Source: Prosthecobacter sp. SYSU 5D2
GTDB taxonomy: Bacteria > Verrucomicrobiota > Verrucomicrobiia > Verrucomicrobiales > Verrucomicrobiaceae
Direction of reading: 5' to 3'
Length of the DNA stretch: 64,000 nt
NCBI RefSeq assembly: GCF_039655865.1
Contig: NZ_JBBYXL010000004.1
Location: 186,001-250,000, forward strand
The notes under the pieces are model-generated. The model ran no database searches and was not told the origin of the DNA. It worked only from the letters and a program-made list of their open reading frames with translations. This document shows positions 1 through 64,000 of this stretch, piece after piece (position 1 is the first letter of the stretch; each line of letters starts with the position of its first letter). The position numbers and the translations under genes are program-made.

Positions 1-2
1 AC

Positions 3-470
3 CGCACCATCATCAATGTCCAGGGGGACGAACCCCTCATTTCCCCTGCACTCATTGATGAACTGGCCGTCGTCCTTCGCCGTGAGCCCCAAGTGCGCAT
101 GATCACCGCCGCCGCACCCATTCATGACGAGACCCAGGTCACCGATCCGAACGTCGTCAAAGTCGTCTTTGATGTGAAAGGCGACTCCCTTTACTTTTCC
201 CGCTCCCCCCTGCCCTTCGTGCGCAACCCCAGCCCCGGCGTGCGCCATTACCGGCATTTGGGGATTTATGGCTTTCAGCGCAGTTTTCTCTTTCAATTCG
301 TCGCCTGGCCTCCATCTCGTCTGGAGCAGACCGAATCGCTTGAGCAACTTCGCGCCGTCGAAAACGGCGTCCCGCTCCGCATCGTCCTCACCGACGACCT
401 CTCCCCCGGCGTTGACACGCCTGAACAGGCTGCCGCCATCGAAAAACAACTTCTTTCCCCCTCCCTCTGA
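3..470 (+). CDS. kdsB: 3-deoxy-manno-octulosonate cytidylyltransferase, 5'-truncated by window edge
   Basis: KdsB activates Kdo with CTP to form CMP-Kdo in the cytoplasm, for the lipid A-core of lipopolysaccharide. The reading frame is open from base 3 and begins inside the NVQGDEPLI motif of the family, so roughly the first 90-100 residues lie outside the window. The visible part also has the IYGF segment and ends in a TGA. The C-terminal AAAIEKQLLSPSL is unremarkable. The next gene, pyrG, makes CTP, the co-substrate of KdsB, and follows almost directly; the kdsB-pyrG pairing is known in other Gram-negatives. Its presence implies an LPS-bearing outer membrane. Confidence 0.93.
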   Translation, partial: RTIINVQGDEPLISPALIDELAVVLRREPQVRMITAAAPIHDETQVTDPNVVKVVFDVKGDSLYFSRSPLPFVRNPSPGVRHYRHLGIYGFQRSFLFQFVAWPPSRLEQTESLEQLRAVENGVPLRIVLTDDLSPGVDTPEQAAAIEKQLLSPSL

Positions 471-500
471 CCCATGCCTACCTCCCAGCAGCACCAGCCC

Positions 501-2120
501 ATGAAATACATCTTCGTCACCGGCGGAGTCGTCAGTTCACTTGGCAAAGGGCTGGCCGCATCCGCCCTCGGCACCCTGCTCGAACTCCGTGGCCTCAAGG
601 TCATCATGCAGAAGTTCGACCCCTATCTGAACATTGACCCCGGCACGATGAACCCCTACGAGCACGGGGAAGTTTACGTCCTGGATGACGGTGCTGAAAC
701 CGACCTCGACCTCGGCCATTACGAGCGCTTCACCCATACCAACCTCTCCCGACTGAACAACCTGACCAGCGGCCAGGTGTACCAGAGCGTGCTGAACAAG
801 GAGCGCGCGGGCAAATACCAGGGACGCACCGTCCAGGTCATCCCGCACGTGACCAACGAAATCAAGGACCGCATCAAGGAAGTGGCCACCAAGATGACGG
901 CCGATGTCATCATTACCGAAATCGGCGGCACCGTCGGTGACATTGAGGGCCTGCCTTTCCTGGAAGCCATCCGCCAGTTTGGTCACGAGACCGGCCAGGG
1001 CAATGTCCTGTTCATCCACGCCACCCTGGTCCCTTACATCAAGGCCGCCCAGGAGCTGAAGACCAAGCCCACCCAGCAATCCATCGCCAAGCTGCGGGAA
1101 ATCGGTATCGCCCCGCACATCATCCTCTGCCGGACTGAGCATCCTCTGGATCAGGACGTGCGCGAAAAAATCTCCCTCTTCGGCAACGTCCCCATTGAGG
1201 ACGTCATCGAGGTCCGCGACGTCAAGCATAGCATTTATGAAGTCCCCCTGAAGCTCCACGAAGAGCGCCTGGACGACGTCGTCTGCAAGCAGCTCAACCT
1301 CACCACCCACCAGCCTGACCTGGGCAAATGGCGCCATTTTGTCCAGCGCGTCATTCACCCCACCCACCACGTCCGCATCGGCGTCGTCGGCAAATACATT
1401 GAGCTTCAGGATGCCTACAAAAGCATCTACGAAGCCCTTACTCACGCCGGTGCCGCCAATGACTGCAAAGTGGACATCGTCCGCGTGGATGCAGAGGCCA
1501 TCGAAAAAGGCGGCCCCGACATCTACCTCAGCGGCCTCCAGGGCATCCTCATCCCCGGCGGTTTTGGCGACCGTGGCACCGAAGGCAAGATCCTCGCCAC
1601 GGGTTATGCCCGCCGCTGCGGCATCCCCTTCTTTGGCATCTGTCTCGGCATGCAGATTGCCGTCATCGAATTTGCTCGCAATGTCTGCGAGCTGAAAGAC
1701 GCCAACAGTACCGAGTTTGACAAAGCCACCCCCGCCCCCGTCATCAGCATGATGGAGGAGCAGAAAAAAGTGAAACAGCTCGGCGGCACCATGCGCCTGG
1801 GCAACTGGGTCACCCAGCTCACCCCTGGCTCCAAGGTCCACGACCTTTACAAGGAAACCGTCATCAACGAGCGCCACCGCCATCGTTACGAGGTCAATGA
1901 CGAGTACAAGGAGCAGCTCGAATCCCACGGCATGGTCATCAGCGGCATCTCCCAGAAGGGCGAGCTGGCTGAAACCATCGAGCTGCCAGACCATCCTTTC
2001 TTCGTCGCCTGCCAGTTCCACCCGGAATTCAGCAGCAAGCCCAACGACCCGCATCCGATTTTCAACGGCTTTGTCGCCGCCGCCCTCCACCACCACAGCG
2101 TGCCGGAGCCGCTCTGCTAA
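501..2120 (+). CDS. pyrG: CTP synthase (glutamine hydrolysing)
   Basis: Converts UTP to CTP with ATP and glutamine. The protein starts [17 protein letters not shown], the typical N-terminus of the synthetase domain with its ATP-binding loop, followed by [16 protein letters not shown] and the [12 protein letters not shown] motif. The C-terminal class I glutamine amidotransferase domain has the GICLGMQ nucleophile Cys and the FHPEF motif. About 539 residues is normal. An ATG at 474, three bases after the kdsB stop, would add nine residues (MPTSQQHQP) with no counterpart in the family, so 501 is preferred; 474 stays possible if translation is coupled. No Shine-Dalgarno is visible before either start. 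Confidence 0.96.
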
Positions 2121-2177
2121 AGCATCCCTCGGGTTAAAATTTCGCTACATCCAGCCATGCACCGTCGTATTTGCCAC

Positions 2178-3428
2178 ATGACGGTTCGCTTGGCCTGCCT
2201 GCCTTTTCTCTTCCTGTATGTCTCCGCCTCTGCGCTTGAGACCCGGGTGGCATTCAAGGAGGCTCCGCATAAATATCTCGAATACAAACCGGACGACCGT
2301 TTCGCCCGTCTGCAAAAGCAAATCGAAAAGAGTGAGGTCAAGCTGGATACCACGGATGACAAAGCCTTCCTCGCCAGCCTGTTGAAGGCCCTGGACATCC
2401 CCGAGTCATCCCAGCTCCTCGTCTTCTCCGCCAGCTCCCTGCAGAGCGAGATCATCAACCCGCGAAACCCCCGCGCCCTCTATTTCAATGAGGACACCTA
2501 CATCGGCTATGTCCCTGGCGGCAAGGTGGAGATCATCGCCATGGACCCGGAAATGGGGGCCATGTTTTACATCTTCGAGCGTCTGCGCCCCGGCGGAGGG
2601 GTGCCGCCCATGATGAGGTCGGACAAATGTTTCAACTGCCATGCCGGCAATGCCACCCGCCGCGTGCCGGGCCTCATTGCCGAATCTCTCCTGCCCATGC
2701 TCAGCGGAGCCAGCCTGGAAACCTACCGCCGTGATGAACAGGGCCATCAAATTCCCCTGGAGAAGCGCTTCGGCGGCTGGCATCTGACCGGAAAGCATCA
2801 CCTCAAGGAGAACCTGGCCAATGTCATGGGCAGCACCAGCGCCTCACGCGGATTCCAAAAGACTCCCGTGGAGCCTGGCAAGATGTCCGACCTGGGCCTG
2901 CACCTGCGTCCCACCAGCGACATCCTCCCCCACCTCGTCCACGAGCACCAGATCGGCTTTGAAAACCGCGTTTTCCATGCCGCCTACGTCATGCGCCAGC
3001 TCCTGGCCGATGGCCGTGGCAGCCTGCCCATGTCCGCCAAACCGGAGCTTGAGGAACTGGCCGAAGAGCTCGCCCGTTACATCCTCTTTGTGGACGAGGC
3101 CAAACTTCCCCGCGAAGGCATCGAAGGCGATCCCGACTTCATCCGTGACTTTCAGCGTAACAAAAAGCCCGTCACTGCCGGCCCCTCCCTGAAGGATTTC
3201 GACCTGAAGACCCGCATTTTCAAATACCGCTGCAGCTACATGCTCTACACCGACTCCTGGCAAAAACTGCCCGCGATGCTCCGCGAGCGGGTTTATTTCA
3301 AAATGGCGGAGGGCCTTCGCGAACAGAACGCCAACCCGGCCTACGCCCACCTGCCATCCGAGGAAAAAAGGGCCATCCGCGTGATCCTGAAGGAAACCCT
3401 GCCCGGCCTGCCGTCTTGGTGGCGGTAA
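2178..3428 (+). CDS. Exported single-CxxCH (haem c-like) protein of unknown function
   Basis: About 416 residues with an N-terminal signal peptide (MTVRLACLPFLFLYVSASA). An upstream ATG at 2157 would add MHRRICH; 2178 gives the better signal sequence. Near residue 151 there is one CFNCH motif, a c-type haem attachment signature, within RSDKCFNCHAGNATRR. Further on, HEHQIGFENR carries two histidines that could be ligands. I do not recognise a wider family; it may be a monohaem electron carrier or an enzyme whose CxxCH binds haem or metal. The next two genes also encode exported small redox or metal-type proteins, which suggests a periplasmic redox context but proves nothing. Confidence 0.75.
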   Translation: MTVRLACLPFLFLYVSASALETRVAFKEAPHKYLEYKPDDRFARLQKQIEKSEVKLDTTDDKAFLASLLKALDIPESSQLLVFSASSLQSEIINPRNPRALYFNEDTYIGYVPGGKVEIIAMDPEMGAMFYIFERLRPGGGVPPMMRSDKCFNCHAGNATRRVPGLIAESLLPMLSGASLETYRRDEQGHQIPLEKRFGGWHLTGKHHLKENLANVMGSTSASRGFQKTPVEPGKMSDLGLHLRPTSDILPHLVHEHQIGFENRVFHAAYVMRQLLADGRGSLPMSAKPELEELAEELARYILFVDEAKLPREGIEGDPDFIRDFQRNKKPVTAGPSLKDFDLKTRIFKYRCSYMLYTDSWQKLPAMLRERVYFKMAEGLREQNANPAYAHLPSEEKRAIRVILKETLPGLPSWWR

Positions 3429-3594
3429 GGTGACGATTCTGTGCACGATTCAACGTTTCCGTTCGTAATGATGACCAACCAACGCTGCCGGGAATAAAAT
3501 CCCCGGTCATGCGTCTGATCCCTGTCCCGCACCACAGTCCTTCACGGAAAAGGTGCGAAACACCAAACCGACAAACCAAACCAACGAACATCCT

Positions 3595-3972
3595 ATGAAG
3601 AAACTGCTCGCTATCGCTCTCTCCCTCTTCGCCGCCTCCGCCATGGCTGCCGAGTATCCTGATATCAGCATTGCCGACCTCAAAACGGCCATCGCTGAAA
3701 AGAAAGTTGTCGTCATTGACGTCAATGGTTCTGATTCCTATGAAGCCGGCCGAGTGCCGACCGCCATTGACTTCGCCTCCAAAGGTGGTGAGCTTGAAAA
3801 GGTTCTCCCTGCTGACAAGGACACCCTCGTCGTCGCTTATTGCGGCGGCCCAAGCTGCAGCGCTTACAAAAAGGCTGCCAACAAGGCCAAGGAACTGGGC
3901 TACACCAATGTGAAGCACCTTTCCGCCGGCATCTCCGGTTGGAAGAAGGCTGGTGAAACCCTCGAGAAGTAA
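3595..3972 (+). CDS. Exported rhodanese-like domain protein
   Basis: About 125 residues: a clean signal peptide (MKKLLAIALSLFAASAMAA), then one rhodanese fold with VVVIDVNGSDSYEAGRVPTA and the active-site loop beginning at Cys83 (YCGGPSCSA), ending with the typical SAGISGWKKAG. Single-domain periplasmic rhodaneses are thought to handle persulfide or other sulfur transfer, but substrates vary. The start at 3595 is set by the signal peptide; the frame is open further upstream. There is no Shine-Dalgarno. A strong terminator hairpin follows, so the gene is probably transcribed alone or as the end of a unit. Confidence 0.88.
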   Translation: MKKLLAIALSLFAASAMAAEYPDISIADLKTAIAEKKVVVIDVNGSDSYEAGRVPTAIDFASKGGELEKVLPADKDTLVVAYCGGPSCSAYKKAANKAKELGYTNVKHLSAGISGWKKAGETLEK

Positions 3973-3989
3973 TTCTCTGATCTGACTGA

Positions 3990-4027
3990 CGCCGGGATGC
4001 TGGACAAATCCACATCCCGGCGTTTTT
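3990..4027 (+). terminator. Rho-independent terminator after the rhodanese gene
   Basis: A perfect 10-bp stem (CGCCGGGATG at 3990-3999 with CATCCCGGCG at 4013-4022), 13-nt loop, followed by TTTTT at 4023-4027. It lies 18 bases after the rhodanese stop. Confidence 0.88.
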
Positions 4028-4053
4028 ATACCTCCTGCCCGCAATCCCATTTT

Positions 4054-4365
4054 ATGAAAAAACTCTTCCTCGCCCTCACTCTCCTCATTTCCGCCGCCCT
4101 GCATGCCGCTGATGACAAGAAAACGGTCACCTATGAAGGCGAGATCACCGGTGTGGTCTGCGCCTCCTGCAAAGCCCACATCACCGCCGCCCTCACCCAG
4201 AAGCTGACGGATGTCGTTAGTGTGGATGTGAAACCTGGTGAAACACCGGAAAGCCAGAAACTCATTCTCGTGTCTCACAATGGGGACATCACCAAGGAAT
4301 CCGCCACTGAGGCTCTCGGCACCTACGCCAAGAACTACCAGATCCTCAGTCTGGCCAAGAAGTAA
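4054..4365 (+). CDS. Exported small CxxC heavy-metal-associated-type protein
   Basis: About 103 residues with signal peptide MKKLFLALTLLISAALHAA. The mature part runs VTYEGEITGVVCASCKAHITAALTQK, with Cys36 and Cys39 in a CxxC placed at the start of a helix as in HMA/CopZ-type metal-binding folds; the beta-alpha-beta pattern that follows (DVVSVDVKPG, ESATEALGTY) fits that fold. It may bind copper or another soft metal in the periplasm; this is inference. It has its own terminator on each side, so it is probably a single-gene unit. No ribosome-binding site is visible. Confidence 0.78.
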   Translation: MKKLFLALTLLISAALHAADDKKTVTYEGEITGVVCASCKAHITAALTQKLTDVVSVDVKPGETPESQKLILVSHNGDITKESATEALGTYAKNYQILSLAKK

Positions 4366-4390
4366 GCCTCCGTTCCCAGCATTTTTCGAA

Positions 4391-4416
4391 AGGGCCGTCC
4401 TCTGACGGCCCTTTTT
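4391..4416 (+). terminator. Rho-independent terminator after the CxxC protein
   Basis: AGGGCCGTC (4391-4399) pairs with GACGGCCCT (4404-4412) across a 4-nt loop and is followed by TTTT. It sits 26 bases after the stop codon. Confidence 0.9.
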
Positions 4417-4509
4417 GTTAGGCCGTCCATGCGGTGAAAAAATTTGTCCGGTTTTCACCCCAAATGCGGGAGGTAACAAGCAACCCGCGTTTAGTCACTT
4501 CTGCCAGCC

Positions 4510-7500
4510 ATGATCCGCTTCATCCTGACCTCCCTATGCCTTCTGTCCATTGCCCAGGCCCAGTTGCCACTGGAGCTGAAACCCGGCACCCGGGTGGCCC
4601 TGGTGGGCAATTCCCTGTTCGACCGGATGCGGGACTACGGCACTTTCGAGGCCCTGCTGCACCAGAAGTTCCCGGAGCACCGGCTCATCGTCCGAAATCT
4701 GGCCTGGAGCGCCGATGAAGTAGCCCTGCGTCCTCGCCCGGACGGATTCGGTGACCTGAACCAGCACCTCACCGAGCATCAGGCAGATGTGATCTTTGCG
4801 GCCTTTGGGTTCAACGAATCCTTCAAGGGCCAGGAAGGACTGGCGGAATTTGAGACCCTGCTGAAAGCCTTCCTCATCGAGCTGAAGAGCCATCGCTACA
4901 ATGGCAAGTCGGCCCCGCAGATTGTGCTTGTCTCCCCCACTCCAGCGGAGAAACCGCATGAAGATCTAAATGCTCAGATCCAGCCTTATAGCGAGGCCAT
5001 GAAGAAGGTGGCACAAGCTGAAGGCGTTGGCTTTGCGGAGGTATTCTCCACGATGAATGAGCGGATGGATGCTCCGGCCTATACCATCAACGGCGTTCAC
5101 TTGAACGAGCAGGGATACCGCCTCTTTGCCGAGGAGCTATACCGGGCCACCTTTGATGAAACGGCCCCCACGCTGAATGAAGCTGTGCGCGCTGCGGTGG
5201 TGGAGAAGGAGACAAAGTTCTTCCAGTATTATCGGCCGCTTAACTACTACTACATCAAAGGCGGCCGTGCGGAGCCGTATGGGGTGGTGAACTTTCCGGG
5301 GGAGCTGGAGAAGCTGAAGCAGATGGTGGCCATCCGTGACGGCGTCATTTGGGACATCGCCGCAGGCAAGACTCCGGTTCAAACGGATGCTCCAGAGACG
5401 GCGATTGCCGCGCTTATAGACGACTCCAAGACCACTCCCCTGCCCTCCATCACGGGGGACCGGCCGGTGAATGAATGGATGAGTGCGGAGGACGAGCTGA
5501 AGTCGTTTCAGATTGATCCGCGCTTTGAGGTGTCTTGTTTTGCCAGTGAGGAAGACTTCCCGGAGTTTGTGAAACCTATCGCAATGCGATTTGATGCCAA
5601 AGGCCGCCTGTGGGTGAGCACGAGCACCACGTATCCGCAGATCCTTCCCGGCCATGTGCCTGAGGACAAGATCCTGATTTTGGAAGACACCAACAACGAC
5701 GGCAAGGCGGACAAGTGCAGCGTGTGGGCCGACAAGCTGCACATCCCGCTGAGCTTTGAGCTGGGCCATGGCGGCGTGTATGTCTCCGACCAGCCGCACC
5801 TGACCTTCCTCAAGGATACCGATGGCGACGGCAAGGCGGATCACCGGGAGAAGCTGCTGACCGGCTTCGGCACGGAGGACAGCCACCATGCGCTCCATGA
5901 CTTTGTGTGGAGCCCGGAGGGTGACCTCATCTTCCGTGAGAGCATCTTTCATCACAGCCAGGTGGAGACGCCTTATGGGCCGGTGCGGGCGCGTGAGAGC
6001 AGCTTCTTCCGATATACTCCGGAGACCGGCAGGCTGCTGGCCTTTGGCAGTTATCTGAGCACGAATCCCTGGGGCATCACCTTTGATGACTGGGGTTTCC
6101 ATGTCGGCAGCCACCCGGTATTCGCCAGCGCGGTGCATGCGCTGAATGCCCCGTATCCGGACATCCATGTGCCAGCGGGCGGTTTTATCCCGGCGTATAG
6201 CGGCACCTGCGGCCAGGAGTTCCTGAGCAGCAGCCACTGGCCCGCCGACTTGCGCAAAAAGCATTTTATGCGCGTGCGGTATAAACCCACCAACGAGGTG
6301 GAACTGCACGAATGGGTGGAGCACGACAGCCACTTTGAAGAGAAGAAGGTCGGTATTGTCTTCCAGTCCACCAACCTCAGCTTTATCCCTGTGGACATCC
6401 AGCAAGGACCGGATGGTGCCATGTATGTGGCCGACTGGTATAACCCCGTCAAAGGCCACATGCAGTATTCCCTGCGCGATACCCGTCGCGATAAAAAGAG
6501 CGGCCGCATCTGGCGCATCACCGCCAAGAACCAGCCTCTGGAAGAGGCCCCAAAGATCGCCGGGGCAGCCATTCCTGAACTGCTGGATCTGCTAAAGAGC
6601 GAGAACTACCGGACACGGTATCGGGCGAAGGTGGAGTTGAGGGAAAGGTTCGCCGCAGGAATCGACGGAAATGATGACTCAATAGGCGAGTGGATGCGTC
6701 GTGAATTTGATGGTGAACTCAAGCCAGAATGGCATCGGCTGGCTCTTGAGACACTTTGGTTGTTCCAAAGCTTCACAAGAATTGAACAGGGGCAAACGTT
6801 GGGACAGAAGCTCGAGATGGGTGAGTTGCTCCAAGACGTGTTTGCCGAAATTCTTCTTGAGAAGGGCGCTCCGGCAGTTCGAGCCGCCGCCGCCCGAAGT
6901 CTGAGATGGGAGTTTGATAACTTTCCCGTCGCAGAGTATCTTCAGAATGCATCTAACGACAAATCCGGCATCGTCCGCCTGGAAGCGGCCATCTCGGCCA
7001 GTTACATCGGCACCCCGGAGGCTCTGGAGGCGGCGCTGGATTTGCTGAAGCATCCGATGGACGAATATTTGACCTATGCGCTGCGGACGGCTTTGGACAG
7101 TCACACGCTGCAACCGTTGTGGAAAGGCAATGCGGAGTTTATGGCGAAGCATCCAGAGCTGGAATCCTTTTTGAAGGAGTCTGAGCCAAAGAAACCCAAC
7201 TGGCTGTCCAAGAAAAAGAAGGCGGAGAAGCCGGATCCTTTTGATGACCAGGCGGGGCTGCAAACGGTGATGATCAAGACGATCCCGGAGCGGCTGCTGT
7301 TTGATGTGCGTGAGTTCACCGTGAAACCAGGCGCACCGGTGAAGCTGGTTTTTGACAATCCGGACGTGACACCTCACAACCTGCTCATCGTGCAGCCTGG
7401 CGCGGCGGATGAAGTGGGCATGGCGGGCAATGAGATGGCGAAGCTGCCGGACGGCATGGCCAAGGGGTTCCTGCCGGACAGCCCGAAGATCCTGCATCAT

Positions 7501-7632
7501 ACCAAGATGCTGATGCAGGGGGAGCGGGAAGTCTTGCGGTTCAAGGCCCCGGATGCACCGGGGCGGTATCCGTATATCTGCACCTTCCCCGGTCACTGGC
7601 TGGTGATGAAGGGGGAGATGATCGTACAGTAG
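4510..7632 (+). CDS. PVC-type multidomain protein: SGNH hydrolase, propeller, HEAT repeats, C-terminal cupredoxin
   Basis: 1040 residues with signal peptide MIRFILTSLCLLSIAQA. In order: an SGNH/GDSL-like domain to about residue 220 (VALVGNSLFDRM, GFNES, NGVHLNEQGYRLF); a long beta-propeller of the membrane-bound dehydrogenase type common in Planctomycetes and Verrucomicrobia (about 330-680, with repeated DTDGDGKADH and DTNNDGKADK segments); a helical HEAT-like stretch (about 690-890); and a type 1 copper domain at about 940-1040. The copper site is complete by pattern: TPHN, then Cys1024-x4-His1029-x3-Met1033 as in azurin. The CxxCH haem domain found in many relatives is absent. Likely secreted; it may act on large organic substrates and pass electrons to copper, but no substrate is known. 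The TAG stop lies at the edge of a repeated hairpin element. Confidence 0.85.
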   Translation: MIRFILTSLCLLSIAQAQLPLELKPGTRVALVGNSLFDRMRDYGTFEALLHQKFPEHRLIVRNLAWSADEVALRPRPDGFGDLNQHLTEHQADVIFAAFGFNESFKGQEGLAEFETLLKAFLIELKSHRYNGKSAPQIVLVSPTPAEKPHEDLNAQIQPYSEAMKKVAQAEGVGFAEVFSTMNERMDAPAYTINGVHLNEQGYRLFAEELYRATFDETAPTLNEAVRAAVVEKETKFFQYYRPLNYYYIKGGRAEPYGVVNFPGELEKLKQMVAIRDGVIWDIAAGKTPVQTDAPETAIAALIDDSKTTPLPSITGDRPVNEWMSAEDELKSFQIDPRFEVSCFASEEDFPEFVKPIAMRFDAKGRLWVSTSTTYPQILPGHVPEDKILILEDTNNDGKADKCSVWADKLHIPLSFELGHGGVYVSDQPHLTFLKDTDGDGKADHREKLLTGFGTEDSHHALHDFVWSPEGDLIFRESIFHHSQVETPYGPVRARESSFFRYTPETGRLLAFGSYLSTNPWGITFDDWGFHVGSHPVFASAVHALNAPYPDIHVPAGGFIPAYSGTCGQEFLSSSHWPADLRKKHFMRVRYKPTNEVELHEWVEHDSHFEEKKVGIVFQSTNLSFIPVDIQQGPDGAMYVADWYNPVKGHMQYSLRDTRRDKKSGRIWRITAKNQPLEEAPKIAGAAIPELLDLLKSENYRTRYRAKVELRERFAAGIDGNDDSIGEWMRREFDGELKPEWHRLALETLWLFQSFTRIEQGQTLGQKLEMGELLQDVFAEILLEKGAPAVRAAAARSLRWEFDNFPVAEYLQNASNDKSGIVRLEAAISASYIGTPEALEAALDLLKHPMDEYLTYALRTALDSHTLQPLWKGNAEFMAKHPELESFLKESEPKKPNWLSKKKKAEKPDPFDDQAGLQTVMIKTIPERLLFDVREFTVKPGAPVKLVFDNPDVTPHNLLIVQPGAADEVGMAGNEMAKLPDGMAKGFLPDSPKILHHTKMLMQGEREVLRFKAPDAPGRYPYICTFPGHWLVMKGEMIVQ

Positions 7633-7654
7633 TCATCACTCTCCGAGTGATGCG
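7630..7654 (-). repeat. Dispersed hairpin element, copy A
   Basis: CATCACTC (7634-7641) and GAGTGATG (7645-7652) form an 8-bp stem with a 3-nt loop. Read on the minus strand it matches 24 of 28 positions of the element at 16781-16808 (core CATCACTCGGAKAGTGATG). It starts at the stop codon of the upstream gene and has no T-run. A second small palindrome, GCGGACG/CGTCCGC, lies just after it at 7663-7680. Confidence 0.75.
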
Positions 7655-7757
7655 GGGTTGTTGCGGACGAGGGCGTCCGCACTCCGTGGTCTGCTCTTGG
7701 ACGGTGACAAAACGACTTTTTGGAGGCGGAGGCGGGGGTTTTGTTTCAGGGTGGGGA

Positions 7758-8537
7758 ATGACACCGGCTGAACTTTTTCTTGATCACTCTGCGGACCTTT
7801 TTAAGCGCGTGCGCGAGCAGTTGCCTGCGATCCAGGAGACGGCGGATCTGTTTGCGAAGACGATTCTGGCGGGGCAGATGGTGCATGTGTTTGGGTCGGG
7901 GCACAGCCGCATTTTGGTGGAGGAGATGTGGCCGCGGTATGGATCGTTTCCGGGATTCAATCCGATTGTGGAACTGAGCCTGACGTTTCATAACCTGGTG
8001 GTCGGGGCCAATGGGCAAAGGCAGGCGATGTTCCTGGAGAATGTCAGCGGACTGGCGGCGCGGATTTTGCGAAACTTTGACCTGAAGGCGGGGGACAGTG
8101 CGCTGGTGGTGTCCTCCAGCGGCTGCAATGTGGTGCCGGTGGAGATGGCGGAGGAGTTTCAGCGGCGCGGAGTGAAGGTGGTGGCGCTGATTTCCAAGGA
8201 CCATGCGGAGGCGAGCACGACGCGGCATCCGGGCGGGAAGAAGCTGCAGGACTTTGCGGACATCGTGCTGGATACGGGTGCTCCTGTTGGGGATGCGATG
8301 GTGAAGATCGAAGGACTGGAGACGCCGGTGGCCCCGGGGAGCACGGTGGGCGGGTGCCTGATCGTAAATGCGGTGAAGGCGGAGGTGGCGCAACGGCTGA
8401 CGCAGGCTGGGCAGCCGCCGAAGGTGCTGACAGCGGGAGTGCTGGTGGGGGGGGTAAAGGCGACGGCACTTTTTGAGGCGGCGTATGATGAGCATGCGCG
8501 GCGGCTGGCCCCCTATTATCAGGGGCTGGGGGTTTGA
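7758..8537 (+). CDS. SIS-domain sugar isomerase/phosphosugar-binding protein
   Basis: About 259 residues, cytoplasmic. A SIS fold is shown by VHVFGSGHSRILVEEMWPR near the N-terminus and ALVVSSSGCNVVPVEMA, the serine-rich phosphosugar loop, in the middle. The pattern fits the UPF0309/sugar isomerase-domain family, related to MurQ and GckR, which bind or act on phosphorylated amino sugars. The true substrate is unknown. The frame is open upstream to 7647, but that extension is Gly/Arg-rich junk over a repeat, so 7758 is chosen. The two neighbouring MFS transporters make a role in sugar or sugar-acid use plausible, but nothing here proves it. Confidence 0.85.
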   Translation: MTPAELFLDHSADLFKRVREQLPAIQETADLFAKTILAGQMVHVFGSGHSRILVEEMWPRYGSFPGFNPIVELSLTFHNLVVGANGQRQAMFLENVSGLAARILRNFDLKAGDSALVVSSSGCNVVPVEMAEEFQRRGVKVVALISKDHAEASTTRHPGGKKLQDFADIVLDTGAPVGDAMVKIEGLETPVAPGSTVGGCLIVNAVKAEVAQRLTQAGQPPKVLTAGVLVGGVKATALFEAAYDEHARRLAPYYQGLGV

Positions 8538-8553
8538 GAAGACTGCAGAAGAA

Positions 8554-9861
8554 TCAGTTGCGGCGCAACTGAGCTACGGGGCGGATGCCGAAGATGGCGA
8601 GGAGGCCGGAGAGGGCGAGGAAGGCGGCGACGCCGTTCATGGCGGCCTGGTGGTCGAAGTGAGCTTTGAGCCAAGCGATCATTTCGGGGCCGAGGTAACC
8701 GGCGAGATTGCCGATGGAATTGATGCCGGCGATGCCGACGGCGGCAGCGGTGCCGGAGAGCATGGCGGTGGGCAGGGTCCAGAAGCAGGAAATGCTGCTC
8801 ATAACGCCGGTGAGCGCGACGGCGAAAAGGGCGAGCACGAGGAAAGGATGCATGCCTGGCAGACCGCTGAGAGAAAAGGCGATGGCGGCGGTGGCTGAGG
8901 AAAGGCCTATGTGCCAGCGACGCTCACCCGTGCGGTCGCTGTGACGGCCGACGAGGACCATGCCGATGGCGGCGCAGCCCCAGGGGATGGCGGAGTAGAG
9001 GCCAACCAGGGCATCATCCTGGGTGAGCTTGTCCTTGATGATCTGGGGGAGCCAGAATGAGGTGCCGTAGAGACCGATGATGGCACCGAAATAGATGCCG
9101 CAGCAGATCCAGATTTTGACCGATTTAAAGGCATCGAGGAAACCATGCAGGCCGTGGCCTTCAGCGGTCTTCGCCTTTTCATCGTGAGCGAGATTGTCTT
9201 CCAGCAGGGCTTTTTCGGCATCGGTCAGCCACTTGGCCCTGGAGGGGCGGTCGGCGAGGAGGAAGGGCACGGCGGCACCTAACAAAATGGTTGGAATGGC
9301 CTCCAGGATGAAAAGCCACTTCCAGGCGGCGAGGCCGTACCAGCCGTCGGAAATCTTGAGCAGCCAGCCGGACAGAGGACCACCGATGACCCCGGAGACA
9401 GCAATGGCGGTCATGAACAGGGCGACCATGTGGGCATGATGACGTCGGGGGTACCAGTAGGTGAGGTAAAGAATGATGCCGGGGAAGAAACCGGCCTCGG
9501 CGACGCCTAACAAAAAGCGCAACGTGTAAAAGGAGACCGCGCTGTCGCTGAGGGCCATGCAGCCGGACACGAACCCCCAGCCAATCATGATGCGGGCGAT
9601 CCAGATGCGTGCGCCAACGCGGTGGAGGATGACGTTTCCGGGGACTTCAAAGAAGAAATAACCGAGGAAAAAGATGCCTGCACCGGTGGCAAAAACGCCG
9701 TCATTGAACCAGGGCTCGGCCTTCATGGACAGCTTGGCAAAGCCGACATTGACGCGGTCAATGTAAGCGAGGATGTAGCAGGTGAAGAGCAGCGGAATGA
9801 GCCGCCAGGTGACCTTGCGATAGACGGCGGTTTCTTCAGGGCTGGCTGGATGGTGGTTCAT
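8554..9861 (-). CDS. MFS transporter, anion:cation symporter (ACS) type
   Basis: About 435 residues with twelve hydrophobic segments. The first helix region reads LIPLLFTCYILAYIDRVNVG, the hallmark of ACS-family transporters of hexuronates, glucarate or tartrate; FFEVPGNVILHRVGARIWI and GVAEAGFFPGIILYLTYWYP are also typical. The substrate is probably an organic or sugar acid. The frame could start at 9915, but 9861 (MNHHPASPEE) matches the usual short N-terminus. It converges on the SIS-domain gene (16-bp gap) and diverges from the next MFS gene, leaving about 180 bases between starts for shared promoters. Confidence 0.88.
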   Translation of the reverse strand: MNHHPASPEETAVYRKVTWRLIPLLFTCYILAYIDRVNVGFAKLSMKAEPWFNDGVFATGAGIFFLGYFFFEVPGNVILHRVGARIWIARIMIGWGFVSGCMALSDSAVSFYTLRFLLGVAEAGFFPGIILYLTYWYPRRHHAHMVALFMTAIAVSGVIGGPLSGWLLKISDGWYGLAAWKWLFILEAIPTILLGAAVPFLLADRPSRAKWLTDAEKALLEDNLAHDEKAKTAEGHGLHGFLDAFKSVKIWICCGIYFGAIIGLYGTSFWLPQIIKDKLTQDDALVGLYSAIPWGCAAIGMVLVGRHSDRTGERRWHIGLSSATAAIAFSLSGLPGMHPFLVLALFAVALTGVMSSISCFWTLPTAMLSGTAAAVGIAGINSIGNLAGYLGPEMIAWLKAHFDHQAAMNGVAAFLALSGLLAIFGIRPVAQLRRN

Positions 9862-10038
9862 GAAAGCGGCTGTGATACTCCGGTGTAAGCGTGCGAGGGA
9901 ATCCTTTTCGATCACTGGTCACAAGAAAAGACAGGCATTTTGTGCTGGCCGTGGCGGGGATGCATGGACAAGAAGCTGCACCCTGAGGTCAAGCATTGGC
10001 ATCGCTTTGCGCTTTGCCCGGCGGGCTGAATGTGATTA

Positions 10039-11337
10039 ATGGCAACCTTCCCAACCGACCCTATGAACCTGTCCCAACCGATGGATACCCCGCCCAGCAC
10101 TGTCTCCCGCACGGCCTGGCTGATCGTGGGCCTGCTGTTTCCCGTGGCGCTGCTGAACTATCTGGACCGGCAAATGATCGCCTCGATGAAGGCCTCGGTG
10201 ATGGGGGAGATCACGGACATCGGTTCTGAAGAAAATTGGGGGCACATGCTGGCGTCCTTCAAATGGGTGTATGCGATCTTCAGCCCCATCGGCGGATATA
10301 TCGCAGACCGATTTAGTCGTAAATACACCATTTGCGGCAGCCTTTTTGTGTGGTCGCTCATTACATATCTGACGGGGCATGTGAACAGTTTCCAGGAGCT
10401 GTACTGGGCGCGCACGGCCATGGGCATCAGTGAGGCCTTTTACATTCCGGCGGCGCTTGCGCTGATTACCGATTTCCATACCGGGCCGACCCGCTCGCGT
10501 GCGGTGGGTGTGCATCAAATGGGCATTTACTGCGGGGTGATGGTGGGTGGCTTTGCCGGGTATGCGGCGGACTGGCCGGACTTTGGTTGGCGCGGTGCTT
10601 TTGATGTTACCGGACTGATCGGCATTCTGTATGCGGTGCCGCTTTTATTTTTGCTGAAGGATGCACCACGCTCGGCGGCGGAAATCGCGTCACCGGTGGC
10701 CAAGCCATCCGCATTCACGGCGATGAAAGAGCTGTTTACAAATCCGTCTTTCATCTTGCTGGTGCTTTACTTCACCCTCCCTGCCCTGGCGGCCTGGGTG
10801 GTGCGGGACTGGATGCCGGCGATCTTGCAGAAGGAATTTAACATCAGCCAGGGCAAGGCGGGCGTTTCCGCGGCGCTTTATTGGCAGGGGGCGGCGCTGG
10901 TGTCGGCCATCCTTGGTGGCTGGCTGGCGGACCGGTGGATGCGGAAGTCACCACGAGGCCGCATTTATGTGAGCGCCATCGGCATGCTGTGCATCATCCC
11001 GGCGCTGTTTGGCGTGGGGAACGCGCCTGCGCTGGGTTCCTTTGGCCTGGCGATTGCGGCGCTGATCCTGTTTGGCATCGGCTGGGGCTTCTTTGACTGC
11101 AACAATATGCCCATCCTGTCCCAGATCACCCGGCCGGAGCTGCGGGCGACGGGTTATGGGGTGATGAACTTTGTGAGCATGATGTGCGGCGGGGCGGCGG
11201 ACTGGGGCTTTGGCTACATGTCGGACAAGGGGGTGCCGCTGAACATGATCTTTGGGGTGTTCGTCTGCGTTTGCATTGTGTCGGTGGGGATCGTGCTGAT
11301 GATCCGGCCGAGGGAGCAGGTGGGGCCGAGGGCGTGA
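10039..11337 (+). CDS. MFS transporter
   Basis: About 432 residues, twelve predicted membrane segments. Features include VALLNYLDRQMIASMKASV in helix 1, the loop 2-3 motif GGYIADRFSRK, and WARTAMGISEAFYIPAALAL, which place it with spinster/hexuronate-type MFS carriers. It differs from the ACS-type gene on the other side of the intergenic region, so they are not a recent duplication. Alternative ATG starts lie at 10063 and 10081; the helix begins near residue 25 of the longest form. It ends about 95 bases before the M16 peptidase. The substrate is not predictable from sequence alone. Confidence 0.85.
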   Translation: MATFPTDPMNLSQPMDTPPSTVSRTAWLIVGLLFPVALLNYLDRQMIASMKASVMGEITDIGSEENWGHMLASFKWVYAIFSPIGGYIADRFSRKYTICGSLFVWSLITYLTGHVNSFQELYWARTAMGISEAFYIPAALALITDFHTGPTRSRAVGVHQMGIYCGVMVGGFAGYAADWPDFGWRGAFDVTGLIGILYAVPLLFLLKDAPRSAAEIASPVAKPSAFTAMKELFTNPSFILLVLYFTLPALAAWVVRDWMPAILQKEFNISQGKAGVSAALYWQGAALVSAILGGWLADRWMRKSPRGRIYVSAIGMLCIIPALFGVGNAPALGSFGLAIAALILFGIGWGFFDCNNMPILSQITRPELRATGYGVMNFVSMMCGGAADWGFGYMSDKGVPLNMIFGVFVCVCIVSVGIVLMIRPREQVGPRA

Positions 11338-11431
11338 GGAGGGTAACTTGTACTGAAGCCCGGACTTTGGCACTTAATGTGACTTTTTCTCGACAGGCCA
11401 GGGTCCTGCGACGTTCTTGTATAGAATAACC

Positions 11432-14239
11432 ATGATCCGACTTACCTGTGCCCTGTTTTTGATTTGTCTTTCGGCGGCTGCGCAATGGCCGCATGAGAAG
11501 AGTGACCTGAAGCCTGATCCGCAGGCGACGTTTGGGAGTCTGGAGAACGGGCTGCGGTATGTGATCCTGCCAAACAAGGAACCACCAGGCCGGGCGAGCA
11601 TCCGCATATATATGGATGTGGGATCGCTGATGGAGGAGGATGACCAGCAGGGCATGGCGCATTATTTGGAGCACATGGCCTTCAATGGCAGCCGACATTT
11701 CCCTGGCGGTGAGATGGTGGAGTACTTCCAGCGGCTGGGCATGGGCTTTGGTGCGGACACCAATGCACACACATCCTTTAAAGAGACGGTGTACATGCTG
11801 GAGCTGCCGAAGGTGGAAGAAAAAATGCTGGGCGAGGGCATGCAGCTTTTCCGCGATTATCTGGACGGGATGTCGCTGGGTGAGAAGGACATTGACAAGG
11901 AACGCGGCATCATTCTGAGCGAGAAGCTGAGCCGTGATTCGATTGACTACCGCACGATGCTGGAGGGCTACAAGTTTGCCCTGCCGGATTCCCTGCTGCC
12001 GAACCGCCTGCCCATTGGCACGGAGGAGACGATCAAGACGATGCAGCGGGCGCGGTTTGTGGAGTTTTATAACAAGTGGTACACACCCAAGCGCACGGTG
12101 ATCGTGGCGGTTGGTGATTTTAAGGATGTGGACATGGTGAAGCAGGAGATCGAGAAGAACTTTGCCGATGCCAAGGCGGTGGGACCGGATGCGGAGGACC
12201 CGGACCTGGGCAAAATCAGCACAGGGCGCGGTCTGATTGCCAAGCTTCATACGGAAATGGAAGCGAAGGCGGTGGACATCTCCATCGAGATGCTGCGCCC
12301 GGCGAAGAACAAGCCTGACAGTGCGGCCACGCGGCGTGAACAAATGGTGCGTGACCTGGCGGATGCGATGATCAACCAGCGCCTGTCCAAGCTGGCCAAG
12401 GCGGAGAATGCGCCCTTCATCAGCGGGGAGTCCTACAGCTATGAGTATCTTGAATTTGTGGAGGTGATCGGCATCATGGGCCAGTGCGCCCCGGACCAGT
12501 GGAAGGAGACGCTGACGCTGCTGGAGACGGAGATTCGCCGGGCGGTGGAGCACGGGTTTACCGATGCGGAATTTGAAGAGGCCAAGGCCTCCTTGCTGAA
12601 GACGGTGGAACTGCGCGCGGCACAGGCGGACTCACGTAAATCCCGCGACCTGGCCAGCGGGCTGGTGAGCATCCTGGCGGCAAAGAAGGTCATCACGCAT
12701 CCTGCCGATGACATGGAGCGGGTGAAGGAGGCATTGGCGGGCCTGAAGAAAGAAGAGTGCCACACGTCCCTGGCTGAGACCTGGAAGGGTGACGATGTGC
12801 AGATCTTTGTGGGCGGAAAATTGAAGCTGGAAGGCGATGCAGCGGAGCAGATCAAAACTGTTTACAATGAGAGCAAGGGCAAGCCTGTGGAGGCACCGAA
12901 GCAGGAAGAAACGGCAGCCTTTGCCTACACGAACTTTGGCGAGCCAGGGAAGATCATTCATCAGAATGTGGTGAGTGACCTGGAGATGACGCTGGCCACC
13001 TTTGAAAACAACGTGCGCGTGAACATCAAGCCGACGCCTTTTGAAAAAGGCACGGTCCGGGTGACGATCAACTTCGGCGGCGGCAAGCTGAGCACACCGA
13101 AGGACCAGCAGGGCATCATCCCTTTTGCGCAGAGCACGTTCATCATGGGCGGGCTGAAGGAGCACAGCGTGGATGACATCCGGCGCATCTTTGCCAGCAA
13201 GAGTGTGGGCAGCGACTTCAGCGTGGGCGATGAGGCCTTCATGCTGAGCGGACGCACCACTCCTGCGGACCTGGAGGCGCAGTTGCAACTGCTGACGGCG
13301 TATATGACAGCCCCGGGTTACCGTGAAGAGGCACAGCGCCAGTTTCAGAAGAATCTGGAGCCGATGTATGTGCAACTCCAGCATACGGCGGAGGGCATCA
13401 TGGCGGACAAGGTGGTGGCCTTCATCCATAGCGATGACCACCGGTTTGGCTTTCCGCCGATCTCCACCATGCAGAAGCGCAATCTCGGCGAGCTGGAAGC
13501 ATGGATGACGAAACCACTGACAGAGGAATACGTGGAGGTGTCCGTGGTGGGGGATGTGGAGCCGAAGGCGGTGCTGGATGCGGTGGCGAAGACGCTGGGC
13601 GCGCTGCCGAAGCGGGCGGCGGAGAAACCGAAATTTGAAGAGGCTCGCATGATGCCATTCCCGCAGGGGCCGGTGACAAAGGACATCCCGTTTGATACGG
13701 AGATCCCGAAGGCGATTGCAGCGATGTACTGGCACACGGGCGATATGCTGGACATCCAGCGCACTCGCCGTCTGAGCCTGCTGGGCGCAGTCTTGGATGA
13801 CCGCCTGCGCATCAAGGTGCGTGAGGAGCTGGGCGAGACTTACAGCCCGGCCTGCTACCACGTGGCCAGCGATACCTTCACAGGATACGGTTATATGACG
13901 GCAATGATCGAGTGCAAACCGGAGCAGGCGGAACCCATTGCCAAACTGGTGGTGGAGATCGCAGCGGAACTGGCGACCGGACCGATCACGGACGATGAAT
14001 TTGAGCGGGCGCAGAAGCCGCTGATGAGCCAGCTGGAGCAAATGCGCCGGGACAACCGTTACTGGTCGCAAAACGTGGTCCGCAATGCCCAGGAGCATCC
14101 GGAGCGGATCGAGTGGGCGAAGAACCTGCTCAGTGATTTCCAGGGCATCACAAAGGAGGAAATCCAAGCTCTGGCCAAAGAGTTCCTTGAGGCAAATCGT
14201 GCCGTGGCGGTGAAAGTGCTTCCCAAAGAGAAGAAGTGA
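11432..14239 (+). CDS. M16 family zinc metallopeptidase (insulinase/pitrilysin type), exported
   Basis: About 935 residues with signal peptide MIRLTCALFLICLSAAAQ. The inverted zinc motif is intact: His77-Tyr-Leu-Glu80-His81 in AHYLEHMAFNGS, with the KETVYMLELP and the ERGIILSEK stretch that supply further active-site residues. Two M16 repeats follow; the C-terminal half (from about residue 510) has no HxxEH and is the inactive clamshell half, with RxxxRExLGETYSP near its end. Such enzymes degrade peptides in the periplasm or outside. A TTG at 11417 would extend the frame by five residues; the ATG is preferred. Confidence 0.93.
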   Translation: MIRLTCALFLICLSAAAQWPHEKSDLKPDPQATFGSLENGLRYVILPNKEPPGRASIRIYMDVGSLMEEDDQQGMAHYLEHMAFNGSRHFPGGEMVEYFQRLGMGFGADTNAHTSFKETVYMLELPKVEEKMLGEGMQLFRDYLDGMSLGEKDIDKERGIILSEKLSRDSIDYRTMLEGYKFALPDSLLPNRLPIGTEETIKTMQRARFVEFYNKWYTPKRTVIVAVGDFKDVDMVKQEIEKNFADAKAVGPDAEDPDLGKISTGRGLIAKLHTEMEAKAVDISIEMLRPAKNKPDSAATRREQMVRDLADAMINQRLSKLAKAENAPFISGESYSYEYLEFVEVIGIMGQCAPDQWKETLTLLETEIRRAVEHGFTDAEFEEAKASLLKTVELRAAQADSRKSRDLASGLVSILAAKKVITHPADDMERVKEALAGLKKEECHTSLAETWKGDDVQIFVGGKLKLEGDAAEQIKTVYNESKGKPVEAPKQEETAAFAYTNFGEPGKIIHQNVVSDLEMTLATFENNVRVNIKPTPFEKGTVRVTINFGGGKLSTPKDQQGIIPFAQSTFIMGGLKEHSVDDIRRIFASKSVGSDFSVGDEAFMLSGRTTPADLEAQLQLLTAYMTAPGYREEAQRQFQKNLEPMYVQLQHTAEGIMADKVVAFIHSDDHRFGFPPISTMQKRNLGELEAWMTKPLTEEYVEVSVVGDVEPKAVLDAVAKTLGALPKRAAEKPKFEEARMMPFPQGPVTKDIPFDTEIPKAIAAMYWHTGDMLDIQRTRRLSLLGAVLDDRLRIKVREELGETYSPACYHVASDTFTGYGYMTAMIECKPEQAEPIAKLVVEIAAELATGPITDDEFERAQKPLMSQLEQMRRDNRYWSQNVVRNAQEHPERIEWAKNLLSDFQGITKEEIQALAKEFLEANRAVAVKVLPKEKK

Positions 14240-14302
14240 GCCTAGTTCACCTGGTTACCTAGGTTAACGGCTTTCCTTTTCCTGCTCTGCACCTGATCTG
14301 CC

Positions 14303-15355
14303 ATGAATGACTCTGCCCCGGATTCTGCCTACGCACCGCCACCGCTTCCAACTTATCAGCCGTCATACGACCAGGCGGCCATCCAGGCTCCGCCGCCGGG
14401 AAAACCAAGTTCCAGCGAGCTGCTGAAACAGATCCGGTTAGCGGTGGAACAGGTGTTCATCGGCCAGACGGAAGTGATCCAGCAGGTGCTGGCGGCGCTT
14501 CTGGCAGGCGGCCATGTGCTGCTGGAGGGCAAGCCGGGCCTTGGCAAAACGCATCTGGTGCTGGCACTGGCGAGGACGTTTGGCGCGGAATTCCGGCGCA
14601 TCCAGTTCACCCCGGATCTGATGCCCTCGGATGTGACGGGGCATACGCTCTATGACCTGGGCAGCCAGAGTTTCCGGGTGCGGCAGGGGCCGGTCTTCAC
14701 GCAGCTTTTGCTGGCAGATGAGATCAACCGGGCACCAGCGAAGACGCAATCGGCGCTGCTGGAGGTGATGCAGGAGGCGCAGGTGACGATTGACGGTGAG
14801 ACGTATGGGCTGGCGCTGCCATTTATGACCTTTGCCACGCAGAACCCGATCGAGCAGGAAGGCACGTATCCCCTGCCCGAGGCGCAGCTTGACCGCTTCC
14901 TGCTGAAGATCCTGATTGATTACCCGGGTTTACAGCAGGAGTCGGCCATTGTGAAAGCGGTGTCGTCCGCTGCCGGTGGCCGGGGGCTGAGGCCTGAGCA
15001 GGTGCAGCCGGTCTGCACGACGGAAGATATTTTGCAGGCTCAACAAGAAGCGGCCGAGGTGGAGGCGGTGGACAGCGTGGTGGCCTATGCTGTGAACCTG
15101 ACGCGGGCAACCCGCCATCATGGGGCCATTTCCCTGGGCGCAGGAACGCGCGGCGCCATCAGCCTGGTGAGGGTGGCCAAGGCGTATGCGCTGCTGGAAG
15201 GGCGGCGATACATCACTCCTGGGGATGTGAAACGGGCGGCGCTGCCGGTGCTGCGGCATCGGGTGTCCCTGACACCAGAGGTGGCCATCTCCGGCCAGAC
15301 GGTGGACCATGTGCTGGAGACGGTGATCCGCAGTGTGGAAGCGCCAAGGGCGTAG
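14303..15355 (+). CDS. MoxR-family AAA+ ATPase
   Basis: 350 residues, cytoplasmic. After a proline-rich N-terminus of about 35 residues come Walker A GKPGLGKT (76-83), Walker B LLLADEINRAPAKTQSALLE and the sensor segment ATQNPIEQEGTYPLPEAQLDRF, a textbook MoxR core. MoxR proteins act as chaperones that assemble or activate partner complexes, usually with a DUF58/VWA-type protein encoded next door. Here a DUF58 gene follows after 44 bases, matching the known MoxR-DUF58 arrangement. The usual BatA/BatB and transglutaminase-type partners are not adjacent. Confidence 0.95.
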   Translation: MNDSAPDSAYAPPPLPTYQPSYDQAAIQAPPPGKPSSSELLKQIRLAVEQVFIGQTEVIQQVLAALLAGGHVLLEGKPGLGKTHLVLALARTFGAEFRRIQFTPDLMPSDVTGHTLYDLGSQSFRVRQGPVFTQLLLADEINRAPAKTQSALLEVMQEAQVTIDGETYGLALPFMTFATQNPIEQEGTYPLPEAQLDRFLLKILIDYPGLQQESAIVKAVSSAAGGRGLRPEQVQPVCTTEDILQAQQEAAEVEAVDSVVAYAVNLTRATRHHGAISLGAGTRGAISLVRVAKAYALLEGRRYITPGDVKRAALPVLRHRVSLTPEVAISGQTVDHVLETVIRSVEAPRA

Positions 15356-15399
15356 GGCGGTTTACGGTATTCGGTTTTCGGCCTTTGAACATTGCGGCG

Positions 15400-16704
15400 A
15401 TGCGACCTTCTTTATTGACTCTACGACTGGTGTCTGGCTGGGCCTTGCTGGGGCTGGCGGCGTCGGTTTGGAGTGTGCTGCAGGCGGTGTGGGCGGGGGC
15501 GGGAGTGCTGCTGCTGATCGCGGCACTGGCGGATTTTTTTACGCTGCCGAACCGGCGGCGGCTGGCGGTAACGCGGGTGGTGCCGGGGAGGTTCGCACTG
15601 GGGGTGAGGTCGCCGGTGACACTGACCTTGAGGCATTCGATGAGCCGGTCCTTGAAGGTGACGGTGCATGATGGGCTGCCGCCGGAGGGGCTGGCGGAGG
15701 GGCTGCCGTGGGAAGGCACGCTGCCGACGCAGGAGCACGTGGATTTGACCTATGAGGCACATTTTGCCAAACGCGGGCTGCATACTTTCAGCGCGGCACA
15801 TATTTTAGCACACTCTTTGTTAGGCCTGTGGCGGCGGCTTTACCGGGTGGGGGAGAGCAGCGAGACGCGGTGCTACCCGAACTATGAGCCGGTGGTGCGC
15901 TTTGCCCTGCTGGCCACGGCCAACCGGGAGGAGCAGATGGGCATCGTGAAACGGCGGCGCAGCGGAGCGACACTGGATTTCCATCAGTTACGGGAATACC
16001 AGGACGGGGATGTGCTGTCGCGGGTGGACTGGAAGGCGACGGCGCGCCGGCAGACGCTGGTGAGCCGGGACTATGAGGAGCAGCGCAACCAGAGCATCAT
16101 CCTGGTACCGGACTGTGGACGGCGGATGCGGGCGATGGACGGAGAGCTGAGCCAGTTTGACCACTGTTTAAATGCGATGCTGCTGATTGCCTACATTGCC
16201 TTGCGACAGGGGGATGAGGTAGGGGTGACGGGCTTTGGCGGGGCGCAGCGCTGGCTGAAACCGGTGAAGGGCCCACCGGCGATGCCGACGCTGCTGAATC
16301 ATCTCTATGATTATGAGACGACAACGGAGCCGAGCGATTTCATCGAGGCGGCCGAGCGTGTGATGGCGCTGCAAAAACGGCGGGCGCTGATCATCATTCT
16401 GACCAATCTGCGAACAGAAGACACCACCCATCTGACCAAGGCGGTGGCACTTTTGCAAAAGCGGCACCTGGTTTTAGTGGCCATGCTACGAGAAGGCGAG
16501 ATGGAAGCGCGGAGTGACAAACCCATCTCCAACCTGGATGATGCACTGGGCTATGGGGCGCTCTGCCACTATGAGCAGCAGCGGGTGCATTTACTGGATT
16601 CGCTCAGGGCCAGCCGCATTGTGACGGTGGATGAGACAGCTCAAAATCTGCCGATTGCGCTGGCTAACAGGTATCTTGATCTCAAGGCGGCGGGGCGGAT
16701 TTGA
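15400..16704 (+). CDS. DUF58 domain membrane protein
   Basis: About 434 residues. Two membrane helices lie at the N-terminus (LVSGWALLGLAASVWSVLQA, then AGAGVLLLIAALADFF), followed by a beta-rich region and the DUF58 core, GATLDFHQLREYQDGDVLSRVDWKATAR with the usual R-x-Y-x-x-G-D-x-x-x-x-I/V-x-W pattern. The rest resembles a VWA-like fold (SIILVPDCGRRMRA). It probably works with the MoxR ATPase just upstream; the pair is thought to act in envelope or complex maturation. A TTG start at 15385 is possible, but the ATG at 15400 is preferred. Confidence 0.9.
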   Translation: MRPSLLTLRLVSGWALLGLAASVWSVLQAVWAGAGVLLLIAALADFFTLPNRRRLAVTRVVPGRFALGVRSPVTLTLRHSMSRSLKVTVHDGLPPEGLAEGLPWEGTLPTQEHVDLTYEAHFAKRGLHTFSAAHILAHSLLGLWRRLYRVGESSETRCYPNYEPVVRFALLATANREEQMGIVKRRRSGATLDFHQLREYQDGDVLSRVDWKATARRQTLVSRDYEEQRNQSIILVPDCGRRMRAMDGELSQFDHCLNAMLLIAYIALRQGDEVGVTGFGGAQRWLKPVKGPPAMPTLLNHLYDYETTTEPSDFIEAAERVMALQKRRALIIILTNLRTEDTTHLTKAVALLQKRHLVLVAMLREGEMEARSDKPISNLDDALGYGALCHYEQQRVHLLDSLRASRIVTVDETAQNLPIALANRYLDLKAAGRI

Positions 16705-16780
16705 CAGGACGAGGCTGTTGGTGACACCCAACTGCAACTGCCTCAGCGTGACTCATCTATTCAAGCAAACGATGGAGCTT

Positions 16781-16808
16781 CGCATCACTCGGATAGTGAT
16801 GGGTACTA
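16781..16808 (+). repeat. Dispersed hairpin element, copy B
   Basis: CATCACT (16783-16789) pairs with AGTGATG (16795-16801) over a 5-nt loop. It matches the minus-strand reading of 7630-7654 at 24 of 28 bases. It lies between the convergent DUF58 and IscU-like genes, three bases from the latter's stop. Confidence 0.75.
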
Positions 16809-16810
16809 AA

Positions 16811-17293
16811 CTAAGACTGAAGGACGATCTTGATCTTGCCTGAGGTTTTGCCAGAGGCATTCAGGCTGTCCATCAGGGTGGGGCCAATAGGCTGCTGAGG
16901 GCTGGAAGACGTAGCGGGCGCCACATTGGATTCAGCCTCCAGAGCGGCTTTGAGGGCCCCTTCGACCATCTGACCGCAATGGATCTTCATGGGAGGCAGG
17001 GCACCCAGGGGCGCACTGAGTTCGGCTGCGCTCATTTGCAGGGCTTCCTCCTTGGTCTTGCCACGAATGAGTTCAGTCGCGAGGCTGGCCACGGCAATGG
17101 CCGTCTGACAGCCGAAGCTCTGAAAGCTGGCCTTGTCAATGACCTTGCGGCCATCCTGGTCCTTGTACTTCAGCCACATGCGCACCATGTCGCCACAATC
17201 AGGCGAGCCGACGGTGCCGACGGCATCGGCATCCGGCATTTCTCCAAGGTTTTGCGGATTGGAAAGGGCGGACTGGAGGGTGGATTCGTTCAC
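16811..17293 (-). CDS. NifU/IscU-like iron-sulfur cluster scaffold protein
   Basis: About 160 residues. The IscU-type fold shows three spaced cysteines: SPDCGDMVRMWLK, then FQSFGCQTAIAVAS, then KIHCGQM. These are the usual cluster ligands of the scaffold, which builds Fe-S clusters and hands them to apoproteins. The C-terminal 35 residues are a low-complexity tail. The frame is open upstream into secA, but homologous sequence begins at VNESTLQSAL, so a GTG at 17293 is chosen; it lies 7 bases after the secA stop, suggesting co-transcription with secA. No cysteine desulfurase gene is nearby. Confidence 0.85.
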   Translation of the reverse strand: MNESTLQSALSNPQNLGEMPDADAVGTVGSPDCGDMVRMWLKYKDQDGRKVIDKASFQSFGCQTAIAVASLATELIRGKTKEEALQMSAAELSAPLGALPPMKIHCGQMVEGALKAALEAESNVAPATSSSPQQPIGPTLMDSLNASGKTSGKIKIVLQS

Positions 17294-17300
17294 AAAAGAG

Positions 17301-20300
17301 TTACGCCGTACGGCCGCAGCAGTTCTTGAATTTTTTTCCGCTGCCGCAGGGACAGGCGTCATTGCGGCCGACATTGGCGAGGGGCTTTTTCTGGCCCATG
17401 GCGCTGGGGAGAATCAGTTTCGGGCCGTCACTCATGGGGTTGTGCGGCTTGGGTTTTTCTGGCTCAGGCTCTGGAGCGGGCCGGGCAGCCGGGGAAAGCT
17501 GGAGGTTGCCGTCCTGGATCTGAATGCCGCCGGCCTGCTGCTGCTGCATCATGGCGATCTGGGCAAGGAACTGCTCAAAGGCGGCAAGCTGCTGGGTGCT
17601 ACGGAAGAGGTTGCTGACAACCTCGCCGTTGATGTTGCGCATCAGTTCCGCGAAGATGGTGAAGGCCTCCTGCTTGAACTCGATGAGCGGATCCTTCTGG
17701 CCGTAGCTGCGCAAGCTGATGCCTTCCTTGAGGGCATCCAGAGCATAGAGGTGCTCCTGCCAGAGGCGGTCAATGGCGTTGAGAAGGATCATCTTCTCAA
17801 TCTCCTGCAAGGCCTGCGGATTGGCTCCGCTGACCTTGATGTCATAGGCGGCGAAGATCTTGTCCTGCAGCCATGCACACTGGGCTTCAAAATCGAGGGC
17901 CTTGAACTCTTCGTCAAAGTCACGCAGGCCAATAGGCACGGTGGCATTGATCCACTGGATCAAGTTTTCGTAATCAGGCTCCATGTCGCTGCCTTTTTCC
18001 TTGGGCAGGAATTCTTCCATGCGCTCCTTGAGCCCTTTCTCAACGGCGTCGTTGATGAGCAGGCGGGGATCGTTGCTTTCCAGCACGTCATTGCGCCATT
18101 CATAGACGACCTCACGCTGCTGATTCATGACGTCATCGTATTCGAGGACGCGCTTGCGCCAGCCGTAGTTGCGCTGTTCCACACGCTTCTGCGCGGTCTC
18201 CACGGAGCGATTCAGCCACGGGTGCTGGAGCTCTTCACCTTCGGCCATGCCGAAGCGTTCCATGATCTTGGTCATGCGATCGGCGGCACCGAAGTTGCGC
18301 ATCAGATCATCCTCAAAGCTGAGGAAAAATTTGCTTTCACCCGGGTCACCCTGACGGGCGCAACGACCGCGAAGCTGACGGTCCACACGGCGGGATTCAT
18401 GGCGCTCTGTGGCGAGCACGAGCAGGCCACCGAGGTCGGCGACACCTTCGCCCAGCTTGATGTCCGTACCACGTCCGGCCATGTTGGTGGAGATGGTGAC
18501 CGAGCCGCGCTGACCGGCACGCGCGACGATCTCGGCCTCCTGGCGGTGATATTTGGCGTTCAGCACCGAGTGCGGGATCTTTTGCAGCTTGAGCATGCGG
18601 CTGACCGTTTCTGAGGCTTCCACGCTGGCGGTGCCGACGAGCATCGGCTGGCCTTTGGCGTGGCGCTCGCGGATCATGTCAATCACGGCGCTGTATTTTT
18701 CGCGGCGTGTTTTGAAGATGCTGTCATTGTGGTCCACACGGCGGATGGCGCGGTTGGTCGGAATGGTCAGCACATCCAGGCCGTAGATGTCATGGAACTC
18801 TGAAGCATCCGTTTCAGCGGTACCGGTCATGCCGCCCAGCTTTTCATAAAGACGGAAGTAGTTCTGAATGGTGATGGTGGCCAGGGTCTGCGTCTCGGCA
18901 TCAATCTGCACACCTTCCTTGGCTTCGACAGCCTGGTGCAGACCGTCGCTCCAGCGGCGGCCGGCCATCTTGCGGCCTGTCTGCTCATCCACGATGACGA
19001 CTTTGTTTTCCTCGACCACATACTCCACATCCTTCTCATAAAGGCAGTAGGCACGCAGAAGCTGGCTGATCTGGTGGATGCGCTGGCCCTGGTGGGAGAG
19101 GCGGTCCTGGAGTTCGTTCTTCTTCTGCAGTTTCTGGGCTTCTGTCAGGGATGAGTCACCATCAATCTCAGAATAAAGCGTGGCCAGATCCGGCAGCACG
19201 AAGGCATCCGGCTCATCGGGACTGAGGAAGGTGCGGCCCATTTCGCTGAGGTCGGCATCGTGGCTCTTTTCCTCAATGGAGAAATAGAGTCCTTCTTTGA
19301 GGGCGAAAAGATCCTTCTTCTGCGTGTCCTCATACATTTTCAGCTCGGCCTTTTCCAGGGCACGACGAAGTTCATGGTCTTCCATGCAGCGCATGAGGGC
19401 GCGGTTCTTGGGCTGGCCCAGGCGGCATTGGTAGAGCTTGCGTCCGGCCAGCTCGATATCGCCATTCTTGGCATCCTCTTTCGCCTCTGAGACTAGGCTG
19501 TTACAAAGCGTGTTCTGCCGCCTAACCAACTGTTCAACCAGCGGCTTGTAGCGTTCGTACTGATGGGTGCTTTCCGCTCCGGCCACCGGGCCGCTGATGA
19601 TGAGAGGCGTGCGGGCCTCATCAATGAGCACGGAGTCCACCTCATCCACGATGGCAAAGTAATGCCCGCGCTGCACCTGCTGCTCCTTGCTGGAGGCCAT
19701 GCCGTTGTCACGCAGGTAGTCAAAGCCGAACTCGCTGTTGGTCCCATAGGTAATGTCAGCCTGGTATTGCTCGCGCCGGAGGTGGCTGGGCTGGTCGTTC
19801 TGGATGCAACCGACAGTCAGTCCGAGGAACTTGTACAAATAACCCATCCACTCCGAGTCTCGGCGGGCCAGATAATCATTGACGGTGATGACGTGCACGC
19901 CACGACCTGTCAGGGCATTGAGCGTGACCGGCAGCGTTCCGACAAGAGTCTTGCCCTCACCCGTGGCCATTTCAGCGATCATGCCTTTATGAAGAGCAAT
20001 ACCGCCGATGAGCTGCACATCGAAGTGCACCATGTTCCACTTCAGCGGGTTGTCACAGACGATGTGCTCCTGCCCCACCAAGCGGCGGGCGGCGCACTTC
20101 ACCACGGCATAGACTTCCGGGAGGATCTCATTGAGCTTCTTGGAAATGATGGCGGCAAACTTTGGCTGGATTTCGTTCCAGGCGTCGCGGGCCCTGTCAA
20201 TGCGGGCTTTCTTGTCCTCAAAGGAGGCAGAACTCCAGGCGCTTTCCGCCAGGTAATCCGTCTCCAGGGAGGGAAAATGGGGCTTTAAAGCATTGAAATA

Positions 20301-20555
20301 GCCTTCGACGTGACGCAGGCAGGCTTTGACCGTTTCTTCGTCCGCAATGCGCAGGGCGACACCGCCCAGGAAGTGGGGGGTATGAAAAGCACGAAACTGG
20401 GCTTTCCAATTGGCCACGCGCTCCCGCAGTCCGTCATCTGAATCATTCTGAAACTGGGCTTCGAAACGATTGATTTCGCCAACAATCGGCTGCAGGCGCT
20501 TGACGGTGCGCTGATTCTTGGTGCCAATGATTTTTTTAATGATCCACTCGAACAT
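17301..20555 (-). CDS. secA: Preprotein translocase ATPase SecA, long form
   Basis: 1084 residues against about 900 in E. coli. SecA drives preproteins through SecYEG with ATP. Seen: Walker A ATGEGKT (197-203), VHVITVNDYLARRDSEWMG, the DEVDSVLIDEARTPLIISGP DEAD region, GTAETDASEF, TNMAGRGTDIKLGEGV, and a C-terminal SEC-C zinc motif CPCGSGKKFKNCC. Walker A sits about 95 residues later than in E. coli, owing to an N-terminal insertion (about 55-145), and the preprotein cross-linking region is also enlarged. Long SecAs occur in Bacteroidetes and PVC relatives. No Shine-Dalgarno precedes the ATG. The NifU-like gene follows directly. Confidence 0.98.
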   Translation of the reverse strand: MFEWIIKKIIGTKNQRTVKRLQPIVGEINRFEAQFQNDSDDGLRERVANWKAQFRAFHTPHFLGGVALRIADEETVKACLRHVEGYFNALKPHFPSLETDYLAESAWSSASFEDKKARIDRARDAWNEIQPKFAAIISKKLNEILPEVYAVVKCAARRLVGQEHIVCDNPLKWNMVHFDVQLIGGIALHKGMIAEMATGEGKTLVGTLPVTLNALTGRGVHVITVNDYLARRDSEWMGYLYKFLGLTVGCIQNDQPSHLRREQYQADITYGTNSEFGFDYLRDNGMASSKEQQVQRGHYFAIVDEVDSVLIDEARTPLIISGPVAGAESTHQYERYKPLVEQLVRRQNTLCNSLVSEAKEDAKNGDIELAGRKLYQCRLGQPKNRALMRCMEDHELRRALEKAELKMYEDTQKKDLFALKEGLYFSIEEKSHDADLSEMGRTFLSPDEPDAFVLPDLATLYSEIDGDSSLTEAQKLQKKNELQDRLSHQGQRIHQISQLLRAYCLYEKDVEYVVEENKVVIVDEQTGRKMAGRRWSDGLHQAVEAKEGVQIDAETQTLATITIQNYFRLYEKLGGMTGTAETDASEFHDIYGLDVLTIPTNRAIRRVDHNDSIFKTRREKYSAVIDMIRERHAKGQPMLVGTASVEASETVSRMLKLQKIPHSVLNAKYHRQEAEIVARAGQRGSVTISTNMAGRGTDIKLGEGVADLGGLLVLATERHESRRVDRQLRGRCARQGDPGESKFFLSFEDDLMRNFGAADRMTKIMERFGMAEGEELQHPWLNRSVETAQKRVEQRNYGWRKRVLEYDDVMNQQREVVYEWRNDVLESNDPRLLINDAVEKGLKERMEEFLPKEKGSDMEPDYENLIQWINATVPIGLRDFDEEFKALDFEAQCAWLQDKIFAAYDIKVSGANPQALQEIEKMILLNAIDRLWQEHLYALDALKEGISLRSYGQKDPLIEFKQEAFTIFAELMRNINGEVVSNLFRSTQQLAAFEQFLAQIAMMQQQQAGGIQIQDGNLQLSPAARPAPEPEPEKPKPHNPMSDGPKLILPSAMGQKKPLANVGRNDACPCGSGKKFKNCCGRTA

Positions 20556-21126
20556 AACAGAAAGGAAAGACGAAAAAACCGCCGCTGCGCAATGGGCGTG
20601 ACGGTCGGGCTGTCTACCTTGGAGAGAATGAACGACTTGGCAAGCAGGGAGGGAGGAGGGACTGATGTCTATTTAAAGAACCGGTGCCTGAGCACAGTCC
20701 GTCATGTCCCGCCTTTTGACGAAATTTATGCCGCCATCTGGCTCATGCCATAATTGCCATGAGCGCCGCCTCTTTTAAGCCATTGCGGCCTTCTCAGACA
20801 ATGCTGGCGTTGAAAAAACGCTCCAGAATGAACTCATCAAAGAGGATTGCGAGGGAACGCCGCACCGGGTTTCTGCAATGAAGTCCGCCACCTCATCCGC
20901 GCGCCCCAAAGAAGAAGCTGACTTTCCAAAAGCTGGCATAGAAGTCCATCCCAATGCATTTTGGAGAGAACAAGCGGAGCTTTTCAAATTGGAGGTCACG
21001 GAGGTCTTCATAGAATTGAGAACGAGTATTGGCAATATTGCAATCTTACCGGATTTGGAAAGCCTGATTCTTTAAATTGAATCGCTGAAGTGACGCAAAA
21101 TCGTTAACGAGGCGCAAAAATGAGAA
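20556..21126. other. 571-base stretch without a convincing gene
   Basis: Lies between the secA start and the stop of the NlpC/P60-like gene (both minus strand), so it must hold the secA promoter; I could not pick a clear -35/-10 pair. The part at 20779-21075 carries a protein-like open frame described separately. The rest shows no repeat, tRNA or hairpin that I can support. Confidence 0.6.
20779..21075 (+). pseudogene. Possible gene remnant with no start at its 5' end
   Basis: After a TAA at 20776 the frame is open for 98 codons, but the first ATG is at 20878 (65 residues, MKSATSSARPKEEADFPKAG). The sequence before that ATG (NAGVEKTLQNELIKEDCEG) looks as protein-like as what follows (VHPNAFWREQAELFKLEV), so the true gene may have lost its start. 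I recognise no family. The opposite strand is also open over much of this stretch (20775-21035) but is serine-rich and less convincing. A short intact gene from 20878 is the alternative. Confidence 0.25.
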
Positions 21127-21846
21127 TTACAGGCCAGGAAAATGCCGAGGAGTGAAGCCGGCATAGCTGCGGCCCTTGGTGCGCCAGCGTGGGCCCTCAC
21201 CCACCTTGCCACCTGACGTGTCCAGGCGAAGTCCGCACACAGTCATGAAAACATGTTCACCAGGCTTCACCCAGATGGTGAAGAAGCGGCCCTCTCCAGG
21301 CTTGCCGTAATTGGCAAAACCGGCCGAAGTAAGGGGGCTTTTCAGCAGACCAGCCTTGATGAGAGCGTATGAAGTGGAACTGGAGCAGTCATAAGCGCGG
21401 TCTTCCACGCGGCCATGACCGGCACCCCGGACATACGGGCTGCTCTGCAGATGGTTTGCAGCATTGATCAGATACTGGACCTGGCCTGGCAGGCTGGCAG
21501 AGCAGGACGCATAACGGCCATCATAACGGATCAGTGAACCTGCAGCCGGAGCTGTGCGGGCGACCGGGACGGCGCGGGCAGCCATCATCTGCTGCTGGGC
21601 GGCTGCAAAGGCAGCCTGCTGCTGCATGTGCGCATGATAGGCCGCTGCCTGCTGCTGGGCATGATAAGCAGCCCAGGCCTGCTGATTCATATGAGCCTGA
21701 TGTGCTGCATGCTGCTGGGCGTAGGCCGCTTGCTGGGCTGCATAGTGGCTGGCTGCATAACCGTTTTGAGCCGAGGCCATCTGCGGAAAAAAGGTGACCG
21801 CAAAGAAGATTGAGAGAGCGGCGGTGAGTTTGGAAACTGTTTTCAT
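21127..21846 (-). CDS. Exported NlpC/P60-like protein with Ala/Gln/His-rich region
   Basis: 239 residues with signal peptide MKTVSKLTAALSIFFAVTFF...ASA. Residues 29-92 are low complexity, made almost only of Ala, Gln, His, Tyr and Met. The C-terminal half resembles NlpC/P60-type cysteine peptidases: RAYDCSSSTSYALIKAG with candidate nucleophile Cys154, then GEHVFMTV with His198. This would predict a peptidoglycan endopeptidase or related hydrolase acting outside the membrane. The family match is by pattern only, and the third residue is not obvious. It is transcribed away from an AT-rich island and has a good promoter close to its start. Confidence 0.7.
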   Translation of the reverse strand: MKTVSKLTAALSIFFAVTFFPQMASAQNGYAASHYAAQQAAYAQQHAAHQAHMNQQAWAAYHAQQQAAAYHAHMQQQAAFAAAQQQMMAARAVPVARTAPAAGSLIRYDGRYASCSASLPGQVQYLINAANHLQSSPYVRGAGHGRVEDRAYDCSSSTSYALIKAGLLKSPLTSAGFANYGKPGEGRFFTIWVKPGEHVFMTVCGLRLDTSGGKVGEGPRWRTKGRSYAGFTPRHFPGL

Positions 21847-21872
21847 GGCAGGTTCTTGTGATTGATATGGTA

Positions 21873-21900
21873 ATTATATCAAAAACTAGAATCACTGCAA
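21873..21900 (-). promoter_or_regulatory. Candidate sigma-70 promoter of the NlpC/P60-like gene
   Basis: On the minus strand, -35 TTGCAG (21900-21895), 16-bp spacer and a perfect -10 TATAAT (21878-21873). Transcription would start near 21866 and give a leader of about 20 bases before the ATG at 21846. Confidence 0.55.
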
Positions 21901-22020
21901 CTTTCATTTCATCATTTTGTAGAATTTCTGTAAAATGAGAGGCTCAATGAGGATTTTTGCATGATCCACATTTTACGTATAATCTATAATAATCCGGATA
22001 AAGAATTTATGATGAACAAG

Positions 22021-22108
22021 TTGGAACAAAATTCCAATTATGCATTTTCACAAATTATCATTTATCATATCCAGTCTTATTTTGATAATTTGAATCGGAA
22101 AACGATTC
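22021..22108. repeat. Cluster of three inverted repeats in the AT-rich island
   Basis: First, TTGGAA-CAAAA-TTCCAA at 22021-22037. Second, a perfect 10-bp repeat, CAAATTATCA (22051-22060) and TGATAATTTG (22083-22092), with a 22-nt spacer. Third, GAATCG-GAAAA-CGATTC at 22092-22108, which shares one base with the second. The first and third have the same size and an A-rich 5-nt loop. They could be operators or parts of a structured RNA. Confidence 0.6.
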
Positions 22109-22247
22109 GATTATTATAAATGCAAATTTATGTACTGGTCACAAAGGCCCATTTTGGGCTTGTATCGGTTCCGAATGCCTGATTTCACCCCCAGTTTAGG
22201 ACTTTTTATCAGAAGACCTTTCTTCAGGCTGCTGAGCATCGCTGTTG

Positions 22248-22269
22248 GCTGGTGCCAATCAGCACCAGC
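22248..22269 (-). terminator. Hairpin downstream of lspA, possible terminator
   Basis: GCTGGTGC (22248-22255) pairs perfectly with GCACCAGC (22262-22269) over 6 nt. It lies about 80 bases past the lspA stop on the minus strand and lacks a clear T-run, so its role as terminator is uncertain. Confidence 0.35.
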
Positions 22270-22349
22270 ACGGGGGGCAGACCTCCGCCAGTCGTGAGCG
22301 GAGCACCTTCCGTTTCATTCCTGAGAATGAACGGAGATAGCCTAAAGAC

Positions 22350-22847
22350 TTAGCCTCTGGCCGGTTTCGTTGCAGGTGGAGCCTCGGTAAAGGAGGCGAT
22401 AGCCAGGGAAATGGCGGCAACGACCACGCAGGAATCCGCCACATTAAACGACGGCCAGGGGTTGAAAGGAGGAAAACCGAAATCAAAACGCAGGAAGTCC
22501 ACCACGTAACCATGGAGCAAGCGGTCCGTCAGGTTGCCAAAGATCCCGGCCACAAGCAGCGCCACAGCCGTGCGGCTGAGCCAGCCTGGAAACGCACCTT
22601 TCTTGTACATCCAGATGATGAAAGCCAGCGCGGTGAGGGATATCACCCCAAAAGCATAATTTGCATACTCGGTGCCATTGAACATGCCAAAGGCCACGCC
22701 GGTATTGGCGGTGTGATGCAGCCAGAAGATGCCTGGAATGACTTCTTGCTCGGTGACATGCAGCTCAAAGTTTTTCACGATCCAGAGCTTCGACCACTGG
22801 TCGAGGATGTAGAGAGGCACGCTGAGAAGAAGCAGAAGGCGGATCAT
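22350..22847 (-). CDS. lspA: Lipoprotein signal peptidase (signal peptidase II)
   Basis: About 165 residues, four membrane helices. Cleaves the signal peptide of lipid-modified prolipoproteins in the inner membrane. Family motifs are all present: YILDQWSKLWIV, NTGVAFGMF, GNLTDRLLHGYVVDFLRF with catalytic Asp108, and PSFNVADS with Asp138. An upstream ATG at 22886 would add MGSCRAPTPLFPT, which has no family counterpart. The C-terminus has a short Pro/Ala tail. It stands alone here, not with ileS as in many bacteria, and diverges from the LacI-type regulator with about 130 bases between starts. Confidence 0.96.
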   Translation of the reverse strand: MIRLLLLLSVPLYILDQWSKLWIVKNFELHVTEQEVIPGIFWLHHTANTGVAFGMFNGTEYANYAFGVISLTALAFIIWMYKKGAFPGWLSRTAVALLVAGIFGNLTDRLLHGYVVDFLRFDFGFPPFNPWPSFNVADSCVVVAAISLAIASFTEAPPATKPARG

Positions 22848-22977
22848 GGTCGGAAAAAGAGGCGTTGGTGCGCGGCAGCTTCCCACATAGCCGGTCTGAC
22901 AGACATCTCAAGCACTCAGCCACAGGAAGACGGATGATCTTGCAGCGCCCCGGCCCCAGCACATAATGGGCGGCTGC

Positions 22978-24006
22978 ATGGTGAAGCCACCCAACCTCCA
23001 GGACATAGCCGGACATCTGGGCATCTCAAAAATGACCGTCTCCCGTGCGCTGCGGGGGGAAAGGTACGTGGAGGAGGTACTGCGTACACGCATTTTAGAA
23101 ACGGCTGCTGAGCTGGGCTACCGGCCGGACCCGGAAATCTCCAAGCTGATGACCCACATGCGGCAGAAGCGTCTCTCCCAGTCACCGCGGACACTGGCCT
23201 TTGTCTGGGCGGAGCGGAAAGAAATGGAGATCATCCAGTCCCCGTGGTCACAAAGTCTCATTAACGGTGCGCGGGGGAGGGCTGACCGGTTGGGTTTTCA
23301 ACTGGATGAATTTTATCTCTCCGCCAAAGGCATGACCGGAAGGCGGCTCTCGGAGATACTGGAGGCGCGCGGCATCCCAGGCTTCATCCTTTCTCCGCTG
23401 GTCAGCCGCAGCCGGGGCCATGTGTCCATGCAGTGGGAAAAATTCAGCAGTGTCATCATCGGCCTGGGTTATGCACGGCCCGCCTTGCACCGCGTCCATC
23501 ATCATCACTATCTGGGCATGATGACAGCCATGCGGCAGCTCAAAAAGCTTGGCTACAAACGCATCGGTTACTACGGCGGCAGCGTGGTTAATGAGAGGAT
23601 GTTTGGTGCATGGTCGGCCAGCTTCCTGACCCACCATCCCCTGCCTTTGAAGCAAGCGGCGGATCTTGTTTGCCTGCGGAAGGAACCCACGGAAAAAGAT
23701 TTCCACCTATGGCTGGCCCGCACCCGGCCAGAGGTGGTCATCAGCAGCGGCCACAATCTTCAAGACTGGTTGAAGGACAAAAGCATCCCGCAGGACATCG
23801 GCCTGGTAACCCTAAACTGGCAGGAAGACAGACCCGAAATCAGCGGAGTGGACCAGCAGGCTGCGGTACTGGGAGCGGCAGCGCTGGATCTGCTGGTGGC
23901 TCAGGAGCAGTACAATGAACGCGGCATTCCCCAGCACCCCAAGATCATCATGACCGAAGGCGAATGGAAACCGGGCGAAACCATTCGCTGCCTGCGTCAT
24001 GTTTGA
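22978..24006 (+). CDS. LacI-family transcriptional regulator
   Basis: About 342 residues. The N-terminal helix-turn-helix reads NLQDIAGHLGISKMTVSRAL, followed by the hinge (RPDPEISKLMTHMRQKR) and a periplasmic-binding-protein-like effector domain. An ATG at 22966 would add four residues. The sensor half has a His-rich segment (HRVHHHHYLG). The LacI family usually represses sugar genes, but the divergent neighbour is lspA and the next gene an L,D-transpeptidase, so the target is not evident; it may act elsewhere. No clear LacI-type palindrome was seen in the upstream 130 bases. Confidence 0.93.
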   Translation: MVKPPNLQDIAGHLGISKMTVSRALRGERYVEEVLRTRILETAAELGYRPDPEISKLMTHMRQKRLSQSPRTLAFVWAERKEMEIIQSPWSQSLINGARGRADRLGFQLDEFYLSAKGMTGRRLSEILEARGIPGFILSPLVSRSRGHVSMQWEKFSSVIIGLGYARPALHRVHHHHYLGMMTAMRQLKKLGYKRIGYYGGSVVNERMFGAWSASFLTHHPLPLKQAADLVCLRKEPTEKDFHLWLARTRPEVVISSGHNLQDWLKDKSIPQDIGLVTLNWQEDRPEISGVDQQAAVLGAAALDLLVAQEQYNERGIPQHPKIIMTEGEWKPGETIRCLRHV

Positions 24007-24092
24007 TCAAATGCAGGCCGTGGGGCATCTATATAAAGTCTGCATATTGCGGGCACCGCCTCATCCTCCGCCCTCGTTCCCTGATTTGATTC

Positions 24093-24926
24093 ATGAAAAA
24101 CACCTTATGGCTGCTGCTTCTTCTGGGGGCCGGTCTGGCGCTTTTCAGCTCGCAGAAAGAAAGCGGCTCCTGTTCGGACTGCGGGCCGCTGCCGGATATC
24201 TCCAACCTGGCGGCACTCGGGCCAGGCTCATCCACCATGAAACTCCCCTACCCCGCCCCGCCCGCACCTGAAGACTGGCAGAAACTAACGGCTGAAGAGC
24301 GCCTGGCCCATGTGAAAAACCGGGTGCAAAAACCGCTCGCGACCGAACTGGAAAAAAAGGGGCTGAAGCTGGGAGCGCCTGCCTTTCTGCGCATCTTTAA
24401 AGAGAGTGACGAAATGGAACTCTGGCTGCAGGAAGGCAGGCAATGGAAACTTTTTCGCACCTATCCCATTGCCGCCATGTCCGGGGATCTTGGCCCCAAA
24501 ATGAAAGAAGGCGATGGCCAGGCGCCGGAGGGTTTTTACGCGGTGACGAAAGCCGGGTTGAACCCGAAAAGCACCTTTCATCTGTCCTTTAACATCGGCT
24601 ATCCCAACGACTATGACCGCCACCATGGCCGAACAGGCAGCTTCATCATGGTGCATGGCAATGAAGTGAGCATCGGCTGCTTTGCCATGACGGATCCCGT
24701 GATTGAAGAAATCTATCTGGTGGTGGAGGCCGCTTTGAATGAAGGACAGGCCGAGGTGCCCGTGCATTCATTCCCCTTTCGCATGACCGGGGAGCGGCTG
24801 ACGGAGGCTGCGGATCACCCCGCAGCCAGCTTTTGGAAAGAGCTGCTGCCGGTTTATCTGGCCTTTCAGCCCGACAAGCCACTGCCGCAGGTGTATCACC
24901 GGGCCGGCCAATACCGCCTGCACTGA
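24093..24926 (+). CDS. L,D-transpeptidase (YkuD/YafK type)
   Basis: 277 residues. An N-terminal hydrophobic segment (MKNTLWLLLLLGAGLALFSS) exports or anchors it. The YkuD catalytic motif is intact: IMVHGNEVSIGCFAM with His188 and Cys196, preceded by APEGFYAVT and YPNDYDRHHGRTG, typical of the YafK/ErfK-like branch. These enzymes form 3-3 cross-links in murein or attach proteins to it; YafK itself works on the murein-lipoprotein link in E. coli. Which activity applies here is unknown. It ends 16 bases before the stop of a convergent gene. Confidence 0.9.
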   Translation: MKNTLWLLLLLGAGLALFSSQKESGSCSDCGPLPDISNLAALGPGSSTMKLPYPAPPAPEDWQKLTAEERLAHVKNRVQKPLATELEKKGLKLGAPAFLRIFKESDEMELWLQEGRQWKLFRTYPIAAMSGDLGPKMKEGDGQAPEGFYAVTKAGLNPKSTFHLSFNIGYPNDYDRHHGRTGSFIMVHGNEVSIGCFAMTDPVIEEIYLVVEAALNEGQAEVPVHSFPFRMTGERLTEAADHPAASFWKELLPVYLAFQPDKPLPQVYHRAGQYRLH

Positions 24927-24942
24927 GGGAATAAGGCGGTCT

Positions 24943-25458
24943 TCACTTCACCCATTCGCTCATTTCGTAGAGCTTGGGATTGCGAATGGGGGCGCGACTG
25001 CTGTGGACGATCTTCTTCATCTGCGCGAAAAGATCGGCATCGTCTCCTTCCCCCAGGCCGCCGAATTCGGACTCCAGCTTCTCCGGATCTTCCCCGGCTT
25101 CCAGGCGGCGCGCCATTTCACGCAGTTCAGGCGGCGTTTTGTCTCCCATCAGGTCAGTCAGCTTGCGCATGAAATGGCCAAGCTGGCGCGGGTCCGGGTT
25201 TTCCTCGTCCATGGCACCCATTTCCCCCTCCATGTCAGCCATCAGCGCCTCCATTTTGGCATCATCCAGACCGGCAAAGGGGTCATTCTCGGTTTCTTCC
25301 TTCGCTTTCCCGATGATGGCAAAACGGGAGATCTGCTTTTGCAGCTTGAACTCCGGATTGTCCGGGCAGGCAGGCACCTGGTCCCGATACGCGAGGGTGC
25401 GGGCCAGGAACTGATAAACAGTGTTGTTTTCCGGGCAGTAAAACTCGTAGATGGGCAT
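24943..25458 (-). CDS. FmdB-like protein with degenerate zinc ribbon
   Basis: 171 residues. The start MPIYEFYCPENNTVYQF matches the FmdB-type putative regulatory zinc ribbon, but each knuckle has one cysteine (YCPE, ACPD) in place of CxxC, so zinc binding is doubtful. The rest is acidic and helical (DDAKMEALMADMEGEMGAMD) and ends with PIRNPKLYEMSEWVK. Function unknown. It follows the 144-residue membrane protein gene on the same strand after 93 bases and may share a transcript with it. Confidence 0.7.
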   Translation of the reverse strand: MPIYEFYCPENNTVYQFLARTLAYRDQVPACPDNPEFKLQKQISRFAIIGKAKEETENDPFAGLDDAKMEALMADMEGEMGAMDEENPDPRQLGHFMRKLTDLMGDKTPPELREMARRLEAGEDPEKLESEFGGLGEGDDADLFAQMKKIVHSSRAPIRNPKLYEMSEWVK

Positions 25459-25551
25459 GGTCGGAAGGGAAAAATGGAAGCGCAGCTTCTATACGGAGCA
25501 ACCCCATTTTGCCAAGGATCAATACTACCAGAAAGAGGGGTTATTCGAAGA

Positions 25552-25986
25552 TCAAAACAGCTCTTGCAGGGCCACACGCAGATGCCGGCTGCCCGGCGGC
25601 GTGCGATGCAGGAAATGCATGGCCTGTTTCAGCACGGATTCATCGTATTCCTGGCAAAAGGAAGCCAGGGTCAGCCCCTGCGGCAGGCCATCGGTGCTGT
25701 CGGCGATCTTTTTGAACCGTGCTTCCCATTCCTGCTCCGGGGTGGGAGGCGGGCGATTAGGCTCATCGGATGTGGGGTATTTATCCCACGCCCATGGAGC
25801 AACAAAATAGATCCAGGCCACCATTAGAGGCACAATGAGCAGGCTCAGCCATATCGGTAAGGACACCATCGCTAGGTATAGGATAACAAGCGGCAGAAAA
25901 ACCACCCCTACAAGGCCCTTCCTGACTGCATTCATTTTCGAACTACGCCATAACCATTTCAGAAAGTTGTGTGGTTTTGTCGACAT
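25552..25986 (-). CDS. Hypothetical membrane protein
   Basis: About 144 residues, no recognised family. Two hydrophobic helices sit near the N-terminus (GLVGVVFLPLVILYLAMVSL and WLSLLIVPLMVAWIYFVAPW); the rest, from about residue 70, is soluble, beginning DEPNRPPPTPEQEWEARFKK and ending HLRVALQELF. A start at 26001 would add MGGYL; 25986 (MSTKPHNF) is preferred. It diverges from nuoG with about 150 bases between the starts. Confidence 0.6.
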   Translation of the reverse strand: MSTKPHNFLKWLWRSSKMNAVRKGLVGVVFLPLVILYLAMVSLPIWLSLLIVPLMVAWIYFVAPWAWDKYPTSDEPNRPPPTPEQEWEARFKKIADSTDGLPQGLTLASFCQEYDESVLKQAMHFLHRTPPGSRHLRVALQELF

Positions 25987-26134
25987 CAGATACCCCCCCA
26001 AACGGAATCAATTCGCCCCGCATTTCTCCAGACAGGCCAAATACCCCACAGGCCCGCTTGTGAAATTTTTCACAAATTCGGGTTGCCCCTGTCCGTGCGG
26101 CTCCGATAATCGTTAATCTCTCTGTTTTAACGCC

Positions 26135-27868
26135 ATGTCTGCCCCCGCCGCTGCTGCCACTCCCTCCGCACCTCCACCCGTTGACCTGGTGAACGTGCAA
26201 ATTGACGGCGTCTGGTACAAGTTTCCCAAGGGCACGCGCATGATCGAAGCGTGCAAGCAGGTGAAAAAAGAGGTGCCGCATTACTGCTATCACCCCAAGC
26301 TGACCAGCCCTGGTAACTGCCGCATGTGCCTGGTGGAAATGGGCATGCCGCCCCGTCCCACTCCTGGCCAGGAGCCGGAAAAGGATGAGCACGGCATGGC
26401 CAAGATCGGCTGGATGCCGCGTCCGGTCATCGCCTGCGCCAACACGGTGGCCGATGGCATGGGCATCCGCACGGAGTCTGTGCTGACGCAGGAATGCCGG
26501 AAGGGCGTGATGGAATTTCTCCTCATCAACCACCCGCTGGACTGCCCCATTTGCGACCAGGCCGGTGAGTGCCGCCTGCAGGAATTCAGCGTGGAGCACG
26601 GCAAAGGCGAAAGCCGCTTCCGTGAAAACAAGGTCAAAAAGCCGAAGAATGTGGACATCGGCCCGCGCGTGCGCCTGGACGATGAGCGCTGCATCATGTG
26701 CAGCCGCTGCATCCGCTTCACGGCAGAGATCGCCGATGATCCGGTTCTCGGCTTCACCGAGCGCGGCAGCCACACGACACTGGCCGTGCATCCGGGCAAG
26801 CGCCTGGAAAACAATTACTCGCTCAACACGGTGGACATCTGCCCTGTGGGTGCGCTGACCTCCAATGACTTCCGCTTTCAGCAGCGCGTCTGGTTCCTCT
26901 CTGAGACGAACAGCATCTGCACCGGCTGCGCCCGGGGCTGCAACATGGAGATCGGCGCCCGTGGCGATACCATCTACCGACAGACTCCCCGCGACAACAA
27001 CGATGTCAATTCCTCCTGGATGTGCGACCGTGGCCGTCTGGACTTCCATTTTGTAAACAGTGAATTCCGCCTCACGGATCCGCTGGTGAAGACCGGCGGC
27101 AGGCATGAAGTCAGCACGTGGAAAAAATCCATTCAGGCCGTGGCCGACGGGCTCGCCGGGCTAAAGGGCGAAGAGATCGCCATCATCGCCAGCGCGCGCA
27201 TGACCAATGAAGAACTGTTCTTCGTGAAGCAATTGGTCAAGCTGCTGGGCACGGAAAACGTGGACGTCATCCAGCGCATCGGCGAGGGCGACAACTACCT
27301 CTCCGCCGCTGACAAAAACCCGAACACCAATGGCGTGAAGCAGATCCTCGGCTTTGAACCCGGCAGCCGCATCGCCGGCATCACCGAGCTGATGAGCCGT
27401 GGCAAACTGAAGGCCGTACTGGCCCTGGGCGAAAATCTTCTGAAGGCCGGCTTCGAGCGCCAGGACCTGGAGAAGGTCAGCTTCCTGACCACCCTGCACA
27501 TCCTGGCCAATGCCACCGCTGAGCTTTCGCAGGTCGTGCTTCCAGGCACCGCCTATGCCGAAAAACGCGGTAGCATGATCAACGCCACAGGCCGCTTGCA
27601 GCGCCTGAACAAGGCGGTCAATGCCCCCGGCAACGCCCGCGACACCTGGGAAATCCTGCGCGACATCGTCGTCGCCTGTGGTGGTTCTAACGGTCTCTAT
27701 AGCGTAGAAGACGTCTTCAAATGCCTGGCCAATGACACGGCGGTGTTTAACGGACTGAGCTTTGCCAAGATCGGGGATCTGGGCATCCCTCTCATCGAGA
27801 CCGGAGAGACGATTCCGCTGCTGGAGCGCGAAAAAGAGCGCAAGGCCAAAGGATTGATCGTTGGTTAG
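26135..27868 (+). CDS. nuoG: NADH-quinone oxidoreductase subunit G, short form, isolated from other nuo genes
   Basis: 577 residues. NuoG carries Fe-S clusters in the electron-input module of complex I. Visible ligands: 2Fe-2S set Cys51, Cys62, Cys65, Cys101; N3-type His133/Cys137/Cys140/Cys146; a 4Fe-4S set Cys186, Cys189, Cys192, Cys236; and a further set Cys262, Cys265, Cys269 with a Cys near 297, the N7-type site. The molybdopterin-like C-terminal domain is shorter than in long NuoG proteins of about 780-900 residues. No other nuo gene lies nearby. Its stop overlaps the stop of the convergent CDGSH gene by 3 bases. No Shine-Dalgarno is visible. Confidence 0.92.
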   Translation: MSAPAAAATPSAPPPVDLVNVQIDGVWYKFPKGTRMIEACKQVKKEVPHYCYHPKLTSPGNCRMCLVEMGMPPRPTPGQEPEKDEHGMAKIGWMPRPVIACANTVADGMGIRTESVLTQECRKGVMEFLLINHPLDCPICDQAGECRLQEFSVEHGKGESRFRENKVKKPKNVDIGPRVRLDDERCIMCSRCIRFTAEIADDPVLGFTERGSHTTLAVHPGKRLENNYSLNTVDICPVGALTSNDFRFQQRVWFLSETNSICTGCARGCNMEIGARGDTIYRQTPRDNNDVNSSWMCDRGRLDFHFVNSEFRLTDPLVKTGGRHEVSTWKKSIQAVADGLAGLKGEEIAIIASARMTNEELFFVKQLVKLLGTENVDVIQRIGEGDNYLSAADKNPNTNGVKQILGFEPGSRIAGITELMSRGKLKAVLALGENLLKAGFERQDLEKVSFLTTLHILANATAELSQVVLPGTAYAEKRGSMINATGRLQRLNKAVNAPGNARDTWEILRDIVVACGGSNGLYSVEDVFKCLANDTAVFNGLSFAKIGDLGIPLIETGETIPLLEREKERKAKGLIVG

Positions 27869-28119
27869 ACCTCTGTTCTGGCGGTTGGCAAAGAAACGTG
27901 GCTTCCATCGCAAAAAGGTGGAGTTCGTGTGTGCTTGCAGTTGCACAGGCTGACGGTTTTACGCTCGGTCAGAGTAAACTTCTTGGAGCGCATGCCGGTG
28001 CCGGTATGCTCGCCGTCGCACATCGGCTGGTGGCCGCTCAGCCCGCAGGAGCACCACCAATGGTCCCCGGCCTCCAGCTCAACGATGGCTGGCTGAGTAT
28101 CGTAGATTTTCGGGAGCAT
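27865..28119 (-). CDS. CDGSH iron-sulfur domain protein (two motifs)
   Basis: 84 residues with two CDGSH-type sites: WWCSCGLSGHQPMCDGEH and LCNCKHTRTPPFCDGSH, each with the three Cys and one His that bind a 2Fe-2S cluster. Such tandem-motif small proteins resemble mitoNEET relatives and probably carry redox-active or transferable clusters in the cytoplasm. It lies 21 bases downstream of pyrD on the same strand, so co-transcription is likely. Role unknown. Confidence 0.9.
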   Translation of the reverse strand: MLPKIYDTQPAIVELEAGDHWWCSCGLSGHQPMCDGEHTGTGMRSKKFTLTERKTVSLCNCKHTRTPPFCDGSHVSLPTARTEV

Positions 28120-28140
28120 GGCGAATGAGGCTGGGTTTTA

Positions 28141-29175
28141 TCAGCCGTTGACCACCGTGCGCAGAATGTCCTGGACGAGGGCCGGGCCACGGAAAACCAG
28201 GCCGCTGTAAACCTGCACGAGCTGCGCGCCAGCCTGAAGCTTTTCCTTCGCATCACCGCCGCTGAGGATGCCGCCCACGCCAATGATGGGAGTGCCTTCT
28301 TTGAGCAGCATGCGGAAAGCCTGTATGACCTGGGTGGAGCGCTCCTTCACCGGTGCACCACTGAGACCACCAGCTTCCTTTTCCAGAGGGTGCCCGGCCA
28401 CCGCCTCGCGGTTAATCGTCGTGTTGGTGGCGATGACGCCATCCACTGCCAGTTCATTAAAGACACGAGACAGAGCCTCGATCTGCTGCCCGTCCAGGTC
28501 CGGGGCGATCTTCACCAGCACCGGTTTCATCTGGCCATATTCTTGGGCCAGGCGGCTTTGTTCGGACTTCAGTGCAGCCAGAAGAGAGCGGATGGATTCC
28601 TCCGCTTGGAGATCCCGCAGGCCTTTGGTATTCGGGCTGGAAATGTTTACGGCGATGTAATCCGCCACCCGATACGCCGCTTTGAGACCCGCCAGATAGT
28701 CCTTCACCGCATCCTCGTTAGGCGTGTCAAAATTCTTGCCGATGTTCACCCCCACCACCGCTTTCGTTCGGCGTTTTTCCAGACGTTTCACAGCGGCGTG
28801 GATGCCCGGGTTGTTGAAGCCCATGCGGTTGATGAGGGCATCGTGCTCAGGCAGGCGGAACAGGCGCGGCTTTGGGTTCCCCGGCTGCGGACGTGGGGTC
28901 AGAGTACCGACTTCCACAAAGCCAAAACCCAGCGCACCCCAGGCTTCCACGGCTGAGGCGGATTTGTCCATGCCCGCCGCCAGCCCCAGGACATTGGGAA
29001 ATCGCAGCCCCAGGCATTCCACCGGCTTTTGCGGCAGCTTTTCCTGGCCCGCCGTCAGCAGGCCGAGGCTGTGGGCCATGCGCATCATGCGCGTTGTCCA
29101 CTCATGCGCCCTTTCCGCATCCATACGGAAAAGCCAGGGTTTTAATGTGGGGTACAGATTGGCGATGAGAGACAT
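28141..29175 (-). CDS. pyrD: Dihydroorotate dehydrogenase, quinone-dependent (class 2)
   Basis: About 344 residues. Oxidises dihydroorotate to orotate in pyrimidine synthesis, passing electrons to membrane quinone. The N-terminal amphipathic helix region (LYPTLKPWLFRMDAERAHEW) marks class 2. FMN and substrate sites show in FPNVLGLAAGMDKSASAVE, VNISSPNTKGLRDLQ, ATNTTINREAVAG and IIGVGGILSGGDA. The frame is open upstream to 29418, but that part has no family match; the ATG at 29175 begins MSLIANLYP. It sits between the PL6 lyase (73 bases upstream) and the CDGSH gene on the minus strand. Confidence 0.95.
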   Translation of the reverse strand: MSLIANLYPTLKPWLFRMDAERAHEWTTRMMRMAHSLGLLTAGQEKLPQKPVECLGLRFPNVLGLAAGMDKSASAVEAWGALGFGFVEVGTLTPRPQPGNPKPRLFRLPEHDALINRMGFNNPGIHAAVKRLEKRRTKAVVGVNIGKNFDTPNEDAVKDYLAGLKAAYRVADYIAVNISSPNTKGLRDLQAEESIRSLLAALKSEQSRLAQEYGQMKPVLVKIAPDLDGQQIEALSRVFNELAVDGVIATNTTINREAVAGHPLEKEAGGLSGAPVKERSTQVIQAFRMLLKEGTPIIGVGGILSGGDAKEKLQAGAQLVQVYSGLVFRGPALVQDILRTVVNG

Positions 29176-29248
29176 GTCTTCTCTCAAACTCCGCCCCTCC
29201 CCTCTGTCAAGGCGGCGTCGCCGTGCGCCCTGGCAAATCAGCAAAAAG

Positions 29249-30535
29249 TCACTGCCACCAGGCCGGTCCCACTTTGCTGCGGGCCAGGGGCTGCCTTTTT
29301 TCAATGGCTGGCTCTTTGCCCCATCCGAGGCCCTCAGTAACCGGCACGCCCGGCTCTTTTCCGTAGAAGTGGTTATCCTGCCAGCGGATTCCTGCCAGAT
29401 CACCACGGGCATCCACAATGATGGACTTCGTGGCGCTCACTTGGTTCCCGGTGATCAGGCAGTCCACGGGAGGCAGTGACGGTTTACCGGGCACTTTGTC
29501 GCCTTCCAGGGCGATCAGGAAGGGATGCTTACAGTCCACGATGCTGTTGCCTTCCACGCGGGCACGCTTCACCTGGAAGTAGCCATGAAGCGGGGAATCC
29601 GGCAGGCCCATCATGAAGGTGATGGCGCAGCGCACCTCGTCGCCAGCCAGGTTTTCCAGGTAGTTGTCGCGTACGATGTGGTCCTCGCCAATGATGCGGA
29701 TGCCGCCGGTGCCTTTGGCCTGGTTACCAAAAAAGCCGTTCTTTTCCACGATGCAGGCGTTGCCATGGCGGAGCGTCAGCGTGCCGCTCACTTCGAGGAA
29801 AGAGTTCTCCTGATACAGATTGCCGCAGGACTTGTTGGAGATGCACTCGGCCTCGCCGTTGCATTTTTCGAAGAGGTTTTGACGGATGATGCAGGACGCT
29901 GTCTGCATGGAGTTCTTGCTGTCCCCCACACGAATGGTTTCGCCGCCGTTTTTGCCCAGTTTTTCGCGGGGGCCAAAGTAATTCTGCTCAATGGTGTGCC
30001 GGCCCACATTTTCACCGCCTAGCCACACGACAAGAGTCGTCCCTTTGGATGCCTTTCCCTGAATGAGGCAGTGGTCCAGCCTGTTGTCCGCGCCGTAAAT
30101 GCCCACCCAGTGAGATTCCTTTTCATCCTTGCTGGCCAGGTCGGGTGTCAGCGTGATCACGCAACCGGTCAGCCGGCAATGCCGGGCGAGGTTTTTGGAA
30201 TCGATGCGAAACTCAATGGTATCTCCCACAGCCGGATCAGGGTTTTGAAACCACAGTCCCTCTACGACCAGATTCTCCCCGCCGATGCGCAGTCCTGAAG
30301 CTCCCGTGAAGATGGTCTTCCCCGGCACGGCTGCCCGCAGTGTAATGGGTGCCTCCTTCGTCCCCTGCGCCCTAAACTTCACCAATGTATCCGCCCATTC
30401 GCCTTCGCGGAGCAGGATCGTATCCCCCGGCATCGCGGCCTTGACAGCTTTGGCCAGCGCATCCGCATCCGCGACAGGCATCACACGGGCATGGGATAAA
30501 AGGGGCAGAAAAAGGGCGGCAATGAATAAACGCAT
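29249..30535 (-). CDS. Polysaccharide lyase family 6 (chondroitinase B/alginate lyase type), exported
   Basis: 428 residues with signal peptide MRLFIAALFLPLLSHA. A right-handed beta-helix is shown by repeated short strands (GLRIGGENLVVEGLWFQN, IIRQNLFEKCNGEAECIS). The PL6 active-site block is recognisable: NGGETIRVGDS followed by CNGEAECISNKSCGN. The family cleaves alginate or dermatan sulfate by beta-elimination. No porin, sulfatase or sugar-acid catabolic gene is adjacent, so the substrate cannot be judged; the ACS-type transporter at 8554 is 20 kb away. It may be cotranscribed with pyrD, but that would be accidental rather than functional. Confidence 0.88.
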   Translation of the reverse strand: MRLFIAALFLPLLSHARVMPVADADALAKAVKAAMPGDTILLREGEWADTLVKFRAQGTKEAPITLRAAVPGKTIFTGASGLRIGGENLVVEGLWFQNPDPAVGDTIEFRIDSKNLARHCRLTGCVITLTPDLASKDEKESHWVGIYGADNRLDHCLIQGKASKGTTLVVWLGGENVGRHTIEQNYFGPREKLGKNGGETIRVGDSKNSMQTASCIIRQNLFEKCNGEAECISNKSCGNLYQENSFLEVSGTLTLRHGNACIVEKNGFFGNQAKGTGGIRIIGEDHIVRDNYLENLAGDEVRCAITFMMGLPDSPLHGYFQVKRARVEGNSIVDCKHPFLIALEGDKVPGKPSLPPVDCLITGNQVSATKSIIVDARGDLAGIRWQDNHFYGKEPGVPVTEGLGWGKEPAIEKRQPLARSKVGPAWWQ

Positions 30536-30603
30536 ACTGGAGGACGAGGGGGTGGAAGAGATAAGCAGAAGCCACGCTCTTCTTGCATCCTCATGAAAAC
30601 AAG

Positions 30604-30633
30604 AGACGGAATCCCCCGCAGGAGATTCCGTCT
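30604..30633 (-). terminator. Terminator after the EF-hand gene
   Basis: A perfect 10-bp stem, AGACGGAATC (30604-30613) with GATTCCGTCT (30624-30633), over a 10-nt loop. Read on the minus strand it is followed by CTTGTTTTC and lies 29 bases past the EF-hand stop. Confidence 0.75.
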
Positions 30634-30662
30634 TTGTCAGAGCACACTAACCAAAAGGATGA

Positions 30663-31514
30663 TCAGGCCTCTTCCTTTTTCGGAGCTTCGGCTTCTTTTT
30701 CGAATTCCGGACGCGGACTGCTCTTTTCACCGTCCTGGGATGGCGGGCGGCGGAAGCCGCCTTCGCCCCCTTCAGGTCCGCCACGGCGTGGGGCTCCATC
30801 GGGCCCACCGGGTCCGCCAGGTCCACGGCCTGGACCGCCAGGACCTCCGGGTCCGCCTGGGCCACGCATGGCGTTGCGCATCCGCTCCATGCCCTCTTTC
30901 ATTTCTTCTTTGGACAGATTGCCGTCAGAATTGAAATCCATGCGGCCGAAGCGTGTTTCGATCTCCTGTTTGGAGAATTTGATGTATTCTTCCTTGCTTA
31001 CAATGCCGTCGCTGTTTTTGTCCATTCGGCCAAAGACTTCATCCATCATGGGCGGGCCGCCAGGACCTCCAGGACCGCGTGGGGGTCCGCCTTCAGGACG
31101 GCGTCCACCTTCGGGCGGCATGGGCCGGTCACCCTCCGGTTTGGGGGCATCTCCTTCGGGCGGACGACGAAATCCGCCCTCATCTCCTTTGCGGCCCCCC
31201 CCTTTGCCTTCGCCACGTCCACGCATCCGGTCGCCCATTTTTTCGGCCACGGCTTTGATTTCGGCCTCGTCCACATAACCGTCGCTGTTGGCATCCATGG
31301 CGGCGAAGCGCTCGTCACCACCTCCGCGGGCGATGCTGCCATATTCCTCTTTGCTAATTTTGCCGTCGCTGTTTGCATCGGCCCGCTTGAGGAACTCTGC
31401 CAGGCGGTTGCCGCCTCCTGGCGGGCCTTTGCGCTCCCCTTCCTGGGCCAGGCCCAGGGTGGTGCCTACTGCCAGCAGGCTTAAAATATAAACTGTTGTT
31501 TTGTGTGATTTCAT
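30663..31514 (-). CDS. Exported EF-hand protein with Gly-Pro-rich linkers
   Basis: About 283 residues with a signal peptide (MKSHKTTVYILSLLAVGTTLGLA). Four EF-hand loops: DANSDGKISKEE (46-57), DANSDGYVDEAE (74-85), DKNSDGIVSKEE (167-178) and DFNSDGNLSKEE (195-206). The pairs are separated by a Gly/Pro/Arg/Glu-rich stretch (about 99-157), and a PGG-repeat collagen-like segment follows (219-243). Probable extracellular or periplasmic calcium binder. EF-hand proteins with such linkers are frequent in PVC genomes. The frame is open to 31565; the signal peptide sets 31514. Confidence 0.88.
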   Translation of the reverse strand: MKSHKTTVYILSLLAVGTTLGLAQEGERKGPPGGGNRLAEFLKRADANSDGKISKEEYGSIARGGGDERFAAMDANSDGYVDEAEIKAVAEKMGDRMRGRGEGKGGGRKGDEGGFRRPPEGDAPKPEGDRPMPPEGGRRPEGGPPRGPGGPGGPPMMDEVFGRMDKNSDGIVSKEEYIKFSKQEIETRFGRMDFNSDGNLSKEEMKEGMERMRNAMRGPGGPGGPGGPGRGPGGPGGPDGAPRRGGPEGGEGGFRRPPSQDGEKSSPRPEFEKEAEAPKKEEA

Positions 31515-31603
31515 AATTGGACAGGTTGGGTGTTTTTCAACAACAGACACTCCAACACAGCGCATCAGGCGCAGTTGCGCACTCTTTCAGAAAAGATGCG
31601 ATT

Positions 31604-32938
31604 TTACTGCACAGTACTTTTGACCTGCCCTTGTCGCAACCTCGTCACCAGAGTCTGGCCAGGTGCCACTTCATCCTCCTGGGTGATGACTTTTCCATGG
31701 GCATCCGTGGTGTAGGAGAACCCGCGCGCGAGCACGGATTCAGGCCCCAGATTTCTGAGCAGCTTCACCTTGGAGGAGACATCGTCCTCCATCCTTTCCA
31801 GCCGGTGCAAGAGAAGCTGCTTCAACTGCTGCGCCTGGTTTTCCAGCCGGTGCGTGACCTCGGTCAGCATCACTTGCGGATGATGGCTGGTGACGGTCTG
31901 CTGCCGCTCTGCGACTTGGTCGGCCAGCGCCTGGAGATGCTCACGGACCGCGTCTTTGAGACGGTATTCCAGGTCATCCACGGTCTGTTCCGCAGCCTGC
32001 AACTGGCGCTCGGGTTCAGATTTTAAAGCCCCGCGCCGTATGAAATCCAGCGTCTGCTCATACTGGTCCAGCCGCACACTGAGCTGGCCGTTGAGGCGGC
32101 GGGAGAGCGATTCAAAATGCCGTTTCAGCTCGGCCGCATCCGGTGCCAGCAGCTCTGCGGCCGCACTCGGTGTCGGTGCCCTCAGATCCGCCACAAAGTC
32201 GGCAATGGTAAAGTCAATCTCGTGGCCCACCGCAGATATGACCGGAATCCGCGAGGCATACACGGCGCGGGCAAGCGACTCTTCGTTGTATGCCCACAGA
32301 TCTTCAATGCTGCCGCCGCCACGCCCGATGACAATGGTATCCGGCACTGGCAGTCCATGCGCTTCGGCATCATTCAGTATTTCCAGTGCGCGGATGGTTT
32401 CCCGCTCCACCCCCTGCCCCTGCACCCTGACGGGAAACACCAGCACATGAATCCAAGGTGCCCGGCGGGTGAGGATGTTCAGCATGTCCTGGATGGCCGC
32501 GCCGGTGGGTGAGGTGATCAGCGCCACCACGCGCGGATATTTGGGAATGGGCTGCTTTTCGGAAGGGTCGAAAAGCCCCTCCTCATAAAGCTTGCGCTTC
32601 AGTGCCTCAAACTGCGCCTGCAGGCCGCCCTTTCCTTTCATCTGCACCTGCTTCACCACCATCTGGTACTGCCCGCGCGGTTCATAGACCGATACCTCCC
32701 CCTGCACCTGAACCTGGGCACCGTCGCCCAGCCGGATGCCACTGCGGGCTGCTCCGCGAAACATCACGCAAGAGAGCTGTGAGCCTGCATCCTTAAGGGT
32801 GAAATACTGGTGCCCGCTGCTTTGCAGACGATGGTTGCTGATCTCCCCTTCCACCCACACCGTGCCGATGTGGCCTTGCAGCACCTCGCGAATTTCGCGG
32901 GTGAGTTCGGTGACGGAGAGTACATTCTCAGGCTGCAT
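31604..32938 (-). CDS. xseA: Exodeoxyribonuclease VII large subunit
   Basis: About 444 residues. XseA is the catalytic subunit of ExoVII, which degrades single-stranded DNA. N-terminal OB fold: VLSVTELTREIREVLQGHIG and VWVEGEISNHRLQSSGHQYF. Catalytic region: YPRVVALITSPTGAAIQDML, DTIVIGRGGGSIEDLWAYNE, and SAVGHEIDFTIADFVADLRA. A coiled-coil C-terminal half follows. The frame is open to 33118, but MQPENVLSV is the normal N-terminus. The small subunit xseB is not in the window. Confidence 0.96.
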   Translation of the reverse strand: MQPENVLSVTELTREIREVLQGHIGTVWVEGEISNHRLQSSGHQYFTLKDAGSQLSCVMFRGAARSGIRLGDGAQVQVQGEVSVYEPRGQYQMVVKQVQMKGKGGLQAQFEALKRKLYEEGLFDPSEKQPIPKYPRVVALITSPTGAAIQDMLNILTRRAPWIHVLVFPVRVQGQGVERETIRALEILNDAEAHGLPVPDTIVIGRGGGSIEDLWAYNEESLARAVYASRIPVISAVGHEIDFTIADFVADLRAPTPSAAAELLAPDAAELKRHFESLSRRLNGQLSVRLDQYEQTLDFIRRGALKSEPERQLQAAEQTVDDLEYRLKDAVREHLQALADQVAERQQTVTSHHPQVMLTEVTHRLENQAQQLKQLLLHRLERMEDDVSSKVKLLRNLGPESVLARGFSYTTDAHGKVITQEDEVAPGQTLVTRLRQGQVKSTVQ

Positions 32939-32987
32939 GTGCCCTGTCCCTGTAGCGCTGCCTGACCGGCCTGCCAGCGGGAAATCA

Positions 32988-33818
32988 TCACCAGAAGCTG
33001 CCCAGGAAAAAATCCCACACTGAACCGGCCGTGGCTGCCCAGCAGCGGCCCACCTCCGCCACTCCGAGGCCGGGAGAGGGTGAAGCAGCAATGAAGAGCG
33101 CCACCAGCAACAGCACATTCACCAGGAAGATCAGCAGCATGGAAAAGAACTCACCGTTCCGTTGCAGGTCGCTCTGCTCAATGAACACCGTCTTCCACGT
33201 GAAGGTGGCATGAAAGCACCAGGTCAGTCCCAGCATCGCATAAAAAAACCAGACCGGTTTAAAGTTCAGATCCACGCTGCCAAGGCCCACATGCTGCATT
33301 CCGTGAAGGTTCCAGAACATGCCCACGATGCCGAACAGCAGCAGCACGACCAGCGAATAAAAGGGCAGCAAATAAGGGGCCAGGGTGATCCAGGTGTTGG
33401 ACTTGTTCGTTTCCACATATCCACCCGTCGCCGAAAAGTCCCAATCCAATATCTTGCCCCCAAAGGCACGTGCCACAAGCAGATGACTGACTTCATGGCC
33501 AAAGACATAGCTCCGCACCGGCCGCCAGCCCGTGGCATAGGTCACCGCCCAGGCCAGTCCGCCCACCACGAAAAAAATCACCTCCTCAGTCCGCCAGAAT
33601 TCCAGCCGGATCACCGCACGCCAGAGCATTTCAATCAGGGTAAAGGCCGTGACCAGTCCCAGCGGAAAAAGCAAAATGACCGCCACCGCCCGTTTCATCT
33701 TTTTCACACTCTTCAGCCGTTTTTGATGCGGGTGGCGGCTCACATTGGTGAGCTGGCCACGGTCACTCCGCCGCAGCGTGCGATCTTTGGTGCTGGCACG
33801 GAAAGTGTTCTGTGACAT
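32988..33818 (-). CDS. M50-like membrane metalloprotease
   Basis: 276 residues, about six hydrophobic segments. YVFGHEVSHLLVARAFGGKI carries a HExxH zinc motif (His108, Glu109, His112) followed by the small residues and Gly typical of site-2 protease/M50 proteins. The N-terminal 40 residues are basic and soluble; a later ATG at 33698 (MKRAVAVILL) is possible. The second M50 signature, an NxxPxxxLDG-type motif, was not found, so it may be a distant or specialised member. It diverges from the next gene across an AT-rich 217-base intergenic region that must hold both promoters. Confidence 0.72.
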   Translation of the reverse strand: MSQNTFRASTKDRTLRRSDRGQLTNVSRHPHQKRLKSVKKMKRAVAVILLFPLGLVTAFTLIEMLWRAVIRLEFWRTEEVIFFVVGGLAWAVTYATGWRPVRSYVFGHEVSHLLVARAFGGKILDWDFSATGGYVETNKSNTWITLAPYLLPFYSLVVLLLFGIVGMFWNLHGMQHVGLGSVDLNFKPVWFFYAMLGLTWCFHATFTWKTVFIEQSDLQRNGEFFSMLLIFLVNVLLLVALFIAASPSPGLGVAEVGRCWAATAGSVWDFFLGSFW

Positions 33819-34035
33819 GAGGAATGCAGTTATTTAGCAAATCTTAACATTTTAACAATCGAAGATGTTTATATGTTCATAACTTTGGGGTATAACTTTT
33901 GCGCTAAATTGCTCATTCCCTCGTAAAGACCCATTTAATTCTAGTTTTTTTAAACAATGTTGAAACCTCACTTGTCGAGAGGCAACAGGTCGGCGATACT
34001 TTCTTAATCCTGAGAAACCCCCTCTTACTCCCGTT

Positions 34036-36030
34036 ATGAACCCGGATGTGCTTCAGTTTCAGTGCAGCGCGTGTCAAAGCGTGCTCACCGTGCCATCCCA
34101 TATGGCAGGGGTGACCGGCCCGTGTCCGATCTGTGGCCAGATGGTCACATCACCAAATGCTTCAACGTCTGCTCCCGCGTCCTTTTTTGGCAACCCGGCG
34201 CCACAGCCGCAGCCTCCGGCACAACCCGCTCCGCCTGCGCAACCACCCGCTGGGCCCGCTGGCTTTCCTCAAGGGCCGGTGATGCCGATGCCCCATTCCA
34301 TTTCCCAGCATCTCAGTCCGGGCGGAAATCCTCAGGCCCCCCAAGGTGGAGCGTTTTTGGGAGGCCTGCCACCCTCGGCTTCCAGCCCTCCATCTCAGGC
34401 CACCCCTCCACCAGCTCCCTGGCAGCAGCCCGGCCTGGGACAAACTCTGCTGGGTGGGAGCCCTCAGCAGCCAGCCTTTCCTCAATCTCCCGCCAGCACC
34501 CAACCGCAGGGACTGCCACCACGCAGAGCGGAAGGTCAGCCCCCCCTCTCAGTTCCTCCACAGCAACCCGCCACGCCTTGGGGCAGCAATCCAGACAGGC
34601 AGGGTGCCATGCCTGCCGCTACCCCAAATACAGGCTCCGCCTTCCTTCCCCAACCGCGCGTAGCAGGTACGGGTGCCCCCGCTCATAGCAGCCTCATCCC
34701 CGGCTCACCGACATTACCCCTCTTCGGGAACCAAGCCGGTGCACCGTCCTCACCTTCGTCACTGCTTTCCCGCGAAATCCCCGCAGCAGCGCCAGTACAA
34801 TCGCCCGAGGCACCCAGTGAGTTGTCGCCTGCGGCCCCACGGCCCATGCGGCCCATCAAAAAACCTAACCGCAGTTCTAACATTTTCATGTTTGCCCTGG
34901 CGGTGATTTTTCTGGCAGGTTTTCTGGCCGCTGCCGGCTGGATGTTCCGGGAGCCTCTCATGGAAGTGGTGAACCGCTACATGCCACCCGATGACGATGC
35001 GGCGATGACCGAACTGCCGGAAGGTGCCATCACGCCAGATTCCCTGCCTGCGCAGTTCACGGAACCAAACGTGACGGAAACGAAGCCCAAAGCCGTTTTT
35101 GACCCGGAAGAGACGGCCCCTCCTCGTGCTATCGTGCCGACTCCTGAAGACATGGCCGCCCTGCAATCTGTCCCCACGCCTGAGACTCCCGCAGGCGGTC
35201 TCATGGAGGTCCCCTCCAAACCGATGGCGCATGGTCTTCAAAACGACACCTCACCCGACACTACCAGCAGCGTCGTCATGCCCGCCGCCAGCGAAGTCAA
35301 AATTGAGGTTTCGGAAGAAGGCAGGCCCGCAGCCGATGCCCTCCTCAAGTTCCTCAATGCCAAAGACCTTCAAGAGCGCCTGAAATACACCCTTGCCGCA
35401 AGCTCCATGAAACCGCTGATGGAGCGGTATTATCAGACGCAGGCGGATGGCCCCATCCGCATTGATGCCGCCGGACTGGTGCGCCTGGACCCCAAGCCCC
35501 AAATGGGCGGCGGTGCCCATGCCGTGTTTGGTGTGGAAAGCCGCGCCTGGGAATATCCCGTCCCGGTAATGCTGGAGGAAGGCCGCGACGGCTGGCAGGT
35601 GGACTGGCTGTCTTTTGTGGAATTCAAAGACCGCATTCTGGAGAAGTTCTTTGAAGAATACCAGGAAGGTGCCGCCCGTTTTCACGTCGGCATCACCCGC
35701 ATGCATTACTTCGAGGGCAAAGTCCCCAATTCGGATAACAAAGACGCTTTCCGCATCGGTCCAGCCCCGCCAAACCCCTTCCTCACCACCGTGTTTGTGG
35801 AAAAGGATTCCCAGGTGGGCCGCGATCTCAAGGAGCGCATCCCTTGGGGTGCCCAGGTCTGGGCCATCGTGGAGCTGGAGTGGGTCAAGCTGGGTTCTCA
35901 GCAGTGGGTGCAGCTCGTCGGCGTGCCCCAGCTTAACTGGTATTCCGTTCCACCTGAACCCAAGGGAAAATCCGGCAAATCCAGTGATCTGCCCAACGAG
36001 ATTCAGCGCGCCGTGCCAGTGGGACGGTAA
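34036..36030 (+). CDS. Zinc-ribbon, proline-rich single-pass membrane protein of unknown function
   Basis: 664 residues. Order: a zinc ribbon (Cys10, Cys13, Cys30, Cys33 in QCSACQ and GPCPICGQM); a Pro/Gln/Ser-rich disordered stretch (about 45-270); one membrane helix (about 281-301, IFMFALAVIFLAGFLAAAGW); an acidic Thr/Pro/Glu-rich linker; and a folded C-terminal domain (about 425-645) with no recognised family. That domain, RPAADALLKFLNAKDLQERL onward, may be NTF2-like in character; this is a guess. The zinc ribbon would face the cytoplasm and the C-domain the periplasm. Zinc-ribbon plus low-complexity membrane proteins are common in PVC genomes. It converges on the ThiF-type gene with a 6-base gap. 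Confidence 0.7.
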   Translation: MNPDVLQFQCSACQSVLTVPSHMAGVTGPCPICGQMVTSPNASTSAPASFFGNPAPQPQPPAQPAPPAQPPAGPAGFPQGPVMPMPHSISQHLSPGGNPQAPQGGAFLGGLPPSASSPPSQATPPPAPWQQPGLGQTLLGGSPQQPAFPQSPASTQPQGLPPRRAEGQPPLSVPPQQPATPWGSNPDRQGAMPAATPNTGSAFLPQPRVAGTGAPAHSSLIPGSPTLPLFGNQAGAPSSPSSLLSREIPAAAPVQSPEAPSELSPAAPRPMRPIKKPNRSSNIFMFALAVIFLAGFLAAAGWMFREPLMEVVNRYMPPDDDAAMTELPEGAITPDSLPAQFTEPNVTETKPKAVFDPEETAPPRAIVPTPEDMAALQSVPTPETPAGGLMEVPSKPMAHGLQNDTSPDTTSSVVMPAASEVKIEVSEEGRPAADALLKFLNAKDLQERLKYTLAASSMKPLMERYYQTQADGPIRIDAAGLVRLDPKPQMGGGAHAVFGVESRAWEYPVPVMLEEGRDGWQVDWLSFVEFKDRILEKFFEEYQEGAARFHVGITRMHYFEGKVPNSDNKDAFRIGPAPPNPFLTTVFVEKDSQVGRDLKERIPWGAQVWAIVELEWVKLGSQQWVQLVGVPQLNWYSVPPEPKGKSGKSSDLPNEIQRAVPVGR

Positions 36031-36036
36031 AGCCGC

Positions 36037-36792
36037 TCACCTTGCCGTTCCGCAAACATCGCACCCGTTTCGTTTCGGCAGCTTCACCCGGCGGAACTGC
36101 ATCGTGCCCAGGTCCATGCACAGCATCTCACCCGCCAGCGGTTTGCCGATGCCGGTGATGAGCTTGACCACCTCCATCGCCCCCAGGCAGGCGGCCGTGC
36201 CGGAGACTGCGCCAAAAACCGGAAACTGCCGTGTCCACGTTGGCGGCACCTCCGGCACATAACACGCCAGGCAGCCGGTCTGTCCTGGAATAAACGTGGT
36301 CACAGTCGCCTCCAGGGTGTGCATGGCACATTCCACCATGGGTTTTCCCGCCCGCATTGCCGCCGCATTCAGCGCCAGTCTTTCTTGAAACAAAGGCGCC
36401 GCATCCACCACATAGTCCGCCTGCGCCACCAGGGCTGCCGCATTGTCCTCGTTCACATTCTCAGCCACACCAACCACCTCGCAGTCGGGGTTCAGCTCCC
36501 TCAATCGTTTCACGATGTTTTCCATGCGCGGCTGTCCGACATGGGCGCGGGTTTGCAAAAGCTGGCGGTTTAGATCCGGCAGTTTCAGGTTGCCTCCATG
36601 CGCCAGGACCAGCCTGCCCACCCCCGCAGCCGCCAGTTCCATGGCCACCAGCCCTCCAAGCCCGCCCACGCGGGAAACCAGCACGCTGGCACCTTTCAGC
36701 TTCCGCTGCCCATCTTCCCCCACGCCCGGAACCCACATCTGCCATTGGTAGAGGGAGCGGTCGGCATCGGTGAGTTCGGGCAGGTCAGGCAT
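36037..36792 (-). CDS. ThiF/MoeB/HesA-family adenylyltransferase (E1-like)
   Basis: 251 residues. E1-like enzymes adenylate the C-terminus of ubiquitin-like sulfur carriers such as MoaD or ThiS. Seen: nucleotide loop VSRVGGLGGLVAMELAAAGV, DLNRQLLQTRAHVGQPRMEN, DYVVDAAPLFQERLALNAAA, and two zinc-binding pairs, GCLACY and CDVC. Length suits MoeB/HesA. No moaD, thiS or related gene is adjacent, so the partner is unknown. It could serve molybdopterin or thiamine synthesis. Confidence 0.9.
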   Translation of the reverse strand: MPDLPELTDADRSLYQWQMWVPGVGEDGQRKLKGASVLVSRVGGLGGLVAMELAAAGVGRLVLAHGGNLKLPDLNRQLLQTRAHVGQPRMENIVKRLRELNPDCEVVGVAENVNEDNAAALVAQADYVVDAAPLFQERLALNAAAMRAGKPMVECAMHTLEATVTTFIPGQTGCLACYVPEVPPTWTRQFPVFGAVSGTAACLGAMEVVKLITGIGKPLAGEMLCMDLGTMQFRRVKLPKRNGCDVCGTAR

Positions 36793-36907
36793 GCGCGGAG
36801 CCTAAACCGGGAGCAGCCTGCGCTTCAATCGTCAATCTGTCCGGTTTTTGCTGGCCCTGCGGGTTGCAGTCTCTACACTCGCACCGATTTTCCTGCCCAT
36901 CCTGACC

Positions 36908-38587
36908 ATGAAACAGTACGCCCTTGGCATTGACTATGGCACCAACTCCTGCCGCTCCCTTCTCATTGACCTTGAAAACGGAGCCGAGGTCGGTTCCTCC
37001 GTCTTCAACTACCCCTCCGGTGAAATGGGCGTGCTGCTGGATCCCAAGAACCCCCACGTCGCCCGGCAAAATCCCCAGGACTATCTGGACGGCATGGTGG
37101 CCATCACCCGGGGTGCTCTGGAGCAGGCCGCTGAGAAAATCCCGGGCTTTGATCCCGCCCAGGTCGTCGGCATCGGCATGGACACCACCGGCAGCACCCC
37201 CATCCCGGTCAACAGCGATGGCACTCCGCTCGGCCTTCTCCCAGAGTTTAAAAACAACCTCAATGCCATGGTCTGGCTCTGGAAAGACCACACCGGTTAT
37301 GCCGAGGCTGCTGAGATCACCGCCCTGGCTCAGGAAATGCGTCCCAACATCATCGCCAAGTGCGGGGGCATTTATTCCAGCGAATGGTTCTGGAGCAAAA
37401 TCCTCCGGCTCCGCCGCACCGACCCCGCCGTCTTCGAAGCTGCGTATAGCTTCGTCGAGCATTGCGACTGGCTGCCTGCCGTGCTCGCGGGCGATACCAA
37501 TCCGCATACCCTGAAGCGCAGCATCTGCGCCGCCGGTCACAAGGCCATGTTCAGCGCCGAATGGGGCGGCCTGCCCGACCAGGAATTTCTTGGCAAACTC
37601 GATCCCGCCCTCGCTGATCTGCGTGACCGCCTTTACGACGAAGCCCACACCTCCGATGTCAAAGCCGGCACCCTCTGCGTCGAATGGGCCGCCAAGCTCG
37701 GCCTGCCGGAAGGCATCGCCATTTCCGTCGGTGCGTTCGATGCCCACATGGGTGCAGTCGGTGCCGGCATCAAAGAAGGCACGCTGGTGAAAATCCTCGG
37801 CACCAGCACCTGCGACCTCATGATCACCCCCGCCGACCAGCCCCTGGCGGACATCCCCGGTGTCTGCGGCATCGTCAATGGCTCTGTGCTCCCTGGTTAT
37901 TACGGTATCGAAGCCGGCCAGAGCGCTGTCGGGGACCTTTTCCTCTGGCTCGTCAAAAATCTCGTTCCCGAAAGCTACGGCAGCAGCATTGGCGACAAGT
38001 TTAACGCCATGGAAAAAGCCATGTCCGCGCAGAAGCCCGGTGCCTCCGGTCTGCTCGCCCTGGACTGGAACAATGGCAACCGCACCGTCCTGGTGGACGT
38101 CCGTCTGACAGGCCTCTTGTTAGGCCAGACCCTCCACACCGAGGCCCATGAAATCTACCGCGCCTACATCGAGGCCACCGCCTTCGGCGCCCTTACGATC
38201 ATCAAGCGCGTGGAAGAATACGGCGTGGAGATCCGCGAGATCATCAACACCGGCGGCCTCTCCATCAAAAACGCCACCCTCATGCAATGTTATGCCGACA
38301 TCATCGGCAAGCCTATGAAGGTCAGCCAGAGCGAGCAGACCTGCGCCCTGGGTGCCGCCATTTTCGGCGCGGCCGCCGCCGGCATCGCGGATATCGGCAC
38401 CCTCCAGGCCAAAGTCACCGCCACCCGCGAAAAAGTCTATTTTCCCATCCCGGAAAACCAGGCCGTTTATGCCGAATTGTATGCACTTTATCACACCCTG
38501 CATGATGCCTTTGGCACCGCTCAATGGCAGGGCAACCTGGCTCACGTCATGAAAAAGCTCCTGGAGATCCGCTCCCGTCAAGGTTGA
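36908..38587 (+). CDS. araB: Ribulokinase (FGGY family)
   Basis: About 559 residues, matching ribulokinase (about 560). Phosphorylates L-ribulose (and sometimes other ketopentoses) with ATP. Motifs: GIDYGTNSCRSLLIDLENG at the start, GIGMDTTGSTPIPV, WKDHT, SVGAFDAHMGAVGAG, ILGTSTCDLMI, and GIEAGQSAVGDLFLWLV near the C-terminal half. The araA and araD partners are not in the window. The frame is open 60 bases upstream; 36908 gives the correct N-terminus. No Shine-Dalgarno. Substrate assignment within the FGGY family is good but not absolute. Confidence 0.9.
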   Translation: MKQYALGIDYGTNSCRSLLIDLENGAEVGSSVFNYPSGEMGVLLDPKNPHVARQNPQDYLDGMVAITRGALEQAAEKIPGFDPAQVVGIGMDTTGSTPIPVNSDGTPLGLLPEFKNNLNAMVWLWKDHTGYAEAAEITALAQEMRPNIIAKCGGIYSSEWFWSKILRLRRTDPAVFEAAYSFVEHCDWLPAVLAGDTNPHTLKRSICAAGHKAMFSAEWGGLPDQEFLGKLDPALADLRDRLYDEAHTSDVKAGTLCVEWAAKLGLPEGIAISVGAFDAHMGAVGAGIKEGTLVKILGTSTCDLMITPADQPLADIPGVCGIVNGSVLPGYYGIEAGQSAVGDLFLWLVKNLVPESYGSSIGDKFNAMEKAMSAQKPGASGLLALDWNNGNRTVLVDVRLTGLLLGQTLHTEAHEIYRAYIEATAFGALTIIKRVEEYGVEIREIINTGGLSIKNATLMQCYADIIGKPMKVSQSEQTCALGAAIFGAAAAGIADIGTLQAKVTATREKVYFPIPENQAVYAELYALYHTLHDAFGTAQWQGNLAHVMKKLLEIRSRQG

Positions 38588-38707
38588 TTCGCCTTGTCTG
38601 TGACTGGTAATTCACATTTTTCGAAAGACACCTTTTTTTCAAACGGGGGTCCGCCCCCTCACAGACGGGGTTTGACAGTACGATTCAAACGCTGACAATC
38701 CACACCA

Positions 38708-39373
38708 ATGGAGGAAACGCCAGACATCCCCGAAGACGCAAAAAAAGACAAGGGCTTGTGGGAAAAAACCCGCAAGAGCCTGATCGAACGCCTGAACAAC
38801 TGGGAGGACCAGCGCACCTGGAATGAATTTTACCAGACTTACTGGCGGCTCATTTACAGCGTCGCAACCAAAGCTGGTCTGACCCGCGAAGAAGCCTTTG
38901 ACGTCATCCAGGAGACAATCATCGCCATCGCCCGCCAGGTGCAGAAAGGCCAGTATGATCCCCGCGCCGGATCATTCAAAGCGTGGCTCCTGCAAATGAC
39001 TCGCTGGCGCGTCCTGGATGTCTTCCGCGCCCGCAAGCGCCAGCCCTCCCTCGCCGACCAGGGAAATTCCGACAGCGAGGAGACCAGCAACCTCGCCCTG
39101 GACCGCCTCTCCAATGACAAGGACAACCTCCTGGAAAACATCTGGGACAAAGAGTGGCGGGACAACATCACCGCCGCCGCCCTGGAGCGCGTGAAGGCCA
39201 AAGTCTCCCCACGCCAGTTCCAGATCTTCGACTGCTATGTCATGAAAGGCTGGGGCGTCAAAAAAACCAGCGAAGCCCTCGGCATCAATGCCGCCCAGGT
39301 TTACCTGGCCAAGCACCGCGTCGGTGCCCTGGTCAAAAAAGAAGTGCAGGCCTTGGAGCACACCATGCTCTGA
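38708..39373 (+). CDS. ECF-type RNA polymerase sigma factor
   Basis: 221 residues. Sigma region 2: WNEFYQTYWRLIYSVATKAG...EEAFDVIQETIIAIARQV and WLLQMTRWRVLDVFRARKRQ; sigma region 4: VSPRQFQIFDCYVMKGWGVK...TSEALGINAAQVYLAKHRVG. An acidic N-terminus of about 20 residues precedes it. It resembles ECF families expanded in Planctomycetes and Verrucomicrobia. No anti-sigma factor with a zinc or membrane domain follows; the next gene encodes a DUF4112 protein. A weak TTGACA lies at 38672-38677 but with no good -10 at a usable distance from the ATG. Confidence 0.9.
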   Translation: MEETPDIPEDAKKDKGLWEKTRKSLIERLNNWEDQRTWNEFYQTYWRLIYSVATKAGLTREEAFDVIQETIIAIARQVQKGQYDPRAGSFKAWLLQMTRWRVLDVFRARKRQPSLADQGNSDSEETSNLALDRLSNDKDNLLENIWDKEWRDNITAAALERVKAKVSPRQFQIFDCYVMKGWGVKKTSEALGINAAQVYLAKHRVGALVKKEVQALEHTML

Positions 39374-39420
39374 AATTCCATGCCCGTGGCCTCCCGGGCA
39401 GCCACGAATACAGGTGCAGA

Positions 39421-39447
39421 GTGAGGCGCAGACCATCTGCATCTCAC
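39421..39447. other. Nested hairpin between the sigma-factor and DUF4112 genes
   Basis: GTGAG (39421-39425) pairs with CTCAC (39443-39447), and inside it GCAGA (39428-39432) pairs with TCTGC (39436-39440), separated by a 2x2 internal loop. It has no T-run. It may be the sigma-factor transcript's 3' end or a leader for the next gene. Confidence 0.4.
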
Positions 39448-39484
39448 GCCTACCGGGGAAAGGAATCCAAAGAATTTTTTTCCC

Positions 39485-39500
39485 AAAAATCTTTTTACCC
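39485..39500 (-). repeat. Copy of dispersed GGGTAAAAAGATT word
   Basis: On the minus strand this reads GGGTAAAAAGATTTTT. Related copies lie at 53299-53310, 56905-56919 and, inverted, 56948-56961. It ends 9 bases before the DUF4112 start. Confidence 0.45.
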
Positions 39501-39509
39501 TTTCTGTCC

Positions 39510-40046
39510 ATGCCTCCCGCTGACCGCATCCACATTGATGAAGTCCTGCCCCCCGGAACCCCTGGCAGCCAGGCTGGAAAACTCGCCCAGGAGTCTGAAC
39601 TCGCCCGCTTCCTGGCTAAATGGCTTGACAACTGGCTGCGAATTCCCGGCACCAATTTCAAGATCGGCCTGGACCCCATCCTCGCCCTCTTCCCTGGTGT
39701 CGGCAGCACTGTCGCCTCCGGCGGCGGCCTCATCATCCTGGTGGAGGCAGTCCGCTCAGGCGTCAGCCTCCCTGTGCTCATCCGCATGGGCGGCAATATG
39801 CTGGTCAATACCTTCTTCGATTACATCCCCCTAGGCGGTCCGGTGGTCAGTGCCTTCTTCAAGTCCAACATGCGGAACCTCCGCCTCCTCCAGTCCTGGC
39901 AGGCAGGCCATCAGCAGGCCGTCCGTAAAAGCACCTTCCGCGTCTTCATCTTCGTCGGTCTCCTTGTCGTGTTTCTCATCGCCATGCTCATTGGCCTATT
40001 TACCTTCTACGTGTGGCTTCTGCGCGAGACTGGATTGGTTGAGTGA
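39510..40046 (+). CDS. DUF4112 membrane protein
   Basis: About 178 residues. The pattern LAKWLDNWLRIPGTNFKIGL...DPILALFPGVG and YIPLGGPVVSAFFKSNMRN is characteristic of DUF4112. Membrane segments appear at about 65-110 and at the C-terminus (FIFVGLLVVFLIAMLIGLFT). Function unknown. The frame is open upstream into the sigma-factor gene, but 39510 fits the family start. A short hairpin follows the stop. Confidence 0.88.
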   Translation: MPPADRIHIDEVLPPGTPGSQAGKLAQESELARFLAKWLDNWLRIPGTNFKIGLDPILALFPGVGSTVASGGGLIILVEAVRSGVSLPVLIRMGGNMLVNTFFDYIPLGGPVVSAFFKSNMRNLRLLQSWQAGHQQAVRKSTFRVFIFVGLLVVFLIAMLIGLFTFYVWLLRETGLVE

Positions 40047-40064
40047 GCCTGTTTTTAAACAGGC
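40047..40064 (+). terminator. Short hairpin after the DUF4112 gene
   Basis: GCCTGTTT (40047-40054) pairs perfectly with AAACAGGC (40057-40064), starting directly after the stop codon. Only a weak T tail (GGCTTTCC) follows. Confidence 0.45.
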
Positions 40065-40101
40065 GGCTTTCCCCATGCGATTAAAGTGATATCAGGTGCT
40101 C

Positions 40102-40510
40102 ATGGCCAGACCGGCATATCGCGCTGCCCCAGGGAACGATGTCATCCTCATCTTTCTGACCTTGCTCACCTTGGCTGGAATGGTGGCCATGGTGCCGGTG
40201 CTAGGCCCTGGCCCCCAGAAAGGGTGGCATACGGTTATCTATTTTAGCCCATGCGTGGTCACAATCACCATCGGATATCTCATCATCACCCGGCGTCATC
40301 GGCGGCCGCTGGTCCATCCATGGGGATGCTGATACAGGCTGCCGCTTTCTGACCCCGGCAACCCGGATGGAACTGGCCCATTCCCCCAAAGGCGAATCCT
40401 GGTGCCTAGGCGGCGGCTGGGTCTGCTGCATCTTCCGGGACACCCTCAAGGATGATGACTTACTCCGGTTTTATGACCGCGCGGAACAGTTATTGAAGGA
40501 GCCGCGATAA
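40102..40510 (+). pseudogene. Small membrane protein gene, probably frameshifted
   Basis: From ATG 40102 a frame encodes a two-helix protein (VILIFLTLLTLAGMVAMVPV; VIYFSPCVVTITIGYLIIT) and stops at 40332 after VHPWGC. In the next frame a protein-like stretch, CRFLTPATRMELAHSPKGES...WCLGGGWVCCIFRDTLKDDD, runs to a TAA at 40510. Removing one G from the GGGG at 40322-40325 would join them into one protein of about 135 residues with two membrane helices and a soluble C-terminus. It could be a real frameshift, a sequencing error, or two small genes (the second from ATG 40367, 47 residues). It stops 4 bases before the convergent FAD dehydrogenase. Confidence 0.5.
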
Positions 40511-40514
40511 ACTA

Positions 40515-42116
40515 TCACCGCGCCCTTAAAATCGCCTCCGCCACCCGCATGCCGTCAGCCGCAGCAGAGATGATGCCTCCGGCATAACCGGCCCCTTCAC
40601 CGGCCGGATAAAAATTCTTCAACGAGACACATTCATAGCTCACCGGATCCCGCGGAATCCGCACTGGTGCCGAGCTGCGTGTCTCTGCTGCCGTCAGCAC
40701 GGCATCTTCCAGGTCGAAACCCGGCATGCCTTTGTTGATGCGCGGGATGGCTTCCTTTAGCGTCGCGATCACACCTTCGGGCAGCACTTCACGCAGGTCG
40801 CTCCAGACCACCCCGGGTTCATAGGAAGGCTTCACCGTCCCTTGGCTGGTGGAGGCACGTCCGGCCATGAAATCCCCCAAAAGCTGCGCCGGGGCATGGT
40901 AATTGCTGCCGCCCACCTCATAGGCCCGCCGCTCGATCTGCCTTTGAAACTCGATGCCCGCCAGCGGATGTGCCTGGCCATAATCCTGCGGCCCCACCTC
41001 CACCATGAAGCCCGCATTCGCGTTCGCCTCGGCCCGCGCATAGCTGCTCATTCCATTGGTCACCACCATGCCTGGCTCAGATGTGGCCGCCACCACCAGC
41101 CCCCCCGGGCACATGCAAAAGCTATACGCGCTGCGCTCAGTCTCACAATGCGCCACAAATTTATACGGAGCCGAGCCTAGGCGCTCATGCCCGGCCCATT
41201 TGCCAAACAGCATCTTGTCCACCAGCCGCTGCGGATGCTCGATGCGCACGCCCACAGAGAAGGGCTTCGGATCAAAAGGAATGCCCCGCTCATGAAGCAT
41301 GGCAAAGGTGTCCCGGCTGCTGTGCCCGACAGCAAAGACAATGGGACTGCCCTCGATCACCGCCCCGTCCGCCAGCACCACCGCACGCATCACCCCTTTT
41401 TCGATCACCACATCCTTCACCCGGCAGCCAAAGCGCACTTCGCCCCCCAGGGAAATGATTTCCTCCCGCACATGCCGCACCACTTTAATAAGCCGGTCCG
41501 TGCCAATGTGTGGCCGCGCCTTCACCAGGATGTCCTCCGGCGCACCTGCCGCCACCATTTCCTTCAGCAGCCACGGGATGCGGTGCTCCCGGTCGCGAAT
41601 TTGGGTATATAGTTTGCCATCGGAAAAGGTGCCTGCCCCCCCTTCCCCATACTGCACATTGGATTCCGGATTAAAATCCCAGCCGCGCCGCCAAAAACCC
41701 GTCACATCCCGCGCCCTGTCCCCTGCCGCCTTGCCACGCTCCAGCAGGATCGGTTTCAGCCCCGCCCGTGCCAGCAACAGCCCCGCAAAAAGCCCGCAAG
41801 GCCCCGTCCCCACAATCACCGGCCTGCCTTGCTTCGCGGCCCCTTGACCGCCTTGACCCACCTTGACCTCCAAATAAGTCTCATCCGGTGCCACAACCAC
41901 CTTGGTATCCGCCTTGAGCGCCTTCAGCACCCGCGCCTCATCCGCCACCTCCACCAGCAGCGTATAGCTGAAGTTCACATGGCCGCGCCGCGCATCAATG
42001 GCACGCTGCTTGAGGGTAAAAGTGGCATCCTTCACCCCGAGGCGTTTCAACAAGGCCGCACGCAGGTCGGCATCGGTATGGTCCACAGGGAGATTGAGTT
42101 GAGAAACTTGCAGCAT
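40515..42116 (-). CDS. FAD-dependent dehydrogenase (COG2509 type)
   Basis: About 533 residues. An N-terminal domain of about 100 residues precedes the FAD-binding fold (PVIVGTGPCGLFAGLLLARA, GLKPILLERG). Further family features: VQYGEGGAGTFSDGKLYTQI, FSVGVRIEHPQ, CMCPGGLVVAATSEPG and, near the end, NFYPAGEGAGYAGGIISAAA. This matches a widespread family of uncharacterised, predicted NAD(P)/FAD-dependent oxidoreductases. The frame is open far upstream, but MLQVSQLNLPVD is the natural start. It diverges from the ABC exporter with 99 bases between starts. Confidence 0.92.
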   Translation of the reverse strand: MLQVSQLNLPVDHTDADLRAALLKRLGVKDATFTLKQRAIDARRGHVNFSYTLLVEVADEARVLKALKADTKVVVAPDETYLEVKVGQGGQGAAKQGRPVIVGTGPCGLFAGLLLARAGLKPILLERGKAAGDRARDVTGFWRRGWDFNPESNVQYGEGGAGTFSDGKLYTQIRDREHRIPWLLKEMVAAGAPEDILVKARPHIGTDRLIKVVRHVREEIISLGGEVRFGCRVKDVVIEKGVMRAVVLADGAVIEGSPIVFAVGHSSRDTFAMLHERGIPFDPKPFSVGVRIEHPQRLVDKMLFGKWAGHERLGSAPYKFVAHCETERSAYSFCMCPGGLVVAATSEPGMVVTNGMSSYARAEANANAGFMVEVGPQDYGQAHPLAGIEFQRQIERRAYEVGGSNYHAPAQLLGDFMAGRASTSQGTVKPSYEPGVVWSDLREVLPEGVIATLKEAIPRINKGMPGFDLEDAVLTAAETRSSAPVRIPRDPVSYECVSLKNFYPAGEGAGYAGGIISAAADGMRVAEAILRAR

Positions 42117-42215
42117 GGGAGGCGGGAATGTCGTTCGTTCATACTCGCCTAGGTTGCAACCAGTTGACTGCCGCCTTGCCATCCTTGCGCATCCTGCCAA
42201 AGTCCCCTTCCCCGA

Positions 42216-44066
42216 ATGTCCGCCAAGTCTGCCTCCCACAACACCCCTGACCGTCCCGATGTAAAAGGACCCGGTGCGTCCACGCTCCCTTCCGATGCTA
42301 TACCGGCCAAAAAAATCTGGGACCGCACGGCCTGGAGGGATGCCGCTTTTTTCCTGCGCTACTTGCGCCCCCATTTCAACGTCTTCATTCCGGCGCTGAT
42401 CGCCCTGGCCATGACCGCCATGCTGACCGTGGCCTTCATCAACATGCTGGCCGAGGTGGCCGGCAAAGGCCTCGGTGGGGCCAAAGGACCGGAATGGATG
42501 GAGGAGCTCTGGCACTCCGTCATGATCATGGTGGCCATTGTATCCACCCAGGCATTCATCGCCTTCTGGCGCATCATGCTCTTTGCCAAAGCCAGCGAGC
42601 GCGCCCTGGCCGCCCTGCGCATGGAGACCTTCAGCCGCATCATCCGGCTGCCCATGTCCATCCTCAACGCCCGGCGGGTCGGGGAGCTTTCTTCCCGCCT
42701 GGCCAATGATGTCGAGTCCATGCGGGAAACCCTGGTGCTCACCATCCCCATGCTCATCCGGCATACGGTCATGCTCATCGGCTGCCTCGTCCTAGTCCTC
42801 CAGATTTCGGTCAAGCTGGCCCTGGTCATGATCGGCACCATCCCGGTGGTCATCGTCATGATCGCCATCTTTGGTGCCAGGATTCGCAAGCTCACCCGCA
42901 AGGCTCAGGACAATCTCGCGGGTTCCCAGGTCATCGTGGAAGAAAGCTTGCAGAGCATCATCAGCGTCAAAGCTTTTGCCAATGAAGCCCATGAGATCGC
43001 CCGCTATGACAGCCGGCTGGGCCATTTCCTCAAGACCGCCATCCGCGCCGCCGCACCCCGCGCCGCTTTTGTCTCCTTCATCATCTTTGCCTTCAGCCTC
43101 GCCCTCATCGTTGTGGCCTGGGTCGCTTTAAAAATGCTCAGCGAGGGCGAAATCCCTGCCGCTGACCTCTCCCGCTTTGCGGCTCTCAGCGGCATGATCG
43201 GAGCCTCCTTTGCCGCCTTTTCTGAGCTCATTGCCCAACTCCAGCGCACGCTTGGTGCCACGGATCGCGTCCGCGAAATCCTGCTGGAGCCAACTGAACC
43301 CGAGGTGGCCAACCCACCCAAAATCCGGTTCAAGGGTGAAATTGAGGTGGATAACCTCTGTTTCTCCTACCCCTCCCGCCCAGATTCACCCGTCCTGCGC
43401 GAATTCTCCTTCAAGGCCCTCGCCGGCCAGCGCATCGCCCTCGTCGGCCCCAGCGGCAGCGGCAAGACCACCTCCATCTCCCTGCTCTACCGCTTTTATG
43501 AGCCCACCAGCGGCCGCATCCTCGTGGATGGCCAGCCTATCCAGGACATGGCCCTGCCGACCCTCCGCCAAAACCTGGCCCTCGTTCCGCAGGAGGTGCT
43601 CCTCTTTGGCGGCAGCATCCGCGAAAACATCGCCTACGGAAAACCGGACGCCACCGAGGCCGAAATCTACGAAGCCGCCAAAAAGGCCAATGCCCATCTT
43701 TTCATCGAGACCATGCCGGAAGGTTATGACACCCTCGTCGGAGAGCGCGGCACCCAGCTTTCTGGTGGCCAGCGTCAGCGCATCGCTATTGCCCGCGCCA
43801 TCCTCGCCGATCCGGCCATTCTAATTCTGGATGAGGCCACCAGCAGCCTGGATGCCGAGAGCGAGCGACTCGTCCAGGATGCCCTGGACAAGCTCATGGA
43901 AAACCGCACTTCCATCATCATCGCCCATCGCCTCTCCACCGTCCGCCGTTGTGACCAGATCCTCGTCCTCAGTGCCGGCACCATCGTCGAGCGCGGCACC
44001 CACGAGCAACTTGTCGCCAAAGAAGGCAGCCTTTACGGCACCCTGGCGCGTTTACAGTTGGAATAA
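42216..44066 (+). CDS. ABC exporter, fused membrane and ATPase domains (MsbA-like)
   Basis: 616 residues: six membrane helices over about 45-335, then the nucleotide-binding domain with Walker A GPSGSGKTTS, signature LSGGQRQRIAIARAIL, Walker B ILILDEATSSLDAE and H-loop IIIAHRLSTVRR. Such half-transporters work as homodimers and export lipids, LPS precursors, peptides or drugs. The presence of kdsB implies LPS, so an MsbA role is plausible, but many paralogues look alike. An exported thioredoxin-like gene follows after 50 bases. Confidence 0.92.
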   Translation: MSAKSASHNTPDRPDVKGPGASTLPSDAIPAKKIWDRTAWRDAAFFLRYLRPHFNVFIPALIALAMTAMLTVAFINMLAEVAGKGLGGAKGPEWMEELWHSVMIMVAIVSTQAFIAFWRIMLFAKASERALAALRMETFSRIIRLPMSILNARRVGELSSRLANDVESMRETLVLTIPMLIRHTVMLIGCLVLVLQISVKLALVMIGTIPVVIVMIAIFGARIRKLTRKAQDNLAGSQVIVEESLQSIISVKAFANEAHEIARYDSRLGHFLKTAIRAAAPRAAFVSFIIFAFSLALIVVAWVALKMLSEGEIPAADLSRFAALSGMIGASFAAFSELIAQLQRTLGATDRVREILLEPTEPEVANPPKIRFKGEIEVDNLCFSYPSRPDSPVLREFSFKALAGQRIALVGPSGSGKTTSISLLYRFYEPTSGRILVDGQPIQDMALPTLRQNLALVPQEVLLFGGSIRENIAYGKPDATEAEIYEAAKKANAHLFIETMPEGYDTLVGERGTQLSGGQRQRIAIARAILADPAILILDEATSSLDAESERLVQDALDKLMENRTSIIIAHRLSTVRRCDQILVLSAGTIVERGTHEQLVAKEGSLYGTLARLQLE

Positions 44067-44116
44067 ATCCTGACCACATTCGTCTCATAACCGTGCGCCT
44101 AGCCACCCCCAATACC

Positions 44117-44548
44117 ATGAAACATCTTCTCACCCTCCTCGCCGCTCTCATCGCCCTGCCTATGATGGCCGCAGACTTCCCAAAAGGCAGCCCCAACTTC
44201 AGCACCGATTACAAGGCCGCGCTGAAACAGGCCAAAGCAGAAAACAAGCCCCTCGTCGTCGTCTTTTCCGCCGTCTGGTGCGGTCCCTGCCAGTCCATGA
44301 AAAAGACCGTCTATCCAAGCAAGGAAGTCGCCCCCATGCATGACAAATTCGTCTGGGCCTATCTGGATGTGGATGTCGAAGCCAATGGCGACCCTGCACG
44401 GAAATACAATGTCACCGGCATCCCTCACATCCAGTTCTTAGACGCCAAAGGCAAAGACATCGGCAACCAAATCGGCGGTACCAGCCCCGGCGAATTCGCC
44501 GGCACCCTCGAAAAAGTCCTGGCCAAAACCGCCCCAAAAGCAGAATAA
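44117..44548 (+). CDS. Exported thioredoxin-like protein
   Basis: About 143 residues with signal peptide MKHLLTLLAALIALPMMAA. The thioredoxin active site is canonical: VVVFSAVWCGPCQSMKK with Cys55 and Cys58; the cis-proline loop reads VTGIPHIQFLD. Probably a periplasmic thiol reductant or oxidase partner, as in thioredoxin_7/DsbD-gamma-type proteins. The frame is open 24 bases upstream; the signal peptide sets the start. A good terminator follows. Confidence 0.93.
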   Translation: MKHLLTLLAALIALPMMAADFPKGSPNFSTDYKAALKQAKAENKPLVVVFSAVWCGPCQSMKKTVYPSKEVAPMHDKFVWAYLDVDVEANGDPARKYNVTGIPHIQFLDAKGKDIGNQIGGTSPGEFAGTLEKVLAKTAPKAE

Positions 44549-44574
44549 AATTCTGCTCTAGCTACCTCAATTTA

Positions 44575-44610
44575 ACCCACCCGCGATCCGTCGCAGGTGG
44601 GTTTTGTTTT
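44575..44610 (+). terminator. Rho-independent terminator after the thioredoxin gene
   Basis: ACCCACC (44575-44581) pairs with GGTGGGT (44596-44602), with an inner GCGA/TCGC stem and TCCG loop, followed by TTTGTTTT. Located 26 bases after the stop. Confidence 0.85.
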
Positions 44611-44668
44611 ATCCGCCCTTATTCACACAGATCCCCTTTATTCACATAAAGCATCCTCTATCAAATCG

Positions 44669-44710
44669 TATATCTTGTTTTAGACATCTTAATAAACTAC
44701 AAGATATAGT
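44669..44710 (+). promoter_or_regulatory. smc promoter overlapped by a 10-bp inverted repeat
   Basis: -35 TAGACA (44681-44686), 18-bp spacer and -10 TATAGT (44705-44710) each match the sigma-70 consensus at 5 of 6 bases. A perfect inverted repeat, TATATCTTGT (44669-44678) and ACAAGATATA (44699-44708), brackets the -35 and covers most of the -10, with a 20-nt spacer. This is the layout of an operator. Transcription would start near 44717, giving a leader of about 67 bases. Confidence 0.6.
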
Positions 44711-44783
44711 AAAAAACAGGTTTCTAACTTGCCTCGATATCACTGCATCTGGCACTGTATCCGGTTAACACGCTGCCACCGTT

Positions 44784-47700
44784 ATGTACCTCAAAAGCCT
44801 CACCCTCCACGGTTTCAAGTCCTTTGCGGACAAGACGCACTTTGAGTTTCACAAGGGGGTGACGGGAATCGTCGGGCCGAACGGGTGTGGCAAGTCAAAT
44901 GTAGTGGATGCGATCCGCTGGGTGCTGGGGGAGACTTCGGCGAAGGCGCTGCGCGGGGAGGAGATGGCGGATGTTATTTTCAATGGCACGGACAAACGCA
45001 AACCGGTGGGTCTGGCTGAGGTGGTACTGACCATGGCTGACTGCGAGCAGACGCTCGGCGTGGAATACAATGAGGTGGCGATTTGCCGCCGGGTATTCCG
45101 CGATGGTCGCAGCGAATACCGGCTCAACAACACCGTCTGCCGGCTCAAGGACATCAATGACTTGTTCTCCGGTACCGGCATTGGCCGCCAGGCCTACTCC
45201 ATCATGGCCCAGGGCCAGATTGACATGCTGCTCAGCTCCAAACCGGAAGACCGGCGCATGGTCTTCGAAGAGGCAGCGGGCATCACCAAGTTCAAAGGCC
45301 AGAAGAAAGAGGCGCTGCGCAAGCTGGAATATACTGAGGCCAACCTGCTGCGCGTGGCAGACGTCATTGCGGAGGTGAAGCGGCAGATGGGCACCCTCCA
45401 GAGACAGGCGGCGAAGGCCCGCCGATATCAAACCCTGCTGGATGATGTGCGGATGTTTGACACTCACCTCGCCCACCGTCATTACAGCGAATACAGCGCG
45501 GAGAAGGCGGAGTCCGAAAATCATGTGCGGATGATGACAGAGCAGCTTGAGCAGTTGCAGGTCCGGCTTCAGACCACCGAAGTGGAAGCCGCCGAAACCC
45601 GCGAGGCCTACCACTCGGTGGAATCCCAGATCAACCAGCTCCGCCAGCAGGCGCAGGAGCTGCGCAGCCAGGTGCAGAGCGCCGAGGGCCGCATCGGGTT
45701 TAACAATGAGCGTAACGAAGAGCTCACCGGCCGCATACGCCAGAATGAGGAGCACATCCAGCAGGGCCAGCAGCACCTTGAGCAGCAGCGCATGGAGATG
45801 ATCAGCGCCGATGAGCAGCTCATCAGCATCCGCGAAAACATTGAGACCCGGCAGATGGCCCTGAACGAGCATCTGTCCGTTCATAACGCCATCATGCCTG
45901 ACCGCAGCCGGCTGGACACCGACCGCCGCTCCGTGCGTGAAGCCATCCGGCAGTTCGAAGGGCAGATCGCCGCCGCCGATGCCCGCGCCCAGTCCCTGAC
46001 CAATCAGATCGCCGCTGACCGCCAGCGTCATGAAACCCTGTCCCACGACAGACAGGTATCCGCTGAGGCCAAGGAGACCAGCCAGATCGAATTCGACAAT
46101 CTTCAAAAGGAGATCCAGGACCTCGAAGAAACCCGCAACGAACTGGATGAAAAGGCCAAGCACTGCGCCCGTGAGATCATTGAAAAACGCGCCCAGCGCG
46201 ATTCCCTCAACGAAGAGCTGACCGAGCTTCAGCGCGCCGTCACCCAGCGCCGGTCCCGTATCGAGATCATTGAGCAGCTTTTGCAAAAGGGCGAAGGCCT
46301 GGCCGAAGGCACCCAGCAGGTGCTCAAGGGCCTGGACAATCCCGAAGTCTATTCCGTCGGCGTTCGCGGTCTGCTTGCCTCAGCCATTGAAGTGGAGCCG
46401 CAGTTCATCGCCGCCATCGAGGCCGCTTTACGCGACCACTTGCAGGCTGTTCTGCTGACTGATAGCGAGCTTGCCTCCCAGATCCTGGACCGCCTGTCTA
46501 ACAAACAGTTGGGCAAAGCCGCTCTGCTTCCTCACGATTTCGCCACCATGCGTGCGGTGCCTGACCGCCAGCTTGTACCGGAAGGCGGCATCGCCTGGGC
46601 CATTGACAAAGTGAAGGCCCGCCAGGGCGTGCAGGAGCTGACCGACCGCCTGCTGAACAACGTCCTCATCGTGGATGACCTGCACACCGCGCTGCGCCTC
46701 AAGAAGCAGCTTCGCGATGTCGCCATTGCGACGCTCCAAGGCGAGTTCATCGCCGCGGATGGCGTCATCCATGGCGGTGCCACCAAAGAGGAAGCCGCCT
46801 CCATGCTCCGCCGCGAGGCCGAGGTGCGCACCCTCAAGGAGGAGCTGGAAGGTTATGAATACCAGGTCATGGAAAAAGAGGATGCCGTGGCACAGCTACG
46901 CGCCCAGGTGGAAGACATGCAGAGGGAGGAACTGACCCTGCGCGAGCAGAGCCAGCGTGCCCGCGAAGGCTTCTCCACGCTCACCGGCAAGCTCTCCGTG
47001 GTCCAGCGCTCACTTCAGCAGGCCACCACCAAACTGGAGAGTGTGGAGTGGGACCAGAACCAGATCACCAGCCGCATCCAGGCTGCCGAGGCTCAGATCG
47101 CCTGGCAGAAAGAGGAGTCCTCTGTGGCCCAGGAGCAGCTCGAAGGCGCCCGCATTCATGAGGGCGAACTCGAGATCGAGATGGAGGCCTTCCTGCGTCG
47201 TGAACTCGAATCCAGCGAGCGCCTTAACGAACTCCGCACCGCGCTCGCCCTGGAGCAGAGCGCCCTTCAGTCCATCGAGCGCCAAAAGGCCCCCATGGCC
47301 ACCCGCCTTCATGAACTGGAAGCAGCGATCCAGCGTTTCGATCTCGAGATCAACACCTGGCGCAGCCGCATTGAGCAGAGCATCGCCGAGAACGCCCGCT
47401 TCGCTGAGCAAGTCGAGTCCCAGCGCGGTGCCATTGAGGCCATTGACGAGCACCTTCAGAACAAGACCGAAGAACGCGCCTCCGCCTTTGAGCGGGTGAC
47501 TGAACTGGAGAACCAGCTCGTGCAACTCCGCCAGCAGACCAACGGCCTGAACGATTCCCGCAACCGCATCGAGGTGCAGCTCACCCGTGTGGACCTGCGA
47601 TTGGAGAACCTCATCAACCAGGTCCAGGAACGATACGCCTTCCACATCTCCGCCTTTGAGCCAGATTACCACGCGCTGATGTACAGCATCAGCGAGCAGA

Positions 47701-48689
47701 AGAAATCCCGTGGCCGGGGAGGCGACAAGCGCAAGAATACCCTGGCCATCAGCGAAGCTGAATCTGCCGAACCCGAGGCCGAATCAGAATCTGCGGCCTA
47801 CACGGAATCCAGCGAGGAAGCCGATAGCGAACCCACGCCTATACCCGTCGTGGATGCGGATGAGGTGGACCTGGATGCCATTGAGATTCCCGGAGAGGAA
47901 GGCCACCCTGATTGGGACTTCGTCAGCGAAGTCGTTGGCGAGCTGCGCCAGAAGCTGGAGAGCATCGGCGCGGTCAATCTGGATGCCATCCAGGAATTTG
48001 AAGAACTGGAGGAGCGCCACAACTTCCTCGATACCCAGCATAACGATCTGGTGAACTCCAAGGAGGAGCTGTTGCAGGTCATCGCCAAGATCAACGAGAC
48101 CACCAAGATCATGTTCTCGGAGACCTTTGAGCTTGTGCGCGGCTTCTTCCATAACAACTTCCGCGAACTCTTCGGCCCCACCGCCAAGGCCGACCTCATG
48201 CTCACGGATGACACGGATCCGCTTGAGTCCGGCATTGAGATCATCGCCAAACCGCCGGGCAAGAAGCTGCAGACCATCTCCCTGCTTTCAGGCGGAGAGC
48301 GCAGCATGACAGCGGTCGCTTTGCTCTTCTCCATCTATCAGGTGAAACCTAGCCCCTTCTGCGTGCTGGACGAGCTGGATGCGCCTTTGGATGAATCCAA
48401 TATTTCCCGCTTCCTGAAGATGCTGGACAATTTCATTGATAACTCCCAGTTCATCATCGTCACGCATAACAAGCGCACCATGAGCCGGGCAGATGTCATC
48501 TATGGCGTGTCCATGCAGGAGTTTGGCGTCAGCAAGCCCATCGGCGTGCGGATGACCACGGAGGATACCAAGCCATCCAAGCAGGAAGAGCTGCGCCTGG
48601 AGGCCGAGGTGGAAGCTGAAGAGGCCCATCATGAACCTGCTACAGAAGCGCCGCCGGAGCCTGTAGAAGAACCCGTGCTCGCCTGCTGA
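44784..48689 (+). CDS. smc: Chromosome segregation protein SMC with acidic insertion
   Basis: 1301 residues, against about 1150-1200 usually. SMC dimers organise and help segregate the chromosome with ScpA/ScpB. Walker A GPNGCGKS (31-38); coiled coil; hinge about 507-672 (GVRGLLASAIEVEPQFIAAI...DGVIHGG); second coiled coil; signature LLSGGERSMTAVALLFSIYQ near 1168; Walker B FCVLDELDAPLDESN. Between the second coil and the ATPase C-half (about 973-1043) lies an unusual Glu/Ser-rich stretch, starting with basic RGRGGDKRK and then SESAAYTESSEEADSEPTP. A second acidic tail of about 40 residues ends the protein. The start matches the family (MYLKSLTLHGFKSF). No scpA or scpB is adjacent. Confidence 0.96.
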   Translation: MYLKSLTLHGFKSFADKTHFEFHKGVTGIVGPNGCGKSNVVDAIRWVLGETSAKALRGEEMADVIFNGTDKRKPVGLAEVVLTMADCEQTLGVEYNEVAICRRVFRDGRSEYRLNNTVCRLKDINDLFSGTGIGRQAYSIMAQGQIDMLLSSKPEDRRMVFEEAAGITKFKGQKKEALRKLEYTEANLLRVADVIAEVKRQMGTLQRQAAKARRYQTLLDDVRMFDTHLAHRHYSEYSAEKAESENHVRMMTEQLEQLQVRLQTTEVEAAETREAYHSVESQINQLRQQAQELRSQVQSAEGRIGFNNERNEELTGRIRQNEEHIQQGQQHLEQQRMEMISADEQLISIRENIETRQMALNEHLSVHNAIMPDRSRLDTDRRSVREAIRQFEGQIAAADARAQSLTNQIAADRQRHETLSHDRQVSAEAKETSQIEFDNLQKEIQDLEETRNELDEKAKHCAREIIEKRAQRDSLNEELTELQRAVTQRRSRIEIIEQLLQKGEGLAEGTQQVLKGLDNPEVYSVGVRGLLASAIEVEPQFIAAIEAALRDHLQAVLLTDSELASQILDRLSNKQLGKAALLPHDFATMRAVPDRQLVPEGGIAWAIDKVKARQGVQELTDRLLNNVLIVDDLHTALRLKKQLRDVAIATLQGEFIAADGVIHGGATKEEAASMLRREAEVRTLKEELEGYEYQVMEKEDAVAQLRAQVEDMQREELTLREQSQRAREGFSTLTGKLSVVQRSLQQATTKLESVEWDQNQITSRIQAAEAQIAWQKEESSVAQEQLEGARIHEGELEIEMEAFLRRELESSERLNELRTALALEQSALQSIERQKAPMATRLHELEAAIQRFDLEINTWRSRIEQSIAENARFAEQVESQRGAIEAIDEHLQNKTEERASAFERVTELENQLVQLRQQTNGLNDSRNRIEVQLTRVDLRLENLINQVQERYAFHISAFEPDYHALMYSISEQKKSRGRGGDKRKNTLAISEAESAEPEAESESAAYTESSEEADSEPTPIPVVDADEVDLDAIEIPGEEGHPDWDFVSEVVGELRQKLESIGAVNLDAIQEFEELEERHNFLDTQHNDLVNSKEELLQVIAKINETTKIMFSETFELVRGFFHNNFRELFGPTAKADLMLTDDTDPLESGIEIIAKPPGKKLQTISLLSGGERSMTAVALLFSIYQVKPSPFCVLDELDAPLDESNISRFLKMLDNFIDNSQFIIVTHNKRTMSRADVIYGVSMQEFGVSKPIGVRMTTEDTKPSKQEELRLEAEVEAEEAHHEPATEAPPEPVEEPVLAC

Positions 48690-48710
48690 CACCTCGTTAC
48701 CACAGCCTCC

Positions 48711-49166
48711 TTACTGCTTGTAAATGACTACCACACTGGTGCTCGGGCCGGAGGGGGCGGAGTCATGGCCGAAGCCGATGGTTTGCAGGCTGGCGGCTTC
48801 CACGCCGTTTTCAATCAGGTACTGCCGCACGGCCTGGGCACGTCTTTCGGAAAGGCTGCGTGCATAATCCCCAGGCAGTTCCGGCGGAGTATAACCAGCG
48901 ATGAGATAACGTAGCTTCGTCTCCTTCCAGTCAGCGGCCAGGCCTTGCAGGGTTTTCTTCTGCCCGCCATTCAGGGCAAAGCTGGTGCCGGGGAATTCCA
49001 GGGCCGGACAGGCAGGCTTCAACGGGGCGGCCATTGGGCTGGTGAAGCCTTCTTTGGGCCCCAGGGCAAAAACGATGTCGGCCTCCTGCTCCTGAAGCAG
49101 GGCCGGAGGAGTGGTGCAACTGCACAGGCCGAGGGCGAACGCAGAGTATAAAAGAAAAAATCTCAT
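48711..49166 (-). CDS. pal: Pal-type peptidoglycan-associated OmpA-family lipoprotein
   Basis: 151 residues. A lipoprotein-like signal (MRFFLLYSAFALGLCSC; lipobox LCSC) leads to an OmpA-C domain: FALNGGQKKTLQGLAADWKE, YARSLSERRAQAVRQYLIEN and LQTIGFGHDS. The Arg-rich SERRAQAVR helix is the murein-contact hallmark. Pal ties the outer membrane to peptidoglycan and binds TolB. It is the last gene of the tol unit; its ATG overlaps the tolB stop (ATGA). It is somewhat short, and the domain's first strand is weakly conserved. It converges on smc with a 21-base gap. Confidence 0.85.
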   Translation of the reverse strand: MRFFLLYSAFALGLCSCTTPPALLQEQEADIVFALGPKEGFTSPMAAPLKPACPALEFPGTSFALNGGQKKTLQGLAADWKETKLRYLIAGYTPPELPGDYARSLSERRAQAVRQYLIENGVEAASLQTIGFGHDSAPSGPSTSVVVIYKQ

Positions 49167-50362
49167 CGCATCCAGCGGGGTTCGGAAATGGTGCCGTATT
49201 GGGTGAGTACAGCCCGGCGCTGGGATGTGCGCAGGTCATGCACATACAGGGTGCCATGCTGTGAGTAGCATAGATAGCGCCCGTTCGGGCTCCAGGAGGG
49301 ATGCTGGGCGCCATCGGCCTGGATCACCTGCGCCGCGCCTTGCGGATAGTCGCGTATCACCACAGAAGTTTCTTTACCTGTCCGCGCGGTGAAGGCCACC
49401 TTGCGGCCATCGGGGGAGAATTCAGGGTCGGTGCAAAAGCTATAGCCGGACCGCCACAGGAAGAGCCGCGCCTCGGTTTTCTCTTTTTCAGGCACTTCGG
49501 CGACGTATAACCTCGGTCCCTTGCCGCGGTCATCGGCAAAGATGACCTGCTTGCCATCCGGATGCCAGGACGGACCGCTGGGTGCCCCCACCGTGTCGCT
49601 AATGCAGCCAGCCGTGTTCGTACTCAGGTCCGTCACAAAGATCTCCGGATTGCCCAGGAAACTCATCACCAGGGCTAGCTTTTGTCCATCAGGGGAAAAA
49701 GCCGCGCCAAAGCTGGTGCCTGGCGTATCCGTCACGGTGCGCTCCCAGCCGAGGCCCAGATCCAGGATCAGCACGATGGGAAAGCCGGCACGGTAGGTGG
49801 TATAGGCCACCGCCGCCCCGTCCGGCGAAAGCGTGGGCGAGACCGCCCCCAGAGGATGCCGGGTGATCTGCTGGATCTCCTTGCCGTTCACATCGCACAT
49901 GTAGATCTGCCGCGTGCCAGAACGGTCGCTCACAAACACCAGCCGGCTGGCGGACAGGCCCGGCCGGCCCGTGGCAGCCAGGATGACATCGTCTGAAAAG
50001 ACCTGCAGGTTTTCATCCAGGCCGGGGGCCGCATAAGTGCGCTCAAAAAGGACCTTGCCGTCCGCCCGCGTCAGCCTGCCCGTCACCCGGCCGCCAACGG
50101 AGCTGCCGGTAACAATGAAATCCGCCGCCTCATCCGTCAGCAAAAATTCACGTGAGGTGGTCAGTTCCTTCGCCAGCGCCAATTTGGCACTGCCACCCGT
50201 CCCACCTGTAAAGTCTCCCACGCGGAGCGTCCGGGAGGGCAGTTTAACAGGCTCCTGCTTCTTCACCCCTGGCCCTTTCAGCCAGGACGGCAGGGTGACG
50301 GCCTCCGCCACTGGCTGGAAAAGCAGTAACAGAGTGATAAGGAAGATGCGCTGGCCGGTCAT
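49163..50362 (-). CDS. tolB: TolB-type periplasmic beta-propeller protein
   Basis: 399 residues with signal peptide MTGQRIFLITLLLLFQPVAEA. An N-terminal domain (about 40-140) precedes WD40-like/PD40 blades with SRLVFVSDRSGTRQIYMCDV, HPLGAVSPTLSPDGAAVAYT, FGAAFSPDGQKLALV and WSPNGRYLCYS, the TolB pattern. TolB binds Pal and TolA during outer membrane constriction. The start overlaps the tolA stop by 1 base (TAATG). Confidence 0.93.
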   Translation of the reverse strand: MTGQRIFLITLLLLFQPVAEAVTLPSWLKGPGVKKQEPVKLPSRTLRVGDFTGGTGGSAKLALAKELTTSREFLLTDEAADFIVTGSSVGGRVTGRLTRADGKVLFERTYAAPGLDENLQVFSDDVILAATGRPGLSASRLVFVSDRSGTRQIYMCDVNGKEIQQITRHPLGAVSPTLSPDGAAVAYTTYRAGFPIVLILDLGLGWERTVTDTPGTSFGAAFSPDGQKLALVMSFLGNPEIFVTDLSTNTAGCISDTVGAPSGPSWHPDGKQVIFADDRGKGPRLYVAEVPEKEKTEARLFLWRSGYSFCTDPEFSPDGRKVAFTARTGKETSVVIRDYPQGAAQVIQADGAQHPSWSPNGRYLCYSQHGTLYVHDLRTSQRRAVLTQYGTISEPRWMR

Positions 50363-51177
50363 TACTCGATGTGGAAGTTTACCTCCACAGTGTAGCGGTC
50401 TTTCGGAAAACTTGAAGGGAGAGACTGCGAAATCTTTTTCAGCGATGCTCCCGCCTGGGTGACCGTCTCATCCAGGACCGCAGATCCGGAGGTTTTGACC
50501 ATCTTCGTTTCGGCAATTCCTCCATCGCGGCTGATGACGATCCTCAGCTTCGCGTCACGTTGCAGGACCGGTACATCGCTCAGAGACGGAGCATTCCACG
50601 TCTCCATCAGGGCCTCCTCCAGCGCCTTTAGCACGGGGTCCATGTCCGCACCTCCCGCCGCCTTTTTTTCCACCTCCTCCAGCTTCTCCTGCTTGAGCAT
50701 GTCCATCATGGTCACGGGAGGCCGGGTGGATTTCACCAGGGGCACTTCTTTGCCTTCCACATCCAGCACCGGGGAAAGTGTGATGATCTTGCTGGTGGGG
50801 CGCACCACCGCAGACTGCGGGGCCGGGGCGGGCTGCACGGGATTATCGGCCAACGTGCCCGGAGACTTCTTTGCCTCGCCCACAACCTTTGGCTTTGCTT
50901 CTGGCGGTGGCTTTGAGACATCAGCCGTGTTAGCCGCATCGACAGGTGCATTTTCGGGCAGAGCGGGCGCAACCACACCTTCGCGTTTGTAATCTGCCGG
51001 GGCAAACCAATAGCGGCCTTCCATGTCGTCCGTATCGCCCTTCTGGCCGGGAAGCGCAGGCTTCCACAGCGGCAGCAGGCCCCAGATCACACCGCCTGCC
51101 AGGAAATGGAGCAATGCCACCCCGATAAAGGCGGCCGCCATCGGCTCCAGTGGGGTTTTAGGGGAGGCGGATCGCAT
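50362..51177 (-). CDS. TolA/TonB-like periplasm-spanning protein
   Basis: About 271 residues. One N-terminal membrane helix (MAAAFIGVALLHFLAGGVIW), a Pro/Lys/Ala-rich periplasmic middle (about 85-150), and a C-terminal TonB/TolA-like domain (LRIVISRDGGIAETKMVKTS...GSAVLDETVTQAG). Its place between tolR and tolB argues for TolA function, although the sequence looks as much like TonB. A TTG at 51189, overlapping the tolR stop (TTGA), is an alternative start adding four residues. The usual long Ala/Lys coiled coil of proteobacterial TolA is absent. Confidence 0.82.
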   Translation of the reverse strand: MRSASPKTPLEPMAAAFIGVALLHFLAGGVIWGLLPLWKPALPGQKGDTDDMEGRYWFAPADYKREGVVAPALPENAPVDAANTADVSKPPPEAKPKVVGEAKKSPGTLADNPVQPAPAPQSAVVRPTSKIITLSPVLDVEGKEVPLVKSTRPPVTMMDMLKQEKLEEVEKKAAGGADMDPVLKALEEALMETWNAPSLSDVPVLQRDAKLRIVISRDGGIAETKMVKTSGSAVLDETVTQAGASLKKISQSLPSSFPKDRYTVEVNFHIE

Positions 51178-51185
51178 GTGAGGAG

Positions 51186-51617
51186 TCAAGGCTTGGAACT
51201 TTCCACCACCTCGACAGCCGTGTGCCGGACTCCCGCGCGGTTCATCTCTTCCATCAATCTGGCCAACGAACCGGCGGCAAAGTTGGACGGCATTTTTACC
51301 AGCACGCCGCTGTCCGGCCGGGTAGCGAGCTGCTTCTTGATCTCCGGCATCAGTTGCTCCCCCGTCACCGTTTTCCCTTCTAGTACGATCTTTTGATCCC
51401 GCTGGATCACCAGGAGGATGCGTTCCTTCGGTACTGAATCCCTTTTCGGCAGTTCCTCAGGCAGGACCAGCGGCACGGTCTCCACCACCTTCTCCCGGCG
51501 CAGGAAAGGAACCGCGACAATGAAAACCAGCAGCAACACCAGCACCAGGTCCAGCAGGGCTGTGATGTTCACCTGGTTCACATAAACCGGCAGATGACGC
51601 TGGGAAGCACGCTTCAT
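51186..51617 (-). CDS. tolR: TolR/ExbD-family proton-channel subunit
   Basis: 143 residues. One membrane helix, VNITALLDLVLVLLLVFIVA, holds the essential Asp of the TolR/ExbD family; the periplasmic domain follows (ILLVIQRDQKIVLEGKTV). With TolQ it turns the proton gradient into force on TolA. Its ATG overlaps the tolQ stop (ATGA), so the two are translationally coupled. Confidence 0.92.
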   Translation of the reverse strand: MKRASQRHLPVYVNQVNITALLDLVLVLLLVFIVAVPFLRREKVVETVPLVLPEELPKRDSVPKERILLVIQRDQKIVLEGKTVTGEQLMPEIKKQLATRPDSGVLVKMPSNFAAGSLARLMEEMNRAGVRHTAVEVVESSKP

Positions 51618-52459
51618 GCGGTGGTCAGTTTGCTTCCGGGTGCCAGGGACTGGGTGGGCGGGTTGCTGAAGCCGGGCATCGTCGGAGCACCCATCTCGCC
51701 CAGGCTCGGCAGGCTTTCATCCGGGCTGCGATGATCCACAAACTGTCGGTCCAGGACGCCGCTCAGTTCATTGGCAAAATTGTCCAGCCGCACAATCAGC
51801 CCCCGGATTTTGGACACCAGGTAGTTGTAGGCGATCAGGCTGGGCAGCGTCACAAACAGCGCCAGCAGAGTCGTCAGCAGGGCCGAGCAGACGCCCGGGG
51901 CCAGGGCCGCCATACCAGCCTCCCCTTCCGTCTGCGCCAGGAGGGCAAAGACGTCCAGCATCCCCCACACAGTGCCTAGCAGTCCCAGGAAAGGCGCCGC
52001 CGCCAGTATTGTGGCCAGGATGCCCAGCTTCCCCTCCGCCTTTGTCGCCGCCGTCACCACCGCCCGCTCCATGGCATTCTGGACCGCGCCCATCTGGGAG
52101 GACGTGATGCGCCCCGCCCCCTGCAGCCGGCTGTTAAAGCTGCGCCCAGGCTCTTCCTCCCCCACCAGGTAAAAGGCCAGCTCCCGGCACGCCTCATGAT
52201 ACACATGATACATGGGCGACACCGCCTCCCGCTCCCGGGTCAGGTAAAGGGCCAGCGGATGCGCGCTCTCGCGGAACTTGCCCATGAAGACATTGTTCGC
52301 CGCCCGCGCCCGCCCGAGCAGGTGCCACTTCACCATCAGGACCGTCCAGCTGATGATGGACAGGCCCGCCAGCAGTCCCGCAATGACGAGGCTGGGCAGA
52401 GAGAGATTTTCCAGCCCGAACTGAAGGCCGGACACCGCAGCGAGTGGAGTCAAATGCAT
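51614..52459 (-). CDS. tolQ: TolQ/ExbB/MotA-family proton-channel subunit
   Basis: About 281 residues, three membrane helices. N-terminal helix LVIAGLLAGLSIISWTVLMV; the conserved block is LGILATILAAAPFLGLLGTV (WGML follows) and then LAPGVCSALLTTLLALFVTL. First gene of tolQ-tolR-tolA-tolB-pal. The frame is open upstream to 52612, but MHLTPLAAVSG is the likely start. It diverges from trmD with about 155 bases between starts. TTGACG is present on the minus strand upstream, with a poor -10. Confidence 0.92.
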   Translation of the reverse strand: MHLTPLAAVSGLQFGLENLSLPSLVIAGLLAGLSIISWTVLMVKWHLLGRARAANNVFMGKFRESAHPLALYLTREREAVSPMYHVYHEACRELAFYLVGEEEPGRSFNSRLQGAGRITSSQMGAVQNAMERAVVTAATKAEGKLGILATILAAAPFLGLLGTVWGMLDVFALLAQTEGEAGMAALAPGVCSALLTTLLALFVTLPSLIAYNYLVSKIRGLIVRLDNFANELSGVLDRQFVDHRSPDESLPSLGEMGAPTMPGFSNPPTQSLAPGSKLTTA

Positions 52460-52614
52460 CGGAAACAAAGTTGCATAGTTAAACGATCTTGAATGTCTGC
52501 CGTCAACACAAGATTCAACCCTCGTTCCGCGTGCCGGGCGGCTGCCAGTGAATGATAAGGTGAAGGAATCTTCCACCACTTGCACTCCCCTGCCCTTCAC
52601 GGCATAGCTCACTT

Positions 52615-53304
52615 GTGCGCCTGGACGTCATCACTCTGTTTCCTGAACTCATCACTGTTCCGATGGGCACAAGCATCATGGGTCGGGCCCAGGAGAAGGG
52701 GGCGGTGGAGGTACATGTGCATGATCTGCGGGAGCATGGGCTGGGCCGGCACAAACAGGTGGATGATACGCCGTATGGCGGGGGGCAAGGGATGCTGCTG
52801 AGGCCGGAGCCGCTGTTCGCGGCGCTGGAGAAGGTGCATACGGAGAAGGCGCGGGTGATTTTGATGTCGCCTGCGGGGAGGCGTTTTGACCAGGCGGCGG
52901 CGCAGCGGCTGGCTGGGGAGGAGCATCTGATTTTCCTGTCCGGACACTATGAGGGCATGGACCAGCGGGTGGTGGACCACTGGGTGGATGAGGAGCTGAG
53001 CCTGGGTGACTATGTGCTGACGAACGGGGCCATCGCGGCGGTGGTGGTGATGGACGCGATTGTGCGGCTGCTGCCGGGGGTGCTGGGGGATGACCTGAGC
53101 GCGGTGGAGGAGTCCTTTGGCGCAAGCGGGCTGCTGGAAGCACCGCACTACACGAAGCCGGCGGAGTTTGAGGGACTGCGGGTGCCGGATATTTTACTCA
53201 GCGGGAACCATGGGAGGATCGCGGAGTGGCGGCGAGAGCAGGCGCTGGAGAGGACGCGGAGGATGCGGCCGGATTTGTTGGGGGAGGCGGGGGAAGGAGG
53301 GTAA
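52615..53304 (+). CDS. trmD: tRNA (guanine-37-N1)-methyltransferase
   Basis: 229 residues. TrmD methylates G37 next to the anticodon with SAM and prevents frameshifting. Trefoil-knot SPOUT motifs: MRLDVITLFPELIT, PYGGGQGMLLRPEPLF, LIFLSGHYEGMDQRVV, LGDYVLTNGAIAAVVVMDAI and EAPHYTKPAEFEGLRVPDIL. The start is a GTG at 52615; no in-frame ATG fits and no Shine-Dalgarno is seen. The usual rpsP-rimM-trmD-rplS neighbourhood is absent. The last codons and stop form part of a GGGTAAAAAGAT repeat word. Confidence 0.96.
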   Translation: MRLDVITLFPELITVPMGTSIMGRAQEKGAVEVHVHDLREHGLGRHKQVDDTPYGGGQGMLLRPEPLFAALEKVHTEKARVILMSPAGRRFDQAAAQRLAGEEHLIFLSGHYEGMDQRVVDHWVDEELSLGDYVLTNGAIAAVVVMDAIVRLLPGVLGDDLSAVEESFGASGLLEAPHYTKPAEFEGLRVPDILLSGNHGRIAEWRREQALERTRRMRPDLLGEAGEGG

Positions 53305-53346
53305 AAAGATTATTTTTGGTGAGCGAGGACCGGAGACGGGTGTACT

Positions 53347-53610
53347 GGAGCGCGGGCGTCCCGCCTGCTGTTTTCTGCGTCTCGCGGAAAACCGTGATTG
53401 GAGTGGCGAGGAGGCGATGGATGAGCGCAGGAGGAAGGATGCCTGGGGGCGGACGCAAGGAGTGAGGGCATCCTGCCCTCAATATGAGGCCAGGATGGCC
53501 TCACTCCTTGGCCGGGCGTCACAGGACGAGGGGAATCGCTTAGCTTGTCGGGGATCTAGGGACGGTCTTCTGCGGGACGCAGAAGACGGCAGGCGGGACG
53601 CCCGCGCTCC
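53347..53610. repeat. Nested inverted-repeat element between trmD and murI
   Basis: Outer arms are perfect over 22 bp (53347-53368 and 53589-53610, core GCGGGCGTCCCGCCTGC) and continue imperfectly to about 47 bp (53347-53393 and 53564-53610). The arms also contain small palindromes such as CTTCTGCGGGACGCAGAAG. Near the centre lies a second long palindrome, given separately. No open frame of its own is seen. The element ends 3 bases before the murI stop. It occupies most of the 309-base gap between the two convergent genes; 53305-53346 shows nothing else. Confidence 0.85.
53457..53509. repeat. Inner 24-bp palindrome of the nested element
   Basis: Arms 53457-53480 and 53486-53509, with AATAT between, match at 22 of 24 positions (AAGGAGTGAGG ... 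CCTCACTCCTT at the ends). It would fold into a very stable hairpin or cruciform. Confidence 0.85.
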
Positions 53611-53613
53611 ATG

Positions 53614-54423
53614 TTACAGGGTGGCTTTTTTGACTTTGTTGAAGGTGCTGCCGAGGAAGCGTTTGGCGAGAGCTTCGGCCTGCTCGGCGAGGTCGGTGAG
53701 GTAGATGTCGAGAGTGGGTTTTTCGCCGGGGAGGCGGAGGAGGTTTTGTGCCTCAAGCAGGGTTTTCACGTGGGCGGCGCAGGTGCTGGCGCTGTCCACG
53801 AGGCGCAGTTGGTCGCCGAGCATTTTTTTCAACAGGGGGACGAGGAGAGGATAGTGGGTGCAGCCGAGGACGAGGGTGTCCACGCCTTTGTCCAGGAGGG
53901 GAGTCAAATACTCGTGGAGGACGGACTCAAGGGCGGGATGGTCAGTCCAGCCTTCTTCGACGAAGGGGACGAGGAGGGGGGTTGGGATGGCGTGGATCTG
54001 AAGGCCGGGCTTGCGCATGGCGAGTGCGTACTGATACGCACTGCTGCGGATGGTGCCGGCGGTGCCGATGATGCCGACGCGCTCGCAGTTTGGATCTGAC
54101 AGGGTGGCCTCGACGCCGGGCTCCAAGACGCCGATGACAGGAACGCGGAAGGTGGACTGCAGGAGCGGCAGGGCGTGGGCGGTGGCGGTGTTGCAGGCGA
54201 CGATGACGGCCTTGACCCCATGGCCGACGAGGAACTGGGTGTCCTCCACAGAAAAGCGGCGGATGGTGTCGGGGGATTTGGAGCCATAAGGCACACGGGC
54301 GGTATCGCCGAGGTAGATGATGGACTCATCCGGCAGGAGCTCCCGCAGGGCGCGGACGACGGTGAGGCCACCGACGCCGGAATCAAAGACACCGAGGGGG
54401 GCGGAGGAATCAGGAGCGGTCAT
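53614..54423 (-). CDS. murI: Glutamate racemase
   Basis: 269 residues. Makes D-glutamate for peptidoglycan. Catalytic cysteines are in place: VIVACNTATAHALPLL (Cys77) and DTLVLGCTHYPLLVPLL (Cys188, with His190); the N-terminal GVFDSGVGGLTVVRAL holds the conserved Asp. Typical length. The C-terminus ends at the edge of the nested repeat. It diverges from the FtsX-type permease with 112 bases between starts. Confidence 0.96.
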   Translation of the reverse strand: MTAPDSSAPLGVFDSGVGGLTVVRALRELLPDESIIYLGDTARVPYGSKSPDTIRRFSVEDTQFLVGHGVKAVIVACNTATAHALPLLQSTFRVPVIGVLEPGVEATLSDPNCERVGIIGTAGTIRSSAYQYALAMRKPGLQIHAIPTPLLVPFVEEGWTDHPALESVLHEYLTPLLDKGVDTLVLGCTHYPLLVPLLKKMLGDQLRLVDSASTCAAHVKTLLEAQNLLRLPGEKPTLDIYLTDLAEQAEALAKRFLGSTFNKVKKATL

Positions 54424-54535
54424 GGAGGTGGGCAGGCACGATGAGATAGTACAGATTCACACGATTTGGCGCATGAACAGGATTGATTTCGGATTAGCAT
54501 GGCCTCTGGTCAAACGCCTTTAAGAAGCTGCCCCC

Positions 54536-56902
54536 ATGCTTACCCCCCTCGATCTCAAGCTGCTGCGCGATGTGAATCGCATGAAAGGGCAGATTGTGGC
54601 GGTGTCCCTGGTGATGGCCTGCGGGCTGGCGATGATGATCATGACGCGGAGCCTGATCCTGACGCTGGAGAGCACGCGGGATGCGTATTACCAGAGCTAC
54701 CGGATGTCCGATGTTTTTGGGTCGCTAAAACGGGCGCCGATGTCCATGAAGGACCGGCTGGCGGAGATCCCGGGGGTGACGGCGATCGAGGCACGGGTGG
54801 TGTTGGATGCGGTGCTGGATCTTCCGGGGGTGCTGGAGCCCTGCACCGCACACATTGTGTCCCTGCCTGAGGACCGGGATCCGCTTTTGAACCAGATCTT
54901 TCTGCGCAAGGGCCGCTTCCCCCGGCAGGATGCGCGTGGGGAGGCGGTGGTGAGCGAGGCGTTTGCGCTGGCGAACAAGCTGAGCCTGGGGGACAGCGTT
55001 TATGCAATCATCAACGGCCGGCGGGACCGGATTACAGTGACGGGGATCGGGCTGTCGCCAGAATTTGTGTTTGAGGCGCGGGCCGGTGAGACGCTGCCGG
55101 ATAACAAAAGGTTTGGCGTGTTTTGGATGAACTACCGGTCCATCGCGGTGGCGTACAACATGGACGGGGCGTTTAATGACTTTGTCATTGATCTAGCCCC
55201 AGGAGTTGAGGCGGGGACAGTGATCGCGGATGCGGACCGGCTGCTGATGAGCTATGGGGCGGTGGGGGCCTATACACGGCGGGACCACGGCAGCGCGGCG
55301 CGGCTGGAGGATGAGCTGCGGGTGCTAAATGCGCTGTCTTACGCGTATCCGGTGGTGTTTCTGAGTGTGGCGGCCTTCATGGTGAATGCGGTGCTGGCGC
55401 GGCTGGTGCGGCTGCAGCGGGAGCAGATCGCGCAGCTGAAGGCCCTGGGGTATTCGTCCTGGCAGGTGGGACGGCATTACCTGGGATTTGCCATGGTGAT
55501 CGTGGTCATCGGGTCCATCCTGGGAGGAATAGCAGGACGGTATATGGGCAGTGGGCTGCTGGGAATGTACGAGATGTTTTTCCGCTTCCCGGAGCTGCGT
55601 TTTAAAATGGATTACAGTGCGCTTGGCGTCGCCCTGGCAGTGAGTGCGGGTGCCTCCTTCCTGGGGGTGCTCAGCGTGGTGTGGATGGCGGTGAAGCTGC
55701 CGCCTGCTGAGGCGATGCGGCCGGAGCCGCCGGCGGATTTTAAACCGAGTGTCATGGAACGGATCGGCCTAACCAAAGGTACGGGACCGGCCTTTCGCAT
55801 GGCGCTGCGAAACATCGAGCGGCGGCCGTGGCAGTCGGCTTTTACTGTGCTGGGGCTGTCTTTGGCCACAGGGCTGATGGTTTTGCCGGGGAGCATGGAG
55901 GACAGCATTGATTACATGCTGACCTACCAATGGAACGATGTGCAGCGGCAGGACGTCATCAGCTTTCTCATCGAGCCGGGCAGCGCGCGAGCCCTGCATG
56001 ATCTGGAGCATCTGCCGGGCGTCATCCGGGCGGAGCCGCTGCGGGTGGTGCAGGCGCGGCTGCGCTACGGCCACCACTCGCGCAAGCTGTCCATCACGGG
56101 GCTGCCGAAGGGATCCGATTTGAACCGGCTGCTGGATGCTGAAGGGCATGTGCTGGAACTGCCGGATGAGGGCATCGTGATGTCGGCGAAGCTGGCGGAA
56201 ATTCTCGGGGCTAAAGTGGGCGATGAGATCGAGGTGGTGGTGCTGGAGGGCCGACGCCCGATTCTCCGAGTGCCGATCAGCGGCCTGAGGGAAGACTTTG
56301 CGGGGGTGGCTGCCTATATGGACAAGCAGGCGCTGCACCGTCTGATGCAAGAGGGGGATTCCATCAGCGGAGCGTATATGACCGTGGACCAGACGCGCTG
56401 GACGGAATTCATGACTCAGGTCAAAGAGACACCGTTTATCGCCGCCACGCTGGTGAAAAAAGAGCAGCTCGCTGCCTTCCGCAGCACCACGGGGGAGAGC
56501 ATTGGCATCCTGCGCAAGTTATACCTCACGCTCGCCGTCATTGTGGCGTTTGGGGTGGTGTATAATAGTGCTCGCATTGCCCTGTCAGAGCGCGGGCGTG
56601 ACCTGGCGACCCTCCGCGTGGTCGGTTTTACGCAGCGAGAAGTGGGCAGCGTGCTCCTGGGGGAACTGACAATCCTGGTGCTGACTGCACTGCCCATCGG
56701 GCTGCTCTTCGGCCGAGGCCTGGCCACATTCATCATTGCGGCGGTCAGTACGGAGACGATCCGCATGCCGCTGCTCATCAGCTACAAGACGTACAGCATC
56801 GCCCTGCTTGTCGTCCTCTTTGCCGCGGGGTCATGCTTCTGGGTGGTGGGCCGCATGGTGACGAAGCTGGACATGGTGGGGGTGCTGAAGGCACGTGAGT
56901 GA
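54536..56902 (+). CDS. FtsX/MacB-family ABC permease (two-repeat)
   Basis: 788 residues with two FtsX repeats. First: helix near residue 20-45 (GQIVAVSLVMACGLAMMIMT), a periplasmic domain, and three helices at about 270-395. Second: RNIERRPWQSAFTVLGLSLA, another periplasmic domain, and three helices at the C-terminus. This is the layout of type VII ABC permeases such as LolE-like or YbbP-like systems. The ATPase partner is neither upstream nor downstream, nor is a membrane-fusion protein, although such genes are often adjacent. Substrate unknown. Confidence 0.88.
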   Translation: MLTPLDLKLLRDVNRMKGQIVAVSLVMACGLAMMIMTRSLILTLESTRDAYYQSYRMSDVFGSLKRAPMSMKDRLAEIPGVTAIEARVVLDAVLDLPGVLEPCTAHIVSLPEDRDPLLNQIFLRKGRFPRQDARGEAVVSEAFALANKLSLGDSVYAIINGRRDRITVTGIGLSPEFVFEARAGETLPDNKRFGVFWMNYRSIAVAYNMDGAFNDFVIDLAPGVEAGTVIADADRLLMSYGAVGAYTRRDHGSAARLEDELRVLNALSYAYPVVFLSVAAFMVNAVLARLVRLQREQIAQLKALGYSSWQVGRHYLGFAMVIVVIGSILGGIAGRYMGSGLLGMYEMFFRFPELRFKMDYSALGVALAVSAGASFLGVLSVVWMAVKLPPAEAMRPEPPADFKPSVMERIGLTKGTGPAFRMALRNIERRPWQSAFTVLGLSLATGLMVLPGSMEDSIDYMLTYQWNDVQRQDVISFLIEPGSARALHDLEHLPGVIRAEPLRVVQARLRYGHHSRKLSITGLPKGSDLNRLLDAEGHVLELPDEGIVMSAKLAEILGAKVGDEIEVVVLEGRRPILRVPISGLREDFAGVAAYMDKQALHRLMQEGDSISGAYMTVDQTRWTEFMTQVKETPFIAATLVKKEQLAAFRSTTGESIGILRKLYLTLAVIVAFGVVYNSARIALSERGRDLATLRVVGFTQREVGSVLLGELTILVLTALPIGLLFGRGLATFIIAAVSTETIRMPLLISYKTYSIALLVVLFAAGSCFWVVGRMVTKLDMVGVLKARE

Positions 56903-56904
56903 TT

Positions 56905-56961
56905 GGGTAAAAGGATTTTGGTAGAAAGAGTTATTTTTTGGGTTCTGAAAATCTTTTACCC
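56905..56961 (+). repeat. Inverted pair of GGGTAAAA-type words after the FtsX-type gene
   Basis: GGGTAAAAGGATTTT (56905-56919) pairs with AAAATCTTTTACCC (56948-56961), with one bulged G and a 28-nt loop. It begins three bases after the permease stop and may act as a terminator. The same word is found near 39485 and 53299. Confidence 0.55.
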
Positions 56962-56980
56962 GCCATTTTTTACCTTTGTC

Positions 56981-57202
56981 TCAGACTCCGCTTTGAGGGC
57001 CGGAGCCGGGGCCTTGACGGTGTCCGGCTTTGACCACAGCGGCGATGAGGACCCCCACCCCGAGGATCATCATTCCAATGCCCACTGGAGCCAGCACCAG
57101 GGTCACGAAGAGCACCGCGCCGATCAATAAAAGTAATATGCCGGCCACCATCCATGACCAGTTAAGGGTGCCTGAGGTCGAATTTTCAGAAGGAAGTTTC
57201 AT
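56981..57202 (-). CDS. Small two-helix membrane protein
   Basis: 73 residues: MKLPSENSTSG, then two hydrophobic helices (WMVAGILLLLIGAVLFVTLV; IGMMILGVGVLIAAVVKA) and a Gly/Gln-rich tail. No family recognised. A start at 57307 would add 35 polar residues that look non-coding. It stands alone, converging on the FtsX-type gene. Confidence 0.55.
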   Translation of the reverse strand: MKLPSENSTSGTLNWSWMVAGILLLLIGAVLFVTLVLAPVGIGMMILGVGVLIAAVVKAGHRQGPGSGPQSGV

Positions 57203-57419
57203 AGCGATCAATAGGTTTATAAAGACTTCGTTTCCATCCTTCGATGTGGATGGATTGAACGCACTTCGGGTCCCGGCCTCGTGATGTGGAACATGCTTTG
57301 CCTCCACCCGCCAAGCTCACCAAAGCCACTTTGACCCTCCAGACTCATCATAAATAAAGCTGGTTACATCCCCTTGCCTACTGCTTAAACTTTGCCTGAA
57401 CTGGTGACTCATGCCTGCC

Positions 57420-58313
57420 ATGAACCGCCGACGTTTGTTGATGAATGCCCTCTCGTGGTCACCTGCGTTGTTAGCGGGATGTGCCCTGCCGAGGCTGAGT
57501 GAGGTGAACCGGACGGGGCTCGTGTTTGCGCCAGCGGGAGGCGGAACGCCACTGTTATCGGGCGGGGCTAGGAAGACGCTGGCGATGCGGGAGTATCAGC
57601 AGACGTTTTTGGTATCCGGGGCGTCTTTTCGCTGTGCGCCGAAACCGGCGTTTGGGCTGGTCTGGACGGAGCGGCATGAGCGTGTGTATGCCAGCAACAA
57701 GAAGGATCCACGCATTGGCTATGCGGTGAAGAATCTGGCCACCGGCAGCTATCTGGCGGAGCACCAGGCGGACATCATCATGAACGGCTGCTCCATGCCG
57801 AAACCTGCACTTTCCGCCGTATTGCTGGAGGCCCGTGGAGGACGTCTGACGCGGGAGGAATTTCAGCATATTGTCAATGTTTGCGACTTGAGCATCAATG
57901 CTTCCTGGTTTGCCATCCTGGCGCGGCTTTCGGATGCGAATGAGCAGGCTTTTGAGGCCAAATACAATCTGCCGGATGTGCCCCTGCGGGCCAACGGGCA
58001 GTCGCCGCGCTACTATGCGGAGTTTTTTGAGCGCTGTGTGAACTACCGGCTGGACCACGGCTGCGAGCTGCTGCTGGAGGCCATGCGGCGCAACCAGTAC
58101 GGGATCGGCCACAAGCACCTGCCGGCGGAGATCACGTATCTGGGCGGCAAGACGGGCAACTATGGCGACTACCAGCATGAGGGGCTGTTTTTTTACTACC
58201 GCAACACGCCCTATGCCATCGTTCTCTATACCGGCGGCCGTTTCGCCCTGGATGGTCATTACGGGCGCATTGGGGCAATGTTTGGCGGTCTGTTCCGGGA
58301 GCATATTGCGTAG
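57420..58313 (+). CDS. Class A beta-lactamase-fold serine hydrolase, Tat/lipoprotein signal
   Basis: About 297 residues. The N-terminus has RRRLL near the start (twin-arginine-like) and a lipobox LLAGC (Cys21). The three penicillin-recognition motifs are present in order: Ser125-Met-Pro-Lys128 (SxxK), Ser158-Ile-Asn160 (SxN) and Lys244-Thr-Gly246 in YLGGKTGNYGDY. The Glu166-type loop of true class A enzymes is not evident, so it may be a DD-peptidase or esterase, not a beta-lactamase. Alternative start ATG 57411 adds MPA. Neighbouring genes give no help. Confidence 0.75.
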   Translation: MNRRRLLMNALSWSPALLAGCALPRLSEVNRTGLVFAPAGGGTPLLSGGARKTLAMREYQQTFLVSGASFRCAPKPAFGLVWTERHERVYASNKKDPRIGYAVKNLATGSYLAEHQADIIMNGCSMPKPALSAVLLEARGGRLTREEFQHIVNVCDLSINASWFAILARLSDANEQAFEAKYNLPDVPLRANGQSPRYYAEFFERCVNYRLDHGCELLLEAMRRNQYGIGHKHLPAEITYLGGKTGNYGDYQHEGLFFYYRNTPYAIVLYTGGRFALDGHYGRIGAMFGGLFREHIA

Positions 58314-58387
58314 ATCCCCACCGCAGCATCCTTCTTCCGGCCTCATTTCCTGCTTCCCTCGGTGTCGCTCTTATGATTGCCTGGGGC

Positions 58388-59407
58388 ATGTTTCGCCTAA
58401 TGGCCCTGCTGGCTTTCCTTTCTCCCTGCATCGCGCAAGCTGAAGACCTGCTTGGACAAGCCCCGCATCAGTATCGGGTGGTGCCTGGCTGGGCGGCGAA
58501 AGCGCTAATTGCCGCCCCCATCAAAAATGGGCACGGACTGGCCCTGGATGCTCAAGGACGCCTGTTTGTGCTGACGGACAATCCGCAGAACAACATCCTC
58601 ATTTTAGATCCCGAAACGGGTGCCCTTATTAACCAATGGACGGCCCGGATGCCGGGTGCGCATGGCCTGGCCCTCGTCAAGGAGGGCGATGCGGAGGTCC
58701 TTTTCATCACGGATACTGTCCTGCACGAGGTGCGCAAACTCAGCCTGGATGGCAAGGAACTGGCTCGTTTTCCTTGGCCTGAAAAGAGCGGCCTTTATGC
58801 CAAGGAAAGCGAATACCGCCCCTCCAAAACGCTGCATCATCCCAACGGCGACTTCTGGGTGCTGGACGGCTACGGCAAGGACTATGTACATCATTACGAC
58901 CAGGAAGGCAGCCTGCTGAAATCCTGGGGCGGAAACCTGGGCGAGGGGGAGAACCAACTTCTGCATTGGGGTCCCCATGGCGGCACACTGGACTTGCGGG
59001 ACGCGGCCCAGCCGCTCTTCCTCATTGCGATGAGCGACCGGCTGGAGATTAAACGTTTCACCCTGAATGGCCAGTTTGTGGACAAGATCCCCTTCCCTGG
59101 CGGCAATCCCCGCGATGTGGTCCTGTGGGGTGATCTGGCGCTTATCCCGCATCTGGGCGACCAGTGGCCGCAGGACAAGGACTCCCCTGGATTCATCAGC
59201 ATCGTGGACCGCCAGTTTCGTGTCCTTTCCAACATCGGCGCTCCGCCCGCCCTTTACGAACAGGGCGTTCTCCAGCCGATGAAGAGTGATGGCCGCACCT
59301 TCATCCATCCCCATGCCGTAGCCGTGGATGCGGTGGGAAATGTCTTCGTCGCCCAGTTCGCGTCCAAGGCCGCTCCGCTGGTGAAACTCGAACCTGTCAC
59401 GCGATGA
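58388..59407 (+). CDS. Exported NHL-type beta-propeller protein
   Basis: About 339 residues with signal peptide [18 protein letters not shown]; an upstream ATG at 58373 would add MIAWG. Repeats such as [40 protein letters not shown] and [18 protein letters not shown] fit a six-bladed NHL/SMP-30-like propeller, as in peptidylglycine-alpha-amidating-lyase-like domains. Enzymatic role unknown. It precedes the ATP-grasp cluster by 67 bases and could be cotranscribed, but homologues are widespread without it. Confidence 0.8.
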
Positions 59408-59474
59408 CGGCCCAAACTTGGCCCCAGTCTTGCTAATTCCTCTTTTCAGCCAACCAAACCAGGCCCCAACCCTC

Positions 59475-60932
59475 ATGCTTTTCGACAACTACCAGCCGGA
59501 GAACTTCTTCGATGAGATGTTCACTGCCGACGGCACCATCCGTCCGCATTATCGCAGCGTCGCCGCCGCTTTTAACGATGTGGACGCCAACGAGTTCCGT
59601 AACAAACAGACCGCCGTGGAGGCGTCCTTCATGCGAGGCGGTGTGACGTTCACCGTTTATAGCGATTCCCAGGGCACCGAGCGCATCTTCCCCTTTGACT
59701 GCGTGCCCCGTGTCATCTCGGCGGAGGAATGGGAGATCGTCGAAAAAGGCCTCATCCAGCGCCTCACCGCGCTGAATCTCTTCCTGCATGACATCTACCA
59801 TGATCAAAAAATCATCAAGGACCGCGTCATCCCACCCCAGTATGTCCTGAGCGCCAAGCACTTCCGCCGCGAGTTCATGCACTTCGAGGTGCCGAAGGAC
59901 ATCTACGTCCACATCTGCGGCAGTGACCTCATCCGCGACCGTAACGGCCAGTATATGGTCCTTGAGGATAACCTCCGCTGCCCTTCCGGCGCCAGTTACA
60001 TGCTGGAAAATCGCGCCGCCCTTAAGCGTACCTTCCCGGAGCTCTTCAAGGCCAGCGGAGTCCACTCCGTCTCCAATTATCCAGCGGAACTGCTAAAGGT
60101 GATGCAATACTGCGCCCCGGCCAATTTCAGGGCCAATGACGCGCCAAACTGCGTACTCCTCACCCCTGGTGTTTTTAACAGCGCCTACTTTGAGCACGCC
60201 TTCCTGGCCCGCCAGATGGGCATCCCCATTGTCGAAGGCCGCGACCTCGTGGTCCGTGATTTCAAAGTGTACATGCGCACCACCGCTGGTCTTGTGAAGG
60301 TGGATGTCATCTACCGCCGCATTGACGATGACTTCCTGGACCCCTCCGTTTTCCGGGCAGACTCTTTGTTAGGCGTACCTGGCCTGGTCAATGCCTACCG
60401 CGCTGGCAATGTCAGCCTGGCCAACAGCATCGGCACCGGCGTGGCGGATGACAAGGTGGTTTATTACTTTGTCCCGCACATGATCAAATACTACCTCGGT
60501 GAGGACCCCATCCTGCCGAACGTGGACACCTTCCTGGCCTCGGAACCTGCCGACTGCTCACACATCCTGGCCAACCTGGACAAACTCGTCGTCAAATCTG
60601 CAAACGAGGCCGGCGGTTACGGCATGCTCATGGGTCCCTGGGCCTCCAAGGCTGAGATCGAGGAATTCCGCAAATTGATCGAGGACAATCCGCGCAACTT
60701 CATCGCCCAGGACCCCATCTCCCTCAGCCGCCACCCCACCTGGACAGAGGAGTATGGTTTTGAAGGCCGCCACATTGATCTTCGTCCCTACATCCTCTAC
60801 GGCGAAAAAATCGTTGTTACCCCCGGTGGCCTCACCCGTGTGGCCCTCAAGAAAGGCTCCCTTGTCGTCAACAGCTCCCAGGGCGGCGGCTCCAAGGACA
60901 CCTGGGTACTGCGCGATTCCGTCCCGGAATGA
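59475..60932 (+). CDS. Circularly permuted ATP-grasp type 2 protein
   Basis: About 485 residues, cytoplasmic. Family markers: YDEM-like start ([12 protein letters not shown]), [78 protein letters not shown] and [20 protein letters not shown]. These proteins (old names DUF404/DUF407) are predicted to ligate amino acids or small peptides with ATP and are typically encoded with alpha-E and transglutaminase partners, as here. The frame is open upstream to 59418, but 59475 ([10 protein letters not shown]) is the family start. No Shine-Dalgarno. Confidence 0.92.
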
Positions 60933-61027
60933 GTTTGAAGAAATCCGCCTACAGTATCCCCCTGATTTAAATTTCCCCATCTCGCCCCCGGCCAACCAAC
61001 CACCCAGGCCCAACCATTTTCCTTCGC

Positions 61028-62110
61028 ATGTCCAAGTCTCCCCCGACCCAAGAAGAAGTCGCCCGGCACAAGCAGACCAACGTCATGCTGTCCCGCGTTG
61101 CCGGCAGCCTTTATTGGATGAGCCGCTACCTTGAGCGCGCCGAAAACCTCGCCCGTCTCATGGACGTCAACCTGCAGATCCTGCTGGATTTCGGCCAGGT
61201 CTCCGAAGACATCCTCAAGGAGCACTGGCTGCCCATCCTCCGCTCCACCGGGGATGAAGACCTGTTTTTTGAACTCTATGAAGTCGCCGACAGCGAGAGC
61301 GTGATGGAGTTCCTGACGTTCCGGCTGGAGAATCCGAATTCCCTGCTCTCCTGCATTTCCAACGCCCGTGAAAACGGCCGCCAGGTGCGCGACCAGATCT
61401 CCAGTGAGATGTGGGAGGTCCTCAACGACGCCTATCATTATCTCAAGGCCACGGACAAAGAAAACCTCTGGGACGGTGGGGCCAGCGCCTTCTTTGACCA
61501 GATCAAATGCTACTCCCATTTGTTCCAGGGCATCACGGTTTCCACCTTTTCCCGCAATGAGGGTTTTGAGTTCATCCAGTTCGGCAAATACCTGGAGCGT
61601 GCTGACAAGATGACGCGCCTGCTGGACATGAAGTACCACATCCTGCTGCCCAAAGTCACAGATGTGGGCGGTGCTGTGGATGCCGCCCAGTGGCAGGCCG
61701 TTCTCCGCTCCGCCAGTGCGGTGGAGCCCTACCGCCGCTTTTACGTCGCGGACATCCTCTTCGCCAAAGTCATCGAGTTCCTCATCTTCGAGGACACCTT
61801 CCCACGCTCCCTAATGTTCTGCCTGGAGCAGATGGATGACTTCGCCCACCTCATCGCGGACACCCCGGCGGGTGAATACCGCAGCGATGGCGAACGCCGT
61901 TTCGGCAAGTTCCTCAACAACCTCCACTTCACCACCGCCAAGGACATCATCAATCGCGGCCTCCACGAATTCCTCACCGAGGTCCAGATCGAGATCAGTG
62001 CCTTTGGCGGTCACCTCTATGACACCTTCATGTACCACCCGCCGGTGGACATGCAGGCGGAGATCCGCTTCCACCAGCAGCAGGAGCAGCAGCAGCAGCA
62101 CCGCCGGTAA
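61028..62110 (+). CDS. Alpha-E domain protein
   Basis: 360 residues, all alpha-helical. MLSRVAGSLYWMSRYLERAE...NLARLMDVNLQ is the standard opening of the alpha-E (DUF403) family, with the KYLERADKMTRLLDMKYHIL repeat later and a C-terminal Gln-rich tail (HQQQEQQQQHRR). About 20 residues precede the family start; a second ATG at 61085 begins it exactly. Nearly always encoded with the ATP-grasp protein; its reaction is unknown. Confidence 0.92.
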   Translation: MSKSPPTQEEVARHKQTNVMLSRVAGSLYWMSRYLERAENLARLMDVNLQILLDFGQVSEDILKEHWLPILRSTGDEDLFFELYEVADSESVMEFLTFRLENPNSLLSCISNARENGRQVRDQISSEMWEVLNDAYHYLKATDKENLWDGGASAFFDQIKCYSHLFQGITVSTFSRNEGFEFIQFGKYLERADKMTRLLDMKYHILLPKVTDVGGAVDAAQWQAVLRSASAVEPYRRFYVADILFAKVIEFLIFEDTFPRSLMFCLEQMDDFAHLIADTPAGEYRSDGERRFGKFLNNLHFTTAKDIINRGLHEFLTEVQIEISAFGGHLYDTFMYHPPVDMQAEIRFHQQQEQQQQHRR

Positions 62111-62317
62111 AAAAACGGCACCTCCTCACCAGGGCTTACGTCCGGGATTGCATACGCTTCCTTGACGCAAGCCCCTCTTTGCTTACCGAAACACCCTTCC
62201 CGTCACTCACTTTCCCTGCCAGCCCCCGCCCATCCACCTCCCTGCGCCCCGCCAGCTCCTGCTCCGCCCCACCGCCTGATGGATTTCCCCCCTCCACAAA
62301 TCTCCTCCTCCACCGGC

Positions 62318-63160
62318 ATGCGCCTCCGCGTACGCCACCTCACGCGTTTCCATTACGATGGTCCCGTGCTGGACAGCTTCAATGACGCCCGCCTCTGCCC
62401 CGTTTCAGATCCCCTTCAGCGCTGTGCCGCCTTTGACCTCCGGCTGAATCCTGACGTCCCTGTCCACACCCACCACGACTTTTACCTGAACCGTGTGGAC
62501 CACTTCGAGCTCCATCAGCCTCACGAGACCCTGGAGGTCGAGTCCACCTCCGTCGTCGAGACCCGCCTCGATGCGCGCGGCCTCCCACCCACCGGACTCA
62601 CCCTGGATTCCCTCCACGCCCCCGGCGTCAACGAGAACTACTTCGACTTCGTCGCCGAATCCAAATTCATCTCCCAAAACGTCACCATCTGGCGCGAGGC
62701 CGTGGACGTCATCGGCCAGAACGTCAGCGACCTCTGGGCAGATTCCCTCCGCCTCGGCCAGCATGTCCACTCCATGTTCGCCTATGATCCGGACTGGACC
62801 CACGTCCACACCAACGCGGCAGAGGCCATTAAAGACCGTCGAGGAGTCTGCCAGGACTATGCCCATGTCATGATTGCCCTCTGCCGCAGTCAGGGCATCC
62901 CCGCCCGCTACGTCAGCGGCTATTTTTTCAATGGCAAGACCGGCACCGAAAACGAAGCCTCCCACGCCTGGATGGAAGTCTTTCTCCCCGGTTACGGCTG
63001 GAAAGCCTGGGACCCCACCCACGGCCGGGAAGCCGATACCCGCTACATCAAGCTGGCCATCGGCCGCGATTACGACGACGCCAAACCCGTCTCCGGCCGC
63101 TTCCGCGGCAAAGGCCGCCAGCACATGGAAGTGCATGTGCAGATCCGGCAGACGGAGTGA
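62318..63160 (+). CDS. Transglutaminase-fold protein of the alpha-E/ATP-grasp cluster
   Basis: About 280 residues. MRLRVRHLTRFHYDGPVLDS is the typical N-terminal beta-rich domain; the catalytic triad appears in RRGVCQDYAHVMIALCRSQG (Cys), ASHAWMEVFLPGYGWKAWDP (His, Asp). Such proteins are likely peptidases or amidases of peptide tags rather than cross-linkers. An ATG at 62279 (MDFPPPQ) is possible. The 207 bases before it are C-rich with no gene. The NTN-hydrolase peptidase that often completes this cluster is not in the window. Confidence 0.92.
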   Translation: MRLRVRHLTRFHYDGPVLDSFNDARLCPVSDPLQRCAAFDLRLNPDVPVHTHHDFYLNRVDHFELHQPHETLEVESTSVVETRLDARGLPPTGLTLDSLHAPGVNENYFDFVAESKFISQNVTIWREAVDVIGQNVSDLWADSLRLGQHVHSMFAYDPDWTHVHTNAAEAIKDRRGVCQDYAHVMIALCRSQGIPARYVSGYFFNGKTGTENEASHAWMEVFLPGYGWKAWDPTHGREADTRYIKLAIGRDYDDAKPVSGRFRGKGRQHMEVHVQIRQTE

Positions 63161-63290
63161 CCTGGAGCGCAATGACCCGGCGGTGTGTGGTCTCCCCCAT
63201 TCGCCATTCATCATTTTCCCATTCTCCATTACCTCCCGTCCATTCCCTTCCCCCCGACCGAATCCAGGTAACCCTTTACCCGTTACCCCC

Positions 63291-63827
63291 ATGGATTCCA
63301 TCAACGCCAACCAGCCCGAAGACAACCACCAGGACCTCACCGCCACCGACGCGGTCGAAAAAATCAAATCGCTCGTCAAAAAGGCCAGCACCTGCTTCTT
63401 CTGCACCCTTGTCTCCTCCAGCAGCCCCATCCACGCCCGGCCCATGGCCGTCCAGCAGGTGGACGACGCCGGCAACCTCTGGTTCCTCAGCGCCGACGAC
63501 AGCCACAAAAACCAGGAGCTCGCCACCGATCATTCCGTCGCCCTCTTCTTCCAGGGTTCCGCCCATTCCGATTTCCTCCAGCTCAATGGCACCGCCAGTA
63601 TCTCCAGAGATCGCGCCAAAATTGAGGAACTCTGGGAGCCCATCATCAAAACCTGGTTCACCGGCGGCATTGACGATCCCCGCATCACCGTCATCAAAGT
63701 CACCCCCAACGACGGTTACTATTGGGACACCAAACATGGCAACGCCGTCGCCGGCATCAAAATGGCCATCGGTGCCATGCTCGGCAAAACCATGGACGAC
63801 TCCATTGAAGGGCGGTTGAAAGTTTAA
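63291..63827 (+). CDS. Pyridoxamine 5'-phosphate oxidase-fold (general stress protein 26-like)
   Basis: About 178 residues. The split-barrel flavin fold shows in TCFFCTLVSSSSPIHARPMA, LWFLSADDSHKNQELATDHS and VALFFQGSAHSDFLQLNGTA, matching the GS26-like PNPOx family. FMN, F420 or haem could bind; substrate unknown. The frame is open far upstream through a different frame of the transglutaminase gene, but MDSINANQPEDN after a CT-rich spacer is the start. The 130-base spacer holds repeated CATTC-type pyrimidine runs. Confidence 0.85.
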   Translation: MDSINANQPEDNHQDLTATDAVEKIKSLVKKASTCFFCTLVSSSSPIHARPMAVQQVDDAGNLWFLSADDSHKNQELATDHSVALFFQGSAHSDFLQLNGTASISRDRAKIEELWEPIIKTWFTGGIDDPRITVIKVTPNDGYYWDTKHGNAVAGIKMAIGAMLGKTMDDSIEGRLKV

Positions 63828-63879
63828 TTAGGATGTCCTCTATCCGGACTGTTTTGCCTGCAAGAGTATTCGTTGCCGC

Positions 63880-64000
63880 ATGCAGGCTCATTCCACATTC
63901 CAAATCCAAAGAGCGGCCAAACACTCCAGCGCCACCGGGATCCTCTTCTTCGCCACCGCCATCGTCGGGACGGTGGCATTGAGGGCAAAGGGGAAATTCC
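63880..64000 (+). CDS. Possible 5' end of a gene cut by the window edge
   Basis: An ATG at 63880 opens a frame that runs to the window edge (40 codons): a short polar N-terminus (MQAHSTFQIQRAAKHS), then a hydrophobic segment (SATGILFFATAIVGTVALRA). This could be the first helix of a membrane protein, but too little is visible to name it, and 63828-63879 contains nothing else recognised. Confidence 0.4.
   Translation, partial: MQAHSTFQIQRAAKHSSATGILFFATAIVGTVALRAKGKF

Follow-up and report, generated by a model that had tools for sequence, protein, structure and literature searches.

Two convergent genes in the 64-kb window (the whole stretch of DNA that was analysed), which we take to be trmD and murI on the basis of the first-pass annotation and of known motifs, are separated by a gap filled almost entirely by inverted repeats, and the question raised by this locus is what kind of sequence this is and how it came to lie there. 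The first-pass annotation had described nested inverted repeats at this place and had proposed a non-autonomous mobile element of the MITE type, a bidirectional terminator, or a recombination or nucleoid-protein site. The nested repeats were confirmed, and the element (53346-53611) occupies 266 of the 309 nt of the gap, 41 nt from the stop of trmD (plus strand, 53304) and 2 nt from the stop codon of murI (minus strand, ending at 53614). The outer inverted arms (53346-53395 and 53562-53611) are 50 nt long, 90% complementary and 166 nt apart, with an exact core of 23 nt; they had been annotated as perfect for 22 bp and imperfect to about 47 bp. The inner palindrome is also the one originally described, but its arms (53456-53481 and 53485-53510) measure 26 nt at 92% complementarity and stand 3 nt apart, not 24 bp around a 5-nt loop. 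The features of the locus are as follows, where R2 and R1 are the covariance models of the outer and inner units.

52615-53304, plus strand: trmD, upstream convergent neighbour, outside the element (ORF; homologues in 53 of 56 genomes)
53346-53395, plus strand: outer unit, left copy, 50 nt, with TGGAGC foot, two hairpins and CCGT tail (78.9 bits, model R2, which was built from this copy among others)
53352-53368, plus strand: outer hairpin 1, left, 7-bp stem and 3-nt loop (covariation in 10 copies)
53370-53392, plus strand: outer hairpin 2, left, 10-bp stem and 3-nt loop (covariation in 10 copies)
53396-53455, no strand: left spacer, 60 nt, unlike the spacers of other composites in the same genome
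53456-53510, plus strand: inner unit, two inverted 26-nt REP-like halves with CAAGG foot (83.9 bits, model R1, which was built from this copy among others)
53463-53481, plus strand: inner hairpin a, 7-bp stem and 5-nt loop (hairpin pairing analysis)
53485-53503, minus strand: inner hairpin b, 7-bp stem and 5-nt loop (hairpin pairing analysis)
53511-53561, no strand: right spacer (stretch compared, 53512-53561)
53562-53611, minus strand: outer unit, right copy, inverted (79.1 bits, model R2)
53565-53587, minus strand: outer hairpin 2, right, 10-bp stem and 3-nt loop (extracted copies and covariation)
53589-53605, minus strand: outer hairpin 1, right, 7-bp stem and 3-nt loop (extracted copies and covariation)
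53614-54423, minus strand: murI, downstream convergent neighbour (ORF)

The outer inverted repeat is not a product of chance. Its 23-nt core is the sole exact inverted repeat of at least 18 nt within 500 nt across the 64-kb window, and none of 20 base-shuffled windows contained such a repeat. Folded as single-stranded DNA, the element exceeded dinucleotide shuffles by 13 to 14 standard deviations on either strand. The earlier statement that the element has no coding frame was nearly right: one of the six frames is open through it, as part of an ORF (53117-53704) that overlaps trmD in another frame and is taken to be a non-gene. No target-site duplication was seen by eye at the window element. 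An identity in Rfam was considered and rejected, the single match being a chance one (E 0.73) far under the gathering score.

A blastn search with the element against the whole of the window's own genome (G000; other G labels denote relatives, and L labels denote loci) gave 39 matches, with 40 of 58 candidates scored. Each match is confined to either the outer or the inner part, apart from the window copy and its own inverse and two longer matches (L013 and L020) that join one outer and one inner part. What had been annotated as one nested element is two dispersed repeat families, the outer and inner units being separate, and parts of it occur in many copies in G000, rather than as the single copy, decayed in relatives, that would have argued against a mobile element. 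The outer unit, 50 nt in length, has a TGGAGC foot and a CCGT tail, between which stand two hairpins with 3-nt loops, the first with a 7-bp and the second with a 10-bp stem. The inner unit, of about 55 nt, has CAAGG at one end and CCTTG at the other; between them lie two hairpins, each with a 7-bp stem and a 5-nt loop, that are usually separated by 3 to 5 nt. It is made of two inverted 26-nt repeats, and solitary half units are present at L035, L036 and L037. Ten outer and 15 inner copies served to build covariance models, and these copies match by construction. With these models, G000 contains at least 21 outer matches at E up to 0.1 (at least 14 at 39 bits or more and at least 11 at 69 bits or more) and at least about 30 inner places in 55 matches (at least 19 places at 36 bits or more), most of the inner places being matched on both strands; these counts are lower bounds, because just 150 of 7,595 first-look candidates were scored for the outer model and 150 of 5,918 for the inner model.

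The hairpins are conserved in both families, strongly in the outer and modestly in the inner. Across the 10 outer copies, 98.2% of cells were paired versus 87.9% in shuffles, 7 of 17 pairs had changed on both sides, and the covariation score was reached by none of 500 shuffles. The small inner hairpins were paired in 95.2% of cells versus 93.4% in shuffles, with slight covariation (1 of 14 pairs changed on both sides). The long 26-bp inner stem was rejected as a conserved structure, since its 82.3% pairing was slightly below that of shuffles (83.9%). The mutual pairing of the two outer arms is therefore a by-product of two inverted copies of a unit that folds on itself. Both families agree with the hairpin-forming palindrome of 20 to 50 nt by which REPs are recognized. 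They also show the inverted pair of repeats, joined by a linker and copied as one unit, in the form of inner doublets, of outer pairs in relatives and of an array in G034. The GTAG tetranucleotide was not found before the palindrome in either unit, the feet being TGGAGC (outer) and CAAGG (inner), and because the foot is not GTAG the element is filed as REP/TIR type and not as a canonical REP. The idea that the repeats were selected to lack stop codons was dropped after frame openness was compared with dinucleotide shuffles: outer units of relatives (n = 65) had 5.11 open frames of 6 versus 4.73 in shuffles (maximum, 5.03 in 200 shuffles), those of the window's own genome (n = 10) had 5.30 versus 4.69 (maximum, 5.30), and inner units (n = 15) had 2.47, below the 4.03 of shuffles. 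A further REP-like family, with a CAAGGAG foot and a GGGACTTG/CAAGTCCC stem, was observed at L381, L037 and L152, and it brackets a RAYT at L381.

The two families coincide far more often than expected. At 5 of the 10 strong outer places in G000 (11 copies), an inner match lies within 100 nt of an outer one, versus a chance expectation of about 0.02, and all 6 outer copies at those 5 places are oriented with TGGAGC facing away from the inner unit. A sixth strong outer place (L032) has a weak inner-like blastn match (E 0.023). Among the G000 composites found, only that of the window has the order outer-inner-outer. The spacers look unrelated in 20 of 21 pairs of own-genome composites; the similarity of the remaining pair (L004/L032) was reached by 2 of 300 shuffles and is marginal among 21 tests. 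Because the spacers are mostly unrelated, a cassette conserved together with its spacer was rejected as an account of the composite, which is better explained by repeated insertion at one spot. In the relative G034, unlike in G000, outer pairs recur with a similar spacer of about 45 nt (the likeness was judged by eye), and at L149 (G034, C6:365218-365881) the outer pair and its spacer are repeated three times in tandem with a period of 253 nt. Two further arrangements were observed in relatives. At L094 (G018, C9:157971-158242), an outer pair stands 215 nt apart from start to start, as in the window, and encloses a different palindrome. At L166 (G016, C1:1510027-1510174), an outer pair without a transposase is apparently read through in frame in a coding sequence (by eye).

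The surroundings of these repeats bear on whether the element is a bidirectional transcription terminator, or a stabilizer of RNA 3' ends, for the convergent trmD and murI, a role that is possible but doubtful. The nearness of both stop codons and the strong folding on both strands are what such a role would call for, and two overlapping terminator-like matches were found on the left arm on the plus strand (a scan of 551 nt gave 3 matches, one of them beyond the element, versus 0.4 expected). Gene-end placement is also general. Of 26 own-genome places examined, 12 lie between tandem genes, 9 between convergent and 2 between divergent ones, 2 are inside genes and 1 is unclear; the gene pairs of the window, for comparison, are 28 tandem, 9 convergent and 8 divergent. 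These classes come from an ORF caller trained on the window and from a subset of the model matches, and the numbers are small. The placement at gene ends and the scarcity in divergent gaps agree with the pattern published for REPs (PMC3733652, used in part). However, the plus-strand T run is short, no terminator-like match was found on the minus strand, and the tandem and intragenic places do not suit a device for convergent genes. Nor is the arrangement conserved at this locus: murI did not turn up in the up to 1.5 kb examined beside trmD in 29 of 29 relatives' loci, so this gene order was not seen and the trmD-murI site is not comparable between relatives. The proposal of a bidirectional terminator is weakly supported, and any termination of transcripts from trmD and murI would at most be secondary.

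Among relatives, outer-model matches were found in 23 of 56 genomes, 22 of them of the same genus, with the window's own genome counted, and inner-model matches were found in 22 of 35 same-genus genomes. Flanks were joined for 15 own-genome sites, 11 of which were searched in 7 relatives; 4 sites, all inner copies and chosen because matches crossed the junction, were aligned, and each of the 4 is without the element in at least one relative. At L003 it is absent from 3 of 3 relatives (the flanks are contiguous in G003, with short other sequence in G019 and G034), and at L007 it is absent from the one relative aligned (G018). At L018 it is present in 2 of 4 (G019 and G010) and absent from G034, whereas G018 has a merely partly similar sequence in its place, and at L015 it is present in 2 of 4 (G010 and G019) and not recognizable in G024 and G006. 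Inner copies come and go between relatives. The own-genome units at L015 and L018 lie within coding frames, and relatives without them exist. For outer copies the empty-site comparison is confined to the recG cassettes described below.

Both families bracket RAYT transposases in relatives. In five genomes (G019, G034, G027, G013 and G012), a transposase frame lies between two inverted outer units whose starts are about 537 nt apart. In G019 the 162 aa encoded between them (P0001) match the family model of the REP-associated tyrosine transposase (NF047646) over positions 4 to 145 of 146 with 75.9 bits, just under the cut-off of 80. The structure model of its domain (pLDDT, 88.5) found as its best PDB match 4er8, a RAYT with a REP hairpin (E 4.4e-8; TM score, 0.57), which was also the one PDB match in a sequence-profile search (E 9.4e-6). 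The catalytic signature is retained in the RAYTs, all 86 sequences having HxH and 83 of them the tyrosine; four sequences in this set repeat a named record. Two inner units (53.4 and 38 bits) enclose another RAYT at L293 in G032, and weaker inner-like units (25.6 and 22.1 bits) enclose one at L283 in G015; L282 was not counted as a third inner-bracketed RAYT, its matches being weak (24.7 and 13.5 bits). In G000 the agreement is in feet and layout only. The RAYT at L022 is enclosed by TGGAGC with a 7-bp stem and a 3-nt loop, the layout of outer hairpin 1, with weak outer-model matches on both sides (19.3 and 17.0 bits, and 14.9 further off), and the RAYT at L024 stands between doublets that have a CAAGGAG foot and the inner unit's layout but another stem. 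Apart from the weak matches at L022, no exact outer or inner units were found around the G000 RAYTs looked at, and the G019 RAYT has no close relative in G000 at E 1e-10 or better. A RAYT-like gene of a different kind was observed at L378 (G000, C8:94398-94796), flanked by direct copies of a longer, unrelated repeat.

These results leave little room for a single MITE, that is, a 266-bp transposon with 50-bp terminal inverted repeats moved whole by a DDE transposase. The exact 23-nt arms and their TIR-like outward orientation would suit it, but a second full-length copy was absent among the blastn and model matches in G000, the units occur alone, the composites have mostly unrelated spacers, each outer unit has covarying hairpins of its own, the bracketed genes identified encode RAYT-like tyrosine transposases, and the ends of the units are the REP/TIR hairpins of such transposases. 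This reading is largely refuted, and we regard it as highly improbable. A site for recombination or for binding of a nucleoid protein (dif-like, gyrase or IHF-type) is equally improbable. Palindromic DNA at gene ends and the genome-structuring roles described for REP/BIME sequences (PMC8266576, used in part) would agree with it, but the units are dispersed and variable with no fixed chromosomal position, the outer hairpins covary, and the inner copies are present or absent between relatives.

The window element is very probably a composite, non-autonomous palindromic element of the REP/TIR (BIME/REPIN) type, in which two inverted double-hairpin outer units flank a doublet of a second palindromic repeat and each family would be the end-repeat of its own RAYT-clade single-strand transposase (HUH, tyrosine). 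The broader proposal of a non-autonomous mobile element thus stands, on the dispersed repeats, the presence and absence of inner copies and the RAYTs bracketed in sister genomes. The transposase would recognize a hairpin and its foot on single-stranded DNA and would cut and rejoin there. It may have spread copies of a unit or doublet in trans to sites where insertion is tolerated, most of them directly behind genes, and the inner doublet and the outer copies may have accumulated in this way at one spot between trmD and murI. Movement of the copies by these RAYTs is inferred, as are the sequence of events and any effects on transcripts. Counting against the REP/TIR reading are copy numbers that are low for REPs, the departure from GTAG, the score of P0001 under its cut-off, the slight inner covariation and the lack of exact units around the G000 RAYTs looked at.

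The five outer-bracketed cassettes are located inside recG. A RecG C-terminal query matched in 34 of 35 genomes of the genus, and in 7 of these 34 the recG open frame contains a RAYT and is 796 to 956 aa long; the other 27 frames have at most 716 aa, including that of G000 (698 aa), and at least one of them (G022) is a fragment. At the recG insertion site, 6 loci have the insert and 23 have none, among the 29 of 30 fetched loci that were compared, and the insert always lies before IVIGTHAL. The RAYTs of G019 and G034 differ by 38 synonymous and 3 nonsynonymous codons, which indicates purifying selection in this one pair. The repeat arms are predicted from the reading frame to be translated as linkers around the transposase. 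In a low-confidence model of the RecG-RAYT fusion (mean pLDDT, 64.6, with repeat-arm stretches below 50), there is a hint that the RAYT may fold as a separate part.

The same condition recurs in other host genes. A search of named genomes, with 80 of 193 matches kept, gave 79 Verrucomicrobiota loci (L188 to L273 among the RAYT loci), and at 75 of them the RAYT frame extends at least 150 aa on one side, a share that is biased because the loci were found with a recG-embedded query. The frame extends on both sides at 66 loci, several of those without a two-sided extension ending at contig ends. By motif, the hosts are alaS (31), recG (30) and carB (1), and by eye the remaining 17 loci comprise metH (7), thrS (5), priA (1) and four stand-alone genes (L228, L234, L235 and L240), which are the 4 of 79 loci that lack an extended frame. 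In Pfam or NCBIfam scans, one or two ORFs were confirmed for each of recG, alaS, thrS, metH, priA and carB, as well as a glycosyltransferase around L022 and a dehydrogenase around L283. The Pfam Y1_Tnp domain was above its cut-off at L247, L210, L218, L205, L022 and L283 and below it at L194, L195 and L229; among the matches listed there was none for L267. NF047646 was found in all five long ORFs scanned (part of L091, L247, L022, L210 and L218) at 67.7 to 80 bits, against a cut-off of 80, with the metH-embedded L218 at 80.0 bits. Within metH, two different inter-domain insertion sites are used (L218 and L229). In a broader sample of 115 genomes of the phylum, RAYT matches were found in 65, and 13 of the 150 RAYT matches listed lie in open frames of at least 600 aa, the host gene having been checked for L022. 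This locus (G000, C18:32051-32350) has its RAYT in frame inside a glycosyltransferase, in a frame of 757 aa; ATGG stands at both ends, 732 nt apart (by hand), and the host frame is thus kept. At L283 (G015) and L284 (G009), the RAYT lies in a frame of about 956 aa, the host at L283 being a dehydrogenase/oxidoreductase.

It is possible that an intein-like transposon of the Verrucomicrobiota, residing in frame in host genes, left the outer repeat as its footprint, a reading for which we would put the chances at even. In such a scheme the RAYT would be a passenger domain inside RecG, AlaRS, ThrRS, MetH, PriA and CarB, joined to its host by linkers that the repeat arms encode; the host gene would give the transposase expression and protection from loss; and gene ends would receive non-autonomous satellites shed by the transposon, the window element among them. 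The window element itself is a modest new case of a known class. What it adds is REP/TIR systems of the Verrucomicrobiota with other feet and double hairpins, and an accumulation of two families at one spot. The in-frame loci pose the questions of how an aminoacyl-tRNA synthetase or a RecG helicase works with an inserted DNA-cutting enzyme and of whether the element owes its persistence to residence in a host gene.

Inteins with homing nuclease domains also place a mobile DNA-cutting domain in frame inside conserved enzymes, and the in-frame RAYTs resemble them in this respect. They differ in that inteins carry a splicing domain, whereas none was found among the Pfam and NCBIfam matches listed for the RAYT ORFs scanned. 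In the open-access literature, supplements excepted, we found no description of recG, alaS, thrS or metH carrying the transposase gene itself in frame. A previous survey (PMC6006769, used in part) discarded a few unexpectedly long proteins and put them down to gene fusions or annotation errors, and surveys that drop overlong transposases may have missed in-frame RAYTs.

REPINs and BIMEs are REP doublets mobilized by a RAYT (PMC3116915 and PMC8266576, each used in part). According to these parts of the sources, they share with the window element short hairpin repeats, inverted doublets with a linker, a mostly extragenic location near the 3' ends of genes and a link to RAYTs; they differ in having a GTAG foot, in place of TGGAGC and CAAGG, and in copy number, with hundreds for BIMEs and REPINs versus the tens found here. 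An outer unit with two hairpins and the nesting of two families at one site also set the window element apart from those accounts. The TIRtrons, RAYT-like genes (TIRYT transposases) flanked by terminal inverted repeats (Di Nocera 2013, PMC3733652, used in part), are alike in that the genes lie within longer, partly double-palindromic, non-GTAG inverted repeats with possible repeat families, and long non-GTAG inverted repeats around a RAYT-like gene are what we found. The motif GGGGWSAS, common to some of those TIRs, was not seen by eye in the arms studied here; their sequence is GGAGCGC or GGGGAGC, in which a C replaces the A of the motif. A further difference from the TIRtrons, as they are described there, is that the transposase here is often in frame inside a host gene. 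Rickettsia palindromic elements are palindromic repeats inserted in frame in genes, and Opitutus terrae, also of the Verrucomicrobia, is rich in intragenic REPs (both PMC3733652, in part). In these accounts the repeats alone are the inserts, whereas here a whole REP-RAYT-REP cassette is read through in frame; intragenic REPs have thus already been published, and it is the in-frame transposase that is the part worth following.
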